DNA from: Dyadobacter fermentans
GTDB taxonomy: Bacteria > Bacteroidota > Bacteroidia > Cytophagales > Spirosomataceae
Direction: 5' to 3'
Length of the DNA: 64,000 nucleotides
Assembly (NCBI RefSeq): GCF_019924045.1
Contig: NZ_JAHXBN010000010.1
Coordinates: 868,001-932,000, forward strand
Shown here piece after piece: positions 1 to 64,000 of this stretch; position 1 is the stretch's first letter; every line of letters begins with the position of its first letter. Under the pieces are notes generated by a model. That model saw only the letters and a list, made by a program, of their open reading frames with translations, was not told the DNA's origin and ran no database searches. The position numbers were made by a program, and so were the translations under genes.

Positions 1-1
1 C

Positions 2-2350
2 CGCCGCCAGAAGTTGCTGACAGGCCTCGATAATTACGAGTTGTTTGATTTTAATGTCAAAATGGGCTTCCATCACCAGTATATGCGCAATATGCTGCAA
101 CTGAATGAGGGCTTGGGCAAGGGCACGAAACATCCGGTATTTTCCGAAATCGGCCAGCTTTCAGGCGTTTCCAATACCGACTGGAGCTGGGCGTCGCTAT
201 TCGCGGATTATGATAACGACGGCTGGAAAGATCTTTTCATCACGAATGGCAACCTTCGGGACTTCACCAATATGGATTTTGTGAAGTTTATGGGTGATCA
301 TTTGAAACGCATTGAAGGCCAGGTGAAGCGGGAAGACGTGCTCCAACTGGTGTACCAGATGCCGTCTTCGAACATGAAAAACTATCTTTTCCAAAACAGA
401 AAAGACCTGACATTTACCAACGTAGCCGACAGCTGGGGCCTCGGAGAAATATCCAACTCGGGTGGCGCAGCCTACGCCGACCTCGATAACGACGGCGACC
501 TGGACCTGGTCGTGAACAATATCAACAAGCCTGCATTCATTTACCAGAATGAAGGGGATAAGCATTTGAAAAATAATTACCTGAAAGTAAAACTGACCGG
601 GTCCGGCCAGAATACACTCGGCCTTGGCGCGAAAGTGACTATTTACCAGAGAGGCCAGCAACAGTACCTCGAACAAATGCCGACCCGCGGATACCAGTCG
701 AGCGTGTCGCCGACGCTGCATTTCGGATTGGGTAAGGAAGGGGCGGTTGATTCGCTGGTAGTAACCTGGCTGAATGGCAAGCAGGAAAAGGTGGTTAATC
801 CTAAAACAAATACCACACTGGCGCTGTCAGAGGCGAATGCCAAAGAAAAAGCGAAGGCTGCAAAAGCGGCTGCGCCCGTGTTTGTGCCGGTTGCTTCGCC
901 GATCGCATTCAAAAGCCCGGTTGTGAAAATGAATGACTTCAAACGTCAGCCGTTGCTGATCAACCCGATTTCCTTCTCGAACCCGTGCATGCGGAAAGGC
1001 GATGTAAACGGGGACGGCCTCGATGATGTGTTTATCGGAGGTACTTCGGGAGAAGCGGCTAAGTTGTATATCCAGCAAAAAGGCGGCGCATTTACCGTCA
1101 AGCCCGTTCCCGCTTTTGAGGTCGATAAGCGAAGTGAAGATACGGACGCATTGTTTTTTGATGCGAATGGTGACGGCGCACAGGACATATTCGTGGCCAG
1201 TGGCGGTTACGCGAGTTTCATGCCGGAGGATCCGTTGTTGCAAAGCCGGTTGTACATCAACGACGGCAAAGGGAATTTTACCAAAGCCTCTGGTGCATTG
1301 CCTGCTATGCTCACGAGCACGAGCTGTGTACGCTCCGCGGACATCAATGGCGACGGTAAGCCTGATCTTTTTGTGGGTGGCCGGGTCATTCCGGGCCGGT
1401 ACCCCGAAATACCCCGCAGCTATGTCCTGATTAATGACGGCAAAGGCAAATTCACCGATCAGACAGCTTCCATTTCCAAAGAGCTGGAAAACATAGGCCT
1501 GGTGACCGATGCTGCCTGGACTGACCTGAATGGCGACAAAAGAGCCGACCTGGTAGTGGTAGGAGAGTGGATGCCGGTTACGGTTTTGATCAACAACAAT
1601 GGCAAGCTCGAAAACAAAACCACTGAGTACTTTGACAAACCCTACAACGGCTGGTGGAACAAAATCCTCGTGGAAGACCTGAACGGAGACGGGAAGGAGG
1701 ACCTCGTGATCGGTAACATGGGTACCAACACCCAATGCAAAGCCAGTGATAGCGAGCCGGTGGAAATGGTGTACAAGGATTTCGATGACAATGGCTCCGT
1801 TGACCCGATTATGAGCTTTTACATTCAGGGAAAGAGCTATCCCTATGTTACCCGCGACGAAATGCTCGATCAAATGAGCATTATGCGTACCCGTTATCAG
1901 GATTACAAAAGCTACGCGGACCTGACGGTGAAGGAGATTTTTACCAAAGAAGAGCTGGAAGGAGCGAAGGAATTGAAAGCGACTTATCTGAAAACCGCTT
2001 TGTTCGAGCGGGCTGCGAATGGCAAGTTCGTTGAAAAGGCATTGCCCTTACAAACGCAGGTATCGCCAGTCTATACCATTACCTCGCTCGATTACAATGG
2101 CGATGGCAATAAGGACCTTTTGCTTTGCGGTAATATCAGCAAGGCGCGGCTCCGTTTCGGGAAGTACGATGCCAATTACGGTATTCTTTTGCAGGGCAAT
2201 GGCAAAGGGCAATTTGAATACGTCAATCAGGATAAATCGGGTTTTGGCTTGAAAGGCGATGTGCGCAGCGTGCTGCCGGTCGGTAACAAACTGCTATTCG
2301 GTATCAATCAACAGGAAATAAAAGCATATCAAATTGGTAAAGTTCAGTAA
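2..2350 (+). CDS. FG-GAP/VCBS repeat protein with ASPIC/UnbV domain (5' end outside window)
   Basis: The reading frame is open from the first bases, with residues RRQK before the TTG at 14, so this is the C-terminal part of a longer secreted protein. At least eight Asp-rich calcium-binding loops are visible (for example DYDNDGWKD, DLDNDGDLD, DVNGDGLDD, DINGDGKPD, DLNGDGKED, DYNGDGNKD), which are typical of FG-GAP/VCBS beta-propeller blades. Between the first two and the later loops, at roughly 580-810, lies an ASPIC/UnbV-like segment (LGLGAKVTIY, RGYQSS, FGLG, VTWLNGK). Family members are exported or cell-surface proteins of the CRTAC1-like group; their ligand is generally unknown. The stop codon overlaps the start of the next gene by 17 bases, so the two are probably co-transcribed. 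Confidence 0.9.
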   Translation, partial: RRQKLLTGLDNYELFDFNVKMGFHHQYMRNMLQLNEGLGKGTKHPVFSEIGQLSGVSNTDWSWASLFADYDNDGWKDLFITNGNLRDFTNMDFVKFMGDHLKRIEGQVKREDVLQLVYQMPSSNMKNYLFQNRKDLTFTNVADSWGLGEISNSGGAAYADLDNDGDLDLVVNNINKPAFIYQNEGDKHLKNNYLKVKLTGSGQNTLGLGAKVTIYQRGQQQYLEQMPTRGYQSSVSPTLHFGLGKEGAVDSLVVTWLNGKQEKVVNPKTNTTLALSEANAKEKAKAAKAAAPVFVPVASPIAFKSPVVKMNDFKRQPLLINPISFSNPCMRKGDVNGDGLDDVFIGGTSGEAAKLYIQQKGGAFTVKPVPAFEVDKRSEDTDALFFDANGDGAQDIFVASGGYASFMPEDPLLQSRLYINDGKGNFTKASGALPAMLTSTSCVRSADINGDGKPDLFVGGRVIPGRYPEIPRSYVLINDGKGKFTDQTASISKELENIGLVTDAAWTDLNGDKRADLVVVGEWMPVTVLINNNGKLENKTTEYFDKPYNGWWNKILVEDLNGDGKEDLVIGNMGTNTQCKASDSEPVEMVYKDFDDNGSVDPIMSFYIQGKSYPYVTRDEMLDQMSIMRTRYQDYKSYADLTVKEIFTKEELEGAKELKATYLKTALFERAANGKFVEKALPLQTQVSPVYTITSLDYNGDGNKDLLLCGNISKARLRFGKYDANYGILLQGNGKGQFEYVNQDKSGFGLKGDVRSVLPVGNKLLFGINQQEIKAYQIGKVQ

Positions 2351-3647
2351 CCTCCTTCTGGGAATGCTGCTGGTTGTCACGTGGGCGGCCTGCAAAAAGA
2401 GTGAGTCAAAAAAGGAAATCGATCCGACGGTGATCGGTCAGGTGACGCAGCAAATGACCGACGTAATGGTGCATGACGTCACTAACCCGCCGCTGGGGGC
2501 GCGGTTTTATTCCTACGCGTGTCTGGCAGGCTACGAAGTGATAGCTGCAAACGACAAAGCGTATCCTACCATGCACGGGGTCCTGAATGACTTCCCGGAA
2601 ATCGAAAAGCCGAAGGTCGCCGAGTACTCCTATCAACTGGCGGCAGCTTTGGCGATGCTCGAAACCGCAAAGAAAATGCAGCCTTCGGGTGGTTTGCTGC
2701 TCAAAAAGTACCAGCAGAGCCTGGTCGATTCCTGCAAGAAAATCGGGTTTACCGAAGAGATACTGGCCGGATCGCAGGAATATGCGCTGGCGATCAGCAA
2801 GCAGATCCTCAAATATGCCAAAGCCGACCGGTATAATAAGATCAGCAACTTCCCGCGTTATGAACCGCACGGCGGCCCGGGAACTTGGTACCCGACGCCC
2901 CCCGGCTATTTCCCGCCGGTAGAGCCTTATTTTAAAACCGTACGGCCATTCACATTAGACTCGGCAGCGCAGTTCAAACCCGCTCCGCCTGTCGCGTTCT
3001 CGGAATCGAAAGACTCGGAGTTTTTCAAGCTTATGAAGCGCAATTACGACGATGATCAAAAAGCGGAAGAGCACCGGGTAATCGCCGCGTTCTGGGATTG
3101 TAACCCGTTTGCATTGGAAAATAAGGGCCATTTATTGGTAGGGATGAAGAAAATCTCTCCGGGCGCACACTGGATGGGCATTACCGATATTGCCTGCCGG
3201 AAAGCGAAAACCGATTTCTCCAAAACCATGCTGATCAATACCTCGGTGGCGATCGGGCTGATGGATGGTTTTATGGCCTGCTGGGACGAGAAGTACCGCA
3301 GCAACCGCATCCGCCCCGAAACTGCCATCCGCAAATACATCGACCCGAGCTGGAAGCCATTTCTCCAGACGCCGCCATTTCCGGAATACCTGAGCGGACA
3401 CTCGGTGATATCAACAGCGGCTGCCGTTATTCTTACCCATTATTTCGGTGACAATTTCGCCTATACCGACACTGTGGAGGAACGCTTCAATCTGAAAGCG
3501 CGCCCATTCAGGTCCTTTCTTCACGCTTCGGAGGAATCCGGCATTTCACGTTTTTACGGTGGTATCCACTTTATGGATGCGATCGAGAATGGTCAAAAGC
3601 AAGGCCGGCAAGTCGGTGAATGGGTGGTTAGGAAGCTTGGAAGATAA
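2334..3647 (+). CDS. Vanadium-dependent haloperoxidase / PAP2-like phosphatase lipoprotein
   Basis: A 437-residue protein of the vanadium haloperoxidase/acid phosphatase superfamily. The vanadate/phosphate-binding signature is complete: KYRSNRIRP near residue 320, EYLSGHS near 350 and SRFYGGIHFMD near 404, the last carrying the His that would bind vanadate or form the phospho-enzyme. The TTG start at 2334 gives a lipoprotein signal (hydrophobic LLLGMLLVVTWAAC, lipobox cysteine about residue 20); an ATG at 2364 would shorten the n-region and is less convincing. It overlaps the preceding VCBS gene. That pairing recurs in Bacteroidota as I remember it, but the reaction is unproven: either halide oxidation or phosphatase activity is possible. 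Confidence 0.85.
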   Translation: MVKFSNLLLGMLLVVTWAACKKSESKKEIDPTVIGQVTQQMTDVMVHDVTNPPLGARFYSYACLAGYEVIAANDKAYPTMHGVLNDFPEIEKPKVAEYSYQLAAALAMLETAKKMQPSGGLLLKKYQQSLVDSCKKIGFTEEILAGSQEYALAISKQILKYAKADRYNKISNFPRYEPHGGPGTWYPTPPGYFPPVEPYFKTVRPFTLDSAAQFKPAPPVAFSESKDSEFFKLMKRNYDDDQKAEEHRVIAAFWDCNPFALENKGHLLVGMKKISPGAHWMGITDIACRKAKTDFSKTMLINTSVAIGLMDGFMACWDEKYRSNRIRPETAIRKYIDPSWKPFLQTPPFPEYLSGHSVISTAAAVILTHYFGDNFAYTDTVEERFNLKARPFRSFLHASEESGISRFYGGIHFMDAIENGQKQGRQVGEWVVRKLGR

Positions 3648-3787
3648 ACTAGATTTTTGGCAACTCTTGTTTAAGAAAATGCAGCAAACTCATGACTATA
3701 ACTCCATGGCAATCGCTGGAAACTGGCTTAACCTTTTTTCGATGACGTCTTGAATTCTCCTTACTAGCATGTGATAAAGTTACATAC

Positions 3788-3830
3788 TAACCTAGTAAAT
3801 CCAAAACTGAACTTTGGATTTACTAGGTTA
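3788..3830. terminator. Perfect 18-bp hairpin overlapping the patatin stop codon
   Basis: Arms 3788-3805 and 3813-3830 are exact reverse complements around a 7-nt loop (actgaac). The stem is AT-rich and lies between the convergent haloperoxidase and patatin genes; the TAG stop of the patatin gene (3823-3825) is inside the right arm. It could act as a bidirectional terminator or mRNA 3'-end protector. No long T-run follows, so factor-independent termination is only likely, not certain. The rest of 3648-3787 shows no gene. Confidence 0.6.
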
Positions 3831-4578
3831 ATTGCCTGGTGTGATTGAGCAAAACCTTCGTGAACGTGTATCCCACCTCAAACAACTGATCCGCCTTCCT
3901 GAAATCGAAAATGCTGAAACGGCTCAATGCCGGCGGTTCGATCAGCAGGTTGCATTTCGTGAAGCGGGCTTTGGTTTTGGTATGCATGGCCAGAATGAGG
4001 CTGCGGTAGATGATCTCCGTGGTCCGTTTAAGCGGTTTATCCAGATTGAACGGATTGCAATGGCTCCCGATAATATAATCTGCCTCGTCGAGCACCGGTT
4101 CGACGGGCAGGTTATTCAGAACGCCTCCGTCGACTAACTCGTGTCCACTGTAATGCATCGGACTGAAAAGCCCGGGAATGCAGCAAGAGGCTAGGACGGG
4201 TAATGCCAGTTCCCCGCTTCTGAAACGGACTTCCTCTCCTGAAACAATGTCGGTAGCGGTCACTACCAGCGGCGTTTTTAAAGATTCAAAAGTGTTTTCG
4301 GGAATGAACTTGCGGAAGACATCCTCCATCTTTCGCATATGCAGCAGTCCGTTCGCACCGATTCCGAATCTTAAATATGGGTAAAAACTCGTGTCGCGGA
4401 TGATTTTGAGAATCTTGCCCGGCTCGTAGCCGTGCGCCAGCAGCGCGCCCACAAAGGCGCCCGAACTCGTCGCGCTGATCACATCGGGTCGCACGCCACG
4501 CTCCCATAACGCCTGCGCCACACCCACATGTGCGATCCCACGCGCGCCCCCGCCTGAGAGGATTAGTGCTGTTTTCAT
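3823..4578 (-). CDS. Patatin-like phospholipase family protein
   Basis: A 251-residue protein with the patatin fold signature: oxyanion loop SGGGARG at residues 8-14, nucleophile elbow ATSSG with Ser38, and the catalytic Asp in VDGGVLNNLP near residue 150. The elbow has Ala where the usual GxSxG has Gly, a tolerated variation. There is no signal peptide, so it should act in the cytoplasm or on the inner face of the membrane, hydrolysing acyl esters of phospholipids. It is the last gene of a minus-strand run after the VapBC-like pair, with 2 bases between it and the broken toxin gene. The substrate cannot be told from sequence. Confidence 0.88.
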   Translation of the reverse strand: MKTALILSGGGARGIAHVGVAQALWERGVRPDVISATSSGAFVGALLAHGYEPGKILKIIRDTSFYPYLRFGIGANGLLHMRKMEDVFRKFIPENTFESLKTPLVVTATDIVSGEEVRFRSGELALPVLASCCIPGLFSPMHYSGHELVDGGVLNNLPVEPVLDEADYIIGSHCNPFNLDKPLKRTTEIIYRSLILAMHTKTKARFTKCNLLIEPPALSRFSIFDFRKADQLFEVGYTFTKVLLNHTRQLT

Positions 4579-4580
4579 GG

Positions 4581-4968
4581 TTAGGGAAGAAGTATTAATT
4601 CATCGACTCGTTCGAAATGCTTCACATTCAACGTTATTAGCGGCAAGCTGTAATGAACTGCCGTAGCGGCTATGAAAAGATCTGCCATGCCGATTAATTT
4701 GCTTTGCTTCTTGAGGGTCTTGTTGATGCCGACAGCCGTGCGAGCGACCTCTTTGTCGAATGCCAAGACCTGGGTTCTGAACAAAAAGTCCTCCCAATAA
4801 TCTATCTGATTTGGTAGTGCCGGTGTAAATTTCGAATTCGGTAATCGCCGAAATGCAAAAGTGAGCATCTCCGGTTACCAATTTCATTAGCCGGGAATTT
4901 GCCTTGTCGGATTTGCGGAAAAAATCGATGAGAATGGAAGTGTCAACAAGCACTAGTTCTTTCGCCAT
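4581..4968 (-). pseudogene. PIN-domain VapC-type toxin, frameshifted
   Basis: Two overlapping frames together make one PIN-domain protein. The first frame, from the ATG at 4968, reads VLVDTSILIDFFRKSDKANS and then ISAITEFEIYTGT, giving the first acidic residues of a PIN nuclease. The frame is then lost, and the next frame continues with QIDYWEDF, VLAFDKEVA, LIGMADLFIAATA and LPLITLNVKHF, which is the C-terminal half with the further acidic residues. The shift lies at about 4800-4820 and equals one extra base or two missing bases. No obvious slippery heptamer is visible there. An intact protein would be an RNA-cleaving toxin of about 128 residues. It may be a true pseudogene, a sequencing error, or less likely a programmed frameshift. 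Confidence 0.8.
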
Positions 4969-5177
4969 TGGTCAATTGCCTTTCTGGTTTCTTCAATCGT
5001 TTTTATTTGATTTTCAGAGAACGTTGGGGCTGACAGCAAAAATTCTTCGAGTGAATTGTTGAGAGAGGCTGCTTCAAGGCGATTCAGCTCAGCTTTTAGT
5101 TTCTTGCGCTGAACGTCTGACAAACCTCTTAACTGGGATATCAGATGATTGAATTGTATGTCCTTTTGAGTGTGCAT
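4953..5177 (-). CDS. Small VapB-like antitoxin partner of the PIN protein
   Basis: A 74-residue, charged, mainly helical protein (ISQLRGLSDVQRKKLKAELN near the N-terminus, then LLSAPTFSENQIKTIEETRK and RKAIDQWRKN). Its 3' end overlaps the toxin start by 16 bases, the arrangement usual for an antitoxin-toxin operon. The C-terminal half resembles the toxin-binding tails of small Bacteroidota antitoxins; no clear DNA-binding motif can be named. I chose the ATG at 5177 over a TTG six bases upstream. The role as antitoxin is inferred from size, overlap and the PIN neighbour. Confidence 0.7.
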   Translation of the reverse strand: MHTQKDIQFNHLISQLRGLSDVQRKKLKAELNRLEAASLNNSLEEFLLSAPTFSENQIKTIEETRKAIDQWRKN

Positions 5178-5203
5178 ATTCAAATTTAGTTAAATTTTTA
5201 CAT

Positions 5204-6052
5204 TTACTCAACCAGGAAATCTACTAGCAGCCCCCGCTCCCGAACCCTGATGCCTTTCTCGGTTTGCTCCACCAATGCCGCCTCATATACAGGATCATGC
5301 TCAAAAAATAATATGCATTGCTCCTCAACGGCCTGTTGGAGGACGCGCTGTTTTTCCTCTATCGTTTGCAGTGGCCGCATATCGTAGCTCATGATCCAGG
5401 GAATGGGAACGTGGTAGGAAGAAGGGAAAAGGTCGGCGCAGTAGATGATCTTCTGGTTTTTGTATTGGATAACGGGCAGCATCATTTGCTCGGTATGGCC
5501 GTCGACATGGATGAGGCCGATGCCTTCAAATGGCGACTGGCCATGCTCAACAAACCGTAACTGTCCCGATTCCTGCAATGGAAGGATGTTTTCCTTCAAA
5601 AAAGAGGCCTTCTCTCGCGGATTGGGATGGGTGGCCCATTGCCAGTGCGCTTCGTTAGACCAGTAGGTGGCATTGGGAAAAGTCGGTTCGAGGCGGGAGC
5701 CATCGCGGCTGAACTGCACGGCACCTCCGACGTGGTCGAAATGCAGGTGGGTCAGGAACACGTCGGTGATGTCGGCGGGACTGAAACCTTTTGCTTCGAT
5801 CGACGAATGCAGGGTAGCCTCGCCGTGGAGGTCGTAATGCCCGAAAAACTTGTCGTCCTGCTTGTTCCCCATTCCGGTATCCACCAATATTAGTTTCGCC
5901 CCATCCTCGATAAGCAGGCATCGCATGGCCCAGGAACAGAGGTTCTTTTCATCGGCCGGGTTCTGTTTGTTCCAAAGTACTTTCGGAACCACGCCGAACA
6001 TGGCCCCGCCATCGAGCTTGAAAAAACCGGTGTCGATGATATGGATTTTCAT
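5204..6052 (-). CDS. MBL-fold metallo-hydrolase
   Basis: A 282-residue metallo-beta-lactamase-fold enzyme. The metal-binding motif THLHFDHVGG (HxHxDH) is near residue 101, followed by a later His in DGHTEQM and the bridging Asp in CADLFPSS. No signal peptide is seen, so it is cytoplasmic. This layout, with DTGMGNK before the motif, is that of the lactonase-like/AHL-lactonase-related branch of the superfamily, which hydrolyses small esters or lactones; the actual substrate is unknown. It is divergent from the GH92 gene, with 110 bases of shared upstream region, and stands 26 bases before the VapB-like gene. Confidence 0.85.
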   Translation of the reverse strand: MKIHIIDTGFFKLDGGAMFGVVPKVLWNKQNPADEKNLCSWAMRCLLIEDGAKLILVDTGMGNKQDDKFFGHYDLHGEATLHSSIEAKGFSPADITDVFLTHLHFDHVGGAVQFSRDGSRLEPTFPNATYWSNEAHWQWATHPNPREKASFLKENILPLQESGQLRFVEHGQSPFEGIGLIHVDGHTEQMMLPVIQYKNQKIIYCADLFPSSYHVPIPWIMSYDMRPLQTIEEKQRVLQQAVEEQCILFFEHDPVYEAALVEQTEKGIRVRERGLLVDFLVE

Positions 6053-6162
6053 AGGGTTATTTGGATTTAAATCGTCCTGATCAGTGGAATATCAACATTC
6101 TATCGACCTAACATACCATTATTTTTTCGATCTTCCGACCTGAATTAATAACAAGCCTAACC

Positions 6163-8478
6163 ATGCGCGTACCGTTCCTCTCAGTCAGTTTCCTGTTGTT
6201 GTCGACGTTTTTTGTTGATAATCAATCCTATGCACAAAAAATGCCCGTCGACTACGTGGCGACAATGATTGGCACCGCGCCATCGGCCACCGAGAGTGCC
6301 AAAGCACACAGCGAAGCAGGCAGCGAGCTGAAAGGCCAGACCATCCCTGCAGTGGGCGTCCCGAATGGTATGACACAGTGGACGCCGCAGACGCGTTCCA
6401 CCGAAACCAAATGCATCGCTCCGTTTTACTATAATGATAACAAGTTTCAGGGCTTCCGAGGTACGCATTGGCTGAATGGCTCGTGCGTGCAGGACTACGG
6501 ATCGGTGACGGTTATGCCGCTCTCGGGAGAGCTCACGACCAATCCAGAAAAGCGGGCCAGCCTGTTCAGTCATGAAAAGGAGCAAAGCACACCCGATTAT
6601 TACAGCGTATGGCTGCAAGACCATCAGATCAATGCTGAGGTCACTGCCCTCGCCCGGACGGCCCTCATGCGGTTCAAGTTCGAGAGCGGAGAGGAATCGT
6701 TTATCATCATCGAACCCAACAGCGACGAAGGGGAGGGTTTCGTGGAGGTGCTTCGCGAGCGGGGGGAAATCGTAGGCTATAATCCTGTTCACCGCATTTA
6801 CCAGGGTTCGGGACAGCCGGCGGGGATCAGCGGATACTTTGTGATCAAGTTTGACAAGAAATTCATGCAATCGGGCGTGTGGTTGGGCGACACCATTACG
6901 CCGATGGGCAGGATACTTACCGGCAAGGGAAACCGCGAGAAGCTCGGGGCGTATGTAGGTTTTGGGGATGAAAAGCAGGTGATTACCGTGCGGATCGGCA
7001 CTTCTTTCACGAGTATTGAAGGCGCGAGGGCGAACCTTGAAAAGGAATTGGGCTCCAAGTCATTGGAGGTTGTCCGTAAATCGGCACGTGAGGCGTGGAA
7101 TGAAGCATTGGGCAAGGTAAGGGTAGCCGGAAGCGACAATGATAAAACACTCTTTTATAGTGCCCTGTACAGAACCAAGCTTTCGCCAAGGCTCTTCTCG
7201 GATGTAGATGGCAGCTACCCGTCATTTGGAGGCGGTACCCCGCTGCAAAAAGCCGAGGGGTTCGATTACTATTGCGATTTCAGCATGTGGGATACATTCC
7301 GCGCGGCTATGCCTCTGGAAATAATGCTCGAACCCAAAAGGGCCGGGGATATGATGCAGTCGCTGGTAAAAAAAGCCGAACAAGGTGGTTGGATGCCGAT
7401 TTTTCCTTGCTGGAACCATTATACGGCGGCCATGGTAGGCGACCACGCATTATCCGTCATTGCGGATGCCTATGCCAAGAATGTGCGGAATTTTGATGTG
7501 AACAGCGCGTATCAGTTTTTGCATAAAAACGCCTTCGAGGTGAATACCAATGCCAAAAGCTACGAGGCCGGACAGGGCCGTCGGGCATTGAAATCGTATC
7601 TGCAATATGGCTATGTGCCGTTGGAAGACAGTGTATGGCAGGCTTTCCACAAGCGCGAGCAGGTGTCGCGCACGCTCGAATACGCGTACGACGACTTTTG
7701 CCTGTCGACCCTGGCAAACGGTTTAGGGAAGAAAGAGGACGCAGACCAGCTCCGCAGCAGGGCGCTCAATTACCGGCATGTGATCGACCCGTCGACAGGC
7801 TATGCACGCGGGCGGTATTCCGATGGACGCTGGATTGCCAATTTTGACCCTTTCGCAAAGCGGGCCAGCTTCATTACCGAGGGCTCACCGGCGCAATATA
7901 CATGGTTTGTGCCGCAGGATATGGCGGGGTTACAAAAGATCATGGGCGGGAAGGCCCGCTTCGCCTCGAAACTCGACACATTGTTCGATCAGGGTCATTA
8001 CTGGCACGGCAACGAGCCGAATCACCAGATTGCCTACCTCTATGTCTTCGCGGGGCAGCCGTGGAAGACCCAGCAATGGACGCGGTCCATTATCCGAAGC
8101 GAATATGATACCAGTGTGGGCGGACTGAGCGGTAACGAGGACGGCGGGCAGATGTCGGCCTGGCTGGCGTTCAGTATGATGGGTTTTTACCCCGTGGCGC
8201 CGGGAACGGACCAGTATGTGCTGGGAAGCCCTGTTTTTGAAGAAATTTCCATTGAGACAGGCAAGAATCACAAGTTTACCGTGAAGGCGAAAGGGGTTTC
8301 CGACAATGCCCGGTATATTCAATCGGCGACGTTGAACGGCAAACCTTTCACCCGGACCTACATTACTCACGGCGAGCTGTTGAAAGGCGGCTCACTGGTA
8401 CTGCAAATGGGAGATAAACCCAATAAGGAATGGGGCGTGCAGGCGGCTGATATGCCTTTTTCTCTGACTAAAAATTGA
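6163..8478 (+). CDS. GH92 family alpha-mannosidase, exported
   Basis: A 771-residue protein beginning with a signal peptide (FLSVSFLLLSTFFV, cleavage likely after SYAQ). GH92 hallmarks run through it: an N-terminal beta-sandwich with FRGTHWLNG and DYGSVTVMPLSG, then the (alpha/alpha)6 barrel with FDYYCDFSMWDTFRAAMP, and the C-terminal GNEDGGQMSAWLAFSMMGFYP, which holds the catalytic and calcium-binding acidic residues. Family enzymes are calcium-dependent, inverting exo-alpha-mannosidases acting on host or fungal N-glycans and mannan; the linkage preference cannot be told. It lies alone between a divergent hydrolase and the next flavoenzyme, not inside a SusCD locus. Confidence 0.93.
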   Translation: MRVPFLSVSFLLLSTFFVDNQSYAQKMPVDYVATMIGTAPSATESAKAHSEAGSELKGQTIPAVGVPNGMTQWTPQTRSTETKCIAPFYYNDNKFQGFRGTHWLNGSCVQDYGSVTVMPLSGELTTNPEKRASLFSHEKEQSTPDYYSVWLQDHQINAEVTALARTALMRFKFESGEESFIIIEPNSDEGEGFVEVLRERGEIVGYNPVHRIYQGSGQPAGISGYFVIKFDKKFMQSGVWLGDTITPMGRILTGKGNREKLGAYVGFGDEKQVITVRIGTSFTSIEGARANLEKELGSKSLEVVRKSAREAWNEALGKVRVAGSDNDKTLFYSALYRTKLSPRLFSDVDGSYPSFGGGTPLQKAEGFDYYCDFSMWDTFRAAMPLEIMLEPKRAGDMMQSLVKKAEQGGWMPIFPCWNHYTAAMVGDHALSVIADAYAKNVRNFDVNSAYQFLHKNAFEVNTNAKSYEAGQGRRALKSYLQYGYVPLEDSVWQAFHKREQVSRTLEYAYDDFCLSTLANGLGKKEDADQLRSRALNYRHVIDPSTGYARGRYSDGRWIANFDPFAKRASFITEGSPAQYTWFVPQDMAGLQKIMGGKARFASKLDTLFDQGHYWHGNEPNHQIAYLYVFAGQPWKTQQWTRSIIRSEYDTSVGGLSGNEDGGQMSAWLAFSMMGFYPVAPGTDQYVLGSPVFEEISIETGKNHKFTVKAKGVSDNARYIQSATLNGKPFTRTYITHGELLKGGSLVLQMGDKPNKEWGVQAADMPFSLTKN

Positions 8479-8623
8479 TATGCCCTGGGAGTGGCCTCTG
8501 AATGTAAAAATTGTATTTCAAGAAAGAATGTTTTGATATTTTCTAAGACTGCCATATAAAATTTGCATTCATAACGGTTGGTGGCTAAATTCCACAATTC
8601 CATTACTATTCACTCCCAACCCA

Positions 8624-9772
8624 ATGAACCGTAGAAATTTCTTTGAAAAAGCCATTCCGGCAAGCTTCGCGTTAGGCGCAGTGGCGTCGTCCTGTGCGCC
8701 GAGAACCGAGCTGAGGTATCCGGACAAGCATTTCCACATCAGCCGGGGGTATCATCAGATCCCCAAATTACGCCTTTCGATGGACCGCATTGTGAAGGAA
8801 ACGGTCGGTTTGCGGCCCTTCCGCGCATCCGGCCCGCGCCTGGACGTGGAGCAACTGGGCAACAAAACGATCGTCCATAATTATGGCCACGGCGGCAGCG
8901 GCTGGTCGTTGTCGTGGGGTACAGGCAACATCGCCAGGAAAAATGTGCTGGCAACGGGCGAAAAGAAAATAGCGGTACTGGGCTGCGGAACGGTAGGGAT
9001 CGCGACTGCGCGCCTGTTGCAGGAAAGTGGTTGCGACGTAACCATTTATACCAAGGATGTGCCTCCGAATGTGACAAGCAACCTGGCTACCGGAACCTGG
9101 TCGCCGGCGTCGAGGGTGTGTGATAAGAAGATTGCAAAACCCGAGTTTCAGGCGATATGGGAAGAAGCGACCCGCTATTCCTTCCGTAGGTTTCAGTTTA
9201 TGCTGGGCATGAACGACATCGCCAGCTGGGCGGAGGAATACGGTGTATTTAAGGAAGCACCGGTGTATACGCCGGGAGCCGGCGGCGAAGATTTTGAAAT
9301 TCACGGGCTGCTACCCGAGCGGGTGCGATTGGAAAAGAAAGAGCATCCTTTCGAAGCAGACCACGTGACGCGGCGTACCAATATCATGTTCAATATACCT
9401 ACCTACCTGCGTCATCAGTTGCAGGATTTTACGATGTTCGGTGGGAAGGTGAAAATCCATGAGATCAAGAAGCCGGAAGATATAGACGCATTACCCGAAA
9501 AGGTGGTCGTGAACTGCATGGGGCTCGGTGCAAAGCCGGTTTTCAATGACCAGGAGCTAACACCTGTTTCGGGCCAGCTTTCGTGCCTTATTCCGCAGGG
9601 GGATGTGAACTACAAGTTGTACACGCAGGGTGCGAACTTCATTGCACGTAAAGACGGTATTTACATCGGTAGTAATGGTATTGTAGGAAACTGGGATACT
9701 ACGCCAAGTAAGGAGCAGACCGAGAAAACCGTTGGGATACTGATGAAGCTGATGGAGGAAATGCGGGGTTAA
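8624..9772 (+). CDS. FAD-dependent oxidoreductase, D-amino-acid-oxidase type, Tat/lipobox signal
   Basis: A 382-residue flavoprotein. A GxGxxG-type nucleotide-binding loop (VLGCGTVGIATARLLQESG) starts near residue 118, and NVTSNLATGTWSPAS plus a C-terminal GVYIGSNG-like segment (GIYIGSNGIVGNWDTTPS) fit the DAO family. The N-terminus has a twin-arginine-like NRRNFF and then a lipobox cysteine in GAVASSCAP, suggesting folded export by Tat followed by lipid anchoring. D-amino-acid oxidases use FAD and oxygen to deaminate D-amino acids; this role is an assignment by family only. Its stop overlaps the stop of the convergent 60-residue gene by four bases. Confidence 0.8.
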   Translation: MNRRNFFEKAIPASFALGAVASSCAPRTELRYPDKHFHISRGYHQIPKLRLSMDRIVKETVGLRPFRASGPRLDVEQLGNKTIVHNYGHGGSGWSLSWGTGNIARKNVLATGEKKIAVLGCGTVGIATARLLQESGCDVTIYTKDVPPNVTSNLATGTWSPASRVCDKKIAKPEFQAIWEEATRYSFRRFQFMLGMNDIASWAEEYGVFKEAPVYTPGAGGEDFEIHGLLPERVRLEKKEHPFEADHVTRRTNIMFNIPTYLRHQLQDFTMFGGKVKIHEIKKPEDIDALPEKVVVNCMGLGAKPVFNDQELTPVSGQLSCLIPQGDVNYKLYTQGANFIARKDGIYIGSNGIVGNWDTTPSKEQTEKTVGILMKLMEEMRG

Positions 9773-9951
9773 TCCTCTTTGAGAAGATAACGCCGGCGGA
9801 TCTCGTTGATCAGGAATTTCTTATGGGCGGTGAAGCTTTCGGGATGCATGGTTTCAAAAAGGCCGTTCCATTCCTGGTAGCGCAAAACATCGCCTTTTTT
9901 GAAAGCCCCGGCGTCTATTTTTTTCGATTTCAAATATTCTTCGAATTCCAT
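9769..9951 (-). CDS. Small conserved protein, about 60 residues
   Basis: A 60-residue basic/aromatic protein starting MEFEEYLKSKKIDAGAF and ending in NEIRRRYLLKED. I chose the ATG at 9951 because the codons upstream of it look non-coding. Similar short proteins with an EYLKSKKID start, a WxxLFExMHP centre and an IRRRYLL end are, to my recollection, common in Cytophagales, but no function is known to me. There is no signal peptide or membrane segment. It is convergent with the flavoenzyme gene and overlaps its stop codon (TTAA shared). Confidence 0.7.
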   Translation of the reverse strand: MEFEEYLKSKKIDAGAFKKGDVLRYQEWNGLFETMHPESFTAHKKFLINEIRRRYLLKED

Positions 9952-10066
9952 ATTGCTTGAATTTGCTTGCAATATACCTTTTAAACTAAGCAATAGCTGC
10001 CCGGAAATCAGCTTTAAGCATTAATTTGGCGCGAAATCGCAACGAATACCGATGAATGTTTTTGAA

Positions 10067-11086
10067 ATGAAAATAGATCTCCGAAGCGACACCATCACCA
10101 AACCCACCCGCGAAATGCAGGAAGCCATGTGGAGCGCCGAGGTGGGCGACGATGTTTTCGGTGACGACCCGACGGTGAATGCATTGCAGGAGAAGGCCGC
10201 CGGGCTTTTCGGAATGGAAGATGCGCTGTTTTGCCCTTCCGGCACCATGACCAACCAGCTGGCGATTCGCGTACATACGCGCCCTGGCAGCGATGTAATC
10301 TGCGACAAGCATTCGCACATCTACTTATATGAGGGAGGAGGCATTATGCTCAACTCGTTGTCATCGGTAAAATTGCTTGATGGCGATCGTGGAAGGCTCT
10401 CTGCACAGCAGGTAAGCGAAGCAATCAGCCCGGAAAACGATGTGCATTCGACGGTCACCAGGTTGGTTTCACTTGAAAATACCATGAATAAGGGGGGTGG
10501 CTGTTACTATGGTTTTAAAGAGATTGAGGCGATCCGCGACGTTTGCCGCGAGCGTAATATCCCTTTGCACCTGGACGGTGCAAGGCTTTTTAATGCATTG
10601 GCCGAAACGGGCGAAACACCCGCACAATATGGGCAGGTGTTCGACAGTATCAGCATTTGCCTTTCCAAAGGGCTTGGTTGCCCGGTAGGATCGTTATTGC
10701 TCGGTACCCGCGAGATGATCCGCGAGGCGCGCCGTTTCCGGAAAGTAATGGGCGGCGGCTGGCGGCAGGCCGGCTTCCTGGCCGCAGCGGGTATTTATGC
10801 CCTCGATAACCACGTCGGCCGGCTAAGGGAAGACCACCGCCGTGCCAGAACCATAGGGGAGCTGTTTGCAGCCAGGGCGGAGGTGGCCGAGGTATTTCCG
10901 GTCGATACGAATATCGTCATCATCCGACTGAACGACGGGCTTTCCGAAAAGGACTATATAAACCGCCTGGCCGACGCCGGAATCCTGGCCGTCACATTTG
11001 GGAAAGGGCTCGTCAGGTTTGTGACGCACCTCGATTTCACCGACGATTTGCTGGACACCATGAGGACCAGGCTCCGGACATTCTAA
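10067..11086 (+). CDS. ltaE: Low-specificity L-threonine aldolase
   Basis: A 339-residue PLP enzyme of the aspartate aminotransferase fold. The N-terminal [13 protein letters not shown] and [13 protein letters not shown], the [12 protein letters not shown] loop, [10 protein letters not shown] and the PLP-lysine segment [14 protein letters not shown] are all diagnostic of beta-eliminating lyase family threonine aldolases. The enzyme splits threonine or allo-threonine into glycine and acetaldehyde in the cytoplasm. I prefer the ATG at 10067, which gives the standard N-terminus; an in-frame ATG at 10052 would add five residues. A weak -7-like TTAATTTG is at 10021-10028. The end overlaps the convergent DUF1398 gene by four bases. 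Confidence 0.93.
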
Positions 11087-11484
11087 ACCTCAGGGATCAT
11101 TTCTTCGTATTCATATTCTGAGTTGGGGCCCTGATAAATCACTTTCATGCCTGTGAGATCGGCTACGTAGGTGTGTATACCCGCGGCTCCGATCTCGCGC
11201 AGGAAAGTCGGGTAGTCGGTGATTCCGTCCTGGTTACGTTTAATGGCCGCCTTCACTTCTTCCAGTTCGAATGTCTCCGCACATTCAAATTCAGGTAAAT
11301 CACCGGCTATAATCAGCTTGTCGCCGTTAACGGACGTATAGGTACGTTTGTGATTTTTTACCTTCACTTCATAGTTGTCGACCCCAATGGCTTTCAGGTT
11401 TTTGACAAATAGCGGGTAGGGCTGGCCGGCCGACCGTTGCTCGGCTGATTCAATGAGTTCTTCGGTCAATTCAATTATTTCCAT
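11083..11484 (-). CDS. DUF1398 family protein
   Basis: A 133-residue cytoplasmic protein of the DUF1398 (YbcV-like) family, recognised from the pattern [20 protein letters not shown], then [22 protein letters not shown] and [13 protein letters not shown]. The family is widespread in bacteria and has no firm function. It follows the small protein gene at 11496 with an 11-base gap, so the two are likely one transcript. The stop overlaps the stop of the convergent threonine aldolase gene. Confidence 0.82.
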
Positions 11485-11495
11485 ATCAGTTCACT

Positions 11496-11906
11496 TTAAT
11501 GCGCCATATCGTCGTCTTCCGGGTGGACGATCAGCGAGCTGCGCGTATCCAGTTTTTTGATCATTTCGTTGGACATCGCGTCGGCATACACGCCGTAGCT
11601 GCTCACCAGGGTTCCTTTCAGGCCGTCCTTCGATTCGATAGCGTACAAAATCGACATATCGGAAGGGTTGGTCATGCCTTCGAAACGGTAAACCTGTACA
11701 ATATCGAAATCCTCGGGCGATAATGTGAGGCAGATGCCATCGTCCTTATGTACTTCCAGGGCATGGGCTGTAAGATTAAAATCATAGGTATAGCCTTGCT
11801 CCTGCAAATCTTCAAGCGTTTCGATGAGCGTATCGGGCTCGCTCATGTTTTTGTTGGAAGGATGCGGTTTCTTAACCTTATCCTGGTCTGTTCCTTGCAA
11901 GTCCAT
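11496..11906 (-). CDS. Small conserved protein often mislabelled phosphoribosylpyrophosphate synthetase
   Basis: A 136-residue acidic protein. The core DTLIETLEDLQEQGYTYDF, then LSPEDFDIVQVYRFEGMTNP, ILYAIESKDGLKGTLVSSYG and ADAMSNEMIKKL matches a small Bacteroidota family that databases often name phosphoribosylpyrophosphate synthetase, although it is far too short for that enzyme and lacks its PRPP loop. The true function is unknown. An internal ATG at 11846 (MSEPDTL) would remove a 20-residue polar extension and may be the real start. It is probably co-transcribed with the DUF1398 gene. The 195 bases upstream (11907-12101) hold no gene I can support. Confidence 0.75.
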   Translation of the reverse strand: MDLQGTDQDKVKKPHPSNKNMSEPDTLIETLEDLQEQGYTYDFNLTAHALEVHKDDGICLTLSPEDFDIVQVYRFEGMTNPSDMSILYAIESKDGLKGTLVSSYGVYADAMSNEMIKKLDTRSSLIVHPEDDDMAH

Positions 11907-12101
11907 AGTGTTTATTTTTTAAGATGGATGATCTGCTTGAATCAACAACTGATAGCGATTTTGAACATCATCCGGGAAAAAAGTATGCCTTGCTGAACAG
12001 CCGTTTTTGCTGTGAAAATGTCAATCCGGCGATGTACATATTGAGGTACTTTGACCTCAGTTTGCCAGATTTTGTAGAACCGCAATGGTACCTAAACCGG
12101 A

Positions 12102-13055
12102 TTATTTGGGACGATATACCAATTGTCCCGAATTGTACGCTCCAAAACATCCGAGGCCACCCTCTACATTGGTGTAGATCAGCGACGGTTCCACAAATGG
12201 ATTATCCGAGTCGCCCCGCGTTTGTACGGAGCGATGGTATTTGAAATAATGCTCGTCGGTATTGTACACCTCCATCGTGATGGATATGATTTTACTTTTG
12301 GGATAAGAAGTATATACAGCACCATTGGAAGTATAGCTAAGCGGATCGGGAAGGTTTACGCGGCCGATCGGCGAACTGAACTCGGTACCGTCCAGATTCA
12401 CGTCGCTGCGGAAATCGTTTCGTCCAATGGTATCGTCCCAGTTGAAATTGAAGCGGTTTCTTACCCTTTTCTCCTTGAATTGACCGCTGTTCGAAAGTTC
12501 TTCCGGAATGCTGTATTCCAGATCCAGTGCCGCGCGGACCCGATAGTAGTTGGTCTGTCCGGGGATGTCGTTCCAATTGTATTTTACGGTCAACAGGGTA
12601 TCCCGGGCTGATATGCTGCCGGAATAAGAGGTGTCTATTTTGTAGGTCGCCGGGACCACAGCAATCGCCGGCACGGTACAGGTTGCATTGACCGACCGGA
12701 TACCGTTGACGACCGAAAGGAAATAGGTTTTCCCGGGCAGAATGGCCAGGGCCGATTTGTCGGCGGAGTAAAGCTGGTTGGCGGTGTCGAACGGGATCAC
12801 AGTCTCCCGGGTGCCGTCGGATAGTTTGACAACCGCATTCGGGATCACGCCGCCTTTCAGATCGGGCTCGGCAAAGAGCGGTACCGACTCTGTTACCACC
12901 ACATTAATGCGTGCGGATTGCGGCGAAATAAAGCATTGCACGACCAGCTTCGATTCTACCTGTGGAAGATCGCCCTTGTCGACGTCCGTCACAAGCGATT
13001 CACATGCCGCCAGGAACAATGTAACGATCAGGAAAATGATATATCTGGGAAACAT
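12102..13055 (-). CDS. DUF4249 lipoprotein
   Basis: A 317-residue lipoprotein: signal IIFLIVTLFLAAC with the lipobox cysteine near residue 18, followed by the DUF4249 pattern (LVVQCFISPQSARINVVVTES, then GGVIPNAVVKLSDG, NGIRSVNATCTVP, and ISITMEVYNTDEHYFKYHRS). DUF4249 proteins are beta-rich and are typically encoded directly after a TonB-dependent receptor, as here (8-base gap), so it probably helps that receptor at the outer membrane. The ligand is unknown. Confidence 0.88.
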   Translation of the reverse strand: MFPRYIIFLIVTLFLAACESLVTDVDKGDLPQVESKLVVQCFISPQSARINVVVTESVPLFAEPDLKGGVIPNAVVKLSDGTRETVIPFDTANQLYSADKSALAILPGKTYFLSVVNGIRSVNATCTVPAIAVVPATYKIDTSYSGSISARDTLLTVKYNWNDIPGQTNYYRVRAALDLEYSIPEELSNSGQFKEKRVRNRFNFNWDDTIGRNDFRSDVNLDGTEFSSPIGRVNLPDPLSYTSNGAVYTSYPKSKIISITMEVYNTDEHYFKYHRSVQTRGDSDNPFVEPSLIYTNVEGGLGCFGAYNSGQLVYRPK

Positions 13056-13063
13056 AGCCGCTT

Positions 13064-15484
13064 TTAGAATTTAAAGTTATAGCTGAAATAGGGCAGTATC
13101 GGGAACAATGAATAGCGTTTCAACGTGTATTTCGGCACCGGTGTAGCCGGCATGACGTTGGGAAGAATTACCATTTCCTCGTCGATATTGTAGAAGAACG
13201 GGTTCCTTCGGTTGTAAGCATTGTAAACCCCAAACTCCCACGTGCGCTCGTGCCGCTTCTTCTTTTTATGGAATTGAATGGCAATGTCCATTCGGTGAAA
13301 CGGTTCGGCACGGTAACTGTTTTTCTGCCCGTATTCGCTGACTGTCGGGCCAAACCAGTTGATGGCGGGCTTACCGTCTCCTGTAATGCGCGTCACAAAG
13401 TTGTCCGTTGCCGCCCGGTAGCTCGACACTGGGAGCGTCAATGCATTGCCGGTGCCGTACACCCAGGTGGCCGAGAGCGTAATTCTTTTGCTCAATTCAT
13501 ATATCCCCACTACTGAAAGATCGTGGCGGCGGTCGTAACGCGGGAAGAATGTTTTGCCAAAGTTCAGCTCCGGGAATTTCCAATAGGTCCACGACAATGT
13601 GTAACCGATCCAGCCGGAGAATCTGCCGGTTTTCTTTTGAACGAGAAACTCCCCGCCGTACGACCATCCTTTGCCGGAGGTTACATTATCCTCCCAGCTC
13701 AGCTCATTGGCATTCTCGCCATTGATGCTCAGAAACGACGAGCCCTCCTTGTAGTTAAGGATGTTGTTCATTTTTTTGTAATATCCTTCGAGCGTAACGG
13801 TGAGCGCGGGGCGTTCGAAGTCTTTGGCGAGGCCCGCGGCTATTTGTTCCGACTGCTGGGGAGCGACGCGGGCGGTGGTAGGTACCCAGAGGTCGGTTGG
13901 GAGTCCCAGGCCGGTATTGGAGAGCAAATGCACGTATTGGTTCATGCGCGCGTACGAGGCTTTGAAAGAAAGGTTCTCAGCGAGGCGCAACGCCGCCGAA
14001 ATGCGCGGTTCGGGACGGACGTAGGTCTTAACCTCGGTCTGAAATGTGCTTAACCGCAGCCCGGCATTTACTTTCAGGGCGTCCAATGCCTGCCAGGTAT
14101 CTTCAATGTAAAGCCCCGCTTCGAGGGAGTACACCGGTTTGACCGATCGCTCGATGGGGTTATCGGTAAATGTACCCGCAATCGCGAGCGCCGAGGGGAC
14201 GAATTTGTGAAAAGTGGCTTGGCCCCCGAACTTCACCGCGTGTTTTGACGAGGGATAAAAGTCAAAATCCGTTTTTACGCCCAGGTCGCGGATGCGCGAA
14301 TCGTATTCAAGGCTGAACTCGTCATCGAGAGAGCCATCGCTATTCAGTTCTTTGGAATAACTGGAAACCCCGAACTTGAAATTGCTGAAAATGAAGGAAG
14401 TATTGACAAACAGTTTCTGGTTCAAAACGTGGTTCCAACGCATTGTCGCTGTCGCATTGCCCCAGTCCAGACCTGCCCGGGTTTCCGAAGTACTGCTCTT
14501 CTCATTCGCGTGAAACTTGTCACGACCGAAATATCCACTGATGTAAAGTTTGTCCTTGCTGCCGAGATCGTAGTTCATCTTGGCATTCAAATCATAAAAA
14601 TAATAACCGGGCTTCACCTGGCTGTCTTCACCCCGCTGCTCCCGGGCGATCAGTGGGGCGGCCAGAAAATCGATATAAGTCCGGCGGCCGGAGATCAGGA
14701 ACGAGGATTTACCCTTCGAGATAGGCCCTTCAAGGGTTAGCCGCGAGGAAATCAGGCCTATGCCGCCTTCGCCGTGCATTTTCTCCTTGCTGCCTTCCTT
14801 CATATTCATTTCCAGCACCGACGACAGCCGACCGCCATAGCGCGCCGGAAAGCCACCTTTGGTCAGCTCCACACTCCTGAGCGCATCCGAATTGAAGATT
14901 GAGAAGAAACCGAAAAGGTGATTGGCGTTATAAACCACCGCGTCGTCCAGGATAATGAGGTTTTGATCGGGCCCGCCGCCGCGAACATATAAGCCCGTTT
15001 GTCCCTCGGTCCCTTTTTGCACGCCCGGCATGAGTTGCAGCACGCGCAATACATCCTTTTCACCAAAGAATGCCGGTATTTTTTTCAACTGTTGGATCGG
15101 GATTTCGACTTTACTCATTTGCACCGTGCGGCTGACATAATCCTCCTGCTTGCGCGCTGACACGACCACTTCTTCGAGTTGTGTGATGGTAGGAAGAAAA
15201 ATGTTCAGTTCGGTGTCCGTCCGGAGCGCCACTCGTTTCTGCTGTTTCTCATAACCGACAAATGAGAAGGAAACCGTGGCGGAATCTGACGCGGGCAAGG
15301 TGAGGGAGTAAAAGCCGTAGGTGTTCGTCACTGCGCCGTAAGGGGTATTGTCGATGTACACGTTTACTCCCGGAAGCTGTTCCTGGCTGCCTTTTTCCCG
15401 CACAAAGCCGCTGATCGTAACGCGGTTCTGTGCAATAGAAATGATGTGGGAAAGAAGAAGAAAGGCCGTAAAAATCAGACGCAT
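13064..15484 (-). CDS. TonB-dependent receptor with carboxypeptidase-like regulatory domain
   Basis: An 806-residue outer-membrane receptor. After a signal peptide (LIFTAFLLLSHIISIAQ) comes a carboxypeptidase D-like beta-sandwich at about residues 22-105 (ISGFVREKGSQEQLPGVNVYI, FSFVGYEKQ), then a plug domain (FFGEKDVLRVLQLMPGVQ, GLYVRGGGPDQNLIILDDAVV, RYGGRLSSVLEM) and a 22-strand-type barrel ending in aromatic FPILPYFSYNFKF. It imports an unknown ligand using TonB energy. The DUF4249 lipoprotein follows 8 bases downstream. No sigma/anti-sigma pair is present next to it, so regulation is not evident. Confidence 0.92.
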   Translation of the reverse strand: MRLIFTAFLLLSHIISIAQNRVTISGFVREKGSQEQLPGVNVYIDNTPYGAVTNTYGFYSLTLPASDSATVSFSFVGYEKQQKRVALRTDTELNIFLPTITQLEEVVVSARKQEDYVSRTVQMSKVEIPIQQLKKIPAFFGEKDVLRVLQLMPGVQKGTEGQTGLYVRGGGPDQNLIILDDAVVYNANHLFGFFSIFNSDALRSVELTKGGFPARYGGRLSSVLEMNMKEGSKEKMHGEGGIGLISSRLTLEGPISKGKSSFLISGRRTYIDFLAAPLIAREQRGEDSQVKPGYYFYDLNAKMNYDLGSKDKLYISGYFGRDKFHANEKSSTSETRAGLDWGNATATMRWNHVLNQKLFVNTSFIFSNFKFGVSSYSKELNSDGSLDDEFSLEYDSRIRDLGVKTDFDFYPSSKHAVKFGGQATFHKFVPSALAIAGTFTDNPIERSVKPVYSLEAGLYIEDTWQALDALKVNAGLRLSTFQTEVKTYVRPEPRISAALRLAENLSFKASYARMNQYVHLLSNTGLGLPTDLWVPTTARVAPQQSEQIAAGLAKDFERPALTVTLEGYYKKMNNILNYKEGSSFLSINGENANELSWEDNVTSGKGWSYGGEFLVQKKTGRFSGWIGYTLSWTYWKFPELNFGKTFFPRYDRRHDLSVVGIYELSKRITLSATWVYGTGNALTLPVSSYRAATDNFVTRITGDGKPAINWFGPTVSEYGQKNSYRAEPFHRMDIAIQFHKKKKRHERTWEFGVYNAYNRRNPFFYNIDEEMVILPNVMPATPVPKYTLKRYSLFPILPYFSYNFKF

Positions 15485-15589
15485 AGACGAGATTGCGGTT
15501 AGTTTGAGTAACGAGGCGGTCGGTGATCTAGTATGGAGCAGTTGTATTTGACCATGACGATATCCGGATCAAAACCGTTGCACGCGGTA

Positions 15590-15634
15590 CAAAAAGAATG
15601 GCGGAACTTCCCGCTAAACCGGGAAACTCCGCCA
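15590..15634 (-). terminator. Factor-independent terminator after the SMP-30 gene
   Basis: Reading the minus strand, the arms at 15628-15634 and 15599-15605 (tggcgga / tccgcca) pair, and an inner CCCtt/aaGGG stem continues across a small internal loop; the stem is followed by a T-rich run (complement of aaaaagaa at 15591-15598). It lies directly downstream of the SMP-30 lactonase stop. Confidence 0.75.
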
Positions 15635-15652
15635 TCATCAAAGCCTGATAGG

Positions 15653-16573
15653 TTATTTTATGCCCTTAACCCTCATTTTTAACCCGTAAACTGCTGTTTC
15701 GGCAGTGATAAACAGCATATCGCGATTTTTGCCGCCAAAGCATATATTGGCGGTCCATCCTTTGTGCACGGGGAAATGAGCGATTTGCGTGCCTGTTTTG
15801 TCAAATACCGTCACGCCGTCGCCGGTAATATAGAGGTTGCCTTCTTCGTCGAGGATCATGCCATCGGAGCCTTTGGAAACAAACAATTGCCGGTTGGCTA
15901 ATGTCCCGTCTTTCCGGATATCGTAAACATAGGTTTTGCTGTCACCAATGTCGGCCACATAGAGTTTCTTACCGTCGGCGGTGCCGATAATGCCATTGGG
16001 CTTTTTCAGCTTTTCATCCACCCGGGTAAATTTTTTGCGATCGGGGCTAAGGTAGTAAACGTGTTGGCCATCCTGCTGCATAGCCGGGTCGCGTTTCCAG
16101 TAATCGCGTTTATAGAGCGGGTCGGTGAGGTAAATGCCGCCTTTGGGATCGATCCAGAGGTCGTTGGGACCGTTGAGGAGCTTACCTTCGTAATCTTTCA
16201 CCAGCACGGTCGGGTTGCCTTTTTTATCAAATGACCAAACCTGGTTCTCCTCGTCGGAGCACGCGATCAGGTTTCCCTTTTTATCGAAATACATGCCGTT
16301 GGCCCGGCCCGCTTTATCGGAAAACGTGCTGAATGCGCCCGTTTCGGCATCCCAGCGGATAATTTTGTTGTTGGGCTGATCGGTAAAAAATACATTACCA
16401 TTTTTATCTGGAACAGGTCCTTCGGTGAATTTATACCCATCGCCCAGCTTCTCGACCTGTGCTCCGGGCGCGACGATTGATTTCGAATCCATGATTTGTG
16501 CGGATAGTAAAACAGGAGTAAACAGCGAGGCCAAACCGGCCAGCATGGGGATAATGATTTTGGATTTTTGCAT
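15653..16573 (-). CDS. SMP-30/gluconolactonase family protein, exported
   Basis: A 306-residue protein with a signal peptide from the ATG at 16573 (MQKSKIIIPMLAGLASLFTP, cleavage near LLSAQ); an upstream in-frame start would add 12 residues that spoil the signal. The beta-propeller signature of SMP-30 lactonases is clear: FTEGPVPDKNGNVFFTDQPN with the metal-binding Glu, LLNGPNDLWIDPKGGIYLTDP, KKPNGIIGTADGKKLYVAD and SDGMILDEEGNLYITG. Such enzymes open sugar lactones such as gluconolactone in the periplasm. It is followed by its own terminator and probably has its own promoter. Confidence 0.9.
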   Translation of the reverse strand: MQKSKIIIPMLAGLASLFTPVLLSAQIMDSKSIVAPGAQVEKLGDGYKFTEGPVPDKNGNVFFTDQPNNKIIRWDAETGAFSTFSDKAGRANGMYFDKKGNLIACSDEENQVWSFDKKGNPTVLVKDYEGKLLNGPNDLWIDPKGGIYLTDPLYKRDYWKRDPAMQQDGQHVYYLSPDRKKFTRVDEKLKKPNGIIGTADGKKLYVADIGDSKTYVYDIRKDGTLANRQLFVSKGSDGMILDEEGNLYITGDGVTVFDKTGTQIAHFPVHKGWTANICFGGKNRDMLFITAETAVYGLKMRVKGIK

Positions 16574-16676
16574 ATAAAACGAGCCTGGCGTTGTTTCGAA
16601 CCGGGTCAATGTATTAAAGTCGGGATGGCGGGGGCTTTACTGGTTGACGGTTTGGTGCCATGCATTCTTCGTCTTT

Positions 16677-17018
16677 TCAGACCTCGAAATGCATTTCCAG
16701 CAAAGTGTTGATTTTGGTTGTAAGGATTTCGATCAGCTCTTCATCCATGAACTCGTACTCATCCGGAATATCGAGTATTCGAATGGGCGGCAAATCCAAA
16801 CGGGCATAGAGTTTCCGAATCTTGGATTTGTGATCGCTTTCCATAACCAGTGTGATGTCAGCCCAATTAAGGTCACCTTCGGAGATTTTTCTGTTACTCT
16901 GAGGGCTTAATCCGGCTGATCGGATATTGAAGCGTTGGTCGTTTTTGAAAATGTATTCGGCCGTACGGCTGCGGCGCTTGTTCTTGCCGCAAATGACCAG
17001 AATGTTGGGACGATGCAT
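16677..17018 (-). CDS. Small protein tyrosine phosphatase-like protein (COG4551 type)
   Basis: A 113-residue protein. Its N-terminus RPNILVICGKNKRRSRTAEYI contains a C-x5-R-S phosphatase loop (Cys10, Arg16), placed as in low-molecular-weight tyrosine phosphatases, and WADITLVMESDHKSKI and LDIPDEYEFMDEEL follow. The length is shorter than the usual 150 residues and matches the COG4551 branch. The substrate is unknown. It starts 5 bases after the Gfo/Idh/MocA gene and is probably its operon partner. Confidence 0.8.
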   Translation of the reverse strand: MHRPNILVICGKNKRRSRTAEYIFKNDQRFNIRSAGLSPQSNRKISEGDLNWADITLVMESDHKSKIRKLYARLDLPPIRILDIPDEYEFMDEELIEILTTKINTLLEMHFEV

Positions 17019-17023
17019 AGCTA

Positions 17024-18136
17024 TTATTTTCCGGCGAGCATAATCTTAGCCCCGCCTTTGCGAATTGACTCGTACACTGCATCTACCACGATCATATCTT
17101 TAAGGCCCTCCTCGCCGGTCACATTCGGATCCGGTTTATTGTTAAGGATAATGTCGGCAATGCCGTCCATTTGAAGTGTCTGATGCGTAACCACGGGCTG
17201 GTTCATCGGGCCAAGGTGGGTACGGCCTTTAATAGGGCCATAACCGAAAGCCGGGCTCAATTCCACAAATCCCTTTTCTCCGACGACATAAAGGCGCTCG
17301 TAATTATTGAACGCATAGGTAGTGCCACAGCTGGCCACAATGCCGCTTGGAAAGCCCAGCTGGAACATAATCGTCTCATCGACTTCTTTGAATTTGACAG
17401 GATCGGTCTTGGTTTCTTGCGCTGTCACCCAGATCGGCTCTTCGCCAGTCGCATAGCGGGCGCCGTTGAGTGCATAAATGCCTACGTCCATCATTGCGCC
17501 GCCGCCTGCGAGGGCTTTTTTCAGCCGCCACTGGTTCGGGTCGCCTGATTTGAAACCCATATAATTGTTCACATGCATGATCTTGCCCAGTTCGCCGGCC
17601 TCGCGCATACGGATAAGCTCGCGGGTGTGCGGCTCGAAATGCATCCGATAGCCGATATAGAACTTCACACCGGCCTTTTTGCAAGCCGCGATCATCTCCC
17701 GCGTTTGCTTTGCATTGTCTGCAACTGGTTTTTCACAGATCACGTGCTTTCCGGCAGCGGCAATTTGCAGCACGTGCTTGTGGTGTAGCGAATTGGGCGT
17801 GGTGACGTATACAATGTCGATATCCGGATTGTCCTTTATTTTACCGACCGTTTCGTAATTGTAGGTATTTTTCTCCGGGATGTTATACTTCTGTTTCCAG
17901 GTTTCCAACTTGGAAGGCGTACCTGAAACCGCCCCGACGAGCGTTGCCATTTTGCAATCCTTCATAGCCTCCGCTACACGGGTTGCATAGCTGCCCAGGC
18001 CCATCAACGCCACGCGAAGCTGCTTGTCGGCCTTCGGGCCGGAATACAGCTCACGAGCCGAAGCGGGGAGGTCGCTCAACGCCGTTGCGCCGATGCCCAA
18101 TGATAGTTTTTGCAGGAAATCTCGACGGGTATCCAT
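17024..18136 (-). CDS. Gfo/Idh/MocA family oxidoreductase with Tat-like signal
   Basis: A 370-residue NAD(P)-dependent sugar or polyol oxidoreductase. The leader MDTRRDFLQKLSLGIGATAL is a twin-arginine-type signal, so it is likely exported folded with its cofactor, as in glucose-fructose oxidoreductases. Next come the Rossmann start LRVALMGLGSYATRVAEAM, TPNSLHHKHVLQIAAAGKHV, the family motif CEKPVADN with the active-site Lys, and GGGAMMDVGIYALNGARY. The second domain is the C-terminal alpha/beta dimerisation fold. The COG4551-type phosphatase gene follows closely. Confidence 0.88.
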   Translation of the reverse strand: MDTRRDFLQKLSLGIGATALSDLPASARELYSGPKADKQLRVALMGLGSYATRVAEAMKDCKMATLVGAVSGTPSKLETWKQKYNIPEKNTYNYETVGKIKDNPDIDIVYVTTPNSLHHKHVLQIAAAGKHVICEKPVADNAKQTREMIAACKKAGVKFYIGYRMHFEPHTRELIRMREAGELGKIMHVNNYMGFKSGDPNQWRLKKALAGGGAMMDVGIYALNGARYATGEEPIWVTAQETKTDPVKFKEVDETIMFQLGFPSGIVASCGTTYAFNNYERLYVVGEKGFVELSPAFGYGPIKGRTHLGPMNQPVVTHQTLQMDGIADIILNNKPDPNVTGEEGLKDMIVVDAVYESIRKGGAKIMLAGK

Positions 18137-18214
18137 ATTGATGCGTGATTTTCAGTTGAATATTCAAAAGGCAAAAAGTGGGCTTTGCCATTGATCTCCT
18201 TGAAATTTTGTAAC

Positions 18215-18904
18215 TCATTTATTTGAAAGTGCTAGCTCATCGGCGTGATCTTCCGGCTCAGTTTCTTCCCGCGGATCATCCTCATACCAGTCATCCGACA
18301 CTAATCCTTTTGCTACCGGACGATTCGCGAGCGTTTCGCGCAGCAATTTCGCCTTTGGATTTAAGGAAGAAATTTTCCCTATCGCAGTTTCCAATCGGTC
18401 CAATGTTTCCTGTGATGGAATCGTGATAATGAGATCTGTAAGCGGGATTTCGAACAGTAAATGAATCAATTTCAAGTCATTGGTCGAAAATGGCCTGATC
18501 CCGTTCAGCAGTTCGGAAGTGTAGGATTTGCTGTGGTTTAGTAGCAGCGCGAGGTCCTTTTGTTTTAATGAAAGTTCTTGGAGCTTTGCGAGAATCAGTT
18601 TATTCCGTTTCCATAGGAACACATACTCTCTTTCAGCCTGGATTTCTGCGGCGTCGCTTTCTTCGATTTGGGTATCTGTTATAAGTGACCTGTCGGACCA
18701 TTTGCGGCTCTCGTATTCAATAGTCAAATCGCTTAATGTTATTCTGGTTTCCCGTAGCTCGGGGTGTTGTTTCTCTTGTAACATCAAATGCCGTTCTGCA
18801 AGTGTAACCCGTTCCAAATCCAGTTCGGTTTCGATCCGGCCTGCTTCAAGTATTTTCCTAATATCCGGTTCGGCTAATTCAGCAGTCTTCTTTCTCTGAG
18901 CCAT
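18215..18904 (-). CDS. HTH protein, probable antitoxin of HigB-like toxin
   Basis: A 229-residue protein with a helix-turn-helix at about residues 108-150 (LAKLQELSLKQKDLALLLNH, SKSYTSELLNGIRPFSTNDL), a Cro/XRE-like fold. It overlaps the HigB-like gene by 31 bases, and the toxin-first order is that of HigBA. It is much longer than usual HigA (about 100-140 residues): a charged N-terminal region of about 100 residues and an acidic C-terminal tail (DDWYEDDPREETEPEDHADE) flank the HTH. It should neutralise the toxin and repress the operon; that role is inferred from position and fold. Confidence 0.72.
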   Translation of the reverse strand: MAQRKKTAELAEPDIRKILEAGRIETELDLERVTLAERHLMLQEKQHPELRETRITLSDLTIEYESRKWSDRSLITDTQIEESDAAEIQAEREYVFLWKRNKLILAKLQELSLKQKDLALLLNHSKSYTSELLNGIRPFSTNDLKLIHLLFEIPLTDLIITIPSQETLDRLETAIGKISSLNPKAKLLRETLANRPVAKGLVSDDWYEDDPREETEPEDHADELALSNK

Positions 18905-19215
18905 TTTTCGATTGTGTTTGTGTTGTTTTTGAAAATCCTCTCATATTCTTTGTGTGTTCCAGCCCACATAATAGTCGCTTGATTTTCTTTGAATTGAATG
19001 AATACCAATGTGCGGTGTACATGCAAGTCGAAGAAGTAAAATTCTCCGCCGTAAACTCGGTCAGCGTCTTTCCTAACCTCGAGAAGTTCGTCCCTGGTCG
19101 CGAAAGATTTTTGTTCAAGGTCAGCGATTAGCTGATCCACAGCTTGCGCCAATCGTTTATTTCCTTGATTCTTTGATACTAATTTTTCCAGAATTCTTTT
19201 ACGTCTTATAACCAT
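18874..19215 (-). CDS. HigB/RelE-superfamily mRNA interferase-like toxin
   Basis: A 113-residue basic protein from the ATG at 19215; a TTG five codons upstream is the alternative. The C-terminal half, YFFDLHVHRTLVFIQFKENQ and IMWAGTHKEYERIFKNN, resembles HigB toxins, in which a GTHxEYDxI segment is typical. The N-terminal half is helical (KRILEKLVSKNQGNKRLAQA). HigB enzymes cleave mRNA on the ribosome. It precedes and overlaps the HTH gene, as expected for a higBA operon. There is no sign of truncation. Confidence 0.75.
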   Translation of the reverse strand: MVIRRKRILEKLVSKNQGNKRLAQAVDQLIADLEQKSFATRDELLEVRKDADRVYGGEFYFFDLHVHRTLVFIQFKENQATIMWAGTHKEYERIFKNNTNTIEKWLRERRLLN

Positions 19216-19342
19216 CGCTCGACAGTACAATTTAAGAAAAGTTCTACTAAAAAGTGAACTTCCTAGTTTGGGCTTTCTCTTGATACGTCGGTTTTGAAAA
19301 AGGTAACGGAAGAATTATTTGCAGGTCAAAAAATGGGAGGAG

Positions 19343-19381
19343 TACAAAAAAGCGGCACCTTCCGCAATGGGAAGGTGCCGC
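19343..19381 (-). terminator. Strong terminator after the small secreted protein gene
   Basis: On the minus strand a perfect 12-bp GC-rich stem (arms 19370-19381 and 19352-19363, loop gcaatg on the plus strand) is followed by six T residues (complement of aaaaaa at 19346-19351). It lies 23 bases past the stop of the gene at 19404-19784. Confidence 0.9.
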
Positions 19382-19403
19382 CCGGATACTATGTATTTGA
19401 ACC

Positions 19404-19784
19404 TTACTTAACTGTCAGAATACGTTCTACTTTTTGGTCGGCCAGTTCGAAAGTTTTGGTTTGAACTTCGTTGCCACTGATGATGTCCAGCTTGTATTTG
19501 CCAGGTTCCATGGCGTCGAGGTTCAGGGTACGGCCGAATTTCTTGTGGTCTCTCGAAATTGTTTCGCGGTATACCACGACCCCCTCCGCGTCTTTAAGCA
19601 ACAATGTTGTTTTGGAATCAGTGCTGCCCTTGTCTACGAGGACGTTGATTTTACCGGTTTTGGTGGCGTAAATGCCGGTCCCGAAAGTGGAGGCTTTTTT
19701 GGCTTCTTTGTCTCCTGCCTGAGCAGTGAAAGAAACGGCTGCAAGCGCAAATGCGCAGATGAAGGTTTTAACTGATGTTTTCAT
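19404..19784 (-). CDS. Small secreted beta-rich protein
   Basis: A 126-residue protein with a clear signal peptide (MKTSVKTFICAFALAAVSFT, cleavage after AQA). The mature part is a single beta-sandwich-like domain (INVLVDKGSTDSKTTLLLKD, VVVYRETISRD, LNLDAMEPGKYKLDIISGN, QTKTFEL) resembling the Ig-like modules seen at the ends of Bacteroidota secreted proteins; a DUF3244-like identity is possible but unproven. It is a single-gene transcript with its own terminator. The 290 bases upstream (19785-20074) hold only the next terminator and no gene I support. Confidence 0.75.
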   Translation of the reverse strand: MKTSVKTFICAFALAAVSFTAQAGDKEAKKASTFGTGIYATKTGKINVLVDKGSTDSKTTLLLKDAEGVVVYRETISRDHKKFGRTLNLDAMEPGKYKLDIISGNEVQTKTFELADQKVERILTVK

Positions 19785-20016
19785 GGCTATTTTATTTTTA
19801 TGGCTATAAATTTTGTTCTATTTCAAGAACACGACAAAGGTAAGAGCGGGCTCGTGTACGATCTGAATCAAAGTACACGAGCGGAATTTCGGGTGGGACA
19901 AGTGGTTGATTCCCAGCATAAGCAATTGAACGGTATCTCATGGCTATTTTTCAAAAATGTAACCAAGAGACGTAAGGCGAAGCAGGAGTGTTGCTTGGAA
20001 AAGTGTTAATAACTGT

Positions 20017-20054
20017 TAAAAAAAAACGGCCCTCCATCTGTGGGGGCCGCTTTT
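20017..20054 (-). terminator. Terminator closing the uronate-type operon
   Basis: A stem cggccc..cca / tgg..gggccg with one bulged T (20027-20049) and a tctg loop. On the minus strand it is followed by nine T residues, 21 bases past the MFS permease stop, so it ends the six-gene minus-strand block. A short T-run (tttt) on the plus side may make it weakly bidirectional. Confidence 0.85.
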
Positions 20055-20074
20055 AACTAAAACTAAAACCGAAA

Positions 20075-21319
20075 CTATTCTTTTTCTACAAAGTCCATGT
20101 CCTTTGTAAATGTCTCTTCCAGGAAATATAAGGCGATCAACGCCACTACGGACGTTGCTATACCTATTGCCAGCCCGGCCTGGATCACTCCCAGGTCAGG
20201 TTTGAAACTCACAAACAATGACGCCAGCGGAATAGTCGCGCCGCGCACGAAATTGGGTACCGTTGTTGCGACCGTCGCGCGAAGGTTTGTACCGAACAAT
20301 TCCGCAGCAATGGTAATAAATAATGTCCAGTAACCATTGCAGAATCCGAGCAAGGTACAAAGCAAGTAGAAGGAGAACAAATCCTGCATCGGAATAAGCA
20401 AATAGCCTATCACCATGGCAAGCGAAAGCATGATAAACAGCCTGATCACTTTTTTCCTGCTACGCATGTACTGGCTAAGTAATCCACTGACGATATCTCC
20501 GCCCACCTGCCCCGAAAAAGCCAGCATGACCGCTTTCCCCGCATTGATCCCCTCAATGCCTTTCGCAGCCCCGAATTCGGGTGAAAATGTAATAAGAATT
20601 CCTACTACAAACCAAATTGGAAGCCCTACGAGGATTGCCATCAGGTATTTACCGAGGCGTTTTCCATTAGTCAGGATCATGAAAATATTACCACGGTCGA
20701 CCGAGCGCTCCTTGGCATGTTTGAACATGCCCGATTCAAAAACATTGAAACGCAATACCAAAAGCAGTAAACCCATTCCACCTCCTACAAAATAAGAGAT
20801 GCGCCATGCAAACAAATCGGCTACGAAGTAAGCTAAAATTGCCCCCAAAACACCAAGGGTAGCCACCAATGTGGTACCATAGCCCCGTATTTCCTTGGGT
20901 AATACTTCCGTAACGAGTGTAATCCCGGCTCCCAGCTCACCGGCCAGCCCAACGCCCGCAATAAAGCGAAGAAGCGCGTACTGATCAAGCGAGTTGACAA
21001 AACCATTGCCGATGTTAGCCAGGGAGTACATAATAATGGATCCGAAAAGAACGGAAAGCCGACCCCTTTTATCCGCAATCACTCCCCACAACACACCGCC
21101 GATCAGCATTCCAGCCATTTGGTAATTCAATAAACTGATGCCTTCATTCAGCAACTGATCGTCGGCGACGTTCAGCGCTTTCAGACTCGGCACCCGCACC
21201 ACACTGAATAAAAACAGGTCGTACATATCGACCAGGTAGCCCAATGCAGCCACTATTACAGGCACTTGCAATAACTGCGAAAGCAGCGATTGTTGAGGAT
21301 TATTGGTTGTTGTTGACAT
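20075..21319 (-). CDS. MFS transporter
   Basis: A 414-residue inner-membrane protein with about 12 hydrophobic helices. The loop after helix 2 reads GGVLWGVIADKRGRLSVLFG, a major-facilitator signature, and RFIAGVGLAGELGAGITLVTE in helix 4-5 resembles sugar-acid and metabolite:H+ symporters. As the last gene of the block with a GH88-type hydrolase, isomerase and two dehydrogenases, it is the likely importer of the uronate-containing substrate; that specificity is inferred from context only. Confidence 0.87.
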   Translation of the reverse strand: MSTTTNNPQQSLLSQLLQVPVIVAALGYLVDMYDLFLFSVVRVPSLKALNVADDQLLNEGISLLNYQMAGMLIGGVLWGVIADKRGRLSVLFGSIIMYSLANIGNGFVNSLDQYALLRFIAGVGLAGELGAGITLVTEVLPKEIRGYGTTLVATLGVLGAILAYFVADLFAWRISYFVGGGMGLLLLVLRFNVFESGMFKHAKERSVDRGNIFMILTNGKRLGKYLMAILVGLPIWFVVGILITFSPEFGAAKGIEGINAGKAVMLAFSGQVGGDIVSGLLSQYMRSRKKVIRLFIMLSLAMVIGYLLIPMQDLFSFYLLCTLLGFCNGYWTLFITIAAELFGTNLRATVATTVPNFVRGATIPLASLFVSFKPDLGVIQAGLAIGIATSVVALIALYFLEETFTKDMDFVEKE

Positions 21320-21334
21320 AGGGTTAAGGTGTTG

Positions 21335-21426
21335 CTTCGGCTTTCGGCTTTCGGCCGTCGACCTTTGTTATGTAAATGTCAATCAATTCTTTCTGACCGC
21401 CGACTGCCGACGGCTGACCGCCGAAG
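21335..21426. repeat. Imperfect inverted repeat of cggctttcggc/gccgacggc units
   Basis: The gap between the SDR and MFS genes carries arms rich in TTCGGC and CCGAC repeats at 21335-21361 and 21395-21426, separated by about 33 AT-rich bases; the outer ends cttcggc/gccgaag pair exactly and the inner part pairs with mismatches. The right arm touches the SDR stop codon at 21427. Such low-complexity palindromes look like extragenic repeat elements; a role in tuning expression within the operon is possible. Confidence 0.5.
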
Positions 21427-22197
21427 TCACAATCTGTCGATCAGCATTCCGCCGTCCACACCGATCACCTGGCCGGTGGAGTAGGGGAAATCGCCTCTCG
21501 TTAACGACGCAACCGCCTTGCCAACGTCCTCGGGCGTGCCCCAGCGGGCCTGCAATGCGATGCCGCTCTGGAACAGGTTGTCGTATTTCTCCTGTACCTT
21601 GGAAGTCATGTCGGTGGAAATAATACCCGGACGGATTTCGTAAACCGGAATATTATACTCAGCCATTCTAACAGCGAAAAGCAGGTTGGTCATGGCAAGA
21701 CCGGCTTTCGAGATACAATACTCCCCGCGGTTAATGGACGCTACCGTAGCGGAAATGGACGTTACGAAAATGATCGCCGCTTCAAACGCATGGTTATCCT
21801 GCTTCGCCGCCGCCATGCGCTTTCCTATGGCCTGGGTGAAAAAGAACGGGCCTTCCAGGTTGGTCGTCATCACTTCCTGGTAATTCTCGATGGTCGTTTC
21901 CAGGATGTCGAGCCGCACGCGAGGTGCTATGCCGGCATTGTTGACGAGCAGGTTGATCTGCCCGAAAACGGAATAGGCCTTTTCGATAATCGCCTCGCGA
22001 TCGGTCGCGCTGGCGATGCTTCCCTGGCAATAGGCCACTTCTGCACCCAGCTCGCGCAGTTCGTTAAGCGCATCAGCAGCGCCCGCTTCGTCGCGGACGC
22101 CGTTGATGGCCAGGTTATATCCTTCTTTGGCAAGGGCTTTGGCAATACCAAAGCCGATGCCGCGACTTCCGCCGGTAATTAATGCGGTCTTTTTCAT
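21427..22197 (-). CDS. Short-chain dehydrogenase/reductase (often called 3-ketoacyl-ACP reductase)
   Basis: A 256-residue classical SDR: cofactor loop TGGSRGIGFGIAKAL at residues 8-22, NNAGIAPR near 88, catalytic Ser in FVTSISA, YCISKAG with Tyr and Lys of the YxxxK motif, and a VDGGMLIDRL end. It overlaps the preceding Gfo/Idh/MocA gene by four bases (coupled translation) and belongs to a sugar-acid block, so the substrate is more likely a sugar or keto-sugar than a fatty acyl chain, despite the common database name. Confidence 0.9.
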   Translation of the reverse strand: MKKTALITGGSRGIGFGIAKALAKEGYNLAINGVRDEAGAADALNELRELGAEVAYCQGSIASATDREAIIEKAYSVFGQINLLVNNAGIAPRVRLDILETTIENYQEVMTTNLEGPFFFTQAIGKRMAAAKQDNHAFEAAIIFVTSISATVASINRGEYCISKAGLAMTNLLFAVRMAEYNIPVYEIRPGIISTDMTSKVQEKYDNLFQSGIALQARWGTPEDVGKAVASLTRGDFPYSTGQVIGVDGGMLIDRL

Positions 22198-23339
22198 AGT
22201 TCCTGCACGTCAACCCATTGGCGCTTCTCCCAGCTTTCAAGTCCTTTTTCGGCGAGCTGCACGCCGCGCGCACCGGCTTTCAGGTCCCATGGGAATGGCT
22301 CGTCTTTTACAATGTGTTTCAGGAAGAGCTCCCATTGTGCCTTGAATGCATTGTCGTAAATCTCCTGCTCCGGCACTTTCGACCAGCCGTCGAAGAATGG
22401 GATCGGTTGAGGAATGTCGGGATTCCATACCGGCTTGGGCGTGTTGCCGTAATGCTGGATGTAGCAGTCGCGCAGACCGGCAACGGCCGAGCCGTGCGTG
22501 CCGTCCACTTGCAGCGTGAGCAGGTCGTCGCGGCGTACGCGTACCGTCCACGATGAATTGAAATGCGCGATTACGTCACCTTCCAGTTCAAATGTCGCGT
22601 AGCAAGCATCGTCGGCAGTACATTTATAGGTATTGCCATTCTCGTCCACGCGCTCGGGGATGTGCGTTGCGCCCAGGCAGGACACCGCTTTCACATTTCC
22701 GAAAAGGTTATCGAGTACATAGCGCCAGTGGCAGAGCATATCCACGATGATACCGCCATCGTCTTCCTTGCGGTAGTTCCATGAAGGACGTTGTGCGGGA
22801 ATGCTTGTTCCTTCGAAAACCCAGTAGCCGAACTCGCCGCGTACCGAAAGGATTTTGCCGAAGAAGCCGGCTTCCATCAGCCTCTTCAGTTTTACCATAC
22901 CTGGCAGCCAGAGCTTGTCCTGTACGACACCATTTTTCAGGCCTGCTTTCGTAGCCAGTTCATAAAGCTCCAATGCCTCCTCCGTGGTAGTACCGGTTGG
23001 TTTTTCGCAGTAAATATGTTTTCCAGCTTCGATAGCCTTCTTCACAGCTGCCGCACGGAGACCGGTCACCTGCGCGTCGAAGTAGATCTGGTAATGCGGA
23101 TCGGACATTACTGAATCCAGGTCTGTCGTGTATTTCTGCACGCCCGACTGTTTGCAAAGTGCTTGTAGTTTTGCTTCGTTACGACCTACGAGGATCGGGT
23201 CCGGCATAATCACCTCATCGGATGAGATTTTAACGCCACCTTGCTCGATAATGGCTTTGATAGAGCGGAGCAAATGCTGGTTGGTACCCATACGGCCGGT
23301 TACGCCGTTCATGATAATGCCAATGGTATGTGTTGTCAT
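22194..23339 (-). CDS. Gfo/Idh/MocA family oxidoreductase, cytoplasmic
   Basis: A 381-residue oxidoreductase without signal peptide. It starts HTIGIIMNGVTGRMGTNQHL, a Rossmann loop with an unusual NGVTGRMG in place of the usual GxGxxG, then carries QIYFDAQVTGLRAAAVKKAI, the family motif CEKPTGTT, and GGIIVDMLCHWRYVLDNLFG. It acts in the cytoplasm, presumably oxidising or reducing a sugar or sugar acid with NAD(P). Its stop overlaps the SDR start by four bases. A palindromic repeat lies upstream in the 150-base gap to the isomerase gene. Confidence 0.88.
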   Translation of the reverse strand: MTTHTIGIIMNGVTGRMGTNQHLLRSIKAIIEQGGVKISSDEVIMPDPILVGRNEAKLQALCKQSGVQKYTTDLDSVMSDPHYQIYFDAQVTGLRAAAVKKAIEAGKHIYCEKPTGTTTEEALELYELATKAGLKNGVVQDKLWLPGMVKLKRLMEAGFFGKILSVRGEFGYWVFEGTSIPAQRPSWNYRKEDDGGIIVDMLCHWRYVLDNLFGNVKAVSCLGATHIPERVDENGNTYKCTADDACYATFELEGDVIAHFNSSWTVRVRRDDLLTLQVDGTHGSAVAGLRDCYIQHYGNTPKPVWNPDIPQPIPFFDGWSKVPEQEIYDNAFKAQWELFLKHIVKDEPFPWDLKAGARGVQLAEKGLESWEKRQWVDVQEL

Positions 23340-23362
23340 TGTGGTTTTGTTTTTTTAATTAA

Positions 23363-23480
23363 TGGCGCGAAGTTTCCGTTTCCTGGCGCGAAGCTGTGCT
23401 TCGTGCCCGCTATTTCGGAGGCCTCCGGCCGACTTGATTTACGTTACGCTAACTGACGCCGGCCAGAGGCCTGCGAATAG
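23363..23480. repeat. Composite palindromic repeat in the operon gap
   Basis: The gap between the isomerase and oxidoreductase genes holds a direct repeat of tggcgcgaag (23363-23372 and 23384-23393), a small hairpin ggcgcgaagc-tgt-gcttcgtgcc (23385-23407, one G:U pair), and a larger imperfect inverted repeat with arms 23410-23431 and 23460-23480 (ctatttcggaggcctccgg against its near reverse complement). This is GC-rich, structured DNA inside an otherwise same-strand operon, typical of repetitive extragenic elements. Confidence 0.6.
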
Positions 23481-23489
23481 TTTGCACGA

Positions 23490-24314
23490 TTACACCGTTC
23501 TTACAAACGCTTCGGTAATTTCGCTGAGGAACAAATGCTGGTCTTTGGCCCAATGGATATTCGAGAAGATCTCCACCTCGCAGAAGCCGTTGAAGCCCGT
23601 AGCTTCCACCCAGCCTCTGATCTTTTTCAGGTCAATGCACCCTTCGCCCATGAGGCCGCGGTCGTTCAAAAGGTCGATCGTATTCACTTTCCAATCGCAG
23701 ACGTGGTAAGCGAGCAGGTTACCATTCGCTCCGCAGCGGGCGATCTCTTTTTCCAGATCGCTATCCCACCACAAGTGGTACACATCCACGGCCACACCTA
23801 CGAAAGGCGATTTGAAATACTCGGCCATGTCATTGGCCTGCGCCATGGTATTAATGGCCGAGCGATCGGCGGCGTACATCGGATGCAACGGCTCGATGGC
23901 GAGTTTTACACCAAGTTTTTCAGCCAATGGCAAAATGGCTGCAATGCCCTCGCGAATCTGGTCACGGGAGGTTGCCAGCGACTGGTCGGGCGAAGCGCCA
24001 CATACCAGCACGATCATGGGCGCTCCCAAAGCTGCGGCTTCTTCGAGGAGCTTGCGGTTGTGATCGATCGCCTGTGCACGCCCTGCGCTGCTTGTATGCG
24101 GGAAAAAACCGCCGCGGACGTAAGAGACAATTTCCAGCCCGGCGGCGCGGATGATCTCGCCCGCACGGTGCGGCCCGATCCCTTCCGTGGCATTCTGCCA
24201 GACGCTAATGCCTTTTACTCCGGCAGCAGCATAGTTTTCCACCGCCTCCGAAAGCCCCCAGGGCTTGGTAGTAATGGTGTGGATACAGCACCGGTCGAGT
24301 GTTATGTTTTCCAA
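23490..24314 (-). CDS. Sugar phosphate isomerase/epimerase family TIM barrel
   Basis: A 274-residue AP-endonuclease-2/xylose-isomerase-like TIM barrel. Metal-binding positions of the family are visible: Glu in KLAIEPLHPMYAADRSA, Asp/His in VGVAVDVYHLWWD, His in LLAYHVCDWK, and Glu in FCEVEIFSN. Members isomerise or epimerise sugars, inositols or keto-acids. It sits between the GH88-type hydrolase and the Gfo/Idh/MocA enzyme, so it probably acts on a product of uronate release. The precise reaction is unknown. Confidence 0.85.
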   Translation of the reverse strand: MENITLDRCCIHTITTKPWGLSEAVENYAAAGVKGISVWQNATEGIGPHRAGEIIRAAGLEIVSYVRGGFFPHTSSAGRAQAIDHNRKLLEEAAALGAPMIVLVCGASPDQSLATSRDQIREGIAAILPLAEKLGVKLAIEPLHPMYAADRSAINTMAQANDMAEYFKSPFVGVAVDVYHLWWDSDLEKEIARCGANGNLLAYHVCDWKVNTIDLLNDRGLMGEGCIDLKKIRGWVEATGFNGFCEVEIFSNIHWAKDQHLFLSEITEAFVRTV

Positions 24315-24368
24315 TTCGGAGAAATGGTTATGGGTTTAATATGTCTTATTAAATACGAAGCAGTAGTG

Positions 24369-25751
24369 CTACTTCACCGCGCCGAGGTAGGTATAATAGG
24401 GCAGCCCTTTATTGATCCGGTGCAGGTAAAGCGCCACTTCCCTCGCATGGTAGTCACCCCACATGCTCGACTCGCCGCATGGGATCTTCTGGCCCGCAGG
24501 AATATTATCCCAGCCGTTCGGCCTGTGATAAATCGAATGGAGGATCAAGCCCTGGTGCGTAGGATCGGTTGAGAGATAAGGCTCGGCGAAAAGTGAATCC
24601 ACAGCAGTGAGCCCGGCCTGCCAGTAGCGGTTGCCGGCATCAGTTTGTCCTTTGTCATTCAAATATTTACCCAAGCGGAGTAGCCCTTGCGCGCCGATCG
24701 CCGCCGCCGAGCTGTCGATGGGTTCGAATTCGTTGTAAGGATCGGAAACGCGGGAAGTGTAATCGCCCAGTTGATGGATCTGCGGAGCGCCTGTATCCCA
24801 GTAAGGAATACCATCGGACGCCGTGTTTTCAATGTAAAAATCGCAGGTCGCCTGTGCAGCTTTGAGGTAAATGCGCTCGATTTCAGCACGGCCGCCAAGC
24901 GGTGCCAGTTCTTCGTCAGAGAAGCTGGTCAGGGATTCGAGCTGTTCTGCGAAGCCGACCATCGCCCATGCGAGGCCGCGCGTCCAGGTGGTAAAGCCGG
25001 AGAAGCCTTGCTGTGAGTTAGGGCAGCGGTAGTTGCCGTCGTTGGTGTTAAATACGCTTTCGTGAGCGGTACGTCCCCAAAGGTCGTAGCTGTCGCGGCC
25101 CTCACCGTAGTAAACCGAATAATTGGCCGTAGCAATGGAATGCAATGTTCCGCGTTCCAGCAGGCTCGTTTTCAGATCATTCTCGCCCATGTAGCTGTGG
25201 CCGAGCAAATGCGAAACCATCAGAGCTCTTACCGAGCGGATCGTATCCACAAACAACGAGTGCGGCCCGTTGAATGAGTGAATAAAGCCCTGGCCGTTCT
25301 TAATGTTCGTCCAGCGCCGTGCCTGTACGGCCCCGGATACTTTCAGCGCGATCTCGTAAAAGTTGCGCTCCCATTCGTTTTCCACGATCACCCCTTCGTT
25401 CATCAGGCGCAGCAGGTTGCCGTATGTGCTCACGTTGTTGAACCCATGGTCGTGCACACCGAAATGTCCTACGTGCGAAGCCATGAAGTCTACCGTGCTC
25501 TTGCGGGCGCTTGTGAGGTAGCTTTCGTCGCGGGTCGCGTCAAATTGCAATACCTCGGCACCATACTGGAAGCCCTGCGTCCATTCGGTCCAGCCGCGAA
25601 GGGTGTATTTGCCATTTACGGTGAAAACAGGCGTTCCTTTTGAATTGTCGTACTCCTTATTAATGAGCTTGATTTTTTCTCCGGAAACCTCCCAGAAACG
25701 GTCGAGTTTGGATTGGAGCGAAGCGGCAGTCAGTTCGTTTTTTATCTGCAT
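24369..25751 (-). CDS. GH88-type unsaturated glucuronyl hydrolase
   Basis: A 460-residue (alpha/alpha)6-barrel protein without signal peptide. Hallmarks include RGWTEWTQGFQYGAEVLQFD, VGHFGVHDHGFNN with a conserved Asp, FTTWTRGLAWAMVGFAEQLE, PIDSSAAAIGAQGLLRLGKY and PCGESSMWGDYHAREVALYL, all placed as in unsaturated glucuronyl hydrolases. These cytoplasmic enzymes hydrate the double bond of the 4,5-unsaturated uronic residue left by polysaccharide lyases and release it from the oligosaccharide. The AraC gene upstream and MFS gene downstream suit an uptake-and-degradation operon. GH105 is the alternative family. Confidence 0.82.
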   Translation of the reverse strand: MQIKNELTAASLQSKLDRFWEVSGEKIKLINKEYDNSKGTPVFTVNGKYTLRGWTEWTQGFQYGAEVLQFDATRDESYLTSARKSTVDFMASHVGHFGVHDHGFNNVSTYGNLLRLMNEGVIVENEWERNFYEIALKVSGAVQARRWTNIKNGQGFIHSFNGPHSLFVDTIRSVRALMVSHLLGHSYMGENDLKTSLLERGTLHSIATANYSVYYGEGRDSYDLWGRTAHESVFNTNDGNYRCPNSQQGFSGFTTWTRGLAWAMVGFAEQLESLTSFSDEELAPLGGRAEIERIYLKAAQATCDFYIENTASDGIPYWDTGAPQIHQLGDYTSRVSDPYNEFEPIDSSAAAIGAQGLLRLGKYLNDKGQTDAGNRYWQAGLTAVDSLFAEPYLSTDPTHQGLILHSIYHRPNGWDNIPAGQKIPCGESSMWGDYHAREVALYLHRINKGLPYYTYLGAVK

Positions 25752-25843
25752 AACTTATATCAATAGTATTATTTAGCCATTTTAATTTTGGATAATACAA
25801 AGATATTTGCAGCGAAAAGCGATAGCAAGGTACAAATCTGCTA

Positions 25844-26782
25844 TTAAATGGTACTTTTCCGAACATGCTCGCGGTACTCGTTCGGGGTAAGACCGGTTTT
25901 CTTTTTAAAGATGCGGCTGAAATAGGACGGGTCGTCCATGTGGATGTGATAGGCGATTTCCTTGCTGCTCAGATTGGAGAAAACCAGGAGCCGTTTGGCT
26001 TCGAGCAGCAGCTTGTCGAGAATGTATTCCTGGCAGGAAATGCCGAGGTGTTTTTTGATGATTTTACTCAGATAATCGGGTGTGACCGATAGCTGGCTGG
26101 CATATTGCTGCACTTCATGCATTTGCCTGAAATTCTTTTCCACCAGCTCCTGAAAGCGTCCTGCGAGCTCGGGTACTGAAAGGGCGGAGGATTCGGCGGG
26201 TTGCGCGTTGTGCTGGGTTAGGAAAGCGCATTTTTGTAGTAACAATCCCAGGTAGCGTCCGATAAGCGCCTGGTCTGTTTCGGCGCTCAAATGGTCGGCG
26301 ACCATGTTTTCGAGGATGTTGTGGAAGTAATGCTTGTCGCTTCCCGACAATGTGATGATCGGCTGCCTGCGTGCCGGCTGAAAGAATGGCAGCTGCGAAA
26401 GCGACGGGTTCATCGGATTATAAAATGTATAAAAATCCTCCGAAAACGCGACGATATAGCCCTGGAAAGAACTCGAAAAGGTAAGCAAATGTACCTGGCC
26501 CGGCGTCAGGAAATGCAGTCCCGCACCTTGAATATTATAAGAATGAAAGTCGATCTCGTGAAAGCCTTGCCCTTCTTCGATAAACAGGATTTCATAATAG
26601 GTATGCCGGTGCGGTGCGTCGGTCGGGAGCGGGGTAATGGGCAGGGATACAGGACCGGACTGGATAGTCCCCTCGTGCTGAATATCAGTACTGTTCTTAA
26701 ACCTGAAAATCTTTAATGCGGGTACCTGGCTGGGCGTTTTGGGGAGCGAATGGACCGGGATTGCATCAGACACGAAAACCAT
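25844..26782 (-). CDS. AraC-family transcriptional regulator
   Basis: A 312-residue regulator with an N-terminal cupin sensor (APHRHTYYEILFIEEGQGFHE, near residue 55) and a C-terminal double helix-turn-helix (LLEAKRLLVFSNLSSKEIAY, then DDPSYFSRIFKKKTGLTPNE). The layout is that of sugar-sensing AraC activators. It is the first gene of the block, 92 bases from the GH88 gene on the same strand, and 3 bases after the DUF4126 gene, so it probably controls the downstream genes in response to the sugar they handle. The target site is not visible to me. Confidence 0.9.
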   Translation of the reverse strand: MVFVSDAIPVHSLPKTPSQVPALKIFRFKNSTDIQHEGTIQSGPVSLPITPLPTDAPHRHTYYEILFIEEGQGFHEIDFHSYNIQGAGLHFLTPGQVHLLTFSSSFQGYIVAFSEDFYTFYNPMNPSLSQLPFFQPARRQPIITLSGSDKHYFHNILENMVADHLSAETDQALIGRYLGLLLQKCAFLTQHNAQPAESSALSVPELAGRFQELVEKNFRQMHEVQQYASQLSVTPDYLSKIIKKHLGISCQEYILDKLLLEAKRLLVFSNLSSKEIAYHIHMDDPSYFSRIFKKKTGLTPNEYREHVRKSTI

Positions 26783-26785
26783 GCA

Positions 26786-27340
26786 TCAAGACTTTTTCAA
26801 ATTCATTAACCGTTTCAAAAGCCACACAGCCAGCAAAACTACCAGTACCAACGCGATGACAGGCAGAAATACCGCCAGGCCCGACAAGCCGAAAGATGCG
26901 ACATTCTCGGCGGTAGAAACCACCGGGTTGCCAAGGCCAGCCGTGGTTTTGGACGAAAGAAGCCGTAAAATACCCGTACCCGCCTGTACCAATCCGGCCG
27001 TGCCGCCTCCGAGGATGAGTCCGAGCCCCCAATGCAGCATCGGGTTGTCGATTTCGATGAAAGAAGTGGTGAGTAATGTGCCGGCAACTACGGCCGCGGG
27101 CGTAGCAACGGTGTCGAGCAGATTATCCACAAAAGGAATGTAATACCCGGCTATTTCAAGTATTGTCGCGGTGCCCAGCGCAAAGAAGGCAGTCCAGGTG
27201 CTCAGCCACCCAAATTGTTCTCCCGGTGTGATCCAGCCGTTCATGGCGGCAATATTCGCGACCAGCATGGGCAGGAATATCCTGAAACCGCAGCTCGCGC
27301 TGAGGCCGATTCCCAGGCATAAACTCAGAAACAGCTCCAT
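26786..27340 (-). CDS. DUF4126 membrane protein
   Basis: A 184-residue inner-membrane protein with about five hydrophobic segments (LFLSLCLGIGLSASCGFRIF, FLPMLVANIAAMNGW, PAAVVAGTLLTTSF, GLGLILGGGTAGLVQAGTG, FLPVIALVLVVLLAVWLL). The GFRIFLP pattern and the GGGTAG motif mark DUF4126, a family of unknown function. The AraC gene follows after 3 bases, but there is no obvious link between the two, so shared transcription may be incidental. Confidence 0.85.
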   Translation of the reverse strand: MELFLSLCLGIGLSASCGFRIFLPMLVANIAAMNGWITPGEQFGWLSTWTAFFALGTATILEIAGYYIPFVDNLLDTVATPAAVVAGTLLTTSFIEIDNPMLHWGLGLILGGGTAGLVQAGTGILRLLSSKTTAGLGNPVVSTAENVASFGLSGLAVFLPVIALVLVVLLAVWLLKRLMNLKKS

Positions 27341-27434
27341 TTTGATTAGTTCGAGGCATTGAAACGTTAATGTAGTGTATTTGAAAAAGATATGCGCCGA
27401 TTGGTAGTTTTTTTATCGCCTTTGTGACATTTTC

Positions 27435-27442
27435 TACCTTTG
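27435..27442 (+). promoter_or_regulatory. Bacteroidota -7 element for the ABC exporter
   Basis: TACCTTTG at 27435-27442 matches TAnnTTTG exactly; a T-rich stretch lies about 20 bases upstream but no clean -33 TTTG. The implied start of transcription is about 27450, which leaves a leader of about 38 bases before the GTG start at 27488. Confidence 0.5.
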
Positions 27443-27487
27443 CATTGTTGATCCAAGACAACCACTGTATTACCTAATAGCTACCCG

Positions 27488-29263
27488 GTGAACCAGGAAA
27501 CCAAAAGCGGCCAGATATTCGATCTTCCCACCCTAAGGCGTCTATACACATTCGTTCGACCTTATCAGAAGCAGTTTTACCTGCTTATTGCCATCATATT
27601 GCTTAATGCGGTACTCGCGCCGCTGACGCCCCTACTGATCCGGTATACCATCGATACACCGATCGCGAATGGCGATTATTCGCAGCTGACCATGATGCTG
27701 ATCGTCATGCTGGTGGTAACATTGGCCCAGGGATTGGCCCAATTCTGGAACACATACATGTCGGGCTGGCTGGGGCAGTACATTATTCGCGACATCCGCG
27801 TGCAGCTCTACCAGAAGATCATCGGTTTAAGGCTCAAATTCTTTGATAACACACCCATCGGCCGGCTGGTGACCCGCACGATCTCCGACGTGGAAACGCT
27901 CTCCAACGTGTTCAGCGACGGTATGGCTGCCATTGCCGGGGATATTCTGCAACTGGTGCTCATCATCGCTGTGATGTTTTACACGGACTGGAAGCTTTCG
28001 ATTATCAGCCTTTCGATGATCCCGCTGATGCTTTTCTGTACCTATGTTTTCAAAGAGAAGATCAAGGATTCTTTCAATGAAGTGCGGGCTGCCGTTTCAA
28101 ATTTGAATGCATTTGTGCAAGAGCACATTACCGGGATGGGTATCGTACAGATTTTTAGTAGCGAGGACATTGAATACAAGAAGTTCAGGGAGATCAACAA
28201 GGTGCATCGTAATGCGAACATCCGGTCTATCCTCTATTACTCGGTGTATTATCCGGTAGCGGATGTGATTGCTGCAGCAGGTACCGGTTTGGTGGTATGG
28301 TATGGTTCAAAACAAATTCTGAACGCTGAAATCACGTTTGGTACAGTTACGGCATTTGTAATGTTCATCAACCTTTTCTTCCGTCCGATCCGCCAGCTCG
28401 CCGATCGTTTCAATACGCTGCAAATGGGGATCGTCAGCACGGACCGCATTCTGAAACTGCTCGATAGCGACGAATACACCGCCAATGAAGGCACATTTGC
28501 GCCGGAGTCCATTAAAGGTAATGTCGAATTCAAGGATGTCTGGTTTGCTTATAATGACGAAGAATACGTTTTAAGGGATATTAATTTTAAAGTAAAAGAA
28601 GGGGAGACCATTGCCTTTGTGGGTGCCACAGGGGCCGGGAAATCTTCGATCATCAACCTGCTCACGCGTTTTTATGACATTAACAAAGGGAATATCTACG
28701 TGGACGGCATTGAGGTGCATGCTTATGAACTGAATGCATTGCGTAAACATATCGGCGTGGTGTTGCAGGATGTTTTCCTTTTTTCGGATACGATTGAGAA
28801 CAATATCCGGCTCGGTGACGAAAGCATTACCCATGAAAAAATCGTCGAAGCTGCGAAGCTTGTGGGTGTACACGATTTCATCGAGCGCTTGCCGGGCGGC
28901 TATACCTATAATGTAATGGAGCGCGGCGCGACGCTTTCGGTAGGACAGCGTCAACTCATTTCCTTTGTGCGTGCGATGGTGCACGAGCCGAAAATCATCG
29001 TGCTCGATGAAGCTACGTCGTCTGTCGATAGCGAAACGGAAGAATTGATCCAGCATGCGATCGAAAACTTAATGCACGGCCGTACCGCCATTGTAATCGC
29101 GCACCGGTTATCGACGATCCAGGAGGCGGACAAGATTATTGTGGTGGATAAAGGGCGGATCGTGGAAGAAGGTAACCACGAGCAATTACTCGAAAAAGAT
29201 GGTGCTTATGCGAATTTGTACCGGATACAGTACAAGGAAGTGCATAAGATCGGAAGCTTGTAG
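27488..29263 (+). CDS. ABC exporter, fused permease and ATPase (MsbA/MdlB-like)
   Basis: A 591-residue half-transporter starting with GTG. Residues 1-340 contain six transmembrane segments (FYLLIAIILLNAVLAPLTPL, MTMMLIVMLVVTLAQG and others) of a type-I exporter; the ATPase domain has Walker A GATGAGKSS near 378, the Q-loop VVLQDVFLFSDTI, signature LSVGQRQ near 483, and Walker B IIVLDEATSSVD near 503. Such proteins dimerise and export lipids, peptides or drugs. The substrate is unknown. It stands alone and ends in a long palindrome shared with the convergent PBP1A gene. Confidence 0.92.
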   Translation: MNQETKSGQIFDLPTLRRLYTFVRPYQKQFYLLIAIILLNAVLAPLTPLLIRYTIDTPIANGDYSQLTMMLIVMLVVTLAQGLAQFWNTYMSGWLGQYIIRDIRVQLYQKIIGLRLKFFDNTPIGRLVTRTISDVETLSNVFSDGMAAIAGDILQLVLIIAVMFYTDWKLSIISLSMIPLMLFCTYVFKEKIKDSFNEVRAAVSNLNAFVQEHITGMGIVQIFSSEDIEYKKFREINKVHRNANIRSILYYSVYYPVADVIAAAGTGLVVWYGSKQILNAEITFGTVTAFVMFINLFFRPIRQLADRFNTLQMGIVSTDRILKLLDSDEYTANEGTFAPESIKGNVEFKDVWFAYNDEEYVLRDINFKVKEGETIAFVGATGAGKSSIINLLTRFYDINKGNIYVDGIEVHAYELNALRKHIGVVLQDVFLFSDTIENNIRLGDESITHEKIVEAAKLVGVHDFIERLPGGYTYNVMERGATLSVGQRQLISFVRAMVHEPKIIVLDEATSSVDSETEELIQHAIENLMHGRTAIVIAHRLSTIQEADKIIVVDKGRIVEEGNHEQLLEKDGAYANLYRIQYKEVHKIGSL

Positions 29264-29266
29264 ACT

Positions 29267-29340
29267 TTATAAATGCCACGAAGGCACTAATTAAACACGA
29301 AGCGTATTCGTGATAATTCGTGCCTTCGTGGCATTTATAA
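29267..29340. repeat. 74-nt nested palindrome between convergent genes
   Basis: Outer arms 29267-29287 and 29320-29340 pair perfectly over 21 bases (aaatgccacgaaggcac and complement). In the 32-nt loop a second hairpin cacgaa-gcgta-ttcgtg lies at 29296-29312. The element fills almost all the space between the ABC stop at 29263 and the PBP1A stop at 29342. It may terminate both genes, but the nested form and the cacgaa repetition look like an extragenic repeat element. Confidence 0.75.
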
Positions 29341-29341
29341 T

Positions 29342-31894
29342 TTAATTCTTCTTACTGGTATCTAAGGGTATCGGCGGCGGGCCGATCAGGAATTCGTCTT
29401 CTTCATTCCGTTTGGCTGGTGTGCTGTCGCCTTCGATTCCGAGCGAGTCACTTGCAGCCGGTGCCCATTGCGTAGGGCAGTTGTAGGTTTTCGATATTTT
29501 AAAGCTCGGTTTCGGGAACGGTCCGGGTTCGATGGATTTGTCCTTATAAACCTTTTCCAGGAATGCGCCCACGATCGGCAATGCAGTTTTGGCACCCTCG
29601 CCGAGGTTGGTAGTCCGGAAGTGGATGCTGCGGTCGTCGCCGCCTACCCAGGCGCCCACCACGAGGTCGCGCGTCACGCACATGAACCAGCCGTCCGAGT
29701 TGTTCGAGGTTGTTCCGGTTTTCCCGCCCAGTTGATTGCCGTTCAACGTCACATTAAACCTCCAACGGATACTTCCCGAAGTACCACCACCTTCTTCCAC
29801 ACCTGCGCGCAGCATTTGCAGCATCAGGAACGCCGATTCCTCGCTGATCGCCTGACGGTGCTCGGGCTGGAATTCTTCGATGACCTTTCCATTGCTATCC
29901 TCGATTTTGGTTACGAGAATAGGCTGGGTGTAAGTTCCATTGTTTGCGAAAACGCCGTAGGCCGCCACCATATCATAAAGTGAGACGTCAAACGGCCCCA
30001 GACCGATCGATGGAACCGCTTTCAACGGCGTGGTAATGCCCATTTTTTTAGCATACCGGACCACATTTGCAGGACCTACCTGGTCGGTAAGTTCTGCGGT
30101 AACCGAGTTAATGGATTGTGCCAACGCCCGGCGGAGCGTCATAGGGGCGTAGGTGTAAGTTCCGGTCGCGTTTCTGGGTTTCCAGACTTTCTCCTCACCG
30201 TCTTCTTCATAAGTTTTTTCAAATGGCTTGTCGACGATTTCGTCGCAAGGGTTCATATTAAATGACGAATCGTCGATCGCAGTCGTGTAAACAAAAGGCT
30301 TGAATGTCGAGCCGGGTTGCCTTTTACCCTGCTTCACCGCGTCGTATTTGAAATAGTTGTAATCCAAACCACCTACCCAAGCCTTGATCTGGCCTGTTTG
30401 CGGGTTCATGGCCATCATACCGGCGCGCAGAATGCGTTTGTAGTAGTCGAGCGAGTCCATCGAACTCCAGTACTTCTTCATTTCCCCGCTATTTTTCCAG
30501 TCGTAGACGGCCATCGTGTCCTTTTTGTTAAGGTAATAGTTCACGCTGTCGGGGTTGTTCGGAAATTTGGCGGCTAACGCGCGATACTTGCTTGTACGCT
30601 TTACGACGGTCGGAAGGAAGTCGGTGATTTCGTTGCCATCTTCATCGCGCCATGGGTTCTGGTTGCGCCAGTGATCCTCGAAGACGCGTTGCAGCTGCTT
30701 CATTTTCTGGGTCATGGCCTCTTCCGCATCTTCCTGCATGCGCGAGTCGATGGTGGTGTAGATCTTCAAGCCATCGGTGTACAGGTCATAACCATTCTCA
30801 TCTCCCCATTTTTTAACAAAATCAACTACCGCATTCTTGAAATAGTTAGCATTGCCGTCGTAAGGCGTTTCAAATTTGGTTTTTAGCTCAATCGGCAGCG
30901 CGCTGATAGAGTCGGCTTGTTTGGCACTCAGGTACCCGTATTTACGCATCTGGTCGATCACCACATTGCGGCGTTCGAGCGAGCGTTTCATGTTGCGGAT
31001 CGGGTTGTAAGTCGTGGTCGCTTTCTGCAAGCCTACCAGTACCGCCGACTCCTGTACGTTCAGGCTGTCGGGCGATTTGCTGAAATAAGACTTGGCAGCC
31101 GTGTTGATACCGTAAGTATTATTCCCGTAATCGACCGTGTTGAAATACATGGTCAGAATCTCCTCTTTGGTGAAATTCCTTTCCAGCTTAATGGCCGTGA
31201 GCCATTCCTTGGTTTTGTAAATTAATGTGCCCAGGCCGGGAACATAACCCAGTATTCCGCGAGCCCCCGATTTACGTGTTTTAAAAAGCTTTTTGGCGAG
31301 CTGTTGGGTAATGGTACTACCGCCCCCGCGATCGGTAGCGCCGGTAATGATCCCCCAGGCTACGCTAGCCATGGCTTTGTAATCGATACCCGAATGCCGG
31401 TAGAAACGCGCATCCTCAGTGGCTATCAATGCTTTGACGAGGTTGGGAGAAATTTGTTTGTAAGGAACGGGCGTCCGGTTTTCGGTGTAGAATTTGCCGA
31501 TCATGATGCCGTCGGCGGTGTAAATTTCGGATGATTGCGCTACTTTCGGGTTTTGCAGGTCTTCCACGCTCGGCATTCTTCCCATTAGCCAGAGGAAGTT
31601 CGTTTCAACGCAAAAGATGTACAATGCAAATGCAACGATACCGTAAACGATCGTTTTCCAGACTGTTACAATGGGGCGGTAATATCTCGAATTAACGTCC
31701 ACATTATCCTCCCACCAGTTGCGCACCGACTTCTTATTCTGCCGGTAGGAATGAAAGAGCTCGTCGGCTTTGGGTTTGCCGGTTACAAGCGATGTGATTC
31801 TATATGCAATCCTGTTGATGAGTGTGGCGAGACGTGACCGGAGTGTCCGGAACAGCGTTCTGATTGTGTTAAAAAACGATCGGATAACTTCCAT
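29342..31894 (-). CDS. Penicillin-binding protein 1A (bifunctional transglycosylase/transpeptidase)
   Basis: An 850-residue class A PBP. After a cytoplasmic N-terminus and one transmembrane helix (IVYGIVAFALYIFCVETNFL) comes the GT51 glycosyltransferase domain (ATEDARFYRHSGIDYKA with the catalytic Glu, GGGSTITQQLAKKLF, RNFTKEEILTMYFN) and the transpeptidase domain with SxxK in PGSTFKPFVY, SxN in AQSINSV and KTG in GGKTGTTSNN. It polymerises and cross-links peptidoglycan. I prefer the ATG at 31894; a TTG nine codons upstream is possible. The C-terminus is a short Pro/Thr-rich tail. Confidence 0.93.
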   Translation of the reverse strand: MEVIRSFFNTIRTLFRTLRSRLATLINRIAYRITSLVTGKPKADELFHSYRQNKKSVRNWWEDNVDVNSRYYRPIVTVWKTIVYGIVAFALYIFCVETNFLWLMGRMPSVEDLQNPKVAQSSEIYTADGIMIGKFYTENRTPVPYKQISPNLVKALIATEDARFYRHSGIDYKAMASVAWGIITGATDRGGGSTITQQLAKKLFKTRKSGARGILGYVPGLGTLIYKTKEWLTAIKLERNFTKEEILTMYFNTVDYGNNTYGINTAAKSYFSKSPDSLNVQESAVLVGLQKATTTYNPIRNMKRSLERRNVVIDQMRKYGYLSAKQADSISALPIELKTKFETPYDGNANYFKNAVVDFVKKWGDENGYDLYTDGLKIYTTIDSRMQEDAEEAMTQKMKQLQRVFEDHWRNQNPWRDEDGNEITDFLPTVVKRTSKYRALAAKFPNNPDSVNYYLNKKDTMAVYDWKNSGEMKKYWSSMDSLDYYKRILRAGMMAMNPQTGQIKAWVGGLDYNYFKYDAVKQGKRQPGSTFKPFVYTTAIDDSSFNMNPCDEIVDKPFEKTYEEDGEEKVWKPRNATGTYTYAPMTLRRALAQSINSVTAELTDQVGPANVVRYAKKMGITTPLKAVPSIGLGPFDVSLYDMVAAYGVFANNGTYTQPILVTKIEDSNGKVIEEFQPEHRQAISEESAFLMLQMLRAGVEEGGGTSGSIRWRFNVTLNGNQLGGKTGTTSNNSDGWFMCVTRDLVVGAWVGGDDRSIHFRTTNLGEGAKTALPIVGAFLEKVYKDKSIEPGPFPKPSFKISKTYNCPTQWAPAASDSLGIEGDSTPAKRNEEDEFLIGPPPIPLDTSKKN

Positions 31895-31928
31895 CAAACG
31901 TTTTGGTTCGTAATGTGTCAAAGATAAG

Positions 31929-31962
31929 AAAAGCCGGATAGATATGATTCAATCCGGCTTTT
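31929..31962 (-). terminator. Terminator after msrB
   Basis: An 11-bp perfect stem (aaaagccggat / atccggctttt, arms 31929-31939 and 31952-31962) just past the MsrB stop. A U-rich tail is available on both strands. Confidence 0.85.
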
Positions 31963-31975
31963 TCTAAGATTTATT

Positions 31976-32371
31976 CTATTCTGCTTTGTGAAATTTCAAT
32001 GCGGCTCCGTTCATGCAGTAACGAAGTCCGGTTGGTTTGGGGCCATCGTTGAAAACGTGTCCGAGGTGCCCGCCGCAGGTCCTGCAAACCACCTCCGTGC
32101 GGATCATGCCATGGCTTTTATCCACAATTTCTTCTACGTTTTCTTTTGCAACCGGCATAAAAAAGCTTGGCCATCCCGACCCTGAATCGTATTTCGCTTC
32201 GGAACTGAAAAGCGGTGTCCCGCATGCTGCGCATACGTAGGTACCTTCTTCTTTATTGTCGTTGTAAGGATGCGAAAACGGCCGCTCAGTACCCTTGTCG
32301 AACAGAACAAAGCATTGCTGTCCGGTAAGCTCCTGCTGCCATTCTTCCCTGGTCTTTTGTACTTCTCTCAT
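31976..32371 (-). CDS. msrB: Peptide-methionine (R)-S-oxide reductase
   Basis: A 131-residue MsrB. Two CxxC pairs bind structural zinc (YVCAACGTP and [10 protein letters not shown]), and the catalytic Cys is in [23 protein letters not shown] is another family signature. It reduces the R-epimer of methionine sulfoxide in proteins, in the cytoplasm since no signal is present. It has its own terminator and is probably transcribed alone, 65 bases from the DUF5723 gene. Confidence 0.95.
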
Positions 32372-32436
32372 GGATTTGTTTTTTAGGAATGGTCAGAAAA
32401 ATCGTACCATATCCCTTGATAACGTTGAAGCGGAAT

Positions 32437-33984
32437 TTATCGTTTAGAAAAAATGCGGCGAAGCCATGAATCCTGAGGAGGCCAGCACTGGTTTTGGGAT
32501 TCGGGCGGTCGGCGGAAAAGGCCACCGGAAATGCCGAAATACAAGTTGAATGCCCGCGGGTTACCGATATTAAGCAGCCCGGTAAGGTGGTCGGTGCCGA
32601 TCCAAAGCGGGCCAATGCGCCCTGCAAGCCCGATCGCTGGCGAACGATAGCGGTTCATCAGCGACAAGGGTACCGATATTTCGTACCACTTATGCTCATA
32701 GCGGGGCGTAACACCTATATAGGACTCTGCTTTCATGCCAAATGCACCCTGCGGAACCAGGTTCTGCACCCAGAGGCCATTGACATATACATTCGGCTTT
32801 ACATTATAATCCACGCTTGCCTGAAATGCCATGGGTAATATCGATTTGAAGTTCGGAGCAATGAGTTGCCCGCCATCCAGGGAAGAGTTGATCGCATTGA
32901 AAATGCCTTCGGAGCCTTTGAGCTTCTGGAAAGTATCGTACCTGAATTCCTTGTTTGTCGTATGGGTTTCCTGTTGCAGGATATAAGCCGGGTTTTTGAA
33001 ATGAACTCGGCCGATGTCCGTCAGCGAGACGGCGATGCGGTACAGGTATTTGTTTTTGGATGCGTCCCGTTTGCGTTCGCCTCGTTCGCGGTAGGTTGCC
33101 TTGTGAACGTCGGGGCGGTACTCGTAAACAGCCCCGAGGTCGAAGCCCCAGCCGCTTCCCGGAGGAGCGCCGCCAAAGAGCCAGGCAGGCGATGGCTTGA
33201 CATTCTGAAAACCCTCGTCGCGCGTAAGTGCATAGCGTACGTTAATTTCATTGACACTGATATACTGCCGCTTATTTTCCCAGGCGGGATCAGGCTGAAT
33301 ATCGTAGGATGAGTTCTCGATAATGGCGTGGGCATTGTAAAGGCCTACCAGCCTTTTGACCGTGAAACCTACTTTCAGATAATCCGTTTCGTCGTCGAAA
33401 ACGGTGCCGCCCAGCGTAAGCGCAATCTCGCCAAGTCCGTTCAAATGCAACTGGCCCGACTGGTGCTCATACACCTGGTCCTGCAAATCCTTGAACTGCG
33501 TGGTTTTGCTGATCAGCCGTGCCAGCGGCTCTGTTACCTGCGTGGTGTTGAGGATATATCGGGCCCGCGATGAAATTCCTACACCGACGCGGCCTTTGAA
33601 CATATTGAACATAATCGACGGCAGACGAGTATCGCCACCGGCGTTCAGGTATTTCTTGTTGCCATTCAGTTTTTCGCCCAGGTAGGAGCGGGGAAACAGC
33701 AGCATGCCTCTTTCATTATAGTATTTGGCAGGTACCGTCCCGGTGAGCAGGCTCAGGAACGAATAGGGGGCCTCGTATTTGACGTGGTTGTTGGCGGTAT
33801 AAAACTGCGTGCCCACCAGGTTTACATACAAGCTGTAACGACTGTCGGCCACAAATGCCGGATTGTGATACAATGCGTTCGTTCCGGCAAAATTGCTCAT
33901 GGCGGTGCCAGGCAAATGCTGGGCTTGGGCGTTGATGGTTAATCCGCAGACCAGTCCTAATATGGATAACCAACTTCTTTGCAT
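32437..33984 (-). CDS. DUF5723 outer-membrane protein
   Basis: A 515-residue protein with a signal peptide (SWLSILGLVCGLTINAQAQ). The mature start LPGTAMSNFAGTNALYHNPA is typical of DUF5723 and FadL/PorV-like beta-barrels of Bacteroidota, in which an xxNPA motif follows the signal. Many amphipathic beta strands follow (GKVGVGISSRARYI-like, WGFDLGAVYEYRP, YKWYEISVPLSLM-like). It is likely an outer-membrane barrel of unknown role. Confidence 0.82.
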   Translation of the reverse strand: MQRSWLSILGLVCGLTINAQAQHLPGTAMSNFAGTNALYHNPAFVADSRYSLYVNLVGTQFYTANNHVKYEAPYSFLSLLTGTVPAKYYNERGMLLFPRSYLGEKLNGNKKYLNAGGDTRLPSIMFNMFKGRVGVGISSRARYILNTTQVTEPLARLISKTTQFKDLQDQVYEHQSGQLHLNGLGEIALTLGGTVFDDETDYLKVGFTVKRLVGLYNAHAIIENSSYDIQPDPAWENKRQYISVNEINVRYALTRDEGFQNVKPSPAWLFGGAPPGSGWGFDLGAVYEYRPDVHKATYRERGERKRDASKNKYLYRIAVSLTDIGRVHFKNPAYILQQETHTTNKEFRYDTFQKLKGSEGIFNAINSSLDGGQLIAPNFKSILPMAFQASVDYNVKPNVYVNGLWVQNLVPQGAFGMKAESYIGVTPRYEHKWYEISVPLSLMNRYRSPAIGLAGRIGPLWIGTDHLTGLLNIGNPRAFNLYFGISGGLFRRPPESQNQCWPPQDSWLRRIFSKR

Positions 33985-34310
33985 AGGGAACGTGATTCGG
34001 TGGGGTAGCCGACATTTAATCTGGTTACAAAGAAAACGCTAACGGCATTGACATGCAACAATGTTTACTGAATGGGTAAAGAATATTCCATAACGTTGGG
34101 CGGCATGATTTTAATACGAAGGAAATGCGCAAACGGTTGCCCTGTGGTAACTTGTCACCGTCAGAGGTTTAGATTGCTTTTGGCTTTTTCCGGGAATTTG
34201 AAGAAGTGGTAAGGTGTCGATGCTTGTTGGTATTTGTTTTGTTAATTCATACATTGACCATATATTGTTCTGTGAACTATCGGTATTGACTTATTCAAAT
34301 TTTGAATTGT
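33985..34310. other. Divergent intergenic region without a gene
   Basis: About 326 bases between the DUF5723 gene and the ATP-grasp gene. I see no convincing reading frame, RNA gene or strong hairpin. The last 90 bases are AT-rich and must hold the ATP-grasp promoter; only a poor -7 match (TATATTGT, near 34261) is visible. Confidence 0.5.
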
Positions 34311-35741
34311 ATGAATTTTTCATTTTCTAATTATCAAATAGAAAATTTCTTCGATGAGATGTTTACTCCGGAGGGCGAAATACGTCAGGGCTATGAACAT
34401 TTAAAGAATAAATTTGAAAACCTGACGCACGAGGACCTTACCAACCGCCAGCTTGCCACCGAACGTGCGCTGCTGTCGATGGGCATTACATTTAATGTGT
34501 ATTCCGAAGGCGAGGGTACCGAACGCATCATGCCGATCGACATTATTCCCCGCGTACTTTCGAATGCGGAATGGGAGTGGCTGGAAAAAGGGCTGAAACA
34601 ACGCATCAAGGCATTGAACATGTTCATTGATGACGTTTACAATGAGCAGAATATATTGAACGATGGTGTAGTTCCCCGTGAACTGATCGAATCGAGCAAA
34701 TGCTTTCTCAAACCCTGCATCGGCTTGAAACCACCGAAAGGGATCTGGTGCCACATTACCGGTACCGACCTTATTAAAGGTGACGACGGCACATTTATGG
34801 TGCTGGAAGATAACTTGCGTTGCCCGTCCGGAGTTTCTTATATGCTGGAAAACAGGGAGTTGTCGAAACAGATATTCCCGGACGTGCTCGCTCGCACCGG
34901 TGTGCGGCCCGTATCCGACTACCCGACGCGCCTGCTGCAAATGCTGCAGCACCTGGCCGACCGTCCTAATCCGACTGTGGCCGTGCTTACCCCCGGTATT
35001 TACAACTCGGCCTATTTCGAGCACTCGTATCTGGCGCAGCAAATGGGCGTTGAGCTCGTGGATGCGCGCGACCTAGTGGTTTCGGATGGTTATGTCAAAA
35101 TGCGGACAACCAATGGTTTGCAGATCGTCGACGTGATCTACCGCCGGATCGACGACACCTTTATGGACCCGGAATCATTCCGCGAGGACTCGCTGATCGG
35201 CATTCCAGGCATATTTGAGGTATATAAAAAGGGACGTGTGGCATTGGCCAATGCGCCGGGAACGGGCGTAGCCGATGACAAGGTGGTGTATGCCTATGTG
35301 CCGCGCATTATCAAGTACTATCTCGGCGAAGAAGCGATCATTCCCAATGTGAAGACCTACATCTGCGGCGAAGAGGATGATATGAACTATGTTCTTGAGA
35401 ATATCTCACAATTGGTTGTAAAAGAAGCTAATGAGGCTGGTGGTTACGGAATGCTCATCGGGCCTAAGGCCACGGAAGAAGAGCACGAGCTCTTTCGCCA
35501 GAAAATAAAGGACAATCCGCGGAATTATATTGCCCAACCAACGATTTCACTATCAAGAGTGCCTTGTATGGTTGATGGACACGCCGAAGGACGACACGTT
35601 GACCTCCGGCCTTACATATTATATGGCGACGATATTAACGTAATTCCCGGCGGGCTCACCCGCGTGGCATTGCGCAAAGGATCGCTTGTGGTGAACTCGT
35701 CGCAGGGTGGTGGCGGAAAAGACACCTGGGTATTGTATTAA
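34311..35741 (+). CDS. Circularly permuted type 2 ATP-grasp protein
   Basis: A 476-residue cytoplasmic protein of the circularly permuted ATP-grasp family (COG2308 type). Signatures include FDEMFTPEGEIRQGYEHL at the start, RIMPIDIIPRVLSNAEWEWL, ADDGTFMVLEDNLRCPSGVS-like GDDGTFMVLEDNLRCPSG, and the C-terminal NSSQGGGGKDTWVL. ATP-grasp enzymes of this type are thought to form amide bonds, perhaps adding amino acids to a peptide. An ATG at 34311 is preferred over the TTG at 34302. The esterase gene follows 113 bases on. The alpha-E (DUF403) gene that usually accompanies the family is absent here. Confidence 0.87.
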   Translation: MNFSFSNYQIENFFDEMFTPEGEIRQGYEHLKNKFENLTHEDLTNRQLATERALLSMGITFNVYSEGEGTERIMPIDIIPRVLSNAEWEWLEKGLKQRIKALNMFIDDVYNEQNILNDGVVPRELIESSKCFLKPCIGLKPPKGIWCHITGTDLIKGDDGTFMVLEDNLRCPSGVSYMLENRELSKQIFPDVLARTGVRPVSDYPTRLLQMLQHLADRPNPTVAVLTPGIYNSAYFEHSYLAQQMGVELVDARDLVVSDGYVKMRTTNGLQIVDVIYRRIDDTFMDPESFREDSLIGIPGIFEVYKKGRVALANAPGTGVADDKVVYAYVPRIIKYYLGEEAIIPNVKTYICGEEDDMNYVLENISQLVVKEANEAGGYGMLIGPKATEEEHELFRQKIKDNPRNYIAQPTISLSRVPCMVDGHAEGRHVDLRPYILYGDDINVIPGGLTRVALRKGSLVVNSSQGGGGKDTWVLY

Positions 35742-35854
35742 GTTATCATTAACAGTTACTGGCAGTCTGTTCATGATAACGGTTTATGTGTTTTTAGATA
35801 AACCTTGTTTGAACTGCCTGAATTAGAATAGTCAGTAACTTAAATGATTCAACA

Positions 35855-36586
35855 ATGCAACGCCATATAACCGGATGGTTCAGTCCGGCGCTTAACAAAG
35901 AAATGGAAATTGCCGTTTACGGACATTACGGAGTTGCTCTTCTGATGATCCCCACCGCGGCATCCGATTACCTGGAATACGAACGGAGCGGGCTGATCGA
36001 CGCTATTGAGCCTTATATCTATTCCGGGAAGGTGAAAGTTTATTGTATCAACAGCATCAATGCGGAAAGCTGGCTGAATCCCTATATGCATGGCTACGAC
36101 AAGGCAGTGCGGCATCAGGCATTCAACGATTATGTGATCAAGGAAGTGGTGCCGTTTATTAAGGAAGATTCCAGCCCGACGAATGAAATCATTGCCGCCG
36201 GCGCTTCGTTTGGAGCATTGCACGCAGCCAACCTGTTTTTCAAACACCCCGATTACATTCACGGGGTGATTGCGATGAGCGGCTGTTACGACCTGAGCGT
36301 GTATACCGACGGCTATTATGATGATAATGTGTATTTCAACTCGCCGGTACATTACCTGCAGAATCTGAAAGCCGAGTGGCACCTGCAAATGTACCGCGAC
36401 AGCCGCCATATTCACTTCGTCACGGGTTCGGGCGCGTACGAGGTGCCGGATTATTCGAGGCATATTTCGTCCATTCTGGCGGCAAAGAATGTGCCGCACG
36501 AACTGGATATTTGGGGAAGCGACATTCCCCATGAATGGTGGGCCTGGAAGAAAATGCTGCCTTATTACCTCGAAACGAGATTTTGA
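35855..36586 (+). CDS. Esterase family alpha/beta hydrolase
   Basis: A 243-residue alpha/beta hydrolase of the putative esterase/DUF3089-like type. The nucleophile elbow is GASFGALHAANL (Ser near residue 122), and a C-terminal His in DIPHEWWAWKKML completes the triad. The N-terminus (GWFSPALNKEMEIAVYGHYG) is a beta-sheet with no signal peptide. It follows the ATP-grasp gene on the same strand and ends with a strong terminator. By context it may hydrolyse the product of the ATP-grasp pathway, which is inference. Confidence 0.82.
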   Translation: MQRHITGWFSPALNKEMEIAVYGHYGVALLMIPTAASDYLEYERSGLIDAIEPYIYSGKVKVYCINSINAESWLNPYMHGYDKAVRHQAFNDYVIKEVVPFIKEDSSPTNEIIAAGASFGALHAANLFFKHPDYIHGVIAMSGCYDLSVYTDGYYDDNVYFNSPVHYLQNLKAEWHLQMYRDSRHIHFVTGSGAYEVPDYSRHISSILAAKNVPHELDIWGSDIPHEWWAWKKMLPYYLETRF

Positions 36587-36594
36587 TACTGTTT

Positions 36595-36642
36595 AAAAAG
36601 CGAAAGCCCTGGAATGATTACATTCCAGGGCTTTCGCTTTTT
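36595..36642. terminator. Perfect 22-bp bidirectional terminator
   Basis: Arms 36595-36616 and 36621-36642 are perfect reverse complements around the 4-base loop atta. A/T runs flank both sides (aaaaag / cttttt), and the site lies between the convergent esterase and pheS stop codons, so it can end both transcripts. Confidence 0.95.
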
Positions 36643-36658
36643 CTTTAAATATTATTGA

Positions 36659-37699
36659 TTAAGCTCCTTCGAACTGGCGGAGGAACCTTACATCGTTTTC
36701 TGTAAACAAACGAAGGTCGTTGATGCCGTACCGGAGCATGGTAATCCTTTCAATACCCATTCCGAATGCAAACCCTGTATATTCCTCGCTGTCGATCCCG
36801 CAGTTTTCCAAAACGTTCGGGTCCACCATCCCTGATCCCGCGATTTCAACCCAGCCGGTATGCTTGCAAACATTGCAGCCTTTTCCCTTACATATAAAGC
36901 AGGAAACATCAATTTCCGCGCTTGGTTCCGTGAATGGGAAGTAGGAAGGGCGCAGGCGGATTGTAGAATCCTTACCGAACATCTCCTTGGCGAAGTGGTA
37001 TAATGTATCTTTCAGGTCTTTGAAGCTCACATTTTTATCCACATAGAGACCTTCTACCTGGTGGAAAACGCAATGCGCACGGGCCGAGATAGCCTCGTTC
37101 CGGAATACGCGGCCCGGCATAATGGAGCGGATCGGTGGCTTCTGACGTTCCATCAGGCGTATCTGTACATTGGATGTGTGCGTACGCAGGAGAACGTCGT
37201 CCTTCACATCGCCTTCGCTTTTGGAAATAAAGAAGGTATCCTGCATTTCACGTGCCGGGTGGTTATCGGCAAAGTTCAATGCGCTGAAGTTGTACCAATC
37301 CTTCTCGATTTCCGGCCCGTACGAGACATTGAAGCCCATGCGTTCGAAAATCTCGATGATCCGCCGGCGAACGATAGTTAGCGGGTGGAGGCTTCCCTGC
37401 AGATTGGGTGTTACGGGCAAGGTCAGGTCGATCAGCATTTCAGGATTGCTGTCTGCCGAATTTTCCAGCGCCGTCTGAAAATCCTGAAAACGTGTTTGGG
37501 CCAGGTTTTTGAGCGTATTCAATTCCTGCCCGACAGCCCGGCGGTCTTCCTGCGGAATATTTTTAAGGTTATCAAAAAGCTCGGTTACCGCTCCTTTTTT
37601 ACTGATATATTTCAACCTGAAAGCTTCCAGCTGCTCTTTGGTGCTCACTGTTGCCTGTTCAATTTCAGAAACTAACTCTTTTACCCGCTCGGTAATCAT
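36659..37699 (-). CDS. pheS: Phenylalanine-tRNA ligase alpha subunit
   Basis: A 346-residue class II aminoacyl-tRNA synthetase subunit: N-terminal coiled-coil (residues 1-90), LTLPVTPNLQGSLHPLTIV, motif 2 around VFRNEAISARAHCVFHQVEG, and motif 3 with FGMGIERITMLRYGINDLR near the end. An insertion with four cysteines (CFICKGKGCNVCKHTGWVE) is a known variant in this phylum, probably zinc-binding. It charges tRNA-Phe as a tetramer with PheT, which is not in the window. Confidence 0.97.
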   Translation of the reverse strand: MITERVKELVSEIEQATVSTKEQLEAFRLKYISKKGAVTELFDNLKNIPQEDRRAVGQELNTLKNLAQTRFQDFQTALENSADSNPEMLIDLTLPVTPNLQGSLHPLTIVRRRIIEIFERMGFNVSYGPEIEKDWYNFSALNFADNHPAREMQDTFFISKSEGDVKDDVLLRTHTSNVQIRLMERQKPPIRSIMPGRVFRNEAISARAHCVFHQVEGLYVDKNVSFKDLKDTLYHFAKEMFGKDSTIRLRPSYFPFTEPSAEIDVSCFICKGKGCNVCKHTGWVEIAGSGMVDPNVLENCGIDSEEYTGFAFGMGIERITMLRYGINDLRLFTENDVRFLRQFEGA

Positions 37700-37814
37700 A
37701 AAAGCTTGTTGTTATTGGTGACTTACACCGCGTCTATTGCGGCACGAGGCTCTTTTTGAGGGCCCCGAAATTCCTGCAAAGATAACGAAAGTTAGCTCGC
37801 AGGCGGAAGTGAAA

Positions 37815-37995
37815 TGACGTAGTTACGTTTATTGGGTTGGTTTATTGGAAAAATCCATGTTTTTGAGACTACGTAAAATTACGCATTTAACTAAGTTTGC
37901 TTACGTCATTTTACATATTACCTAATTATTAAATGATTGATTATCAATAATTTGAATTGTGATGCGTACTTTTACGTATTTTCTGAACACTACGC
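37815..37995 (+). promoter_or_regulatory. Cluster of TACGT motifs upstream of the LytTR gene
   Basis: In this AT-rich region (the gap 37700-38045 holds no other gene) at least six TTACGT/TACGT-type elements occur: near 37815 (tgacgt), 37823 (ttacgt), 37870-37876 (tacgtaa), 37879 (ttacgc), 37901 (ttacgt), 37972 (ttacgt) and 37991 (tacgc). They lie on both strands at spacings of about 8-70 bases. LytTR domains bind short direct repeats, so these are candidate operator sites for autoregulation. The assignment is inference. Confidence 0.45.
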
Positions 37996-38045
37996 GATGT
38001 GCTAATTTTGAAACAAGAAATCACAACAATATTAGCGTAGTTACC

Positions 38046-38447
38046 ATGAAAAATTTTCCCAGCTTTACTCGCCCCAACCTGTCAGACAGATCTTACAACG
38101 ACAGCCGCTCTTATATTTCGGTTCAATCGATGGGTAGAACGATCTTTTTGACGCCCGACGTAATCACCTTCCTGGAGGGTGAAGGAAACTACACATTTAT
38201 ATATACGAACAACGGGAAGAAATATCTGGTTTCGAAGACTTTGAAATCTCTTGCAGAGCAGTTGAGCGCTAAGTTCCTTCGCGTTCACAAATCATATCTT
38301 GTAAATGCCGACTACGTCGTAGAGCGTCTCGAAGACGATCGTATGCTGAAACTCTCATGCGGTAAAGAGGTAGTCGTATCGCGCCGGAAAATCAAAGAGG
38401 TATCTGGTCTTCTGGATCACACCAACCTCATTCGCATTAGCGCATAA
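38046..38447 (+). CDS. Stand-alone LytTR DNA-binding protein
   Basis: A 133-residue protein consisting almost entirely of a LytTR domain: GRTIFLTPDVITFLEGEGNY, the KTLKSLAEQL helix and LRVHKSYLVNADYVVERLED, with the RKIKEVSGLL end. There is no receiver domain, so it is not an ordinary response regulator. Upstream in-frame codons from 37959 look non-coding, so the ATG at 38046 is chosen. It probably regulates its own gene through the TACGT cluster upstream; other targets are unknown. A terminator follows. Confidence 0.85.
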   Translation: MKNFPSFTRPNLSDRSYNDSRSYISVQSMGRTIFLTPDVITFLEGEGNYTFIYTNNGKKYLVSKTLKSLAEQLSAKFLRVHKSYLVNADYVVERLEDDRMLKLSCGKEVVVSRRKIKEVSGLLDHTNLIRISA

Positions 38448-38489
38448 AGACATTTTGGTGAATTAAATTAGTGGGTTATTCATAAAAAC

Positions 38490-38528
38490 AGCAGCCATCG
38501 CTCGATCGAAGGCTGCTCGTTTTGTTTA
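38490..38528 (+). terminator. Terminator after the LytTR gene
   Basis: A seven-base stem agcagcc/ggctgct with a further tcg/cga pairing inside and a T-rich tail (cgttttgttt), 43 bases past the stop. Confidence 0.7.
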
Positions 38529-38543
38529 GGGGCGGCGAAACCG

Positions 38544-38687
38544 AATTTTGAATGATTAAATGAATGATTGATTGAAGAATAAAAGTCAGGTATAGTCTAA
38601 GGTCAGATGTTGTTTTTCTGGCAATTCATGACCACTTCGACTCAATGACAATTATTCGGTCATTCAATCATTCAGTCATTCAAAATT
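38544..38687. repeat. Long-range inverted repeat of gaatgatt units
   Basis: Left arm 38544-38577 (aattttgaatgattaaatg...) and right arm 38660-38687 (...cagtcattcaaaatt) are imperfect reverse complements about 80 bases apart; each arm is built of short GAATGA/TCATTC units. The right arm overlaps the stop codon of the outer-membrane barrel gene at 38686. It looks like an extragenic repeat rather than a simple terminator. Confidence 0.55.
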
Positions 38688-39402
38688 AGAATAACTTCAA
38701 CCCGAGCGTCACCTGCCACGAGCTTACCTTCTGTTTCAACGAGGCGCCGCCGTTAACAGGTTGGCCGCTCACCTGAAATGAGGCCAGGTTAGTGAAAGAA
38801 CCTTCTTTTCTTACGTCCAGACTAAAATTGCCCAAATCCAGGCCTGCTCCAAGTTGGTAGCCGAACGTGGCTTCGGACATAGCATTGTTCAAATCAGATG
38901 TGTAATATTTGAATGCGTCGCGCAGGCGCTGGTTGTCGCCGATCCGAAAGGAAGTAACCGGCCCCGCGAGAATGCGGAATGGACCGCCCTTCAAACCGAT
39001 CAACAATGGCACGTCGATATTGCTGTATTTTACATTGATCGTTTTTTCAACCGGTGTTTCCTGATCATTCTGGATTATTTTGAACGAACCTCCCTTCGTC
39101 GAGACGAGTACTTCGGGCTGGATGAATATCGTTTTGCCGAAGCGCATCCAGATCCCACCTACGGCACCGGTCCTTGTGTTGAAACTTTCTTTCAGGTTAT
39201 CCCGAACCTCTTTACCGTCATATCCGAGATATGGATTTCCATTATCATCGTAACGTGTTGTGAAAACGTCGCCCATCGTAAGCCGCGACAAGTTCACCCC
39301 TCCTTTGATACCAAACGCAAAACCTTTCTTCTGGGCCTGCACATTTGAGAATGCGAAAATGCAGAGCAAACAGGCACAGGCCATTTTTGTCAGGATGTTC
39401 AT
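38686..39402 (-). CDS. Outer-membrane beta-barrel protein, PorT-like
   Basis: A 238-residue protein with a signal peptide (MACACLLCIFAFSNVQAQ) and eight-strand type barrel pattern: FGIKGGVNLSRLTMGD, TGAVGGIWMRFGKTIFIQPE, VSTKGGSF, VKYSNIDVPLLIGLKGG, FRILAGPVTSFRIGDN and an aromatic VTLGLKLF end. It matches the outer-membrane protein beta-barrel (PorT) family of Bacteroidota, whose members are common and mostly uncharacterised; it is not by itself evidence of the T9SS PorT protein. Confidence 0.82.
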   Translation of the reverse strand: MNILTKMACACLLCIFAFSNVQAQKKGFAFGIKGGVNLSRLTMGDVFTTRYDDNGNPYLGYDGKEVRDNLKESFNTRTGAVGGIWMRFGKTIFIQPEVLVSTKGGSFKIIQNDQETPVEKTINVKYSNIDVPLLIGLKGGPFRILAGPVTSFRIGDNQRLRDAFKYYTSDLNNAMSEATFGYQLGAGLDLGNFSLDVRKEGSFTNLASFQVSGQPVNGGASLKQKVSSWQVTLGLKLF

Positions 39403-39567
39403 GGATAATATGATTTTTTAAGTAAAACAGGTTAATAACGCCAATTTGCAAAAAACTATACCTATCCTACATTTTTTTTGATTTTATGGCCAAAACATGC
39501 AAAAATTGGATTAATATCGTCGGAATTACGTTAGTCACCAAGGGGATATAAATTAGACTATTCTATT

Positions 39568-40941
39568 ATGGCCAAAGCCAAGACGGCATATTTTTGTCAG
39601 GAATGTGGGTATAATTCGCCAAAATGGGTGGGCCGATGTCCGTCGTGCGGTGAATGGAATACTTTCGTTCAGGAAGTTATTGAAAAGGAGGACAAAAAAA
39701 CAGCGGTTTCCTGGAAATCGGTGAACCTGGCCAGCCGTCCTCGGGCGATTGCTGAAATTGTCTACGAAAATGAACCACGCATCCGCACATTCGACGAGGA
39801 GCTAAACCGCGTACTTGGCGGAGGTATCGTACCGGGCTCGCTGGTGCTGATCGGCGGCGAACCGGGAATCGGGAAGTCGACATTAATGCTGCAAATCGCA
39901 TTGACACTTTCCAATAAAAAAGTGTTATATGTTTCTGGCGAGGAGTCCGAAGCGCAAATCAAGATGCGGGCGGAGCGGATGACGGCCCAAAGTGATAACT
40001 GCTTTATTCTTACAGACACTCAAACGCAGAATATTTTCAGGCAAATAGAGGACTTTCAGCCGGAGATCCTGATTGTTGACTCGATACAGACGATGCAATC
40101 GACTTATATCGAGTCGGGCGCGGGTAGCGTGTCGCAGGTGCGCGAGTGTACGGCGGAATTTATGAAGTATGCCAAGGAAATGGGCGTCCCGGTGTTCCTG
40201 ATCGGGCACATTACGAAAGACGGTTCGCTTGCAGGGCCCAAAGTGCTGGAACATATGGTGGATACCGTCCTGCAATTCGAAGGGGACCGCCACAATACAT
40301 ACCGCATATTGCGGACGATGAAGAACCGTTTCGGAAGCACTTCTGAACTGGGCATTTACGAAATGCAGGGAAGCGGCCTCCGGCAGGTGAGCAACCCCTC
40401 GGAAATCCTTATTTCGCAGCGCGATGAGCCGGTCAGCGGTATCGCGATTGGCTCGATGATGGAGGGAAATCGCCCGTTGCTTGTGGAAATCCAGTCGCTG
40501 GTAAGTGTGGCAACCTATGGCACGCCACAGCGGAGCAGCACAGGGTTCGATGCGAAGCGGTTGCAGATGCTGCTGGCCGTGCTCGAAAAACGGGGCGGTT
40601 TCAGGCTTGGCGTGCAGGATGTGTTTTTGAATGTCGCCGGCGGCTTAAAAGTCGAGGACCCCGCGATTGACCTCGCGGTGATAGCTTCGCTGGTGTCTTC
40701 TTATGAGGATAAATTCATTCCGCCATCGGTATGTTTTGCAGCGGAAGTGGGTTTGGGTGGCGAAGTACGCGCGGTGAATCGCATTGAGAGCCGTGTTTCC
40801 GAAGCGGAAAAACTCGGCTTCAAGAAAATTTATATCTCAAAATACAACAGTAAAGGACTGGATTTAAAACGAGGGAAGATCGAAGTGATTCCGGTAGCGC
40901 ATTTGGATGAGCTTTTTATGTCGCTTTTTTTGAATCAATAG
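39568..40941 (+). CDS. radA: DNA repair protein RadA
   Basis: A 457-residue protein with the classical RadA layout: N-terminal zinc finger CQECGYNSPKWVGRCPSC, a RecA-like ATPase with Walker A GGEPGIGKST near residue 92 and Walker B LIVDSIQTM, the RadA motif KNRFGST near 251, and a C-terminal Lon-like domain (LGGEVRAVNRIESRVSEAEK). It helps branch migration during recombinational repair. It appears complete and stands alone. Confidence 0.96.
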   Translation: MAKAKTAYFCQECGYNSPKWVGRCPSCGEWNTFVQEVIEKEDKKTAVSWKSVNLASRPRAIAEIVYENEPRIRTFDEELNRVLGGGIVPGSLVLIGGEPGIGKSTLMLQIALTLSNKKVLYVSGEESEAQIKMRAERMTAQSDNCFILTDTQTQNIFRQIEDFQPEILIVDSIQTMQSTYIESGAGSVSQVRECTAEFMKYAKEMGVPVFLIGHITKDGSLAGPKVLEHMVDTVLQFEGDRHNTYRILRTMKNRFGSTSELGIYEMQGSGLRQVSNPSEILISQRDEPVSGIAIGSMMEGNRPLLVEIQSLVSVATYGTPQRSSTGFDAKRLQMLLAVLEKRGGFRLGVQDVFLNVAGGLKVEDPAIDLAVIASLVSSYEDKFIPPSVCFAAEVGLGGEVRAVNRIESRVSEAEKLGFKKIYISKYNSKGLDLKRGKIEVIPVAHLDELFMSLFLNQ

Positions 40942-40976
40942 CCTGGTTTACAGCTATTAATGGTGGCTAAAATGCA

Positions 40977-41891
40977 TTAACGCATTTTGGAATGCTTCAC
41001 TAAATAAGCGAGCAGTACGGGGTCGAAACCCTTGGCAATATCCGCTTCGATGAAGTCGATCTTGTATTGCCCGCATTTCAGCTTCAACTTTTGATAAAAA
41101 TCGCCGACAAATTGCTGGTACGATTCGCGCACCTGCTCGGGCTGTACTTTGATCTTTTCACCGGTTTCGAGGTCTACAAATTCGTAAGGCCGGTTTTCGA
41201 ATGCGAAATTCTCTTCGGTTTTACGGTCGGTGACGTGGAAGAGCAGTACTTCGTGCAGGTTATGCCGTAAATGCTGCAATGCTGAGAAAATTTTGTCCGC
41301 TTCCTCGATATTATCGAACATATCACTGAAAATAACCACCAGCGAGCGCTTATGGATCTTTTCGGCGATCTGATGCAGCACGTCGGCCACCGAAGTTTTC
41401 AGCAGCGGACGATTAGCTTGTAGCTGCTGTTCCAGTTCGAGCATGATCTTGTGTACATGCGAGGGCGTAGACTTTACAGCGGTTTGTACTTCAATTTGTT
41501 CCGAGAAAGTGCACAGGCTCACGGCGTCTTTTTGCCGTTGCAGCAAATAGGTAAGGCTCGCCGCAGCCATGACGCTGAACGTCATTTTGCCGAAATTGTC
41601 CTCCGGATAATACATCGAAGACGACGTATCCAGCAGAATATGGCATCGGAGGTTAGTTTCTTCCTCGTAGCGTTTGACATATAGCCGGTCGGTTTTGGCA
41701 AAAACCTTCCAATCGATATTCCGTGTGGATTCGCCTGTATTGTAAAGCTGATGTTCGGCAAACTCGACTGAGAAGCCGTGAAAAGGGGATTTGTGAAGAC
41801 CGGTGATGAAACCTTCTACCAACTGTTTTGCAAGAAATTCCAGATTCCCGAATTCTCTGACTTTGGCCAGATCCAGTTGGCGGACACTCAT
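40977..41891 (-). CDS. DUF58 domain protein (vWA-like)
   Basis: A 304-residue protein. DUF58 is recognised from the N-terminal LEFLAKQLVEGFITGLHKSP, YNTGESTRNIDWKVFAKTDR, and YVKRYEEETNLRCHILLD. A vWA-type MIDAS appears as LLDTSSSMYYPED, and VVIFSDMFDN follows. Members often sit next to a MoxR ATPase and work with it in assembling other complexes; no MoxR gene is adjacent here, only RlpA at 41906-42358. The role is unknown. Confidence 0.85.
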   Translation of the reverse strand: MSVRQLDLAKVREFGNLEFLAKQLVEGFITGLHKSPFHGFSVEFAEHQLYNTGESTRNIDWKVFAKTDRLYVKRYEEETNLRCHILLDTSSSMYYPEDNFGKMTFSVMAAASLTYLLQRQKDAVSLCTFSEQIEVQTAVKSTPSHVHKIMLELEQQLQANRPLLKTSVADVLHQIAEKIHKRSLVVIFSDMFDNIEEADKIFSALQHLRHNLHEVLLFHVTDRKTEENFAFENRPYEFVDLETGEKIKVQPEQVRESYQQFVGDFYQKLKLKCGQYKIDFIEADIAKGFDPVLLAYLVKHSKMR

Positions 41892-41905
41892 GTTAGCATC
41901 AGGGC

Positions 41906-42358
41906 TTACTTACTTCTCATCGAAATGACTTTGCCCGATTTCGGGTCGATTTCTTCGTTGGGGGATAAAAGTACCATTCCTTCCATTCCAACAACCCTTA
42001 CCGAAACATTGGCGACGCCTTTGGCGAGGATGCCCAGCAGACGCGCTGCTTCTTTGCTGAGGTCAATCACACGGTGTCTTGAAAACGGACCACGGTCGTT
42101 GACTCTCACAATCACTTTTTCATCATTATCCAGATTCGTCACTTCGAGCATGGTATTGAGCGGATAGCTCCGATGGGCGGCCAGCAGTTCACTGCTTTTG
42201 TGTACTTCCCCGAATGAGGTTTTCCTGCCGTGGAAGCGCGCCGAGTAGTAGGAGGCGGCCCCGGTTTCCGTTTTGCCGAGTTTTACCTGAGCCATGGCTT
42301 CCGGTAACAGCGCGACAAACGCTAACATGGTGAGAATCAGAATCCGACGATAAGTCAT
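41906..42358 (-). CDS. RlpA-like septal ring lytic transglycosylase
   Basis: A 150-residue protein with a signal peptide (ILILTMLAFVALLPEAMAQ) and a double-psi beta-barrel: GAASYYSARFHGRKTSFGE, NTMLEVTNLDNDEKVIVRVN, NDRGPFSRHRVIDLSKEAAR. RlpA cleaves glycan strands lacking stem peptides in the periplasm. The usual SPOR domain is missing, so this is a short version. The DUF58 gene starts 14 bases further on and may be co-transcribed. Confidence 0.9.
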   Translation of the reverse strand: MTYRRILILTMLAFVALLPEAMAQVKLGKTETGAASYYSARFHGRKTSFGEVHKSSELLAAHRSYPLNTMLEVTNLDNDEKVIVRVNDRGPFSRHRVIDLSKEAARLLGILAKGVANVSVRVVGMEGMVLLSPNEEIDPKSGKVISMRSK

Positions 42359-42564
42359 TTTTCTGGATTTAAGTGAAACATAATAAGGTAAAAGTCCCTT
42401 ATCTCATATCTTCCTTTGGTGTTTCAGGTCAATTTTAAAACCCACGAATTTCAAAACTAGTGAAAAGATCTAAACAAACCAGCAAAAATTGCAGTTAATT
42501 TCAACGCGGTGGTCGACGGTGCTTGTAACTCCCAACTAACAAAATGCTAATATGTTCCGGTTTT

Positions 42565-42593
42565 TTTGGAAGCAGCAATAAACTTTATATTTT
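42565..42593 (+). promoter_or_regulatory. Predicted promoter of the DUF3276 gene
   Basis: TTTG at 42565-42568, 17 bases, then TATATTTT at 42586-42593, which is a one-mismatch TAnnTTTG. Transcription would begin near 42600; this makes the TTG at 42599 an unlikely start and supports the GTG at 42626. Confidence 0.5.
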
Positions 42594-42625
42594 AGCGTTT
42601 GGAAACCTATTTAAAACTAAACATA

Positions 42626-42946
42626 GTGGAAGACAGAGAGCAAATCTACTCCAAAAGGGTCAGGGCGGGAAAAAGGACTTACTTCTTCGATGTTCGCTCA
42701 ACGCGATCTAACGATTACTATCTTACCATCACAGAAAGCCGCCGCCACCCTCAGGGAGACGGATTTACGTACGAAAAGCACAAGATGTTTTTGTACAAGG
42801 AGGACTTCGACAAGTTCGTGGAGGCATTGAAAGAAGCGGTGGATCACGTGAAGACAGAATTGATGCCAGAGGTTGACTTCTCGCAATTCGAATCCAAAGG
42901 AGACGAGGTAGACGTAGTAGGGGAGTCGGACCTTAAGTGGGATTAG
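42626..42946 (+). CDS. DUF3276/PUR-alpha-like protein
   Basis: A 106-residue cytoplasmic protein from the GTG at 42626, chosen because the predicted promoter begins after the TTG at 42599 and because the standard family N-terminus is EDREQIYSKRVRAGKRTYFF. The pattern SNDYYLTITESRR and YEKHKMFLYKEDFDKFVEAL marks DUF3276, related to PUR-domain nucleic-acid-binding proteins; the acidic tail (KGDEVDVVGESDLKW) is usual. In this phylum it is thought to bind DNA or RNA, with no known target. Confidence 0.9.
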   Translation: MEDREQIYSKRVRAGKRTYFFDVRSTRSNDYYLTITESRRHPQGDGFTYEKHKMFLYKEDFDKFVEALKEAVDHVKTELMPEVDFSQFESKGDEVDVVGESDLKWD

Positions 42947-42966
42947 GAAATTTAGATATTAAGTAG

Positions 42967-42998
42967 AAGCCTTCGCAATTGATTACGAAGGCTTTTGG
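42967..42998 (+). terminator. Terminator after the DUF3276 gene
   Basis: Perfect 9-bp stem aagccttcg (42967-42975) / cgaaggctt (42986-42994) followed by a T-rich tail (ttttggttttt), 20 bases past the stop. Confidence 0.9.
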
Positions 42999-43018
42999 TT
43001 TTTGTACCTGCTAAATAG

Positions 43019-43026
43019 TAATTTTG
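43019..43026 (+). promoter_or_regulatory. Predicted -7 element for ychF
   Basis: TAATTTTG at 43019-43026 matches TAnnTTTG exactly; a TTTG lies 21 bases upstream in the terminator tail of the previous gene. The transcript would start near 43033, leaving a 76-base leader before the ATG at 43109. Confidence 0.45.
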
Positions 43027-43108
43027 CGAAAATTATTATTCAGCAGGCGGGCATGCTTTGCATTACAAGTCGGGCATGCGGCCGCCATTCACTGCTTACC
43101 ATTCATAT

Positions 43109-44209
43109 ATGAGTCTTCAATGTGGGATTGTCGGATTGCCGAACGTTGGAAAATCCACCCTTTTTAATGCCATTTCTACCGGCAAAGCCGAAGCTGCCAA
43201 TTATCCTTTTTGTACCATAGAACCCAATGTGGGCGTTGTGACCGTTCCTGACGAACGGCTGGATACCCTTACTAAACTGGTGAACCCTCAAAAGGTGATC
43301 CCTACGATCATCGAATTCGTGGACATTGCAGGCCTTGTAAAAGGTGCCAGCCAGGGAGCGGGATTGGGTAACAAGTTTTTGGCCAACATCCGTGAGGTGG
43401 ATGCGATCGTGCACGTGGTACGCTGCTTTTCCGACGACAATGTCGTGCACGTGGAAGGCCGCGTTGACCCGGTATTCGATAAGGAGATCATCGACGCCGA
43501 GTTGCAGCTCAAAGACCTGGAATCAATCGAGAAGAAAATTCAGCGTACGGAGAAAGGTGCCCGCGCTGGCGATGCCAAAGCGAAAGCCGAATTGGAATGG
43601 CTGAAAAAATATAAAACAACGCTCGAAGAAGGGAAGAATGCCAGAGCCGTTGAAATCGATGCGGAAACGAGAGAATCGGTGATCGGCGACCTGCAATTGC
43701 TGACAGCGAAACCGGTGCTTTACGTAGCGAACGTGGACGAAGGCTCCATGCTGACTGGCAATGAGTATTCTGAAAAACTGAGGGAAGCTGTAAAACACGA
43801 AGGAGCGGATGTGATCGTACTTTGTGCGGCTATCGAATCTCAAATCTCGGAAATCGAAGATCCGGAAGAGCACGAAATGTTCCTGAGTGAATATGGGTTG
43901 GCGGAATCGGGTTTGAGCAAGTTGATCAAAGCTTCCTACGCGCTTTTGAACCTCATCACCTATTTCACTGCTGGTGTTAAAGAGGTGCGTGCATGGACAA
44001 TCGTGAAGGGTTGGAAGGCACCGCAAGCTGCCGGTGTGATCCACAGCGATTTCGAAAAAGGGTTCATCCGCGCTGAGGTAATCAAAATCGCGGATTATGA
44101 GCATTATAAAACGGAACCTGCCGTGAAAGAAGCCGGTAAAATGGCCGTAGAGGGCAAAGAATATATTGTTGCAGACGGCGATATCATGCACTTCCGTTTC
44201 AATGTGTAG
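43109..44209 (+). CDS. ychF: Redox-regulated ATPase YchF
   Basis: A 366-residue Obg-family P-loop protein. [20 protein letters not shown] begins near residue 3 with the G1 loop [26 protein letters not shown] carries G3, and NVDE in place of NKxD shows preference for ATP over GTP, as in YchF. The C-terminal TGS domain ends with [12 protein letters not shown] prefer the ATG at 43109 over an upstream TTG. YchF/OLA1 proteins bind ribosomes and respond to oxidative stress. Confidence 0.96.
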
Positions 44210-44233
44210 TTTCTGACTGATCCATTAGATATG

Positions 44234-44260
44234 AAAAGAGCGGCCATGTGCCGCTCTTTT
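44234..44260. terminator. Bidirectional terminator after ychF
   Basis: Perfect 11-bp stem aaaagagcggc / gccgctctttt with a catgt loop, flanked by T-rich gtttt on the plus strand and A-rich bases on the other side. It lies between the convergent ychF and 131-residue gene. Confidence 0.9.
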
Positions 44261-44266
44261 GTTTTA

Positions 44267-44662
44267 TCAATCCTCGTAATAATCGGGTGCGTCTTTGTGG
44301 ATCACGGCACGAAGCGTTTTGGCCATATGCAGGATCGTATCGACTTTGTAATGCGCTTTCTTAAAGATTTCAGGATTATGTCCTTCGTTGATCAGTTGCA
44401 TGAACATCTCGCGCAAAAACACCAAATCATCGATATTCTGTGAAAAGTCCTCCACGATGTACATCTGAAAACCGCGGTCGTCTAGCTGCTGAAAATAGAG
44501 GACCAGGTAAAGATCGGTCTGCACGTAGAAACTGATCACGTGGTTCGTCTCGAAATTGGCGGGCATTTCATCATGATCAACCAGGCAGTCGACAATGTAA
44601 TTCTCGTCGTTCGTAATCGAGAGATTGGATGTGAGGTACACGCTGTTTGCTGATGATTTCAT
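44267..44662 (-). CDS. Conserved hypothetical protein next to T9SS plug gene
   Basis: A 131-residue soluble acidic protein with no signal peptide and no recognisable motif: SVYLTSNLSITNDENYIVDC, VISFYVQTDLYLVLYFQQLD, MYIVEDFSQNIDDLVFLREM, LINEGHNPEIFKKAHYKVDT and a KDAPDYYED end. It looks like a small alpha/beta fold. It begins 13 bases after the stop of the T9SS plug gene and is likely co-transcribed. I do not recognise its function. Confidence 0.65.
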   Translation of the reverse strand: MKSSANSVYLTSNLSITNDENYIVDCLVDHDEMPANFETNHVISFYVQTDLYLVLYFQQLDDRGFQMYIVEDFSQNIDDLVFLREMFMQLINEGHNPEIFKKAHYKVDTILHMAKTLRAVIHKDAPDYYED

Positions 44663-44675
44663 AACGTTAAGTAGT

Positions 44676-45956
44676 TTAACGCCGCCGGTTCCATTCTACG
44701 GTGCGGTAGCCGACGAGTAAATCGGCACGGCTGGCAGGCGGACGGTGATAGATCAATATGTCATAATCATTCTCGGTAGCTGCAAAATTCCCTTCAATAT
44801 AAGATTCGTCAGGCTTCTGATTGCCTTTAACCATGGTGTAATTGTAGTTAATTACCCCCTGTTTTACCATCATTTCTACCTGGTATGCCTGCGCAGTGGC
44901 ATCATAAGTCATTTTGTTGTGATCGGTAAGTTGCCAAAGGTTGAAAGCACCATTTACGTAAAATGTCGCACCAGGATCTTCCTCTGTTTTCAATGTAAAC
45001 ACAACCGGCGTGTAGTCAGCTTCAACGCTTCCGCGACCTGATTCCCGTTGATCTACAATGTATTGGCCATTGAAATCATCGATTTGTATATAAGGCACGT
45101 GGGCGCGAGGCTTGTCGGGGAAGAGGAAGAGTTTAGTGAAATCATCTGTTCGCTCGATTTCGTTGACTCCATAACCCCGTCCGGTGAGTGAACGGCTATC
45201 AAAATACCGGAATTCATTTCCTCCCTGGAAAGTGTTTTCAAGGTCGAAAAATGTGTATTCAAGTAGCTGATCAAATGGACGAACGTTGGTCGGTTTGTAG
45301 TTTGTCTTTGCCTGGTCCCAACGGAAGTTTTTCCGGATCACCACTTTCAGATCTGTTTGCGGAGCATTGAGCTGGTAACCTTTGTAATCGACCGAAAAAT
45401 CAATCTGCTGATCCGAGAACTGCTGCTCGATGCCCTGCGAAAAGCGCGCCTTCGCGGTAACATTCACGCGCGGTTGATAATGCATAAACCGCCGGCTGAA
45501 CATTAGTTTCCTATCACGGTCGGAAAACACATAGATTACATAATTGCCCGGCAGCTTCAATTTGGGCAATTCAAAACGATAATGCGTGTAAGGCACCTTC
45601 GTGCTGAACGACTGGTCATAGGTATTTACCGGGTATTCATTGAACTCGAATGTAAATTCAATATCGTTCAGGTTCGATTTAGTCCAATCAGCGTTGCAAT
45701 GAATGATTTTGGCCCGGTAACCCTCAGGCTGGCCGGTCATGTCATCGAATTCGAGTACCAGCGGGGCCGGATTACCCAGCGGTGTAATGGGGGGTGTGAG
45801 CAGACGGGTAGGGTTTTCAGGATCGTCCAGGGCCGGGTACAGCAGTACTGTTTTGATCTTGTCCTGATAAATAAAATCTTCCAGGCGAAGCCCCTGTGGC
45901 TGCGCGTAAGCGTGTGTGCAAAAGAGAAAAAGAGCTATCAGCAATACTAAACGCAT
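44676..45956 (-). CDS. Type IX secretion system plug protein (DUF5103)
   Basis: A 426-residue exported protein with a signal peptide (LVLLIALFLFCTHAYAQPQ). DUF5103/T9SS-plug hallmarks are IKTVLLYPALDDPENPTRLL, PLVLEFDDMTGQPEGYRAKI, IHCNADWTKSNLNDIEFTFE and YTHYRFELPKLKLPGNYVIY. In the type IX system this protein seals the SprA translocon at the outer membrane when no cargo is bound. Other T9SS genes are not in the window, so only this component is encoded here. Confidence 0.88.
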   Translation of the reverse strand: MRLVLLIALFLFCTHAYAQPQGLRLEDFIYQDKIKTVLLYPALDDPENPTRLLTPPITPLGNPAPLVLEFDDMTGQPEGYRAKIIHCNADWTKSNLNDIEFTFEFNEYPVNTYDQSFSTKVPYTHYRFELPKLKLPGNYVIYVFSDRDRKLMFSRRFMHYQPRVNVTAKARFSQGIEQQFSDQQIDFSVDYKGYQLNAPQTDLKVVIRKNFRWDQAKTNYKPTNVRPFDQLLEYTFFDLENTFQGGNEFRYFDSRSLTGRGYGVNEIERTDDFTKLFLFPDKPRAHVPYIQIDDFNGQYIVDQRESGRGSVEADYTPVVFTLKTEEDPGATFYVNGAFNLWQLTDHNKMTYDATAQAYQVEMMVKQGVINYNYTMVKGNQKPDESYIEGNFAATENDYDILIYHRPPASRADLLVGYRTVEWNRRR

Positions 45957-46055
45957 CTCGGGATTTTTAAATGAGTAACGATACTTTTTACGGTAAGGTA
46001 CATATAGTTTGTAAAAGGTGATTTGAACATTATTAACTATTTTTGATTAGAAACC

Positions 46056-46634
46056 ATGACAGCAGTAGCGATCAAAATGTACACACAAGAAGAATATCTT
46101 GAACTGGAACGCGCCGCCGAGTACAAGAGCGAGTACTATCGCGGGGAGATTTTTGCGATGTCGGGTGCGAGGTTTAATCACAATCGCATTAAGGAGAATA
46201 CAGCTCTGGAGATAGGCCTTTTTCTAAAAGGTAAGCCTTGCAGTAGTCTTTCCAGTGATATGCGTGTACATATTCCGGAAAATACTTTATACACCTATCC
46301 CGACATTCTGATAGTATGCGGGGAACCAGAGTTCCAGGATGACCATATGGATACGCTTCTAAATGCTTCGGTCATTATCGAAGTGTTGTCACCAAGCACG
46401 AGCAGCTACGATCAGGGAAAGAAGTTTTCCTTGTATCAAAGTCTGAAATCACTTAGAGAATATATTCTGATCGATTCTCAGGAAATAGGTGCACGGGTTT
46501 TTCGCAAAAATGATGAGGGGGCATGGTTGATCTCGTCGATAGCCTATGATATTAACAGCAGCATTGAAATCGGCCACATCGGCCTAACATTGAAGATGTC
46601 GACGATCTACGAGCAGACCATAGATTTATTATAG
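46056..46634 (+). CDS. Uma2 family (DUF820) PD-(D/E)XK-like protein
   Basis: A 192-residue protein. The Uma2 pattern is clear: YTQEEYLELERAAEYKSEYY, FAMSGARFNHNRI, DMRVHIPENTLYTYPDILIV with the catalytic Asp, VIIEVLSPSTSSYDQGKKFS with Glu, and SLREYILIDS. The fold is restriction-endonuclease-like, yet many family members are of unknown function and rise in copy number in cyanobacteria and some Bacteroidota. It stands alone and ends with a terminator. Confidence 0.87.
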   Translation: MTAVAIKMYTQEEYLELERAAEYKSEYYRGEIFAMSGARFNHNRIKENTALEIGLFLKGKPCSSLSSDMRVHIPENTLYTYPDILIVCGEPEFQDDHMDTLLNASVIIEVLSPSTSSYDQGKKFSLYQSLKSLREYILIDSQEIGARVFRKNDEGAWLISSIAYDINSSIEIGHIGLTLKMSTIYEQTIDLL

Positions 46635-46637
46635 TAA

Positions 46638-46663
46638 AATGGGGAGCCATTTAGCTCCCCATT
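46638..46663. terminator. Bidirectional terminator between Uma2 and ABC-F genes
   Basis: Perfect 10-bp stem aatggggagc / gctccccatt with a 6-base loop, placed 4 bases after the Uma2 stop and 11 bases before the convergent ABC-F stop. Confidence 0.85.
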
Positions 46664-46673
46664 CACATTCATT

Positions 46674-48617
46674 CTATTTTCCCGAAAGCTCTTCCACTTC
46701 CAGCATCAGATTTTCCCAATCCTCGGTACTTTGTTCCAGCTTTTGCTTGATATCCGCATAAAACCGGTTCAGTTCAGCTAATGCGACAGAATCATTATAA
46801 ATCTTAGGATCGGCTAATTTGCCTTCGGTTTCCGCTTTTCTTACTTCCAGATTGTTAATGGTATCTTCTAGTTCCTCGATCTGCTTTCTGGCCTTTTTCA
46901 GCTTCTGAGCATCTTCATTCGACTGAGGCTTGCCATTGTTCTTATTCTGAGCTGGCGCAGGCTGGTTTTTTTGCGGCGGGGCGCTACTTACCTGCACTTT
47001 TTCACTCACCGCCGATTGTAATCCGCGTTCTTCCACCCAAATCTCATATTCCTCGTAAGTACCAGGGTATTCTTTGATCTGATGGTCTTCGATGTACCAG
47101 ATCTTGTTCGCAATATTCTCCACGAAATAGCGGTCGTGGGAAACGACAATGTAGCTGCCTTCATATTGCTGCAACGCCTGGATCAGGATGTTGACCGATT
47201 GCATATCCAGGTGGTTCGTAGGCTCATCGAGCAGGAGGAAGTTGGCCTGCGAAAGCAATACCTTAGCCAATGCAACCCGCGATTTCTCACCTCCGGAAAG
47301 CACCTTAATCTTCTTGAAAACATCATCCCCTGTAAAAAGGAAACAACCCAGCACGGTCCGCAATTCAGTTTCGGTCTTGGTTGGGTTGGCATATTTCAAC
47401 TCCTCGATGAGGTTATGCGCCACGTTGAGGGATTCGAGCTGGTGCTGGGCGTAGAATGTAAACGATACATTGTGTCCCAATCTTCTTTTGCCTTCGATAG
47501 GTTCGGTACCGGCCACAATGCGGAGCACTGTAGATTTACCACGACCATTTGCGCCGATCAGCGCGATCTTGTCACCGCGCTCCATGCTAATGTTGGTAGC
47601 GTCGAGAATCACTTTGTCGCCGTAAGCTTTGGAAGCATCTTCCAGTTGAAACACATGGCGGCCCGGCTGAGTGGTAAACTGGAAACGGAAATGCACTTTT
47701 GCATTTTCGTCCATTACTTCATCTACGATTTCCATTCTGTCCAATGCCTTCACGCGGCTTTGTACCTGGCGCGATTTGGTAGCTTTGGCTTTGAAACGCT
47801 CGATGAAGCGCTCCGTCTGGCGGATTTTGGCCTGTTGATTTTCATAGGCACCGCGCTGAATATCATTGCGGAGCGCTTTTTCTTCCAGGTAGTAAGAATA
47901 GTTCCCGGCGTAGTAGTTGAGTTTTCCGCCTGAAACCTCCACGGTCGTATCAATGGTATTATCGAGAAACTGGCGGTCGTGGGAAACGACGATCACAGCG
48001 CCTTCGTAGTTCTGCGTATATTTTTCCACCCATTGGATAGACGGAAGGTCCAAGTGGTTGGTTGGCTCATCGAGCATGAGGAGCGACGGTTTTTGCAAAA
48101 GCAATTTCGCAAGCATTACGCGCATCCGCCATCCTCCGGAGAACTGGCGAAGCGGCAGGTTCAAGTCAGCTGTGGAGAAACCCAGGCCTTCCAGAATCGC
48201 TTCCGCCTTGGACTGCACCGAATACCCGTCCAATGCTTCAAACTCTTCCTGCACGCGGGCGAGCTTATCCACGAGGTCGTCGGTATAGTTATGCTCCATA
48301 TCGTGCAGGATTTTATCCATTTGCACTTGAAGAACATTCTGTCTTTCAAAGGCCTGCATCGCCACCGAAAGGATCGAATCTTCGGTTTGGTATGAAAGCA
48401 GATCCTGGTTGAGGAAGCCGATCGTACAATCACCGGCTTTGGAGATCGAGCCACCGTCGGGCTGGAATTCCCCGTTGATCATGCGCAAGAGGGTAGACTT
48501 GCCGGTACCGTTCAGTCCGATAAGTCCGATCTTTTGTTTGGGCTTTATATGTAGTGAGGCGCCGTCGTACAATGCACGGTCGCCCAGGAAATAGCTGAGG
48601 TTCGTAATCGCGATCAT
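46674..48617 (-). CDS. ABC-F family ATP-binding protein
   Basis: A 647-residue protein with two ABC ATPase domains and no membrane segments. Domain 1: Walker A GLNGTGKST near residue 34 and FSGGWRMRVML/LLMLDEPTNHLD; domain 2: GANGRGKST near 353 and LSGGEKSRVALAK/LLLDEPTNHLD. A C-terminal charged coiled coil (KKARKQIEELEDTINNLEVR) follows a flexible Pro/Gln linker, as in Uup-like members. These proteins act on the ribosome in translation or antibiotic protection. It is monocistronic. Confidence 0.93.
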   Translation of the reverse strand: MIAITNLSYFLGDRALYDGASLHIKPKQKIGLIGLNGTGKSTLLRMINGEFQPDGGSISKAGDCTIGFLNQDLLSYQTEDSILSVAMQAFERQNVLQVQMDKILHDMEHNYTDDLVDKLARVQEEFEALDGYSVQSKAEAILEGLGFSTADLNLPLRQFSGGWRMRVMLAKLLLQKPSLLMLDEPTNHLDLPSIQWVEKYTQNYEGAVIVVSHDRQFLDNTIDTTVEVSGGKLNYYAGNYSYYLEEKALRNDIQRGAYENQQAKIRQTERFIERFKAKATKSRQVQSRVKALDRMEIVDEVMDENAKVHFRFQFTTQPGRHVFQLEDASKAYGDKVILDATNISMERGDKIALIGANGRGKSTVLRIVAGTEPIEGKRRLGHNVSFTFYAQHQLESLNVAHNLIEELKYANPTKTETELRTVLGCFLFTGDDVFKKIKVLSGGEKSRVALAKVLLSQANFLLLDEPTNHLDMQSVNILIQALQQYEGSYIVVSHDRYFVENIANKIWYIEDHQIKEYPGTYEEYEIWVEERGLQSAVSEKVQVSSAPPQKNQPAPAQNKNNGKPQSNEDAQKLKKARKQIEELEDTINNLEVRKAETEGKLADPKIYNDSVALAELNRFYADIKQKLEQSTEDWENLMLEVEELSGK

Positions 48618-48725
48618 GGTGCAAAGGTACGGGGAAAGAAGGAGATAGAAAAAGCGCGATGTTGGAATAGTTATAAAGGCAGTTGCGGTGTCGTTATGAA
48701 CGGGTTATTTATGTAAATTTGGTCA

Positions 48726-49313
48726 ATGAACAATCTATTCCCGATATTCCTCAAACTCGAAAACCTGCACACGCTCATTGTGGGCGGCGGCTACGTGGGT
48801 TTGGAAAAAATTACTGCCGTTCTTGATAACTCTCCGCTCGCACGTGTGACGCTCGTCGCACCTGAAATCCGCGAGGAAATAAGAGAGGTTGCAGCGGCCA
48901 ATTCCCGAATAAATCTAATTGCCCGGAAGTTCGAGGACGACGATCTCGTGGAAAAAGACCTGGTAATCGTAGCAACGAATGACAAACCGGAGAATAAACG
49001 GATCTGGGAAGTTGCCCGAGCCCGACATATACTCGCTAACGTGGCCGACACACCTGACATTTGCGATTTCTACCTCTCCTCGGTTGTCAGAAAAGGCAAT
49101 CTCAAAGTGGCCATTTCCACCAACGGAATGTCACCCACATTTGCCAAACGGCTCAAAGAAGTCCTTGGTGAAGCGTTGCCGGATAACCTCGAAACGGCGA
49201 TGGAGCAACTCAAAGCGGTCCGCGATATGCTGAAAGGTGATTTTGCCTCAAAGGTCGACGAATTGAACCGCATTACTTCGGTTTTGACAGAAAAGAAAAA
49301 AGATGCCTCCTGA
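48726..49313 (+). CDS. Precorrin-2 dehydrogenase / sirohydrochlorin ferrochelatase (Met8/CysG N-type)
   Basis: A 195-residue siroheme synthase of the CysG-N/Met8 type: NNLFPIFLKLENLHTLIVGG then GYVGLEKITAVLD (NAD-binding), VAPEIREEI, DLVIVATNDKPENKRIWEVA, LANVADTPDICDFYLSSVVR and KVAISTNGMSPTFAKRLKEV. It oxidises precorrin-2 and may insert iron to form siroheme for sulfite and nitrite reductases. A perfect TAAATTTG at 48714-48721 ends only 4 bases before the ATG, which could mean a leaderless transcript. No methyltransferase genes are nearby. Confidence 0.9.
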   Translation: MNNLFPIFLKLENLHTLIVGGGYVGLEKITAVLDNSPLARVTLVAPEIREEIREVAAANSRINLIARKFEDDDLVEKDLVIVATNDKPENKRIWEVARARHILANVADTPDICDFYLSSVVRKGNLKVAISTNGMSPTFAKRLKEVLGEALPDNLETAMEQLKAVRDMLKGDFASKVDELNRITSVLTEKKKDAS

Positions 49314-49444
49314 AACTGCTAAATCGCAATTTCCAGACAATAAAATGTGATTTTGTAATGTTTTTAGAGAGATTATTTGTCAAAATAACGCTACGCGCTT
49401 CAACGGTATCGGGATTTTGTGCGTATTGAGTATATTCTTTTGTT

Positions 49445-49473
49445 TTTGCACAAATAGCATTGCTTTAATTTTT
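49445..49473 (+). promoter_or_regulatory. Candidate promoter of the SusC-like operon
   Basis: TTTG at 49445-49448, 17 bases, then TAATTTTT at 49466-49473 (one mismatch to TAnnTTTG). The leader before the SusC ATG would be about 117 bases and contains a small cccg-ctt-cggg hairpin near 49549. Nothing else of note is seen in 49314-49597. Confidence 0.35.
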
Positions 49474-49597
49474 GTCACCGCCGGTGGTGGAATGTTTTCG
49501 CTTTTCGTGCGATAATCCGTATTATTGAATCTATTAATTTTTAAACCCGCTTCGGGCGGAAGGACAGTTATTTGGGGTTAGACTTATACTTATTTAT

Positions 49598-52500
49598 ATG
49601 AATCTTTTCTATCGGATCAGTGGCCTGAGTCGGCTTATTGCGTTGCTCCTGGGTATCTTCTTTCTGTCCGTTTTCGCATCTCCGTTTTCTTCGTTTGCAT
49701 TTGCCGCAGATATCGACGTCAAAGGTGTCGTAAAAAGCAGCACCGGTGAGCCGCTTATTGGGTCGACCGTGCGGGTGAAAGGCTTACAGAAAGGTACCGT
49801 CACCAACGAAAAGGGGGAGTTCCTGTTGCAGGGCGTTTCCGACAATGCAACGCTTGTAATCACTATGATCGGCTTCCTGCCCAAGGAAGTGAAGGCGGCC
49901 AGAAGCCTGACGATCGAACTTGTAGAAGATGCAGTAGGCTTGCAGGATGTGGTCGTAACCGGTTTTCAGCAAATCAATAAGGACAAATTCACCGGGTCGG
50001 CAGTAACACTTAAAACCGATGATGTAAAAATTGACGGTCTGCCGGACGTTAGCCGGATGCTGGAAGGCCGTGCTGCGGGTGTTTCGATCCAGAACGTATC
50101 CGGTACTTTCGGGGCAGCGCCCAAGATCCGTATCCGCGGTGCTACCTCGCTGAATGGCGCCAACAAACCCCTTTGGGTCATCGACGGCGTTGTGCAGGAA
50201 GACATTGTAAATATCTCCAACGACCAGCTTTCCAGCGGCGACCCAACAACATTGCTCGGCTCCGCTGTGGCAGGGCTTAACCCGAACGACATCGAGACTT
50301 TCGACATATTGAAAGACGCCGCCGCTGCTGCATTGTACGGCGCCCGTGCAATGAACGGGGTGATTGTGATTACAACAAAGAAAGGCAAGAGCGGCAAGCC
50401 GGTGATTACGTATTCGGGAAATTTCAGTACGCAGCTCGTGCCTTCCTATCGCAATTTCAATATCATGAACTCGGCGCAGCAAATGTCGGTGTTGGGTGAG
50501 TTGGAAAGAAAAGGCTATTTAAATACCGGAATACTCTCGAAGCCGGATTATGGCGTGTATGGTAAAATGTACAACCTGATGACAGGCGACGACCAGGGAA
50601 ATTTCCCATTGGAAAACTCCACTGAAGCGAAGCGGAATTTCCTGATGGGTTACGCCAGGGCCAATACCGACTGGTTCGATGTGCTCTTCAAGCAAAACTT
50701 TATCCATGAACACTCGCTGAGTGTCTCGTTTGGGACTGAAAAATCGAATTCTTATGCATCCGTGAGTTACCTGGATGATAATGGCTGGACGATCGCAGAT
50801 AAGGTGAAGAGGTATACATTGAATTTCAATAACAACTACCAGCTTTCCGACCGTCTTAGCATCGGACTCACCACTCTGGCGTCGGTGAGAAGGCAGCAAG
50901 CGCCTGGCTCATTGAGCAGGCGGAGCAACCCGGTGGAAGGTAAATACGACCGCGATTTTGATATTAACCCATTCAGTTATGCCTTGAATACGAGCCGGAC
51001 GCTGACGGCTTACGATCAGAATGGGAATCTTGAATTCTTCCGAAGAAACTTCGCCCCTTTCAATATCATTTCGGAGCTAGCCAATAACAAGATCAACCTG
51101 ACGCTGGCCGATATCAAGTTACAGGGAAACCTTTCGTATAAAATCACGGATAACCTCAGCTACGATTTTCTGGGTGCATTGCGCTACATACAAACGGGTC
51201 GGGAGCATATGATTACCGAGCATAGCAACATGGCGAATGCCTATCGTGCCGCTGATAACTCCACCATCGCATTGGCTAATAAATACCTCTACACCGATCC
51301 TGATGTGCCGAATGCATACCCGGTGGTGGTATTGCCTAGCGGAGGTTTTTACAACCGTAATGAGGACCAGATGTTGTTTTACAATGTTCGGAATAACCTT
51401 CGCTACAACCAGAAGTTTGGAGAGCGCCATGAGGTGAATGCGCTGGTAGGGCAGGAAGTGAAATTTACCAATCGACAGAATTCCAATAATACAGGCTATG
51501 GTTTCCAGTACGATCAGGGTGGAACGCCTTTCGTGGATTACCGCATTTTGAAGCAGACGATCGAAACCAATTTCCAGTATTACGGAATGCAGATGGACTA
51601 TGAGCGCTTCGCGGCATTCTATGGAAGTTTGGGCTATACTTTGGACAGCAAGTACAACCTAACGGGTTATGTTCGGTACGACGGTTCTAACCGCTTCGGA
51701 AAATCGGCCATTGCGCGCTGGTTGCCCACATACACCGTTGCGGGTTCCTGGAATTTCGATCGTGAGGAGTTTTTCAAGAACTTGAAATGGCTGAGTATGG
51801 GCCGTTTGCGTTTGAGCTATGGGCTTTCGGCAGACACGGGGCCGGCTACCAACGCTGCGGTGCTCCTCCAGAGCATCATCACGCGCAGGCCTTATGCGGA
51901 TGAAAAAGAATCGGCCATTCAACTGGCATCGCTGCAAAACACCGAGCTGACCTGGGAAAAGCTGTATAGTGGTAATGTTGGCCTCGATGTAGGTTTGTTT
52001 GCCAACCGCATCAACTTTACGCTGGACGCTTACATTCGTAACAGCTTCGACCTGATTGACCAGATCAAAACATCCGGCATCGGCGGACAGATTTATAAAA
52101 TTGCCAACTATGCCGACATGGAATCGTACGGTGCCGACTTTTCGGTGGATGGGGTGTTATTTAAAAATCGTGATTGGGACTTTCGCTCACGTATTACATT
52201 CGGGTATTCGCACACACTCATTACCAATGTGGATAACAGCCCGGGCATATTTGATCTCGTGAAAGCCGAAGGCGCCAATGTACAAGGTAAGCCGGTACGC
52301 AGCCTTTTCTCGATTGACTACCGTGCTTTGAATCCCAAAACCGGTGTGCCGATCTTCCTGAACGAGAATGGAGAAGTGAGCTCGGATGTGTATTTGCAGG
52401 ATCAGAATATTCAATACCTCAAATACGAAGGCCCGGTTGATCCACCATTTACCGGCGGTTTCAACAATACTCTAAGCTACAAAGGGCTTACCCTGAACGT

Positions 52501-52954
52501 GTTCTTTACTTATCAGGCAGGTAATAAAATACGGCTCAACCCACTGTACAAGAGCTCATTCAGTGACCTAGACGCTATGCCGAAAGAATTTCTGGATCGT
52601 TGGGTGTTGCCGGGAGACGAGAAGCTGGGAGCTACTCCTTCCATCGCGGATCAATTGGAGCAGCAATACTTGCAAGGCACCTATCCATACAACATCTACA
52701 ACTATTCTACCGAGCGCGTTGCGAAAGGTGATTTCGTGCGGTTGAAGTCGGTTTCGCTGGCTTACAAGCTGCCATTGCAGGTGATTACACGCTATGGTTT
52801 CAAAGCGGCGAGCATCCAGGTGTCGTCGATTAATCCGTGGCTGATCTATTCAGATAAAAAGCTGAAAGGCCAGGATCCGGAATTTTTCAATTCGGGCGGT
52901 GTGGCACAGCCGATTCAGAAGCAGTTTACGGTTGCATTGAAACTGACATTGTAA
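49598..52954 (+). CDS. SusC/RagA-family TonB-linked outer membrane protein
   Basis: A 1118-residue SusC-like receptor: signal peptide (residues 1-37), carboxypeptidase-like domain (IDVKGVVKSSTGEPLIGSTV, NATLVITMIGFLPKE), TonB box region (DVVVTGFQ), plug with GRAAGVSIQNVSGTFGAAPK, RIRGATSLNGANKPLWVIDG and the SusC hallmark FDILKDAAAAALYGARAMNG, then a large barrel ending in FTVALKLTL. With the SusD partner it forms the lid-and-bin importer of large ligands. The genes that follow (metallohydrolase, DUF4302) suggest a peptide or protein ligand, not a glycan. Confidence 0.96.
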   Translation: MNLFYRISGLSRLIALLLGIFFLSVFASPFSSFAFAADIDVKGVVKSSTGEPLIGSTVRVKGLQKGTVTNEKGEFLLQGVSDNATLVITMIGFLPKEVKAARSLTIELVEDAVGLQDVVVTGFQQINKDKFTGSAVTLKTDDVKIDGLPDVSRMLEGRAAGVSIQNVSGTFGAAPKIRIRGATSLNGANKPLWVIDGVVQEDIVNISNDQLSSGDPTTLLGSAVAGLNPNDIETFDILKDAAAAALYGARAMNGVIVITTKKGKSGKPVITYSGNFSTQLVPSYRNFNIMNSAQQMSVLGELERKGYLNTGILSKPDYGVYGKMYNLMTGDDQGNFPLENSTEAKRNFLMGYARANTDWFDVLFKQNFIHEHSLSVSFGTEKSNSYASVSYLDDNGWTIADKVKRYTLNFNNNYQLSDRLSIGLTTLASVRRQQAPGSLSRRSNPVEGKYDRDFDINPFSYALNTSRTLTAYDQNGNLEFFRRNFAPFNIISELANNKINLTLADIKLQGNLSYKITDNLSYDFLGALRYIQTGREHMITEHSNMANAYRAADNSTIALANKYLYTDPDVPNAYPVVVLPSGGFYNRNEDQMLFYNVRNNLRYNQKFGERHEVNALVGQEVKFTNRQNSNNTGYGFQYDQGGTPFVDYRILKQTIETNFQYYGMQMDYERFAAFYGSLGYTLDSKYNLTGYVRYDGSNRFGKSAIARWLPTYTVAGSWNFDREEFFKNLKWLSMGRLRLSYGLSADTGPATNAAVLLQSIITRRPYADEKESAIQLASLQNTELTWEKLYSGNVGLDVGLFANRINFTLDAYIRNSFDLIDQIKTSGIGGQIYKIANYADMESYGADFSVDGVLFKNRDWDFRSRITFGYSHTLITNVDNSPGIFDLVKAEGANVQGKPVRSLFSIDYRALNPKTGVPIFLNENGEVSSDVYLQDQNIQYLKYEGPVDPPFTGGFNNTLSYKGLTLNVFFTYQAGNKIRLNPLYKSSFSDLDAMPKEFLDRWVLPGDEKLGATPSIADQLEQQYLQGTYPYNIYNYSTERVAKGDFVRLKSVSLAYKLPLQVITRYGFKAASIQVSSINPWLIYSDKKLKGQDPEFFNSGGVAQPIQKQFTVALKLTL

Positions 52955-52982
52955 AGGTTTGAGGATGATTCATTTTGAAAAT

Positions 52983-54455
52983 ATGGTTACCATCAAAAAA
53001 TTGAAAACAGTTGTGCTGATCCTCCCGCTACTGGCGCTTGCCGGTTGTGAGGATTTCCTTTCGAAGGAGCCGGACAGTACCCGCGCAACTATTAACACGC
53101 CGAAGCAGGTCTCCCAACTGCTCACTACTGCGTACCCGCAGGGTAGTTATGTTGTGTTTGGAGAAACGATGAGCGACAATGTGGCCGACAAAGGTGTAGG
53201 CCAGGACGATAAGACAAATCGTGGTTCGTTTCTTTTCGAAGTAGTCGAAGCGACGGTGGATGAACAGGACTCCCCTGATAATTACTGGGCGGAATGCTAT
53301 CGCGCAATTTCGGTGGCCAATGAGGCGCTGGACATTATCAGCAAGGTCGCCGATCCCGAAAATTACAGTGCGCAGAAAGGGGAGGCATTGGTGGCGCGGG
53401 CTTACGCCCACTTTATGCTGGTTAATTATTACTGTAAGTTTTTTGATGCGCAACAAGCCAACGATAGCCCTGGTATTCCTTATGTGACGGTGCCTGAGGA
53501 TGTGGTGATCAAGCAATACGAGCGCGGAACAGTCGGAGGTGTGTACCAGATGATCGAAAAGGACTTGCTCGAAGGGCTGCCGCTGATCAGCGACGGAACT
53601 TACACCGTACCCAAGTACCACTTCAACCTGGCGGCTGCGAATGCATTTGCCAGCCGGTTCTATCTGGTGAAAAAAGACTATCAGAAGGTAGTGGAATATG
53701 CCAATGCGGCTTTTCCGAGCAACAACTTCGGCGAAAATTTGCGCCCTTGGAACACGACTTATTCCAGCATGTCGCCCGCGGAGTTGTTCAACACTTATTC
53801 ACGTGCGACGCAGAACGCCAATTTGCTGCTTGCTGAGACGGGATCAAATTTTGGGCGCTACGTGGCCAATTACCGGTATGGAATGACGTACGCTAAATGG
53901 CAGGAGATTTCACAAAGCGAGCAAATTATCACAGGCAATGCGAGCTGGGTATTCCCGCTATACTATCGGGGGGATAACAACTATTTCATTCCAAAACTGA
54001 CCGAGTATTTTGTTCGGGAATCGGTGAATGCGGAGATTGGACTTCCCTATGTAATGTTGCCGTTGTTTACGGTGGAGGAAGTGCTTTTTAACCGTATTGA
54101 GGCTAATGCGTTTCTCAACAATACAGCGGCATGTCTGACGGACCTCAACACTTATATCAGCAAGCGCGTCTCTAACTATAACGCTGCCTCTCATAAGGTT
54201 ACGGCTGGCAGCATGTCGAGTTATTACGGATCCAGCAATCTCAGAAACAACATTGTCAACACGGTGCTGGCTTTCAAGCGTATTGAGTTTTTACAGGAAG
54301 GCATGCGCTGGTTTGATCTTCAGCGCTACAATGTCCCGGTTAGCCACACCACCAAAAGTGGGTCAGTCATAACGGTTCCTGCAGGCGATAACCGCAGGGT
54401 ATTGCAGATCCCCCAAACAGCCGCACTTTCAGGAATAGCCCAGAATCCGAGATAA
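52983..54455 (+). CDS. SusD/RagB-family lipoprotein
   Basis: A 490-residue lipoprotein from the ATG at 52983; signal IKKLKTVVLILPLLALAGCE with the lipobox Cys near residue 20. TPR-like helices (YWAECYRAISVANEALDIIS, RAYAHFMLVNYYCKFFD, LNTYISKRVSNYN) and the C-terminal FKRIEFLQEGMRWFDLQRYN are typical of SusD. It forms the lid of the SusC barrel and binds the ligand at the cell surface. It lies 28 bases downstream of the SusC-like gene. Confidence 0.95.
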   Translation: MVTIKKLKTVVLILPLLALAGCEDFLSKEPDSTRATINTPKQVSQLLTTAYPQGSYVVFGETMSDNVADKGVGQDDKTNRGSFLFEVVEATVDEQDSPDNYWAECYRAISVANEALDIISKVADPENYSAQKGEALVARAYAHFMLVNYYCKFFDAQQANDSPGIPYVTVPEDVVIKQYERGTVGGVYQMIEKDLLEGLPLISDGTYTVPKYHFNLAAANAFASRFYLVKKDYQKVVEYANAAFPSNNFGENLRPWNTTYSSMSPAELFNTYSRATQNANLLLAETGSNFGRYVANYRYGMTYAKWQEISQSEQIITGNASWVFPLYYRGDNNYFIPKLTEYFVRESVNAEIGLPYVMLPLFTVEEVLFNRIEANAFLNNTAACLTDLNTYISKRVSNYNAASHKVTAGSMSSYYGSSNLRNNIVNTVLAFKRIEFLQEGMRWFDLQRYNVPVSHTTKSGSVITVPAGDNRRVLQIPQTAALSGIAQNPR

Positions 54456-54470
54456 GAAAGCCATTTAACC

Positions 54471-55403
54471 ATGAAAACGATATTCAGACATTTTGCATAT
54501 TATTTTGTTGCCGCCATTTTGTGCAGCACAACATTGACATCCTGTAAAGAAGACTCGATCGGTGAGGTGGACGATATCCCGGGCATTGGCGGCCCTACCT
54601 GGGTGGAAGGCCCGGTAGATCGTTGGATTCATGACAGTCTGGTGGTTCCCTATAATATATCGGCTCAATACAAATGGAATCAGTTTGAGTTCGGTAATAT
54701 CACCAAAAATCTGGTGCCGCCTGACGAAGCCCAGGTGATCCCTCTCCTGAGTACGATCAGGAAGGCATGGACGAATCCGTATGTTGAGGAAGCGGGAAAA
54801 GTATTTTACAATAAGTATTCTCCCAAATCTTTTATCCTTTCCGGTAGCAATGAGTACAACTCGGAAGGATCGATCACACTCGGAACGGCGGAAGGTGGCC
54901 GGAAAGTGATCCTGTACGGTGTAAACCTTTTTAAGATTAAAGGAATGGCGGGATACGACCCCGGGAGAGATTCATCTTTTGTGAAAGACTGGTTCCTGCA
55001 CACGATCCACCACGAATTTGGCCATATTTTGCATCAGACAGTGCTGTATCCGGTAGAGTATAAGAACATTTCCAAGTCGTATTACCAGGGAGGAAACTGG
55101 ATCAACTGGAGCGATTCGGATGCGCGTCGCGATGGCTTTATCACTGCTTACAGTTCTTCTGCATTTGATGAAGATTTTGTGGAGATGATCGCGATGATGC
55201 TTACGGAAGGAAAGGTCGGTTTTGATAAATTGGTTAGCTCCATTCCCGAGGGGACCAGCCCTCACGGTGTAACAAAGGCACAGGCACAAGCCGCATTGCG
55301 GCAAAAAGAGGCTATTATTGTAGCCTATTATAAAAACACCTGGAAAATTGATTTTTACAGTCTGCAAAAGAGAGTGCGGACTTCGATGAATAAACTTTTT
55401 TAA
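54471..55403 (+). CDS. Substrate import-associated zinc metallohydrolase lipoprotein
   Basis: A 310-residue lipoprotein (signal YYFVAAILCSTTLTSCKED). The catalytic motif HTIHHEFGHILHQT near residue 180 contains HExxHxxH, and FDEDFVEMIAMMLTEG carries a later acidic residue, as in the gluzincin-like substrate import-associated zinc metallohydrolases that accompany SusC/SusD pairs. It is anchored at the cell surface and probably trims or cleaves a peptide-containing ligand before import; the specificity is unknown. It starts 15 bases after the SusD gene. Confidence 0.88.
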   Translation: MKTIFRHFAYYFVAAILCSTTLTSCKEDSIGEVDDIPGIGGPTWVEGPVDRWIHDSLVVPYNISAQYKWNQFEFGNITKNLVPPDEAQVIPLLSTIRKAWTNPYVEEAGKVFYNKYSPKSFILSGSNEYNSEGSITLGTAEGGRKVILYGVNLFKIKGMAGYDPGRDSSFVKDWFLHTIHHEFGHILHQTVLYPVEYKNISKSYYQGGNWINWSDSDARRDGFITAYSSSAFDEDFVEMIAMMLTEGKVGFDKLVSSIPEGTSPHGVTKAQAQAALRQKEAIIVAYYKNTWKIDFYSLQKRVRTSMNKLF

Positions 55404-55409
55404 TGGCAG

Positions 55410-56714
55410 ATGAAGAGATCATTTTTATACCTGTTGTTCCTGACTACCGTTTTCTTCTCCTGCGAAAACAAAGACGATACGGTGTTTGAAGAATCGGCGG
55501 ACGTGCGTCTGAATGCAGCGCTGGCTTCTTACGAAAAACAGCTTGTAGAAGCGCCATATGGCTGGAATGCGGTGATATACCCGGGTGGTGGAGGAAGCTA
55601 TGGTTTCTATTTTAAATTCGATGATAAAAACCGGGTGACCATGTTCTCCGATTTTTCGGATGCCTCAGCCGCGAAATCCAAAGAAAGCAGTTACAGATTG
55701 GCAGCCCTGCAAACGCCGGCGTTGATCTTCGATACCTATTCTTACCTGCACGTCCTGGCTGATCCCGATGAGGAAGTCAACGACGGAGTGCGCGGAGAAG
55801 GCCTTAAATCAGATTTCGAATTCAGCATTTATGGCGATTCCCTGACGGCGGACCGGATGGCGTTCGTTGGCCGCAAAAACCAGAGCCGTCTGGTGCTCAC
55901 AAAAGCCACGCAGGCGCAGGCGACCGCCTACACGAATGGTGATTTGGCCAAGGCCTTGCTGTTTAATAACATTGCCAAATACGTACCTTACTTCAAGCGT
56001 GTTACATTGGGAGCGAATACCTACGAAATCACGGTGAATCAAAATGCCAGAACTGTGAAACTTACCTGGCTGAACGGAAGTACACCGAAGACCTTCACAA
56101 CGAGCTACTACCTCACACCCGCTGGTGTTGCGTTTGTGTCCCCGCTCGTGAATGGCTCACAGACGATCACAGGTTTCGGGAATATTACGTGGAATGCCAA
56201 TACAACCCAGCTGGGGTTCTCGGGCGGGGGAGCAACAGGAACTGTCGTCAGTGCGATCAAACCGATATCGGTGGATTTGGCTGCGTCTAAAAGATGGTGG
56301 CAGACGCCGATTGAGTCAGGGGGAGACTGGCGGTCGGCGACCGGGTTCCATGTCAACGGAGTGGACGATGCATTCAAAGTAGCTGACCTGAAATCGGACG
56401 AGTCGATATTCGCGTTTTACGTCTATCAGCCGGGAGTCAGTGCCCGGAACGACTTGTTTGCGCCTATTTTTTATGATGGCAAGAGCATCTTCCTCGATTA
56501 TGGGCATGCTCCGGCTCCGCCGACATTTACGAGCGATGGACGAGCAATATTTTCGCCGGCAGGTACTTATGGTACGATCCCCGCGGCGGGTGCGGCGGCC
56601 GAATCAGCCAAGTTACTTTACGATCCAAGCGGCTTTTATCTGATCCAAACGTCGGATGAAACGTACGATATGGTAAGCGCGAAAGATGCAAAGTCGTGGA
56701 TTACCTGGGAATAG
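55410..56714 (+). CDS. DUF4302 lipoprotein
   Basis: A 434-residue lipoprotein (signal FLYLLFLTTVFFSCENKDD). DUF4302 is recognised from RLNAALASYEKQLVEAPYGW, NAVIYPGGGGSYGFYFKFDD and SSYRLAALQTPALIFDTYSY. Family members are encoded next to SusC/SusD and metallohydrolase genes and are probably surface ligand-binding proteins; no catalytic motif is seen. It is the last gene of the locus (7 bases from the previous gene) and is convergent with the GT2 gene 10 bases away, without a visible terminator. Confidence 0.87.
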   Translation: MKRSFLYLLFLTTVFFSCENKDDTVFEESADVRLNAALASYEKQLVEAPYGWNAVIYPGGGGSYGFYFKFDDKNRVTMFSDFSDASAAKSKESSYRLAALQTPALIFDTYSYLHVLADPDEEVNDGVRGEGLKSDFEFSIYGDSLTADRMAFVGRKNQSRLVLTKATQAQATAYTNGDLAKALLFNNIAKYVPYFKRVTLGANTYEITVNQNARTVKLTWLNGSTPKTFTTSYYLTPAGVAFVSPLVNGSQTITGFGNITWNANTTQLGFSGGGATGTVVSAIKPISVDLAASKRWWQTPIESGGDWRSATGFHVNGVDDAFKVADLKSDESIFAFYVYQPGVSARNDLFAPIFYDGKSIFLDYGHAPAPPTFTSDGRAIFSPAGTYGTIPAAGAAAESAKLLYDPSGFYLIQTSDETYDMVSAKDAKSWITWE

Positions 56715-56724
56715 CAGGGTTTGC

Positions 56725-57501
56725 CTACCAGTATTTACCGTTTTTCCGTGCAAACGAATATCCCCGCCAGAATATACGCAGGTGATTGAACAGGGTTGGT
56801 ACAAGGCCGAAATGTTTTCTGAGCACTTTGTACCGGTCGGTGAGCGATCGGCGATGGTTTTTGACTGACAGGCCTCCCAACAAGTACCGGCAAAGCGTGA
56901 ACGGCAGAAATTGCACGGATTCTGCCCGTTTCAGGCATTCAATTTCCCAATCGATATCGGCGCTCAGATTTTCGTGTTCGTAGAACGGCGCAATGTCTTT
57001 CCTCGCTATGAATGCCTGATGGCATACTTTCATACCCAATGCAAAATCCTGCCAGCGAAGGTTTTCAGGCAAAGTGTGGGGCGTAAAATGGCTCCGCAGG
57101 CCAACCTCGGTACCGTCTTCGCGGACCATCATGGCGTCGCTGTAATATACGGCAGCCCCGGTTTCAAGAGAGGATAAAAGGTCTTGCAAAGTCTGGCTAT
57201 CGAAAACCTCATCTCCCGCATTCAAAAACCAGATGTATTTCCCTGAGGCAAGCCGCAAACCCTTGTTCATGGCGTCGTAGAGCCCTTTGTCTTTCTCGGA
57301 GATGATTTTCGAGATGAAGCGATACTTCCCCGCAATAGCGAGTGTCTGATCTCTGGAACCGCCATCTATAATCAGGTATTCCAACCGTGCCGGATGGTCC
57401 ACATCGGACAGAGCGCTTTCAACACTGTCGAGCGTGCGCGCCAGGTATTTTTCGGCTTGGAAAGTAACGGTAATGATCGTTAGCAGCGGGTTATTATCCA
57501 T
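56725..57501 (-). CDS. Glycosyltransferase family 2
   Basis: A 258-residue GT-A enzyme from the ATG at 57501: LLTIITVTFQAEKYLARTLD, LIIDGGSRDQT, NAGDEVF and VYYSDAMMVREDG hold the family positions for nucleotide-sugar and metal binding (DGGS, YSDA). No transmembrane segment is present. It overlaps the GT4 gene by 8 bases and probably works with it in building a surface polysaccharide. Upstream in-frame codons belong to the GT4 gene in another frame. Confidence 0.88.
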   Translation of the reverse strand: MDNNPLLTIITVTFQAEKYLARTLDSVESALSDVDHPARLEYLIIDGGSRDQTLAIAGKYRFISKIISEKDKGLYDAMNKGLRLASGKYIWFLNAGDEVFDSQTLQDLLSSLETGAAVYYSDAMMVREDGTEVGLRSHFTPHTLPENLRWQDFALGMKVCHQAFIARKDIAPFYEHENLSADIDWEIECLKRAESVQFLPFTLCRYLLGGLSVKNHRRSLTDRYKVLRKHFGLVPTLFNHLRIFWRGYSFARKNGKYW

Positions 57502-58738
57502 GAAGCAGGGAGTCGTAAAGTTGGGAATACTGCCTTGCGACAACTGCTTCCGAATAATGATCCAGGACCTTCCTGCGTGCATTCGCCGAAACGCTGCCAT
57601 CAGTATTGTGTTTCAATACCCATTGAACACCCTCTGAAAGCGAAGACGCAGATTTGGGTGTGGCGACGAAGCCGTTTTCCAAATGTTCTATCATTTCCGG
57701 AATTCCTCCCGTGTCGAAGCCCACCGCTGGCGTGCCGCATGCCATGGCTTCCATAATCGTATTGGGCAGGTTGTCTTCCAGCGAAGGGACTATGAGCATG
57801 TCGGCTGCACGATAGGCTTGCACCATTTGGCTTACATCCGATATTTTACCCAGAAAATGCGCCTTTACCGGCATATCCTTGAAATCATCTGCCTTTCCTT
57901 TTCCAAGGATCATCACTTCAACGTTGGCGAGCTTGGCATGGTGCATTGCTTCCTGAAAGTATATAAACCCCTTGCGCGGGTCTTGCGTGTTGGCTCCCGC
58001 GAAAAGGAGCAGCTTCTTATCCGTAGGGAGTCCGAATGCTTTCCGCGCATCGTCCTGGTTGCCGGGTTTGAAAAAATCGGTGTCGATGCAATTCGGGATT
58101 GCCCGCGACGGCATTCCGCTGGTCAATGCGGCATTTTGAACGAGGCTATCCAACCATCGGCTGGGAGAGACGAATGTTACTGATGCTCCTTGAAAAAGAC
58201 GATGTTTCTTCTCGAATTGGGCAAATGCAATATCATATTCGCCTGGTTTTTTGAGATAGGGGCAATAGCAGCAATGCGAAAGATAGCGCTCGCAGCCACG
58301 GTTGTAATGGCAGCCGCCGGTAAATGCCCACATATCGTGTAACGTCCATACGATCGGTTTCCCCAGTGCAAACAGCTTTTCGAGCGATTGGAGTGAAAGA
58401 AACCCGAAATTGATCCAATGCAAATGAATGATACTCGCTTGCCTGACGAGCGGGTGATCGGCAATGTCGGCTCCGATCGCTGCGGGAGAAAAGGCAAAAC
58501 GGACCGACTTGTCTTTCTCATAAGGAAGAAAACTGAGCCTTTCCATGACGAAATTTGCCCAGGCCTTTCTGGATTTCCAGAGACTATCCGCCCAAGCTGC
58601 GGTTTGCGGGCCGGGGTGCGAAATCTCCGAAACCATCAGGTGCGAATCGACCTGCGCATTGAGTAATGCCTGGTGTAACCTTGCGGCAGCGACCCCGGCG
58701 CCTCCTTCCCAATGAAAAGTACTTAGTTGAAGCACCAT
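57494..58738 (-). CDS. Glycosyltransferase family 4
   Basis: A 414-residue GT-B enzyme. The N-terminal LSTFHWEGGAGVAAARLHQA is the acceptor-side glycine-rich loop; the C-terminal half has LLFAGANTQDPRKGFIYFQE, VMILGKGKADD and PSLEDNLPNTIMEAMACGTP with the E-x7-E motif. A Cys-rich HTHDMW-like stretch (TLHDMWAFTGGCHYNRGCER, CCYCPYLKK) is common in this subgroup. It transfers a sugar in the cytoplasm during polysaccharide assembly. The GT2 gene overlaps its end. Confidence 0.92.
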   Translation of the reverse strand: MVLQLSTFHWEGGAGVAAARLHQALLNAQVDSHLMVSEISHPGPQTAAWADSLWKSRKAWANFVMERLSFLPYEKDKSVRFAFSPAAIGADIADHPLVRQASIIHLHWINFGFLSLQSLEKLFALGKPIVWTLHDMWAFTGGCHYNRGCERYLSHCCYCPYLKKPGEYDIAFAQFEKKHRLFQGASVTFVSPSRWLDSLVQNAALTSGMPSRAIPNCIDTDFFKPGNQDDARKAFGLPTDKKLLLFAGANTQDPRKGFIYFQEAMHHAKLANVEVMILGKGKADDFKDMPVKAHFLGKISDVSQMVQAYRAADMLIVPSLEDNLPNTIMEAMACGTPAVGFDTGGIPEMIEHLENGFVATPKSASSLSEGVQWVLKHNTDGSVSANARRKVLDHYSEAVVARQYSQLYDSLLHG

Positions 58739-58879
58739 TTGATCGCAATCGATAATTCGTGTTTTGGCCGGATGAATGTCCCCGGCGGCATTCCATGTGG
58801 GTAAAATTAATAGTTCTGCCTTTAAATACTTTTTTATTCGATGAAACTATCTTTATCGCTAAATCAGTAAACCGGAAAG

Positions 58880-59788
58880 ATGTCAAGCGAAAAACGAAGC
58901 CACGAGGCGCATTCGGAATGGTATGAGTTGCAGTTTGGAACTCAGGAGGCGAAAAACAAAGTCATCGAATTGTGGGAGTACGACAATGCGCATCATACGA
59001 TTAATCACTGGATTCACAAACGTATGCTCGACCTGACCGATCCGTTTGTGAATGAGAAGAAATCATGGCTGACGGTAGGGGACGGTTACGGGTTCGATGC
59101 GAATCACTTTTTTAAGAAAGGACTGGATTCGACTGCCAGCGACATTGCCGGTACGTTTTTGCCCTTATCGAAGGAAAGAGGATTCATTGAAAAGTATGCC
59201 GTCGAAAACGTGGAGCATCTTACGTTCGCCGACAATAGCTTCGATTACGTTTTTTGCAAGGAAGCTTATCATCATTTCCCGCGCCCATACCTGGGCGTAT
59301 ACGAGATGTTGCGGGTAGCGCGCGAGGCCGTGATCCTCGTCGAGCCACACGACCCGATCTCGAAAATGCCTTTTTTGCTCGCATTAAGAAATATTTTCGA
59401 TCGCTTCGATACCAAGGCCTTGCAGAAGTACTGGAAAAACAGGTATTCTTTCGAAACGGTGGGGAACTACGTTTTCAAGCTTTCGGAGCGGGAAATGGAT
59501 AAGCTCGCGAATGGGATCGGCCTACCGGCGGTCGCTTTTAAGGGTATTAACAACAACTACTATCATCCGTCTTATGGACGCGAAAAGGCGGATGATTCCT
59601 CACCGGCCTTCCGTAAAATCAAGCGTAAGCTTGCATTCCATAATTTCCTTGTAAAAGCTTCTTTAGTGCCTTCACAGGTTTTGTGTGCCGTTATTTTCAA
59701 GAGGCTGCCTTCTGAGCAAGTCATGAAAGCGATGCAACAGGACGGCTTCCAAGTGCATATTTTCCCGCCGAATCCCTACGCACATTGA
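58880..59788 (+). CDS. Class I SAM-dependent methyltransferase
   Basis: A 302-residue soluble protein. Motif I is VGDGYGFDANHFFKKG near residue 66, and ENVEHLTFADNSFDYVFCKE then HHFPRPYLGVYEMLRVAREA (motif II/post-I) follow, all as in Methyltransf_11-type enzymes. Its setting among glycosyltransferases suggests methylation of a sugar or a polymer end, which is inference. The region upstream (58739-58879) is shared with the divergent GT4 gene; no clean promoter is seen. Confidence 0.85.
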   Translation: MSSEKRSHEAHSEWYELQFGTQEAKNKVIELWEYDNAHHTINHWIHKRMLDLTDPFVNEKKSWLTVGDGYGFDANHFFKKGLDSTASDIAGTFLPLSKERGFIEKYAVENVEHLTFADNSFDYVFCKEAYHHFPRPYLGVYEMLRVAREAVILVEPHDPISKMPFLLALRNIFDRFDTKALQKYWKNRYSFETVGNYVFKLSEREMDKLANGIGLPAVAFKGINNNYYHPSYGREKADDSSPAFRKIKRKLAFHNFLVKASLVPSQVLCAVIFKRLPSEQVMKAMQQDGFQVHIFPPNPYAH

Positions 59789-59800
59789 GGTTGATGTAGC

Positions 59801-59864
59801 GGCGCACTGATTTCTCTAAGATCACAATTTGTGATCTTAGAGATTGAACCGGTGCTCGTGCGCC
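59801..59864. repeat. 31-nt palindrome within an outer GC stem, after the ORF6N gene
   Basis: A 31-nt palindrome at 59813-59843 (arms tctctaagatcacaa and its reverse complement, one central t) is framed by an outer stem ggcgcac/gtgcgcc (59801-59807 and 59858-59864) followed by T-rich bases, so the whole can act as a terminator for the methyltransferase gene. The core is almost the same as the palindrome inside the ORF6N gene at 60160-60202. Confidence 0.85.
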
Positions 59865-59866
59865 TT

Positions 59867-60376
59867 TTATTTTGCTGACTGCTGCCTGAAACCGACCTGC
59901 CTTCTTTCCTTCTGTGGCGGTTTCAAAAGGTAACTGAGTGCTTGGTGGATGTCGTTGAATTTTACCTGCATTTCATCTTCCAGCTTGTTAATTCGCTCTC
60001 TAAGTTCCTTTGAGTCAATATAATGCTGCCTGATGCTTACAAATGCACGCATGATCGTAATGTTCACTTGTATCGCTTTATAGCTGTTCAAAACGCTCGA
60101 TAACATGGCTACTCCCTGTTCGGTAAAGGCAAATGGCAGATACTTCGCGTGACGTCCTTTACCTTTCTCTAAGGTCACAAATTGTGACCTTAGAGAAAGG
60201 TACTCCTCTCGTGTTAGCTCGAACATAAAATCGTCGGGAAACCGCTCGATGTTTCTCCTAACGGCTTGTTTTAGGACTTTTGTTTCAATTTCATACAATT
60301 CTGCGAGATCAAAGTCCAACATGATTTTGCATCCGCGAAGCGTGTGAACTTTGTTTTGAATAACCATTAATTCCAT
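59867..60376 (-). CDS. ORF6N (KilA-N/Bro-like) DNA-binding domain protein
   Basis: A 169-residue protein from the ATG at 60376. The ORF6N core is VHTLRGCKIMLDFDLAELYE, ETKVLKQAVRRNIERFPDDF, ELTREEYLSLRS and then KYLPFAFTEQGVAMLSSVLN; a helical C-terminus (ELRERINKLEDEMQVKFNDI) probably mediates oligomerisation. ORF6N domains occur in phage and NCLDV regulators and in chromosomal Bacteroidota genes, and are thought to bind DNA. The gene stands opposite its neighbours in the polysaccharide region. Its coding sequence contains a perfect 43-nt palindrome (Tyr59 to about Gly72), and a related palindrome lies 24 bases past its stop. Confidence 0.87.
   Translation of the reverse strand: MELMVIQNKVHTLRGCKIMLDFDLAELYEIETKVLKQAVRRNIERFPDDFMFELTREEYLSLRSQFVTLEKGKGRHAKYLPFAFTEQGVAMLSSVLNSYKAIQVNITIMRAFVSIRQHYIDSKELRERINKLEDEMQVKFNDIHQALSYLLKPPQKERRQVGFRQQSAK
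60160..60202. repeat. Perfect 43-nt palindrome inside the ORF6N coding sequence
   Basis: Arms 60160-60180 and 60182-60202 (21 bases each, one central a) are exact reverse complements. The core tctctaaggtcacaa differs from the copy downstream of the gene by one base in each arm, in a symmetric, pair-preserving way. It encodes SLRSQFVTLEKG of the ORF6N protein, using several less common codons such as cta and agg. Confidence 0.95.
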
Positions 60377-60456
60377 AAAGATTACCAAGAATAGTTATGA
60401 CCACTTTATTCAAATACGCCCGCATTTCACTTTGGTCACACGTTCGTCGATAATTT

Positions 60457-60485
60457 TTTGGTAGGCTGAAATATGCCTAGTTTTA
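60457..60485 (+). promoter_or_regulatory. Predicted promoter of the nucleotide-sugar dehydrogenase gene
   Basis: TTTG at 60457-60460, 17 bases, then TAGTTTTA at 60478-60485 (one mismatch to TAnnTTTG). The start would be near 60492, leaving a 22-base leader before the ATG at 60514. Confidence 0.45.
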
Positions 60486-60513
60486 TGGCCGAACATTCAA
60501 CAAAGTACCTTCC

Positions 60514-61779
60514 ATGTTAGCTGGATCAGATGTTAGAATTGCCGTTATCGGACTTGGTTATGTCGGTCTGCCGCTGGCCGTGGCTTTTAGCAAAAAGTAC
60601 CCCGTAACCGGCTTCGATATCAACAAGAGGCGCATTCAGGAGCTGAAAGATGCTTATGACACGACCAAGGAAATATCGCGTCAGGACCTGCGCGAGGCTA
60701 CTAACCTGACGTTTTCGTGGGATGAGGCGGCATTGAAGGAGTGCAATGTGTTTATCGTAACCGTCCCCACGCCCGTAGATCATTACAAAAAGCCGAACCT
60801 TACCCATTTGCTCAAAGCCAGCGGGATGATTGGGCAAATGCTGAAAAAAGGCGATGTGGTCATCTACGAATCCACGGTTTATCCTGGCTGTACCGAAGAC
60901 GATTGCGTGCCGGTACTCGAACGTGAAAGCGGCTTGAAATTTAATGAAGGGTTTTTCTGCGGCTATTCGCCGGAACGTATCAATCCGGGGGACAAGATCA
61001 ACACGTTCACAAAAATCAAAAAAGTAACATCAGGCTCCACGCCGGAGACGGCTCATTTTGTCGATAGCCTGTACGCATCGGTGATCGATGCGGGCACGCA
61101 TCTGGCGTCTAGCATAAAGGTTGCGGAAGCGTCAAAAGCGATTGAAAATGCGCAGCGGGACGTAAATATCTCGTTTGTCAATGAGCTGGCGCTGATTTTC
61201 GACCGGATGAACATCGATACCACGGAAGTGCTCGAAGCCGCTGCCACGAAATGGAATTTCCTGAAATACAAACCGGGGCTAGTCGGCGGGCATTGCATTG
61301 GGGTCGATCCATATTATCTGGCCTATAAGGCGGAGTCGTTGGGCTATTATCCGCAGGTAATCCTTTCCGGCCGTAGGGTAAATGATATGATGGGTGTATT
61401 TGTGGCCAATAAGCTCGTCAAGCTCATGATTCGCAAAGGGCACAAGATAGAAGGCAGCCGTGTGCTGATCCTCGGCATTGCGTTCAAGGAGAATTGCCCC
61501 GACATCCGCAACACGCGGGTAATAGATGTTTACCGAGAACTTACCGACTTTGGCATGCAAGTAGAAGTGTACGATCCCTGGGCTTCGGCAGAGCAGGTGT
61601 TGAGTGAATACAATATTGCAACGCTGGATAAACCCGCAGGCACGTACGAAGCAGTCGTCCTGGCCGTGGCGCATCAGGAATTCAAGGCAATGGCATTCGG
61701 CGAGTTCACCGCAGCGGATTCGGTGATATTTGATTTGAAATCGGTGCTGCCGCAGGATATGGTCGATTCCAGGCTCTGA
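60514..61779 (+). CDS. Nucleotide sugar dehydrogenase (UDP-HexNAc 6-dehydrogenase, TviB/WbpO-like)
   Basis: A 421-residue UDP-glucose/GDP-mannose dehydrogenase family protein. It starts RIAVIGLGYVGLPLAVAFSK (Rossmann loop), carries TVPTPVDHYKKPNLTHL, ESTVYPGCTEDDCVPVLE, GYSPERINPGDK and the catalytic Cys in VGGHCIGVDPYYLAYKAESL. The SPERINPGDK segment fits the UDP-N-acetylhexosamine branch. It oxidises C6 of a UDP-HexNAc to the uronic acid in the cytoplasm. WecB 1.9 kb downstream could supply UDP-ManNAc, so the two may make an N-acetylmannosaminuronate-type sugar. Confidence 0.93.
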   Translation: MLAGSDVRIAVIGLGYVGLPLAVAFSKKYPVTGFDINKRRIQELKDAYDTTKEISRQDLREATNLTFSWDEAALKECNVFIVTVPTPVDHYKKPNLTHLLKASGMIGQMLKKGDVVIYESTVYPGCTEDDCVPVLERESGLKFNEGFFCGYSPERINPGDKINTFTKIKKVTSGSTPETAHFVDSLYASVIDAGTHLASSIKVAEASKAIENAQRDVNISFVNELALIFDRMNIDTTEVLEAAATKWNFLKYKPGLVGGHCIGVDPYYLAYKAESLGYYPQVILSGRRVNDMMGVFVANKLVKLMIRKGHKIEGSRVLILGIAFKENCPDIRNTRVIDVYRELTDFGMQVEVYDPWASAEQVLSEYNIATLDKPAGTYEAVVLAVAHQEFKAMAFGEFTAADSVIFDLKSVLPQDMVDSRL

Positions 61780-61786
61780 CAGCCGG

Positions 61787-62593
61787 TTATTCTCGCCAGC
61801 CGAAGATATTCAATTGCAAATCCATCACATCATTACCGCGATAGCGATGGTTTACAAATGGCCGGATCCGGTGCTGGTTGGTATCCACATAATAACGAAA
61901 ACCGTTTTCTTCAAAAACTTTCACTACATCTGCCAGGCCCTGCGCATTGCCGATGTACGAGTGAAATTCCACAAAAAGGTTCTGCACCCTTGCCATCGAA
62001 CCCCGGCAATCATGAAGAACATCGATCTCCGCACCTTCAATATCCATTTTCAGGAAATCAATCCGGCTTTCCTTTTCCAGAAAGTCTTTCAGGCGAATGG
62101 AATCGATTTTTCGTTTCTGCGCCGTTGAATAAATTGAGGAAGAGTCCGCCGATTCGCTTCCGAACCAAATGCCTTCCTCATTAATCCACACAGCTTTGTC
62201 TATAATTTCGACATCGTTCACGCCATTGCCTTCGAGGTTCCGGCGTAGCAACGAAGCTATTGTAGGCTCGGCTTCGAATGCAAGTAATCTGGCCTTGGGG
62301 AACAGTTTTTTGAAATACAGAACGCTCATTCCAATATTCGCGCCACAGTCGAAAATCACAGGTTGGGACTGCTCACTTTCAAAGTAGTAGAACTCGTCTG
62401 CAAAGATTTCCTTATGCTGCCAAAGAAACGACATGGTGTCGGGGACTTTCAGTTTGAACCCGCCGAATGTCACGTCGGTCAGCTTGTAGCGGGCGCGGTT
62501 GCCGTATTTGAGCAGCAACGCCATAAATTCCCGGTTCCGGGCCGATCCGAGGGCATGATAGGGTTCTTTAAGCAGGTAGCGGAGCCAGTACAT
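61787..62593 (-). CDS. FkbM family methyltransferase
   Basis: A 268-residue protein whose core VIFDCGANIGMSVLYFKKLF, then ARLLAFEAEPTIASLLRRNL and IDFLKMDIEGAEIDVLHDCR is the FkbM signature; the terminal FHSYIGNAQGLADVVKVFEE also fits. There is no signal peptide. FkbM enzymes O-methylate sugars or polyketides, so in this region it probably modifies the polysaccharide. It is 12 bases from the glycosyltransferase gene upstream on the same strand. Confidence 0.9.
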   Translation of the reverse strand: MYWLRYLLKEPYHALGSARNREFMALLLKYGNRARYKLTDVTFGGFKLKVPDTMSFLWQHKEIFADEFYYFESEQSQPVIFDCGANIGMSVLYFKKLFPKARLLAFEAEPTIASLLRRNLEGNGVNDVEIIDKAVWINEEGIWFGSESADSSSIYSTAQKRKIDSIRLKDFLEKESRIDFLKMDIEGAEIDVLHDCRGSMARVQNLFVEFHSYIGNAQGLADVVKVFEENGFRYYVDTNQHRIRPFVNHRYRGNDVMDLQLNIFGWRE

Positions 62594-62605
62594 AAGTGTA
62601 GTAGG

Positions 62606-63499
62606 TCAAATGCCGTATTTGACCCGGTTTTTAATTTTTAAAAGAAAAGATAACCGGTAATATTGCTGGAAAGCACGGATCACATCAGCATCAGGCTTCA
62701 AATCGGCGGGCATAGTCACATGTCCTTCCGCCATTTCTTCTCCATATTCCCCCGATTTGAAAGTGAAATTAGTGCCGCTGCCGTCGGTGCCGATATTTTT
62801 GATTTTGGAATGGACAGGATACAGTCCATATGCACCATTGGCGAACTGCGAATAAGTCCAGCGGATAGCCCACGAATCGATCACACCTTTTTGTTGCTTG
62901 GCTAGCATTGGCCACAGGTCGTCACCACCCTGGTTAAACGCATTTCGCCGTTTGTCGTCTTTTTTCAGGTTTGGGAAATCGCGTACCTGCCAATCGGCCT
63001 TCACCCATTTACGTGCCCAGGTTCCCCAGCCCCAGGAGCTCGCCCGTGGTACGAGGTACAGCTCATGCGGGTAATTTTCAGGGACGCCGATAGGCGGCGT
63101 GTAGCCGGTAACCGAGTAAATGTCGTCTCGCTCCGCATACGTATCCAACGCATTGTTCATAAATGACAGGAAATCGGTGGTACTAAGCATGTCGTCCTCC
63201 AACACAATTACTTTCGGATACCTGGAAAGAACAAAACTGACACCCTCTATCACAGAAGCCGCCAGACCTTTGTTTCGCGGAGATTCAAAGATCGTCACAT
63301 TTTTGAAACCTGTAATGCCTGAAATGTACGCGCGCACCTCATTCACAGCTTCCGCCTCCTGCGCGTGCTTCGGCCCGTCGGAATAGATATACAACTCGCT
63401 TTTGGAAGCGAGCGTATTCATTTGCAGGCTTTTGACAGTCTGCTGCAAATGCCAGGGACGGTTATAGCAAAAAAGAACGATAGGGGCATGGGCGCGCAT
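62606..63499 (-). CDS. Glycosyltransferase, HlpA-like GT2-related
   Basis: A 297-residue protein of GT-A fold: APIVLFCYNRPWHLQQTVKS at the start, IYSDGPKHAQE, FESPRNKGLAASVIEG, PKVIVLEDDMLSTTDFLSFM with the DDM metal-binding site, and ASSWGWGTWARKW. Database entries often call this family hemolytic protein HlpA, but the sequence is a glycosyltransferase. It should add a sugar to the growing polysaccharide. FkbM follows it in the same transcript. Confidence 0.85.
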   Translation of the reverse strand: MRAHAPIVLFCYNRPWHLQQTVKSLQMNTLASKSELYIYSDGPKHAQEAEAVNEVRAYISGITGFKNVTIFESPRNKGLAASVIEGVSFVLSRYPKVIVLEDDMLSTTDFLSFMNNALDTYAERDDIYSVTGYTPPIGVPENYPHELYLVPRASSWGWGTWARKWVKADWQVRDFPNLKKDDKRRNAFNQGGDDLWPMLAKQQKGVIDSWAIRWTYSQFANGAYGLYPVHSKIKNIGTDGSGTNFTFKSGEYGEEMAEGHVTMPADLKPDADVIRAFQQYYRLSFLLKIKNRVKYGI

Positions 63500-63591
63500 G
63501 AGCTCATTTGTCGGTTATTGTTGCAAAAGTAGGCCGAATCGTTTCTAAATCACAACAAATGCGAAAGTAGTAAAAAGTCAGGGCGGCGAGT

Positions 63592-63618
63592 TTTGGTGCC
63601 CAAACTGTACTACCTTTG
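63592..63618 (+). promoter_or_regulatory. Predicted promoter of wecB
   Basis: TTTG at 63592-63595, 15 bases, then TACCTTTG at 63611-63618, an exact TAnnTTTG. Transcription would begin near 63625, 17 bases before the TTG start at 63642. Confidence 0.6.
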
Positions 63619-63641
63619 CAGGGAAACCGTCATCGAAGTCG

Positions 63642-64000
63642 TTGAAAATAATATGCGTGATGGGGGCGCGGCCCAATTTTGTGAAGGTAGCGGCCTTGTA
63701 CAGAGCCTTCTCAAAGTATCCGGAGTTTTCCGTCTGCCTGGTTCATACCGGCCAGCATCACGACGATGCCATGTACAAGGTATTTCTGACGCAACTGGGC
63801 CTCCCTGAACCGGATTTTTCATTGTGTATTCACGGCGGCTCCCACACCGGACAGACCGCCCAAATCATGCTGGCTTTTGAAAAAGTGCTTTCGAGCGAAT
63901 CCCCGGACCTCGTGGTGGTTGTCGGCGACGTCAATTCGAGTTTGGCATGTGCATTGGTGGCGGCCAAAGAGGGGGTTAAGCTGGCGCACGTGGAGGCCGG
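63642..64000 (+). CDS. wecB: UDP-N-acetylglucosamine 2-epimerase, 5' part
   Basis: The frame beginning with TTG at 63642 reads MKIICVMGARPNFVKVAALY, the standard WecB N-terminus, followed by VHTGQHHDDAMYKVFLTQLG, HGGSHTGQTAQIMLAFEKVL and VVVVGDVNSSLACALVAAKE; it is open to the window edge (119 codons) and so has no stop here. The TTG lies 17 bases after the predicted transcription start. WecB interconverts UDP-GlcNAc and UDP-ManNAc in the cytoplasm. With the dehydrogenase at 60514 it would supply ManNAc-type uronic acid. Confidence 0.92.
   Translation, partial: MKIICVMGARPNFVKVAALYRAFSKYPEFSVCLVHTGQHHDDAMYKVFLTQLGLPEPDFSLCIHGGSHTGQTAQIMLAFEKVLSSESPDLVVVVGDVNSSLACALVAAKEGVKLAHVEA

What the first reader, a model, noticed from the sequence alone, without database searches (positions are those of the whole stretch)
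59813..60202. ORF6N gene with matching palindromes inside and just after it
The coding sequence holds a perfect 43-nt palindrome (21-bp arms, 1-nt spacer) and 24 bases past the stop lies a 31-nt palindrome with the same core. In the 15-base arms the two differ only at one position (g in the coding copy, a in the other), and the opposite arm carries the matching change (c versus t), so both stay perfect. A codon-encoded palindrome of this length with a compensated second copy is hard to explain by chance. Inference: the ORF6N protein recognises this site for autoregulation, or the palindrome is a mobile element whose spread is tied to ORF6N genes, with the coding copy as a source or target.
Basis: partly seen in the sequence, partly recalled or inferred. 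Interest (0 to 1): 0.8.

Follow-up and report, generated by a model that had tools for sequence, protein, structure and literature searches.

The report
Gene carrying its protein's binding site
A widespread family of bacterial DNA-binding proteins appears to carry its own recognition site, a perfect palindrome, inside the gene that makes it, and the protein's DNA-reading residues change hand in hand with the site, so each gene seems to spell out both a key and its lock.

Summary
Both palindromes are real. The coding one is not a local oddity: a dyad of about 27 bp sits at the same place in most ORF6N genes examined, over many phyla, far above synonymous-codon expectation, with paired base changes, and in a minority in a second reading frame. 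It codes for a poorly predicted loop beside the helix-turn-helix. Decisive: residues outside the palindrome co-vary with it almost one to one. Residue 36 goes with base -4 (Q:A 111 of 112, E:G 39 of 40, K/R:C 26 of 27), residue 32 with -7, wing residue 77 with -10 (183 genes); 42 of 48 residue-36 changes on a tree fall where base -4 changes. RhuM genes independently show the same layout and coupling (63 of 66); Bro-N partly; KilA-N not. So the protein most likely reads the site in its own gene; autoregulation is the likeliest consequence, untested. The downstream copy differs exactly at -7, the base linked to residue 32, so it is predicted non-cognate; flanking copies fit their gene's code in 13 of 46 cases, coding copies in 211 of 219.

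The parts
59867..60376 (-). ORF6N gene (169 codons plus stop from ATG 60376-60374; the mechanical ORF starts at TTG 60388)
   Evidence: ORF; Pfam PF10543, 117.4 bits; start by comparison with relatives
60160..60202 (.). coding palindrome, 21-bp arms, centre 60181 = base 1 of codon F65 (numbered from the E after the start Met); proposed binding site of the encoded protein
   Evidence: family-wide conservation; co-variation
60266..60280 (-). codons of recognition-helix residues Q36 (60266-60268), V33 (60275-60277), K32 (60278-60280), which co-vary with site bases -4, -4/-5 and -7
   Evidence: helix 31-40 in the model
60143..60145 (-). codon of wing residue K77, which co-varies with site base -10
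59813..59843 (.). downstream palindrome, 15-bp arms, centre 59828; differs from the coding copy at -7/+7 only; predicted non-cognate to K32; lies between the stops of two convergent genes
   Evidence: code; same position in close relatives L005 and L006, absent from L007 and L034

Best explanation
The coding palindrome is the binding site of the protein that the gene encodes. The ORF6N protein (helix-turn-helix, wing, long helix) most likely binds it as a dimer: recognition-helix residues 36, 33 and 32 read base pairs -4, -4/-5 and -7 of each half-site, and wing residues 77 and 78 go with -10 and -8. The site has room inside the gene because it is coded by a flexible loop at the wing, so gene, protein and target travel as one unit. 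Most likely consequence (inferred, about 50%): bound protein blocks transcription of its own gene and holds its level down. The downstream copy is most likely a relic or a differently specified copy, not a matching second operator. Shown: the site, its dyad, its family-wide conservation and its co-variation with the protein. Inferred: binding, dimerisation, the effect.
For: Fixed place in ORF6N genes of many phyla (129 of 132 distinct loop regions score 6 or more, two of them, L066 and L087, at another place), and in a Bacteroidota sample found by Pfam and not by palindrome (70 of 72 score 6 or more, one, L271, elsewhere; plus 31 of 38). Same nucleotide core in two reading frames (phase 0: 120, phase 1: 9). 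Several Watson-Crick types at each arm position 4-13 without preference for sense G.T. Seven protein columns outside the palindrome stand out against the site, three in the recognition helix and four in the wing (partial r 0.22-0.50; next 0.136; maximum of 100 permutations over a quarter of the columns 0.143). Near one-to-one pairing with contacts expected from general knowledge: Gln with A, Arg/Lys with G of the other strand, Glu with C. Repeated two-way co-changes on a tree: 42 of 48, 32 of 50, 38 of 63. Independent replicate in RhuM. The window protein fits its own coding site at -4, -7 and -10, and its genome has one exact GGTCACA..TGTGACC place, the gene itself.
Confidence: 0.8

Rival explanations
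1. Mutational upkeep only: the protein motif happens to be nearly palindromic, and template switching between the arms during replication perfects it, giving paired changes without any function.
For: Template switching is known to homogenise inverted-repeat arms, also in coding DNA (PMC8604942, abstract; PMC8794818, abstract and start of introduction). Perfect palindromes persist in loci without a whole ORF6N gene, one with 19-bp arms and outer bases not seen in the relatives (L199), and in a broken gene with 21-bp arms (L211). Some arms exceed the usual 13 bp.
Against: It does not predict that residues about 90 bases away in the recognition helix change with the site, the same in RhuM, the same core in a second reading frame, or absence from KilA-N genes (0 of 28 at p 0.01). 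It may still help to keep the arms perfect.
Confidence: 0.1
2. Replication-initiator-like element: as in phage lambda O or plasmid RepC, the protein binds an origin or handling site inside its own gene and so drives replication or transfer of the element.
For: Same layout: lambda ori iterons 1-4 are annotated inside the CDS at 38686-39585, the O gene by recall (the record's product label is wrong); RepC binds the origin within its own coding sequence (PMC2783167, passages). ORF6N genes also occur on plasmids and in viral contigs.
Against: Usually a single site, in chromosomal genes with no replication gene beside the window's copy, and short proteins in which Pfam finds no further domain; origin activity untested.
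Confidence: 0.15
3. Recombination or homing site: palindromes are crossover or cleavage points by which ORF6N genes exchange their middle part or are lost.
For: Six related Dyadobacter-group loci have near-identical gene ends but a strongly diverged middle; a plasmid trio has a gene with the start of one neighbour and the rest of the other; genes deleted up to a palindrome with hybrid outer arms (L200, L201); residual ORF6N-like stretches at some flanking palindromes (4 clear of 37).
Against: No nuclease or recombinase domain found by Pfam; palindromes are deletion-prone in general; at the Dyadobacter locus the gene is mostly in one syntenic place; does not explain residue-base pairing.
Confidence: 0.15
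4. mRNA hairpin in the coding sequence controlling translation or decay.
For: Long perfect arms would fold in RNA; paired changes.
Against: Sense G.U-type pairs are not favoured: at arm positions 4-13, 16 G.T against 31 A.C mismatches in 131 genes; RhuM positions 3-12, 1 against 6 in 28 genes. Co-variation is with DNA-binding residues.
Confidence: 0.04

Closest known systems
Phage lambda O protein and ori iterons
   Same: A DNA-binding protein whose annotated binding sites lie inside its own coding sequence; from recall, they encode a flexible part and specificity differs between lambdoid phages.
   Different: Four iterons and a replication role in lambda; here usually one dyad, in stand-alone bacterial genes, with no replication role known and the site inside the wing loop of the DNA-binding domain itself.
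RepC of repABC plasmids
   Same: Initiator binds the origin within its own coding sequence (PMC2783167, passages).
   Different: Part of a replication operon; no residue-base code in the passages read.
Coding palindromes in nematomorph mitochondrial genes
   Same: Perfect inverted repeats kept inside protein-coding genes (PMC6649704, abstract).
   Different: Up to 284 bp, in mitochondrial genes including respiratory complex I; the abstract names no DNA-binding protein.
Rickettsia palindromic elements
   Same: Palindromes inside reading frames (recalled; only a search listing seen).
   Different: Those are dispersed in unrelated genes (recalled); these are largely confined to ORF6N loci.
Operators inside genes, such as lac O2 in lacZ (recalled)
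   Same: Regulatory dyad inside a coding sequence.
   Different: There the site lies in a target gene, not in the DNA-binding-domain codons of the regulator.

Membership tests
ORF6N domain proteins (PF10543) | profile score above curated cut-off | tested here: met
   117.4 bits against 27.8
Genes with the site of their own DNA-binding protein inside (lambda O / RepC type layout) | candidate site inside own coding sequence, kept across relatives | tested here: met
Genes with the site of their own DNA-binding protein inside (lambda O / RepC type layout) | the encoded protein binds that site | tested here: inconclusive
   strong co-variation of recognition residues and bases; binding itself not measured
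Genes with the site of their own DNA-binding protein inside (lambda O / RepC type layout) | site acts as replication origin | not testable with these tools
   -
Autorepressor with matching operators around the gene | flanking sites match the protein of the same gene | tested here: not met
   13 of 46 flanking palindromes without a misfit at the coded positions, against 211 of 219 coding sites
Dispersed palindromic elements (RPE, REP type) | many copies scattered through the genome in unrelated places | tested here: not met
   2 places in the own genome; 48 of 59 and 34 of 36 places at ORF6N or former ORF6N loci
Structured mRNA element | base pairs kept with sense G.U tolerated | tested here: not met
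   G.T 16 against A.C 31 at arm positions 4-13
Winged-helix DNA-binding fold (Ski/Dachshund, MerR, RacA) | clear structural match | tested here: inconclusive

The most novel reading that the evidence does not exclude
ORF6N, RhuM and part of Bro-N are self-addressed genes: the main specific target of the protein is the site inside its own reading frame, so each gene is a portable immunity or incompatibility unit that silences (or acts on) any incoming copy of the same specificity. Specificity then diversifies like phage immunity groups, which would explain the fast residue-base co-evolution, the mostly non-cognate flanking copies and the different sites of paralogues in one genome. Because every gene spells its own target, sequence databases would yield a helix-turn-helix recognition code without any binding experiment.
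Probability: 0.35. Interest if true: 0.95.

Novelty: new variant of a known kind. Interest (0 to 1): 0.88.

Why it matters
Gene families found in over a quarter of the Bacteroidota genomes searched (ORF6N in 117 of 395; RhuM in 56 of 198) have, as far as I know, no established function; this gives them a predicted DNA target, base by base, and a testable role. It shows one stretch of DNA serving as both protein-coding loop and candidate binding site, with amino acids partly dictated by the dyad. It also offers a natural data set from which a protein-DNA recognition code can be read from genomes alone and tested by single swaps.

Tried and rejected
Mobile palindrome: not taken as the main account, because most copies lie at ORF6N or former ORF6N loci. 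Eleven of 59 places in the genus lie elsewhere and are unexplained.

mRNA hairpin: not supported, for lack of G.U tolerance.

Flanking copies as own operators: not met, 13 of 46. A first count (8 of 30) had left out copies close behind the stop codon, the window's own among them, and was replaced. A few of the 46 (L081, L087, L107, L254) are probably not ORF6N-type palindromes; R32 was allowed both A and G. In one search, 4 of 37 flanking palindromes lay clearly in ORF6N-like sequence.

Incompatibility test: paralogues of one genome share an identical core in 1 of 65 pairs against 150 of 3421 between genomes; the direction fits but permutation P is 0.22, so not significant (86 genes of 41 genomes or plasmids, 2 without a site).

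Rows left aside: the loop pattern missed 38 of 110 loci, looked at apart (31 of 38 with a palindrome of score 8 or more at the expected place, by my count; without: L251, L276, L281, L286, L326, L329, L330). Those 110 loci were taken from the listed, best-scoring matches, a capped list. Of 7 long genes, 3 had p 0.05 or less. In one search, 12 of 110 genes had p above 0.05: ten with shifted-frame or inserted loops misplaced by the alignment (most were centred; L095 has a stop in the loop) and two weak ones (L025, L087). The 110 include a few genes twice (L007/L034, L011/L035). One search used 183 of 204 genes (palindrome score 6 or more, phase 0, long enough, distinct). In one search, 2 of 70 RhuM loci were missed by the pattern and duplicates dropped to leave 66; 64 scored 6 or more, one of them (L377) at another place. 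In one search the longest open frame was taken, which was wrong for some loci; one search repeats it with the listed strand and frame: p 0.01 or less in 8 of 29 Bro-N (one, L334, at another place), 17 of 30 RhuM, 0 of 28 KilA-N; p 0.05 or less in 9, 23 (one, L367, elsewhere) and 1. The pRha search gave 2 of 296 genomes over the cut-off and was not used.

Literature (open-access library only): searches returned no paper; ORF6N occurs in 5 papers, seen as a listing; (RhuM with palindrom-) returned 34 papers, 10 listed, none on this by title or abstract start, none read; one search returned 1 and one search returned 2, listings only; one search returned 2, of which passages were read. So none that I saw describes palindromes inside ORF6N or RhuM genes; papers outside the library are not covered.

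Full report
Observation. The window lies in an 8.0-Mb genome of the Dyadobacter group (inferred from the named close relatives Dyadobacter endophyticus and D. luticola). The ORF6N gene is on the minus strand at 59867-60376. It holds a perfect palindrome with 21-bp arms around 60181; a second one with 15-bp arms around 59828 lies 23 bases beyond the stop codon, between the stops of two convergent genes. The cores differ only at the base pair seven positions from the centre, on both arms. The own genome has one ORF6N gene and no further copy of the 31-mer within three mismatches.

Family-wide feature. In 110 ORF6N loci fetched by similarity to the protein (30 of the Dyadobacter relatives and their order, and 80 named contigs of many phyla; a few genes are in twice), the segment centred on base 1 of the codon aligned with F65 is self-complementary. 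For 97 of 110 the pairing beats 2000 synonymous recodings at p 0.01 or less. Ten of the other 13 are genes in which the palindrome is shifted by inserted residues or lies in another frame: in the ITxCD subfamily the same TCACAAnTTGTGA core sits two bases upstream and is read in a different frame. Over 132 distinct loop regions, phage and plasmid-like loci included, 129 score 6 or more (two, L066 and L087, at another place), 120 in phase 0 and 9 in phase 1. Pairing is 88-98% at arm positions 4-11, 86% at 12, 76% at 13, and falls to background by 16-18 (131 genes). Up to four Watson-Crick types occur per position, often with coupled amino-acid changes (RSQxVT, RTQxAS, RCQxGT, RTKxSS). Sense G.T mismatches are not favoured (16 against 31 A.C at positions 4-13), which speaks for a DNA dyad rather than an RNA hairpin.

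Sampling control. A Bacteroidota sample taken by the Pfam model alone (117 of 395 genomes have ORF6N; 110 loci taken from its capped list) repeats this: of 72 genes found by a loop pattern 70 score 6 or more (one, L271, elsewhere), and 62 of 65 short genes, but only 3 of 7 long ones, have p 0.05 or less. The remaining 38 loci, mostly proteins of about 300 residues, carry the palindrome in 31 cases, several with two palindromes 12-14 codons apart. Among other open frames of 150 codons or more in the 80 named loci, real genes or not, 24 of 320 reach score 8 and 6 of 320 reach 10 anywhere.

Where the copies lie. In 48 genomes of the genus the core pattern occurs at 59 places in 32 genomes; by my sorting 48 are at an ORF6N gene or at the same locus after loss of the gene, and 11 are elsewhere. 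In 29 genomes of many phyla, 34 of 36 places are in or beside an ORF6N gene, and one of the other two has a short ORF6N-like stretch around it. The reversed-pattern control was 0 in both searches. So this is mainly a local element of the gene, not a dispersed repeat.

Who reads it. The predicted structure (mean pLDDT 80.1) has helices 20-26 and 31-40, strands 50-52 and 81-84 and a long helix 98-150; the palindrome codes for the poorly predicted stretch between the strands. If the protein reads the site, DNA-contacting residues should change with it. In 183 genes, after correction for overall protein distance, seven columns outside the palindrome are associated with the core above the permutation maximum of 0.143 (100 permutations, a quarter of the columns): residues 36, 32 and 33 (partial r 0.50, 0.35, 0.25) and four wing positions just before LPFAFTEQG (0.22-0.40). 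The pairing is nearly one to one: residue 36 Q with A at -4 in 111 of 112, E with G in 39 of 40, K or R with C in 26 of 27; residue 32 K with G at -7 in 110 of 111, R with A in 44 of 59 and G in the other 15; residue 77 K with A at -10 in 63 of 64, R with G in 92 of 93. Gln-A, Arg/Lys-G and Glu-C are the contacts that general knowledge of helix-turn-helix proteins expects.

Tree control. On a tree made without these columns, 42 of 48 residue-36 changes fall on branches where base -4 changes (6.2 expected), in both directions and repeatedly; 32 of 50 for residue 32 with -7, 38 of 63 for residue 77 with -10. For other columns the median fraction coinciding with -4 changes is 0.16, the highest 0.36, against 0.88 for residue 36. 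Five genes break the rule; two of these have a misplaced site (L066, L087), and one, L112, has two sites upstream that fit its own residues.

Replicate and control families. RhuM genes (PF13310) have a different palindrome, mainly in phase 2, at the expected place in 63 of 66 distinct genes. Recognition-helix positions W+14, W+15, W+16 and W+19 co-change with bases -8/-7, -6, -5/-4 and -4/-5 (each p 0.0004 or less). In a whole-gene test against synonymous recoding with the listed frames, p is 0.01 or less in 17 of 30 RhuM, 8 of 29 Bro-N (one at another place) and 0 of 28 KilA-N genes. The arrangement thus occurs in at least two families with different sites.

The window's own pair. K32, Q36 and K77 fit the coding palindrome at -7, -4 and -10. 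The downstream copy has A at -7, which in the data goes with R32, so it is predicted to be a poorer or non-cognate site. Over all ORF6N genes at hand, flanking palindromes show no misfit to their own gene's code in 13 of 46 cases, coding palindromes in 211 of 219 records. At the Dyadobacter locus most genes share neighbours on at least one side. In six related loci with flanks about 84-93% identical a downstream copy comes and goes between conserved flanks, and the middle of the gene is strongly diverged between near-identical ends. Five of the 18 genomes of the genus without an ORF6N match keep the palindrome at the place of the lost gene. I read the flanking copies as relics or differently specified copies and leave their upkeep open; template switching is a plausible helper (PMC8794818, PMC8604942, abstracts).

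Mechanism and limits. The best account is that the protein binds the dyad in its own gene; autoregulation by binding inside the transcribed region is the simplest consequence. An initiator-like role, as in lambda O (iterons annotated inside the gene) or RepC (PMC2783167, passages), is not excluded. No binding, dimer or expression data exist here. The incompatibility idea has a fitting but non-significant trend (1 of 65 against 150 of 3421 pairs, P 0.22).

Noticed in passing
L220 (Parabacteroides distasonis plasmid), 3010-4743: Three ORF6N genes in tandem; the middle one has the start of the third and the rest of the first, a likely recombinant.
   Followed up: partly
L219 (Bacteroides ovatus plasmid), 1109-3552: Two site-specific integrase genes directly followed by an ORF6N gene, with an ITxCD-type palindrome just after the first integrase gene.
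   Followed up: no
L015 and L016, about 1359-1445: Upstream of the ORF6N gene lies a fragment similar to residues 49-77 of another ORF6N allele, palindrome included.
   Followed up: partly
L288, L304, L305, L318, L260: Long ORF6N genes carry two palindromes in the loop, 12-14 codons apart, sometimes of different type.
   Followed up: no
G037:C5, G040:C6, G014:C30, G015:C18: The palindrome GATCACATACTGTGATC (or its complement) recurs away from ORF6N loci in four genomes of the genus.
   Followed up: no
L350, L353 (Bro-N) and many RhuM loci in L363-L392: Some Bro-N and many RhuM coding palindromes share outer arms of the CAGTT type although the cores differ.
   Followed up: no
L199, 3005-3043: A 39-nt perfect palindrome with outer bases not seen in relatives at a locus whose ORF6N gene is lost; hard to explain by selection through the protein.
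   Followed up: partly
36595-36642: A perfect 22-bp inverted repeat with a 4-base spacer and flanking A and T runs, probably a terminator.
   Followed up: no
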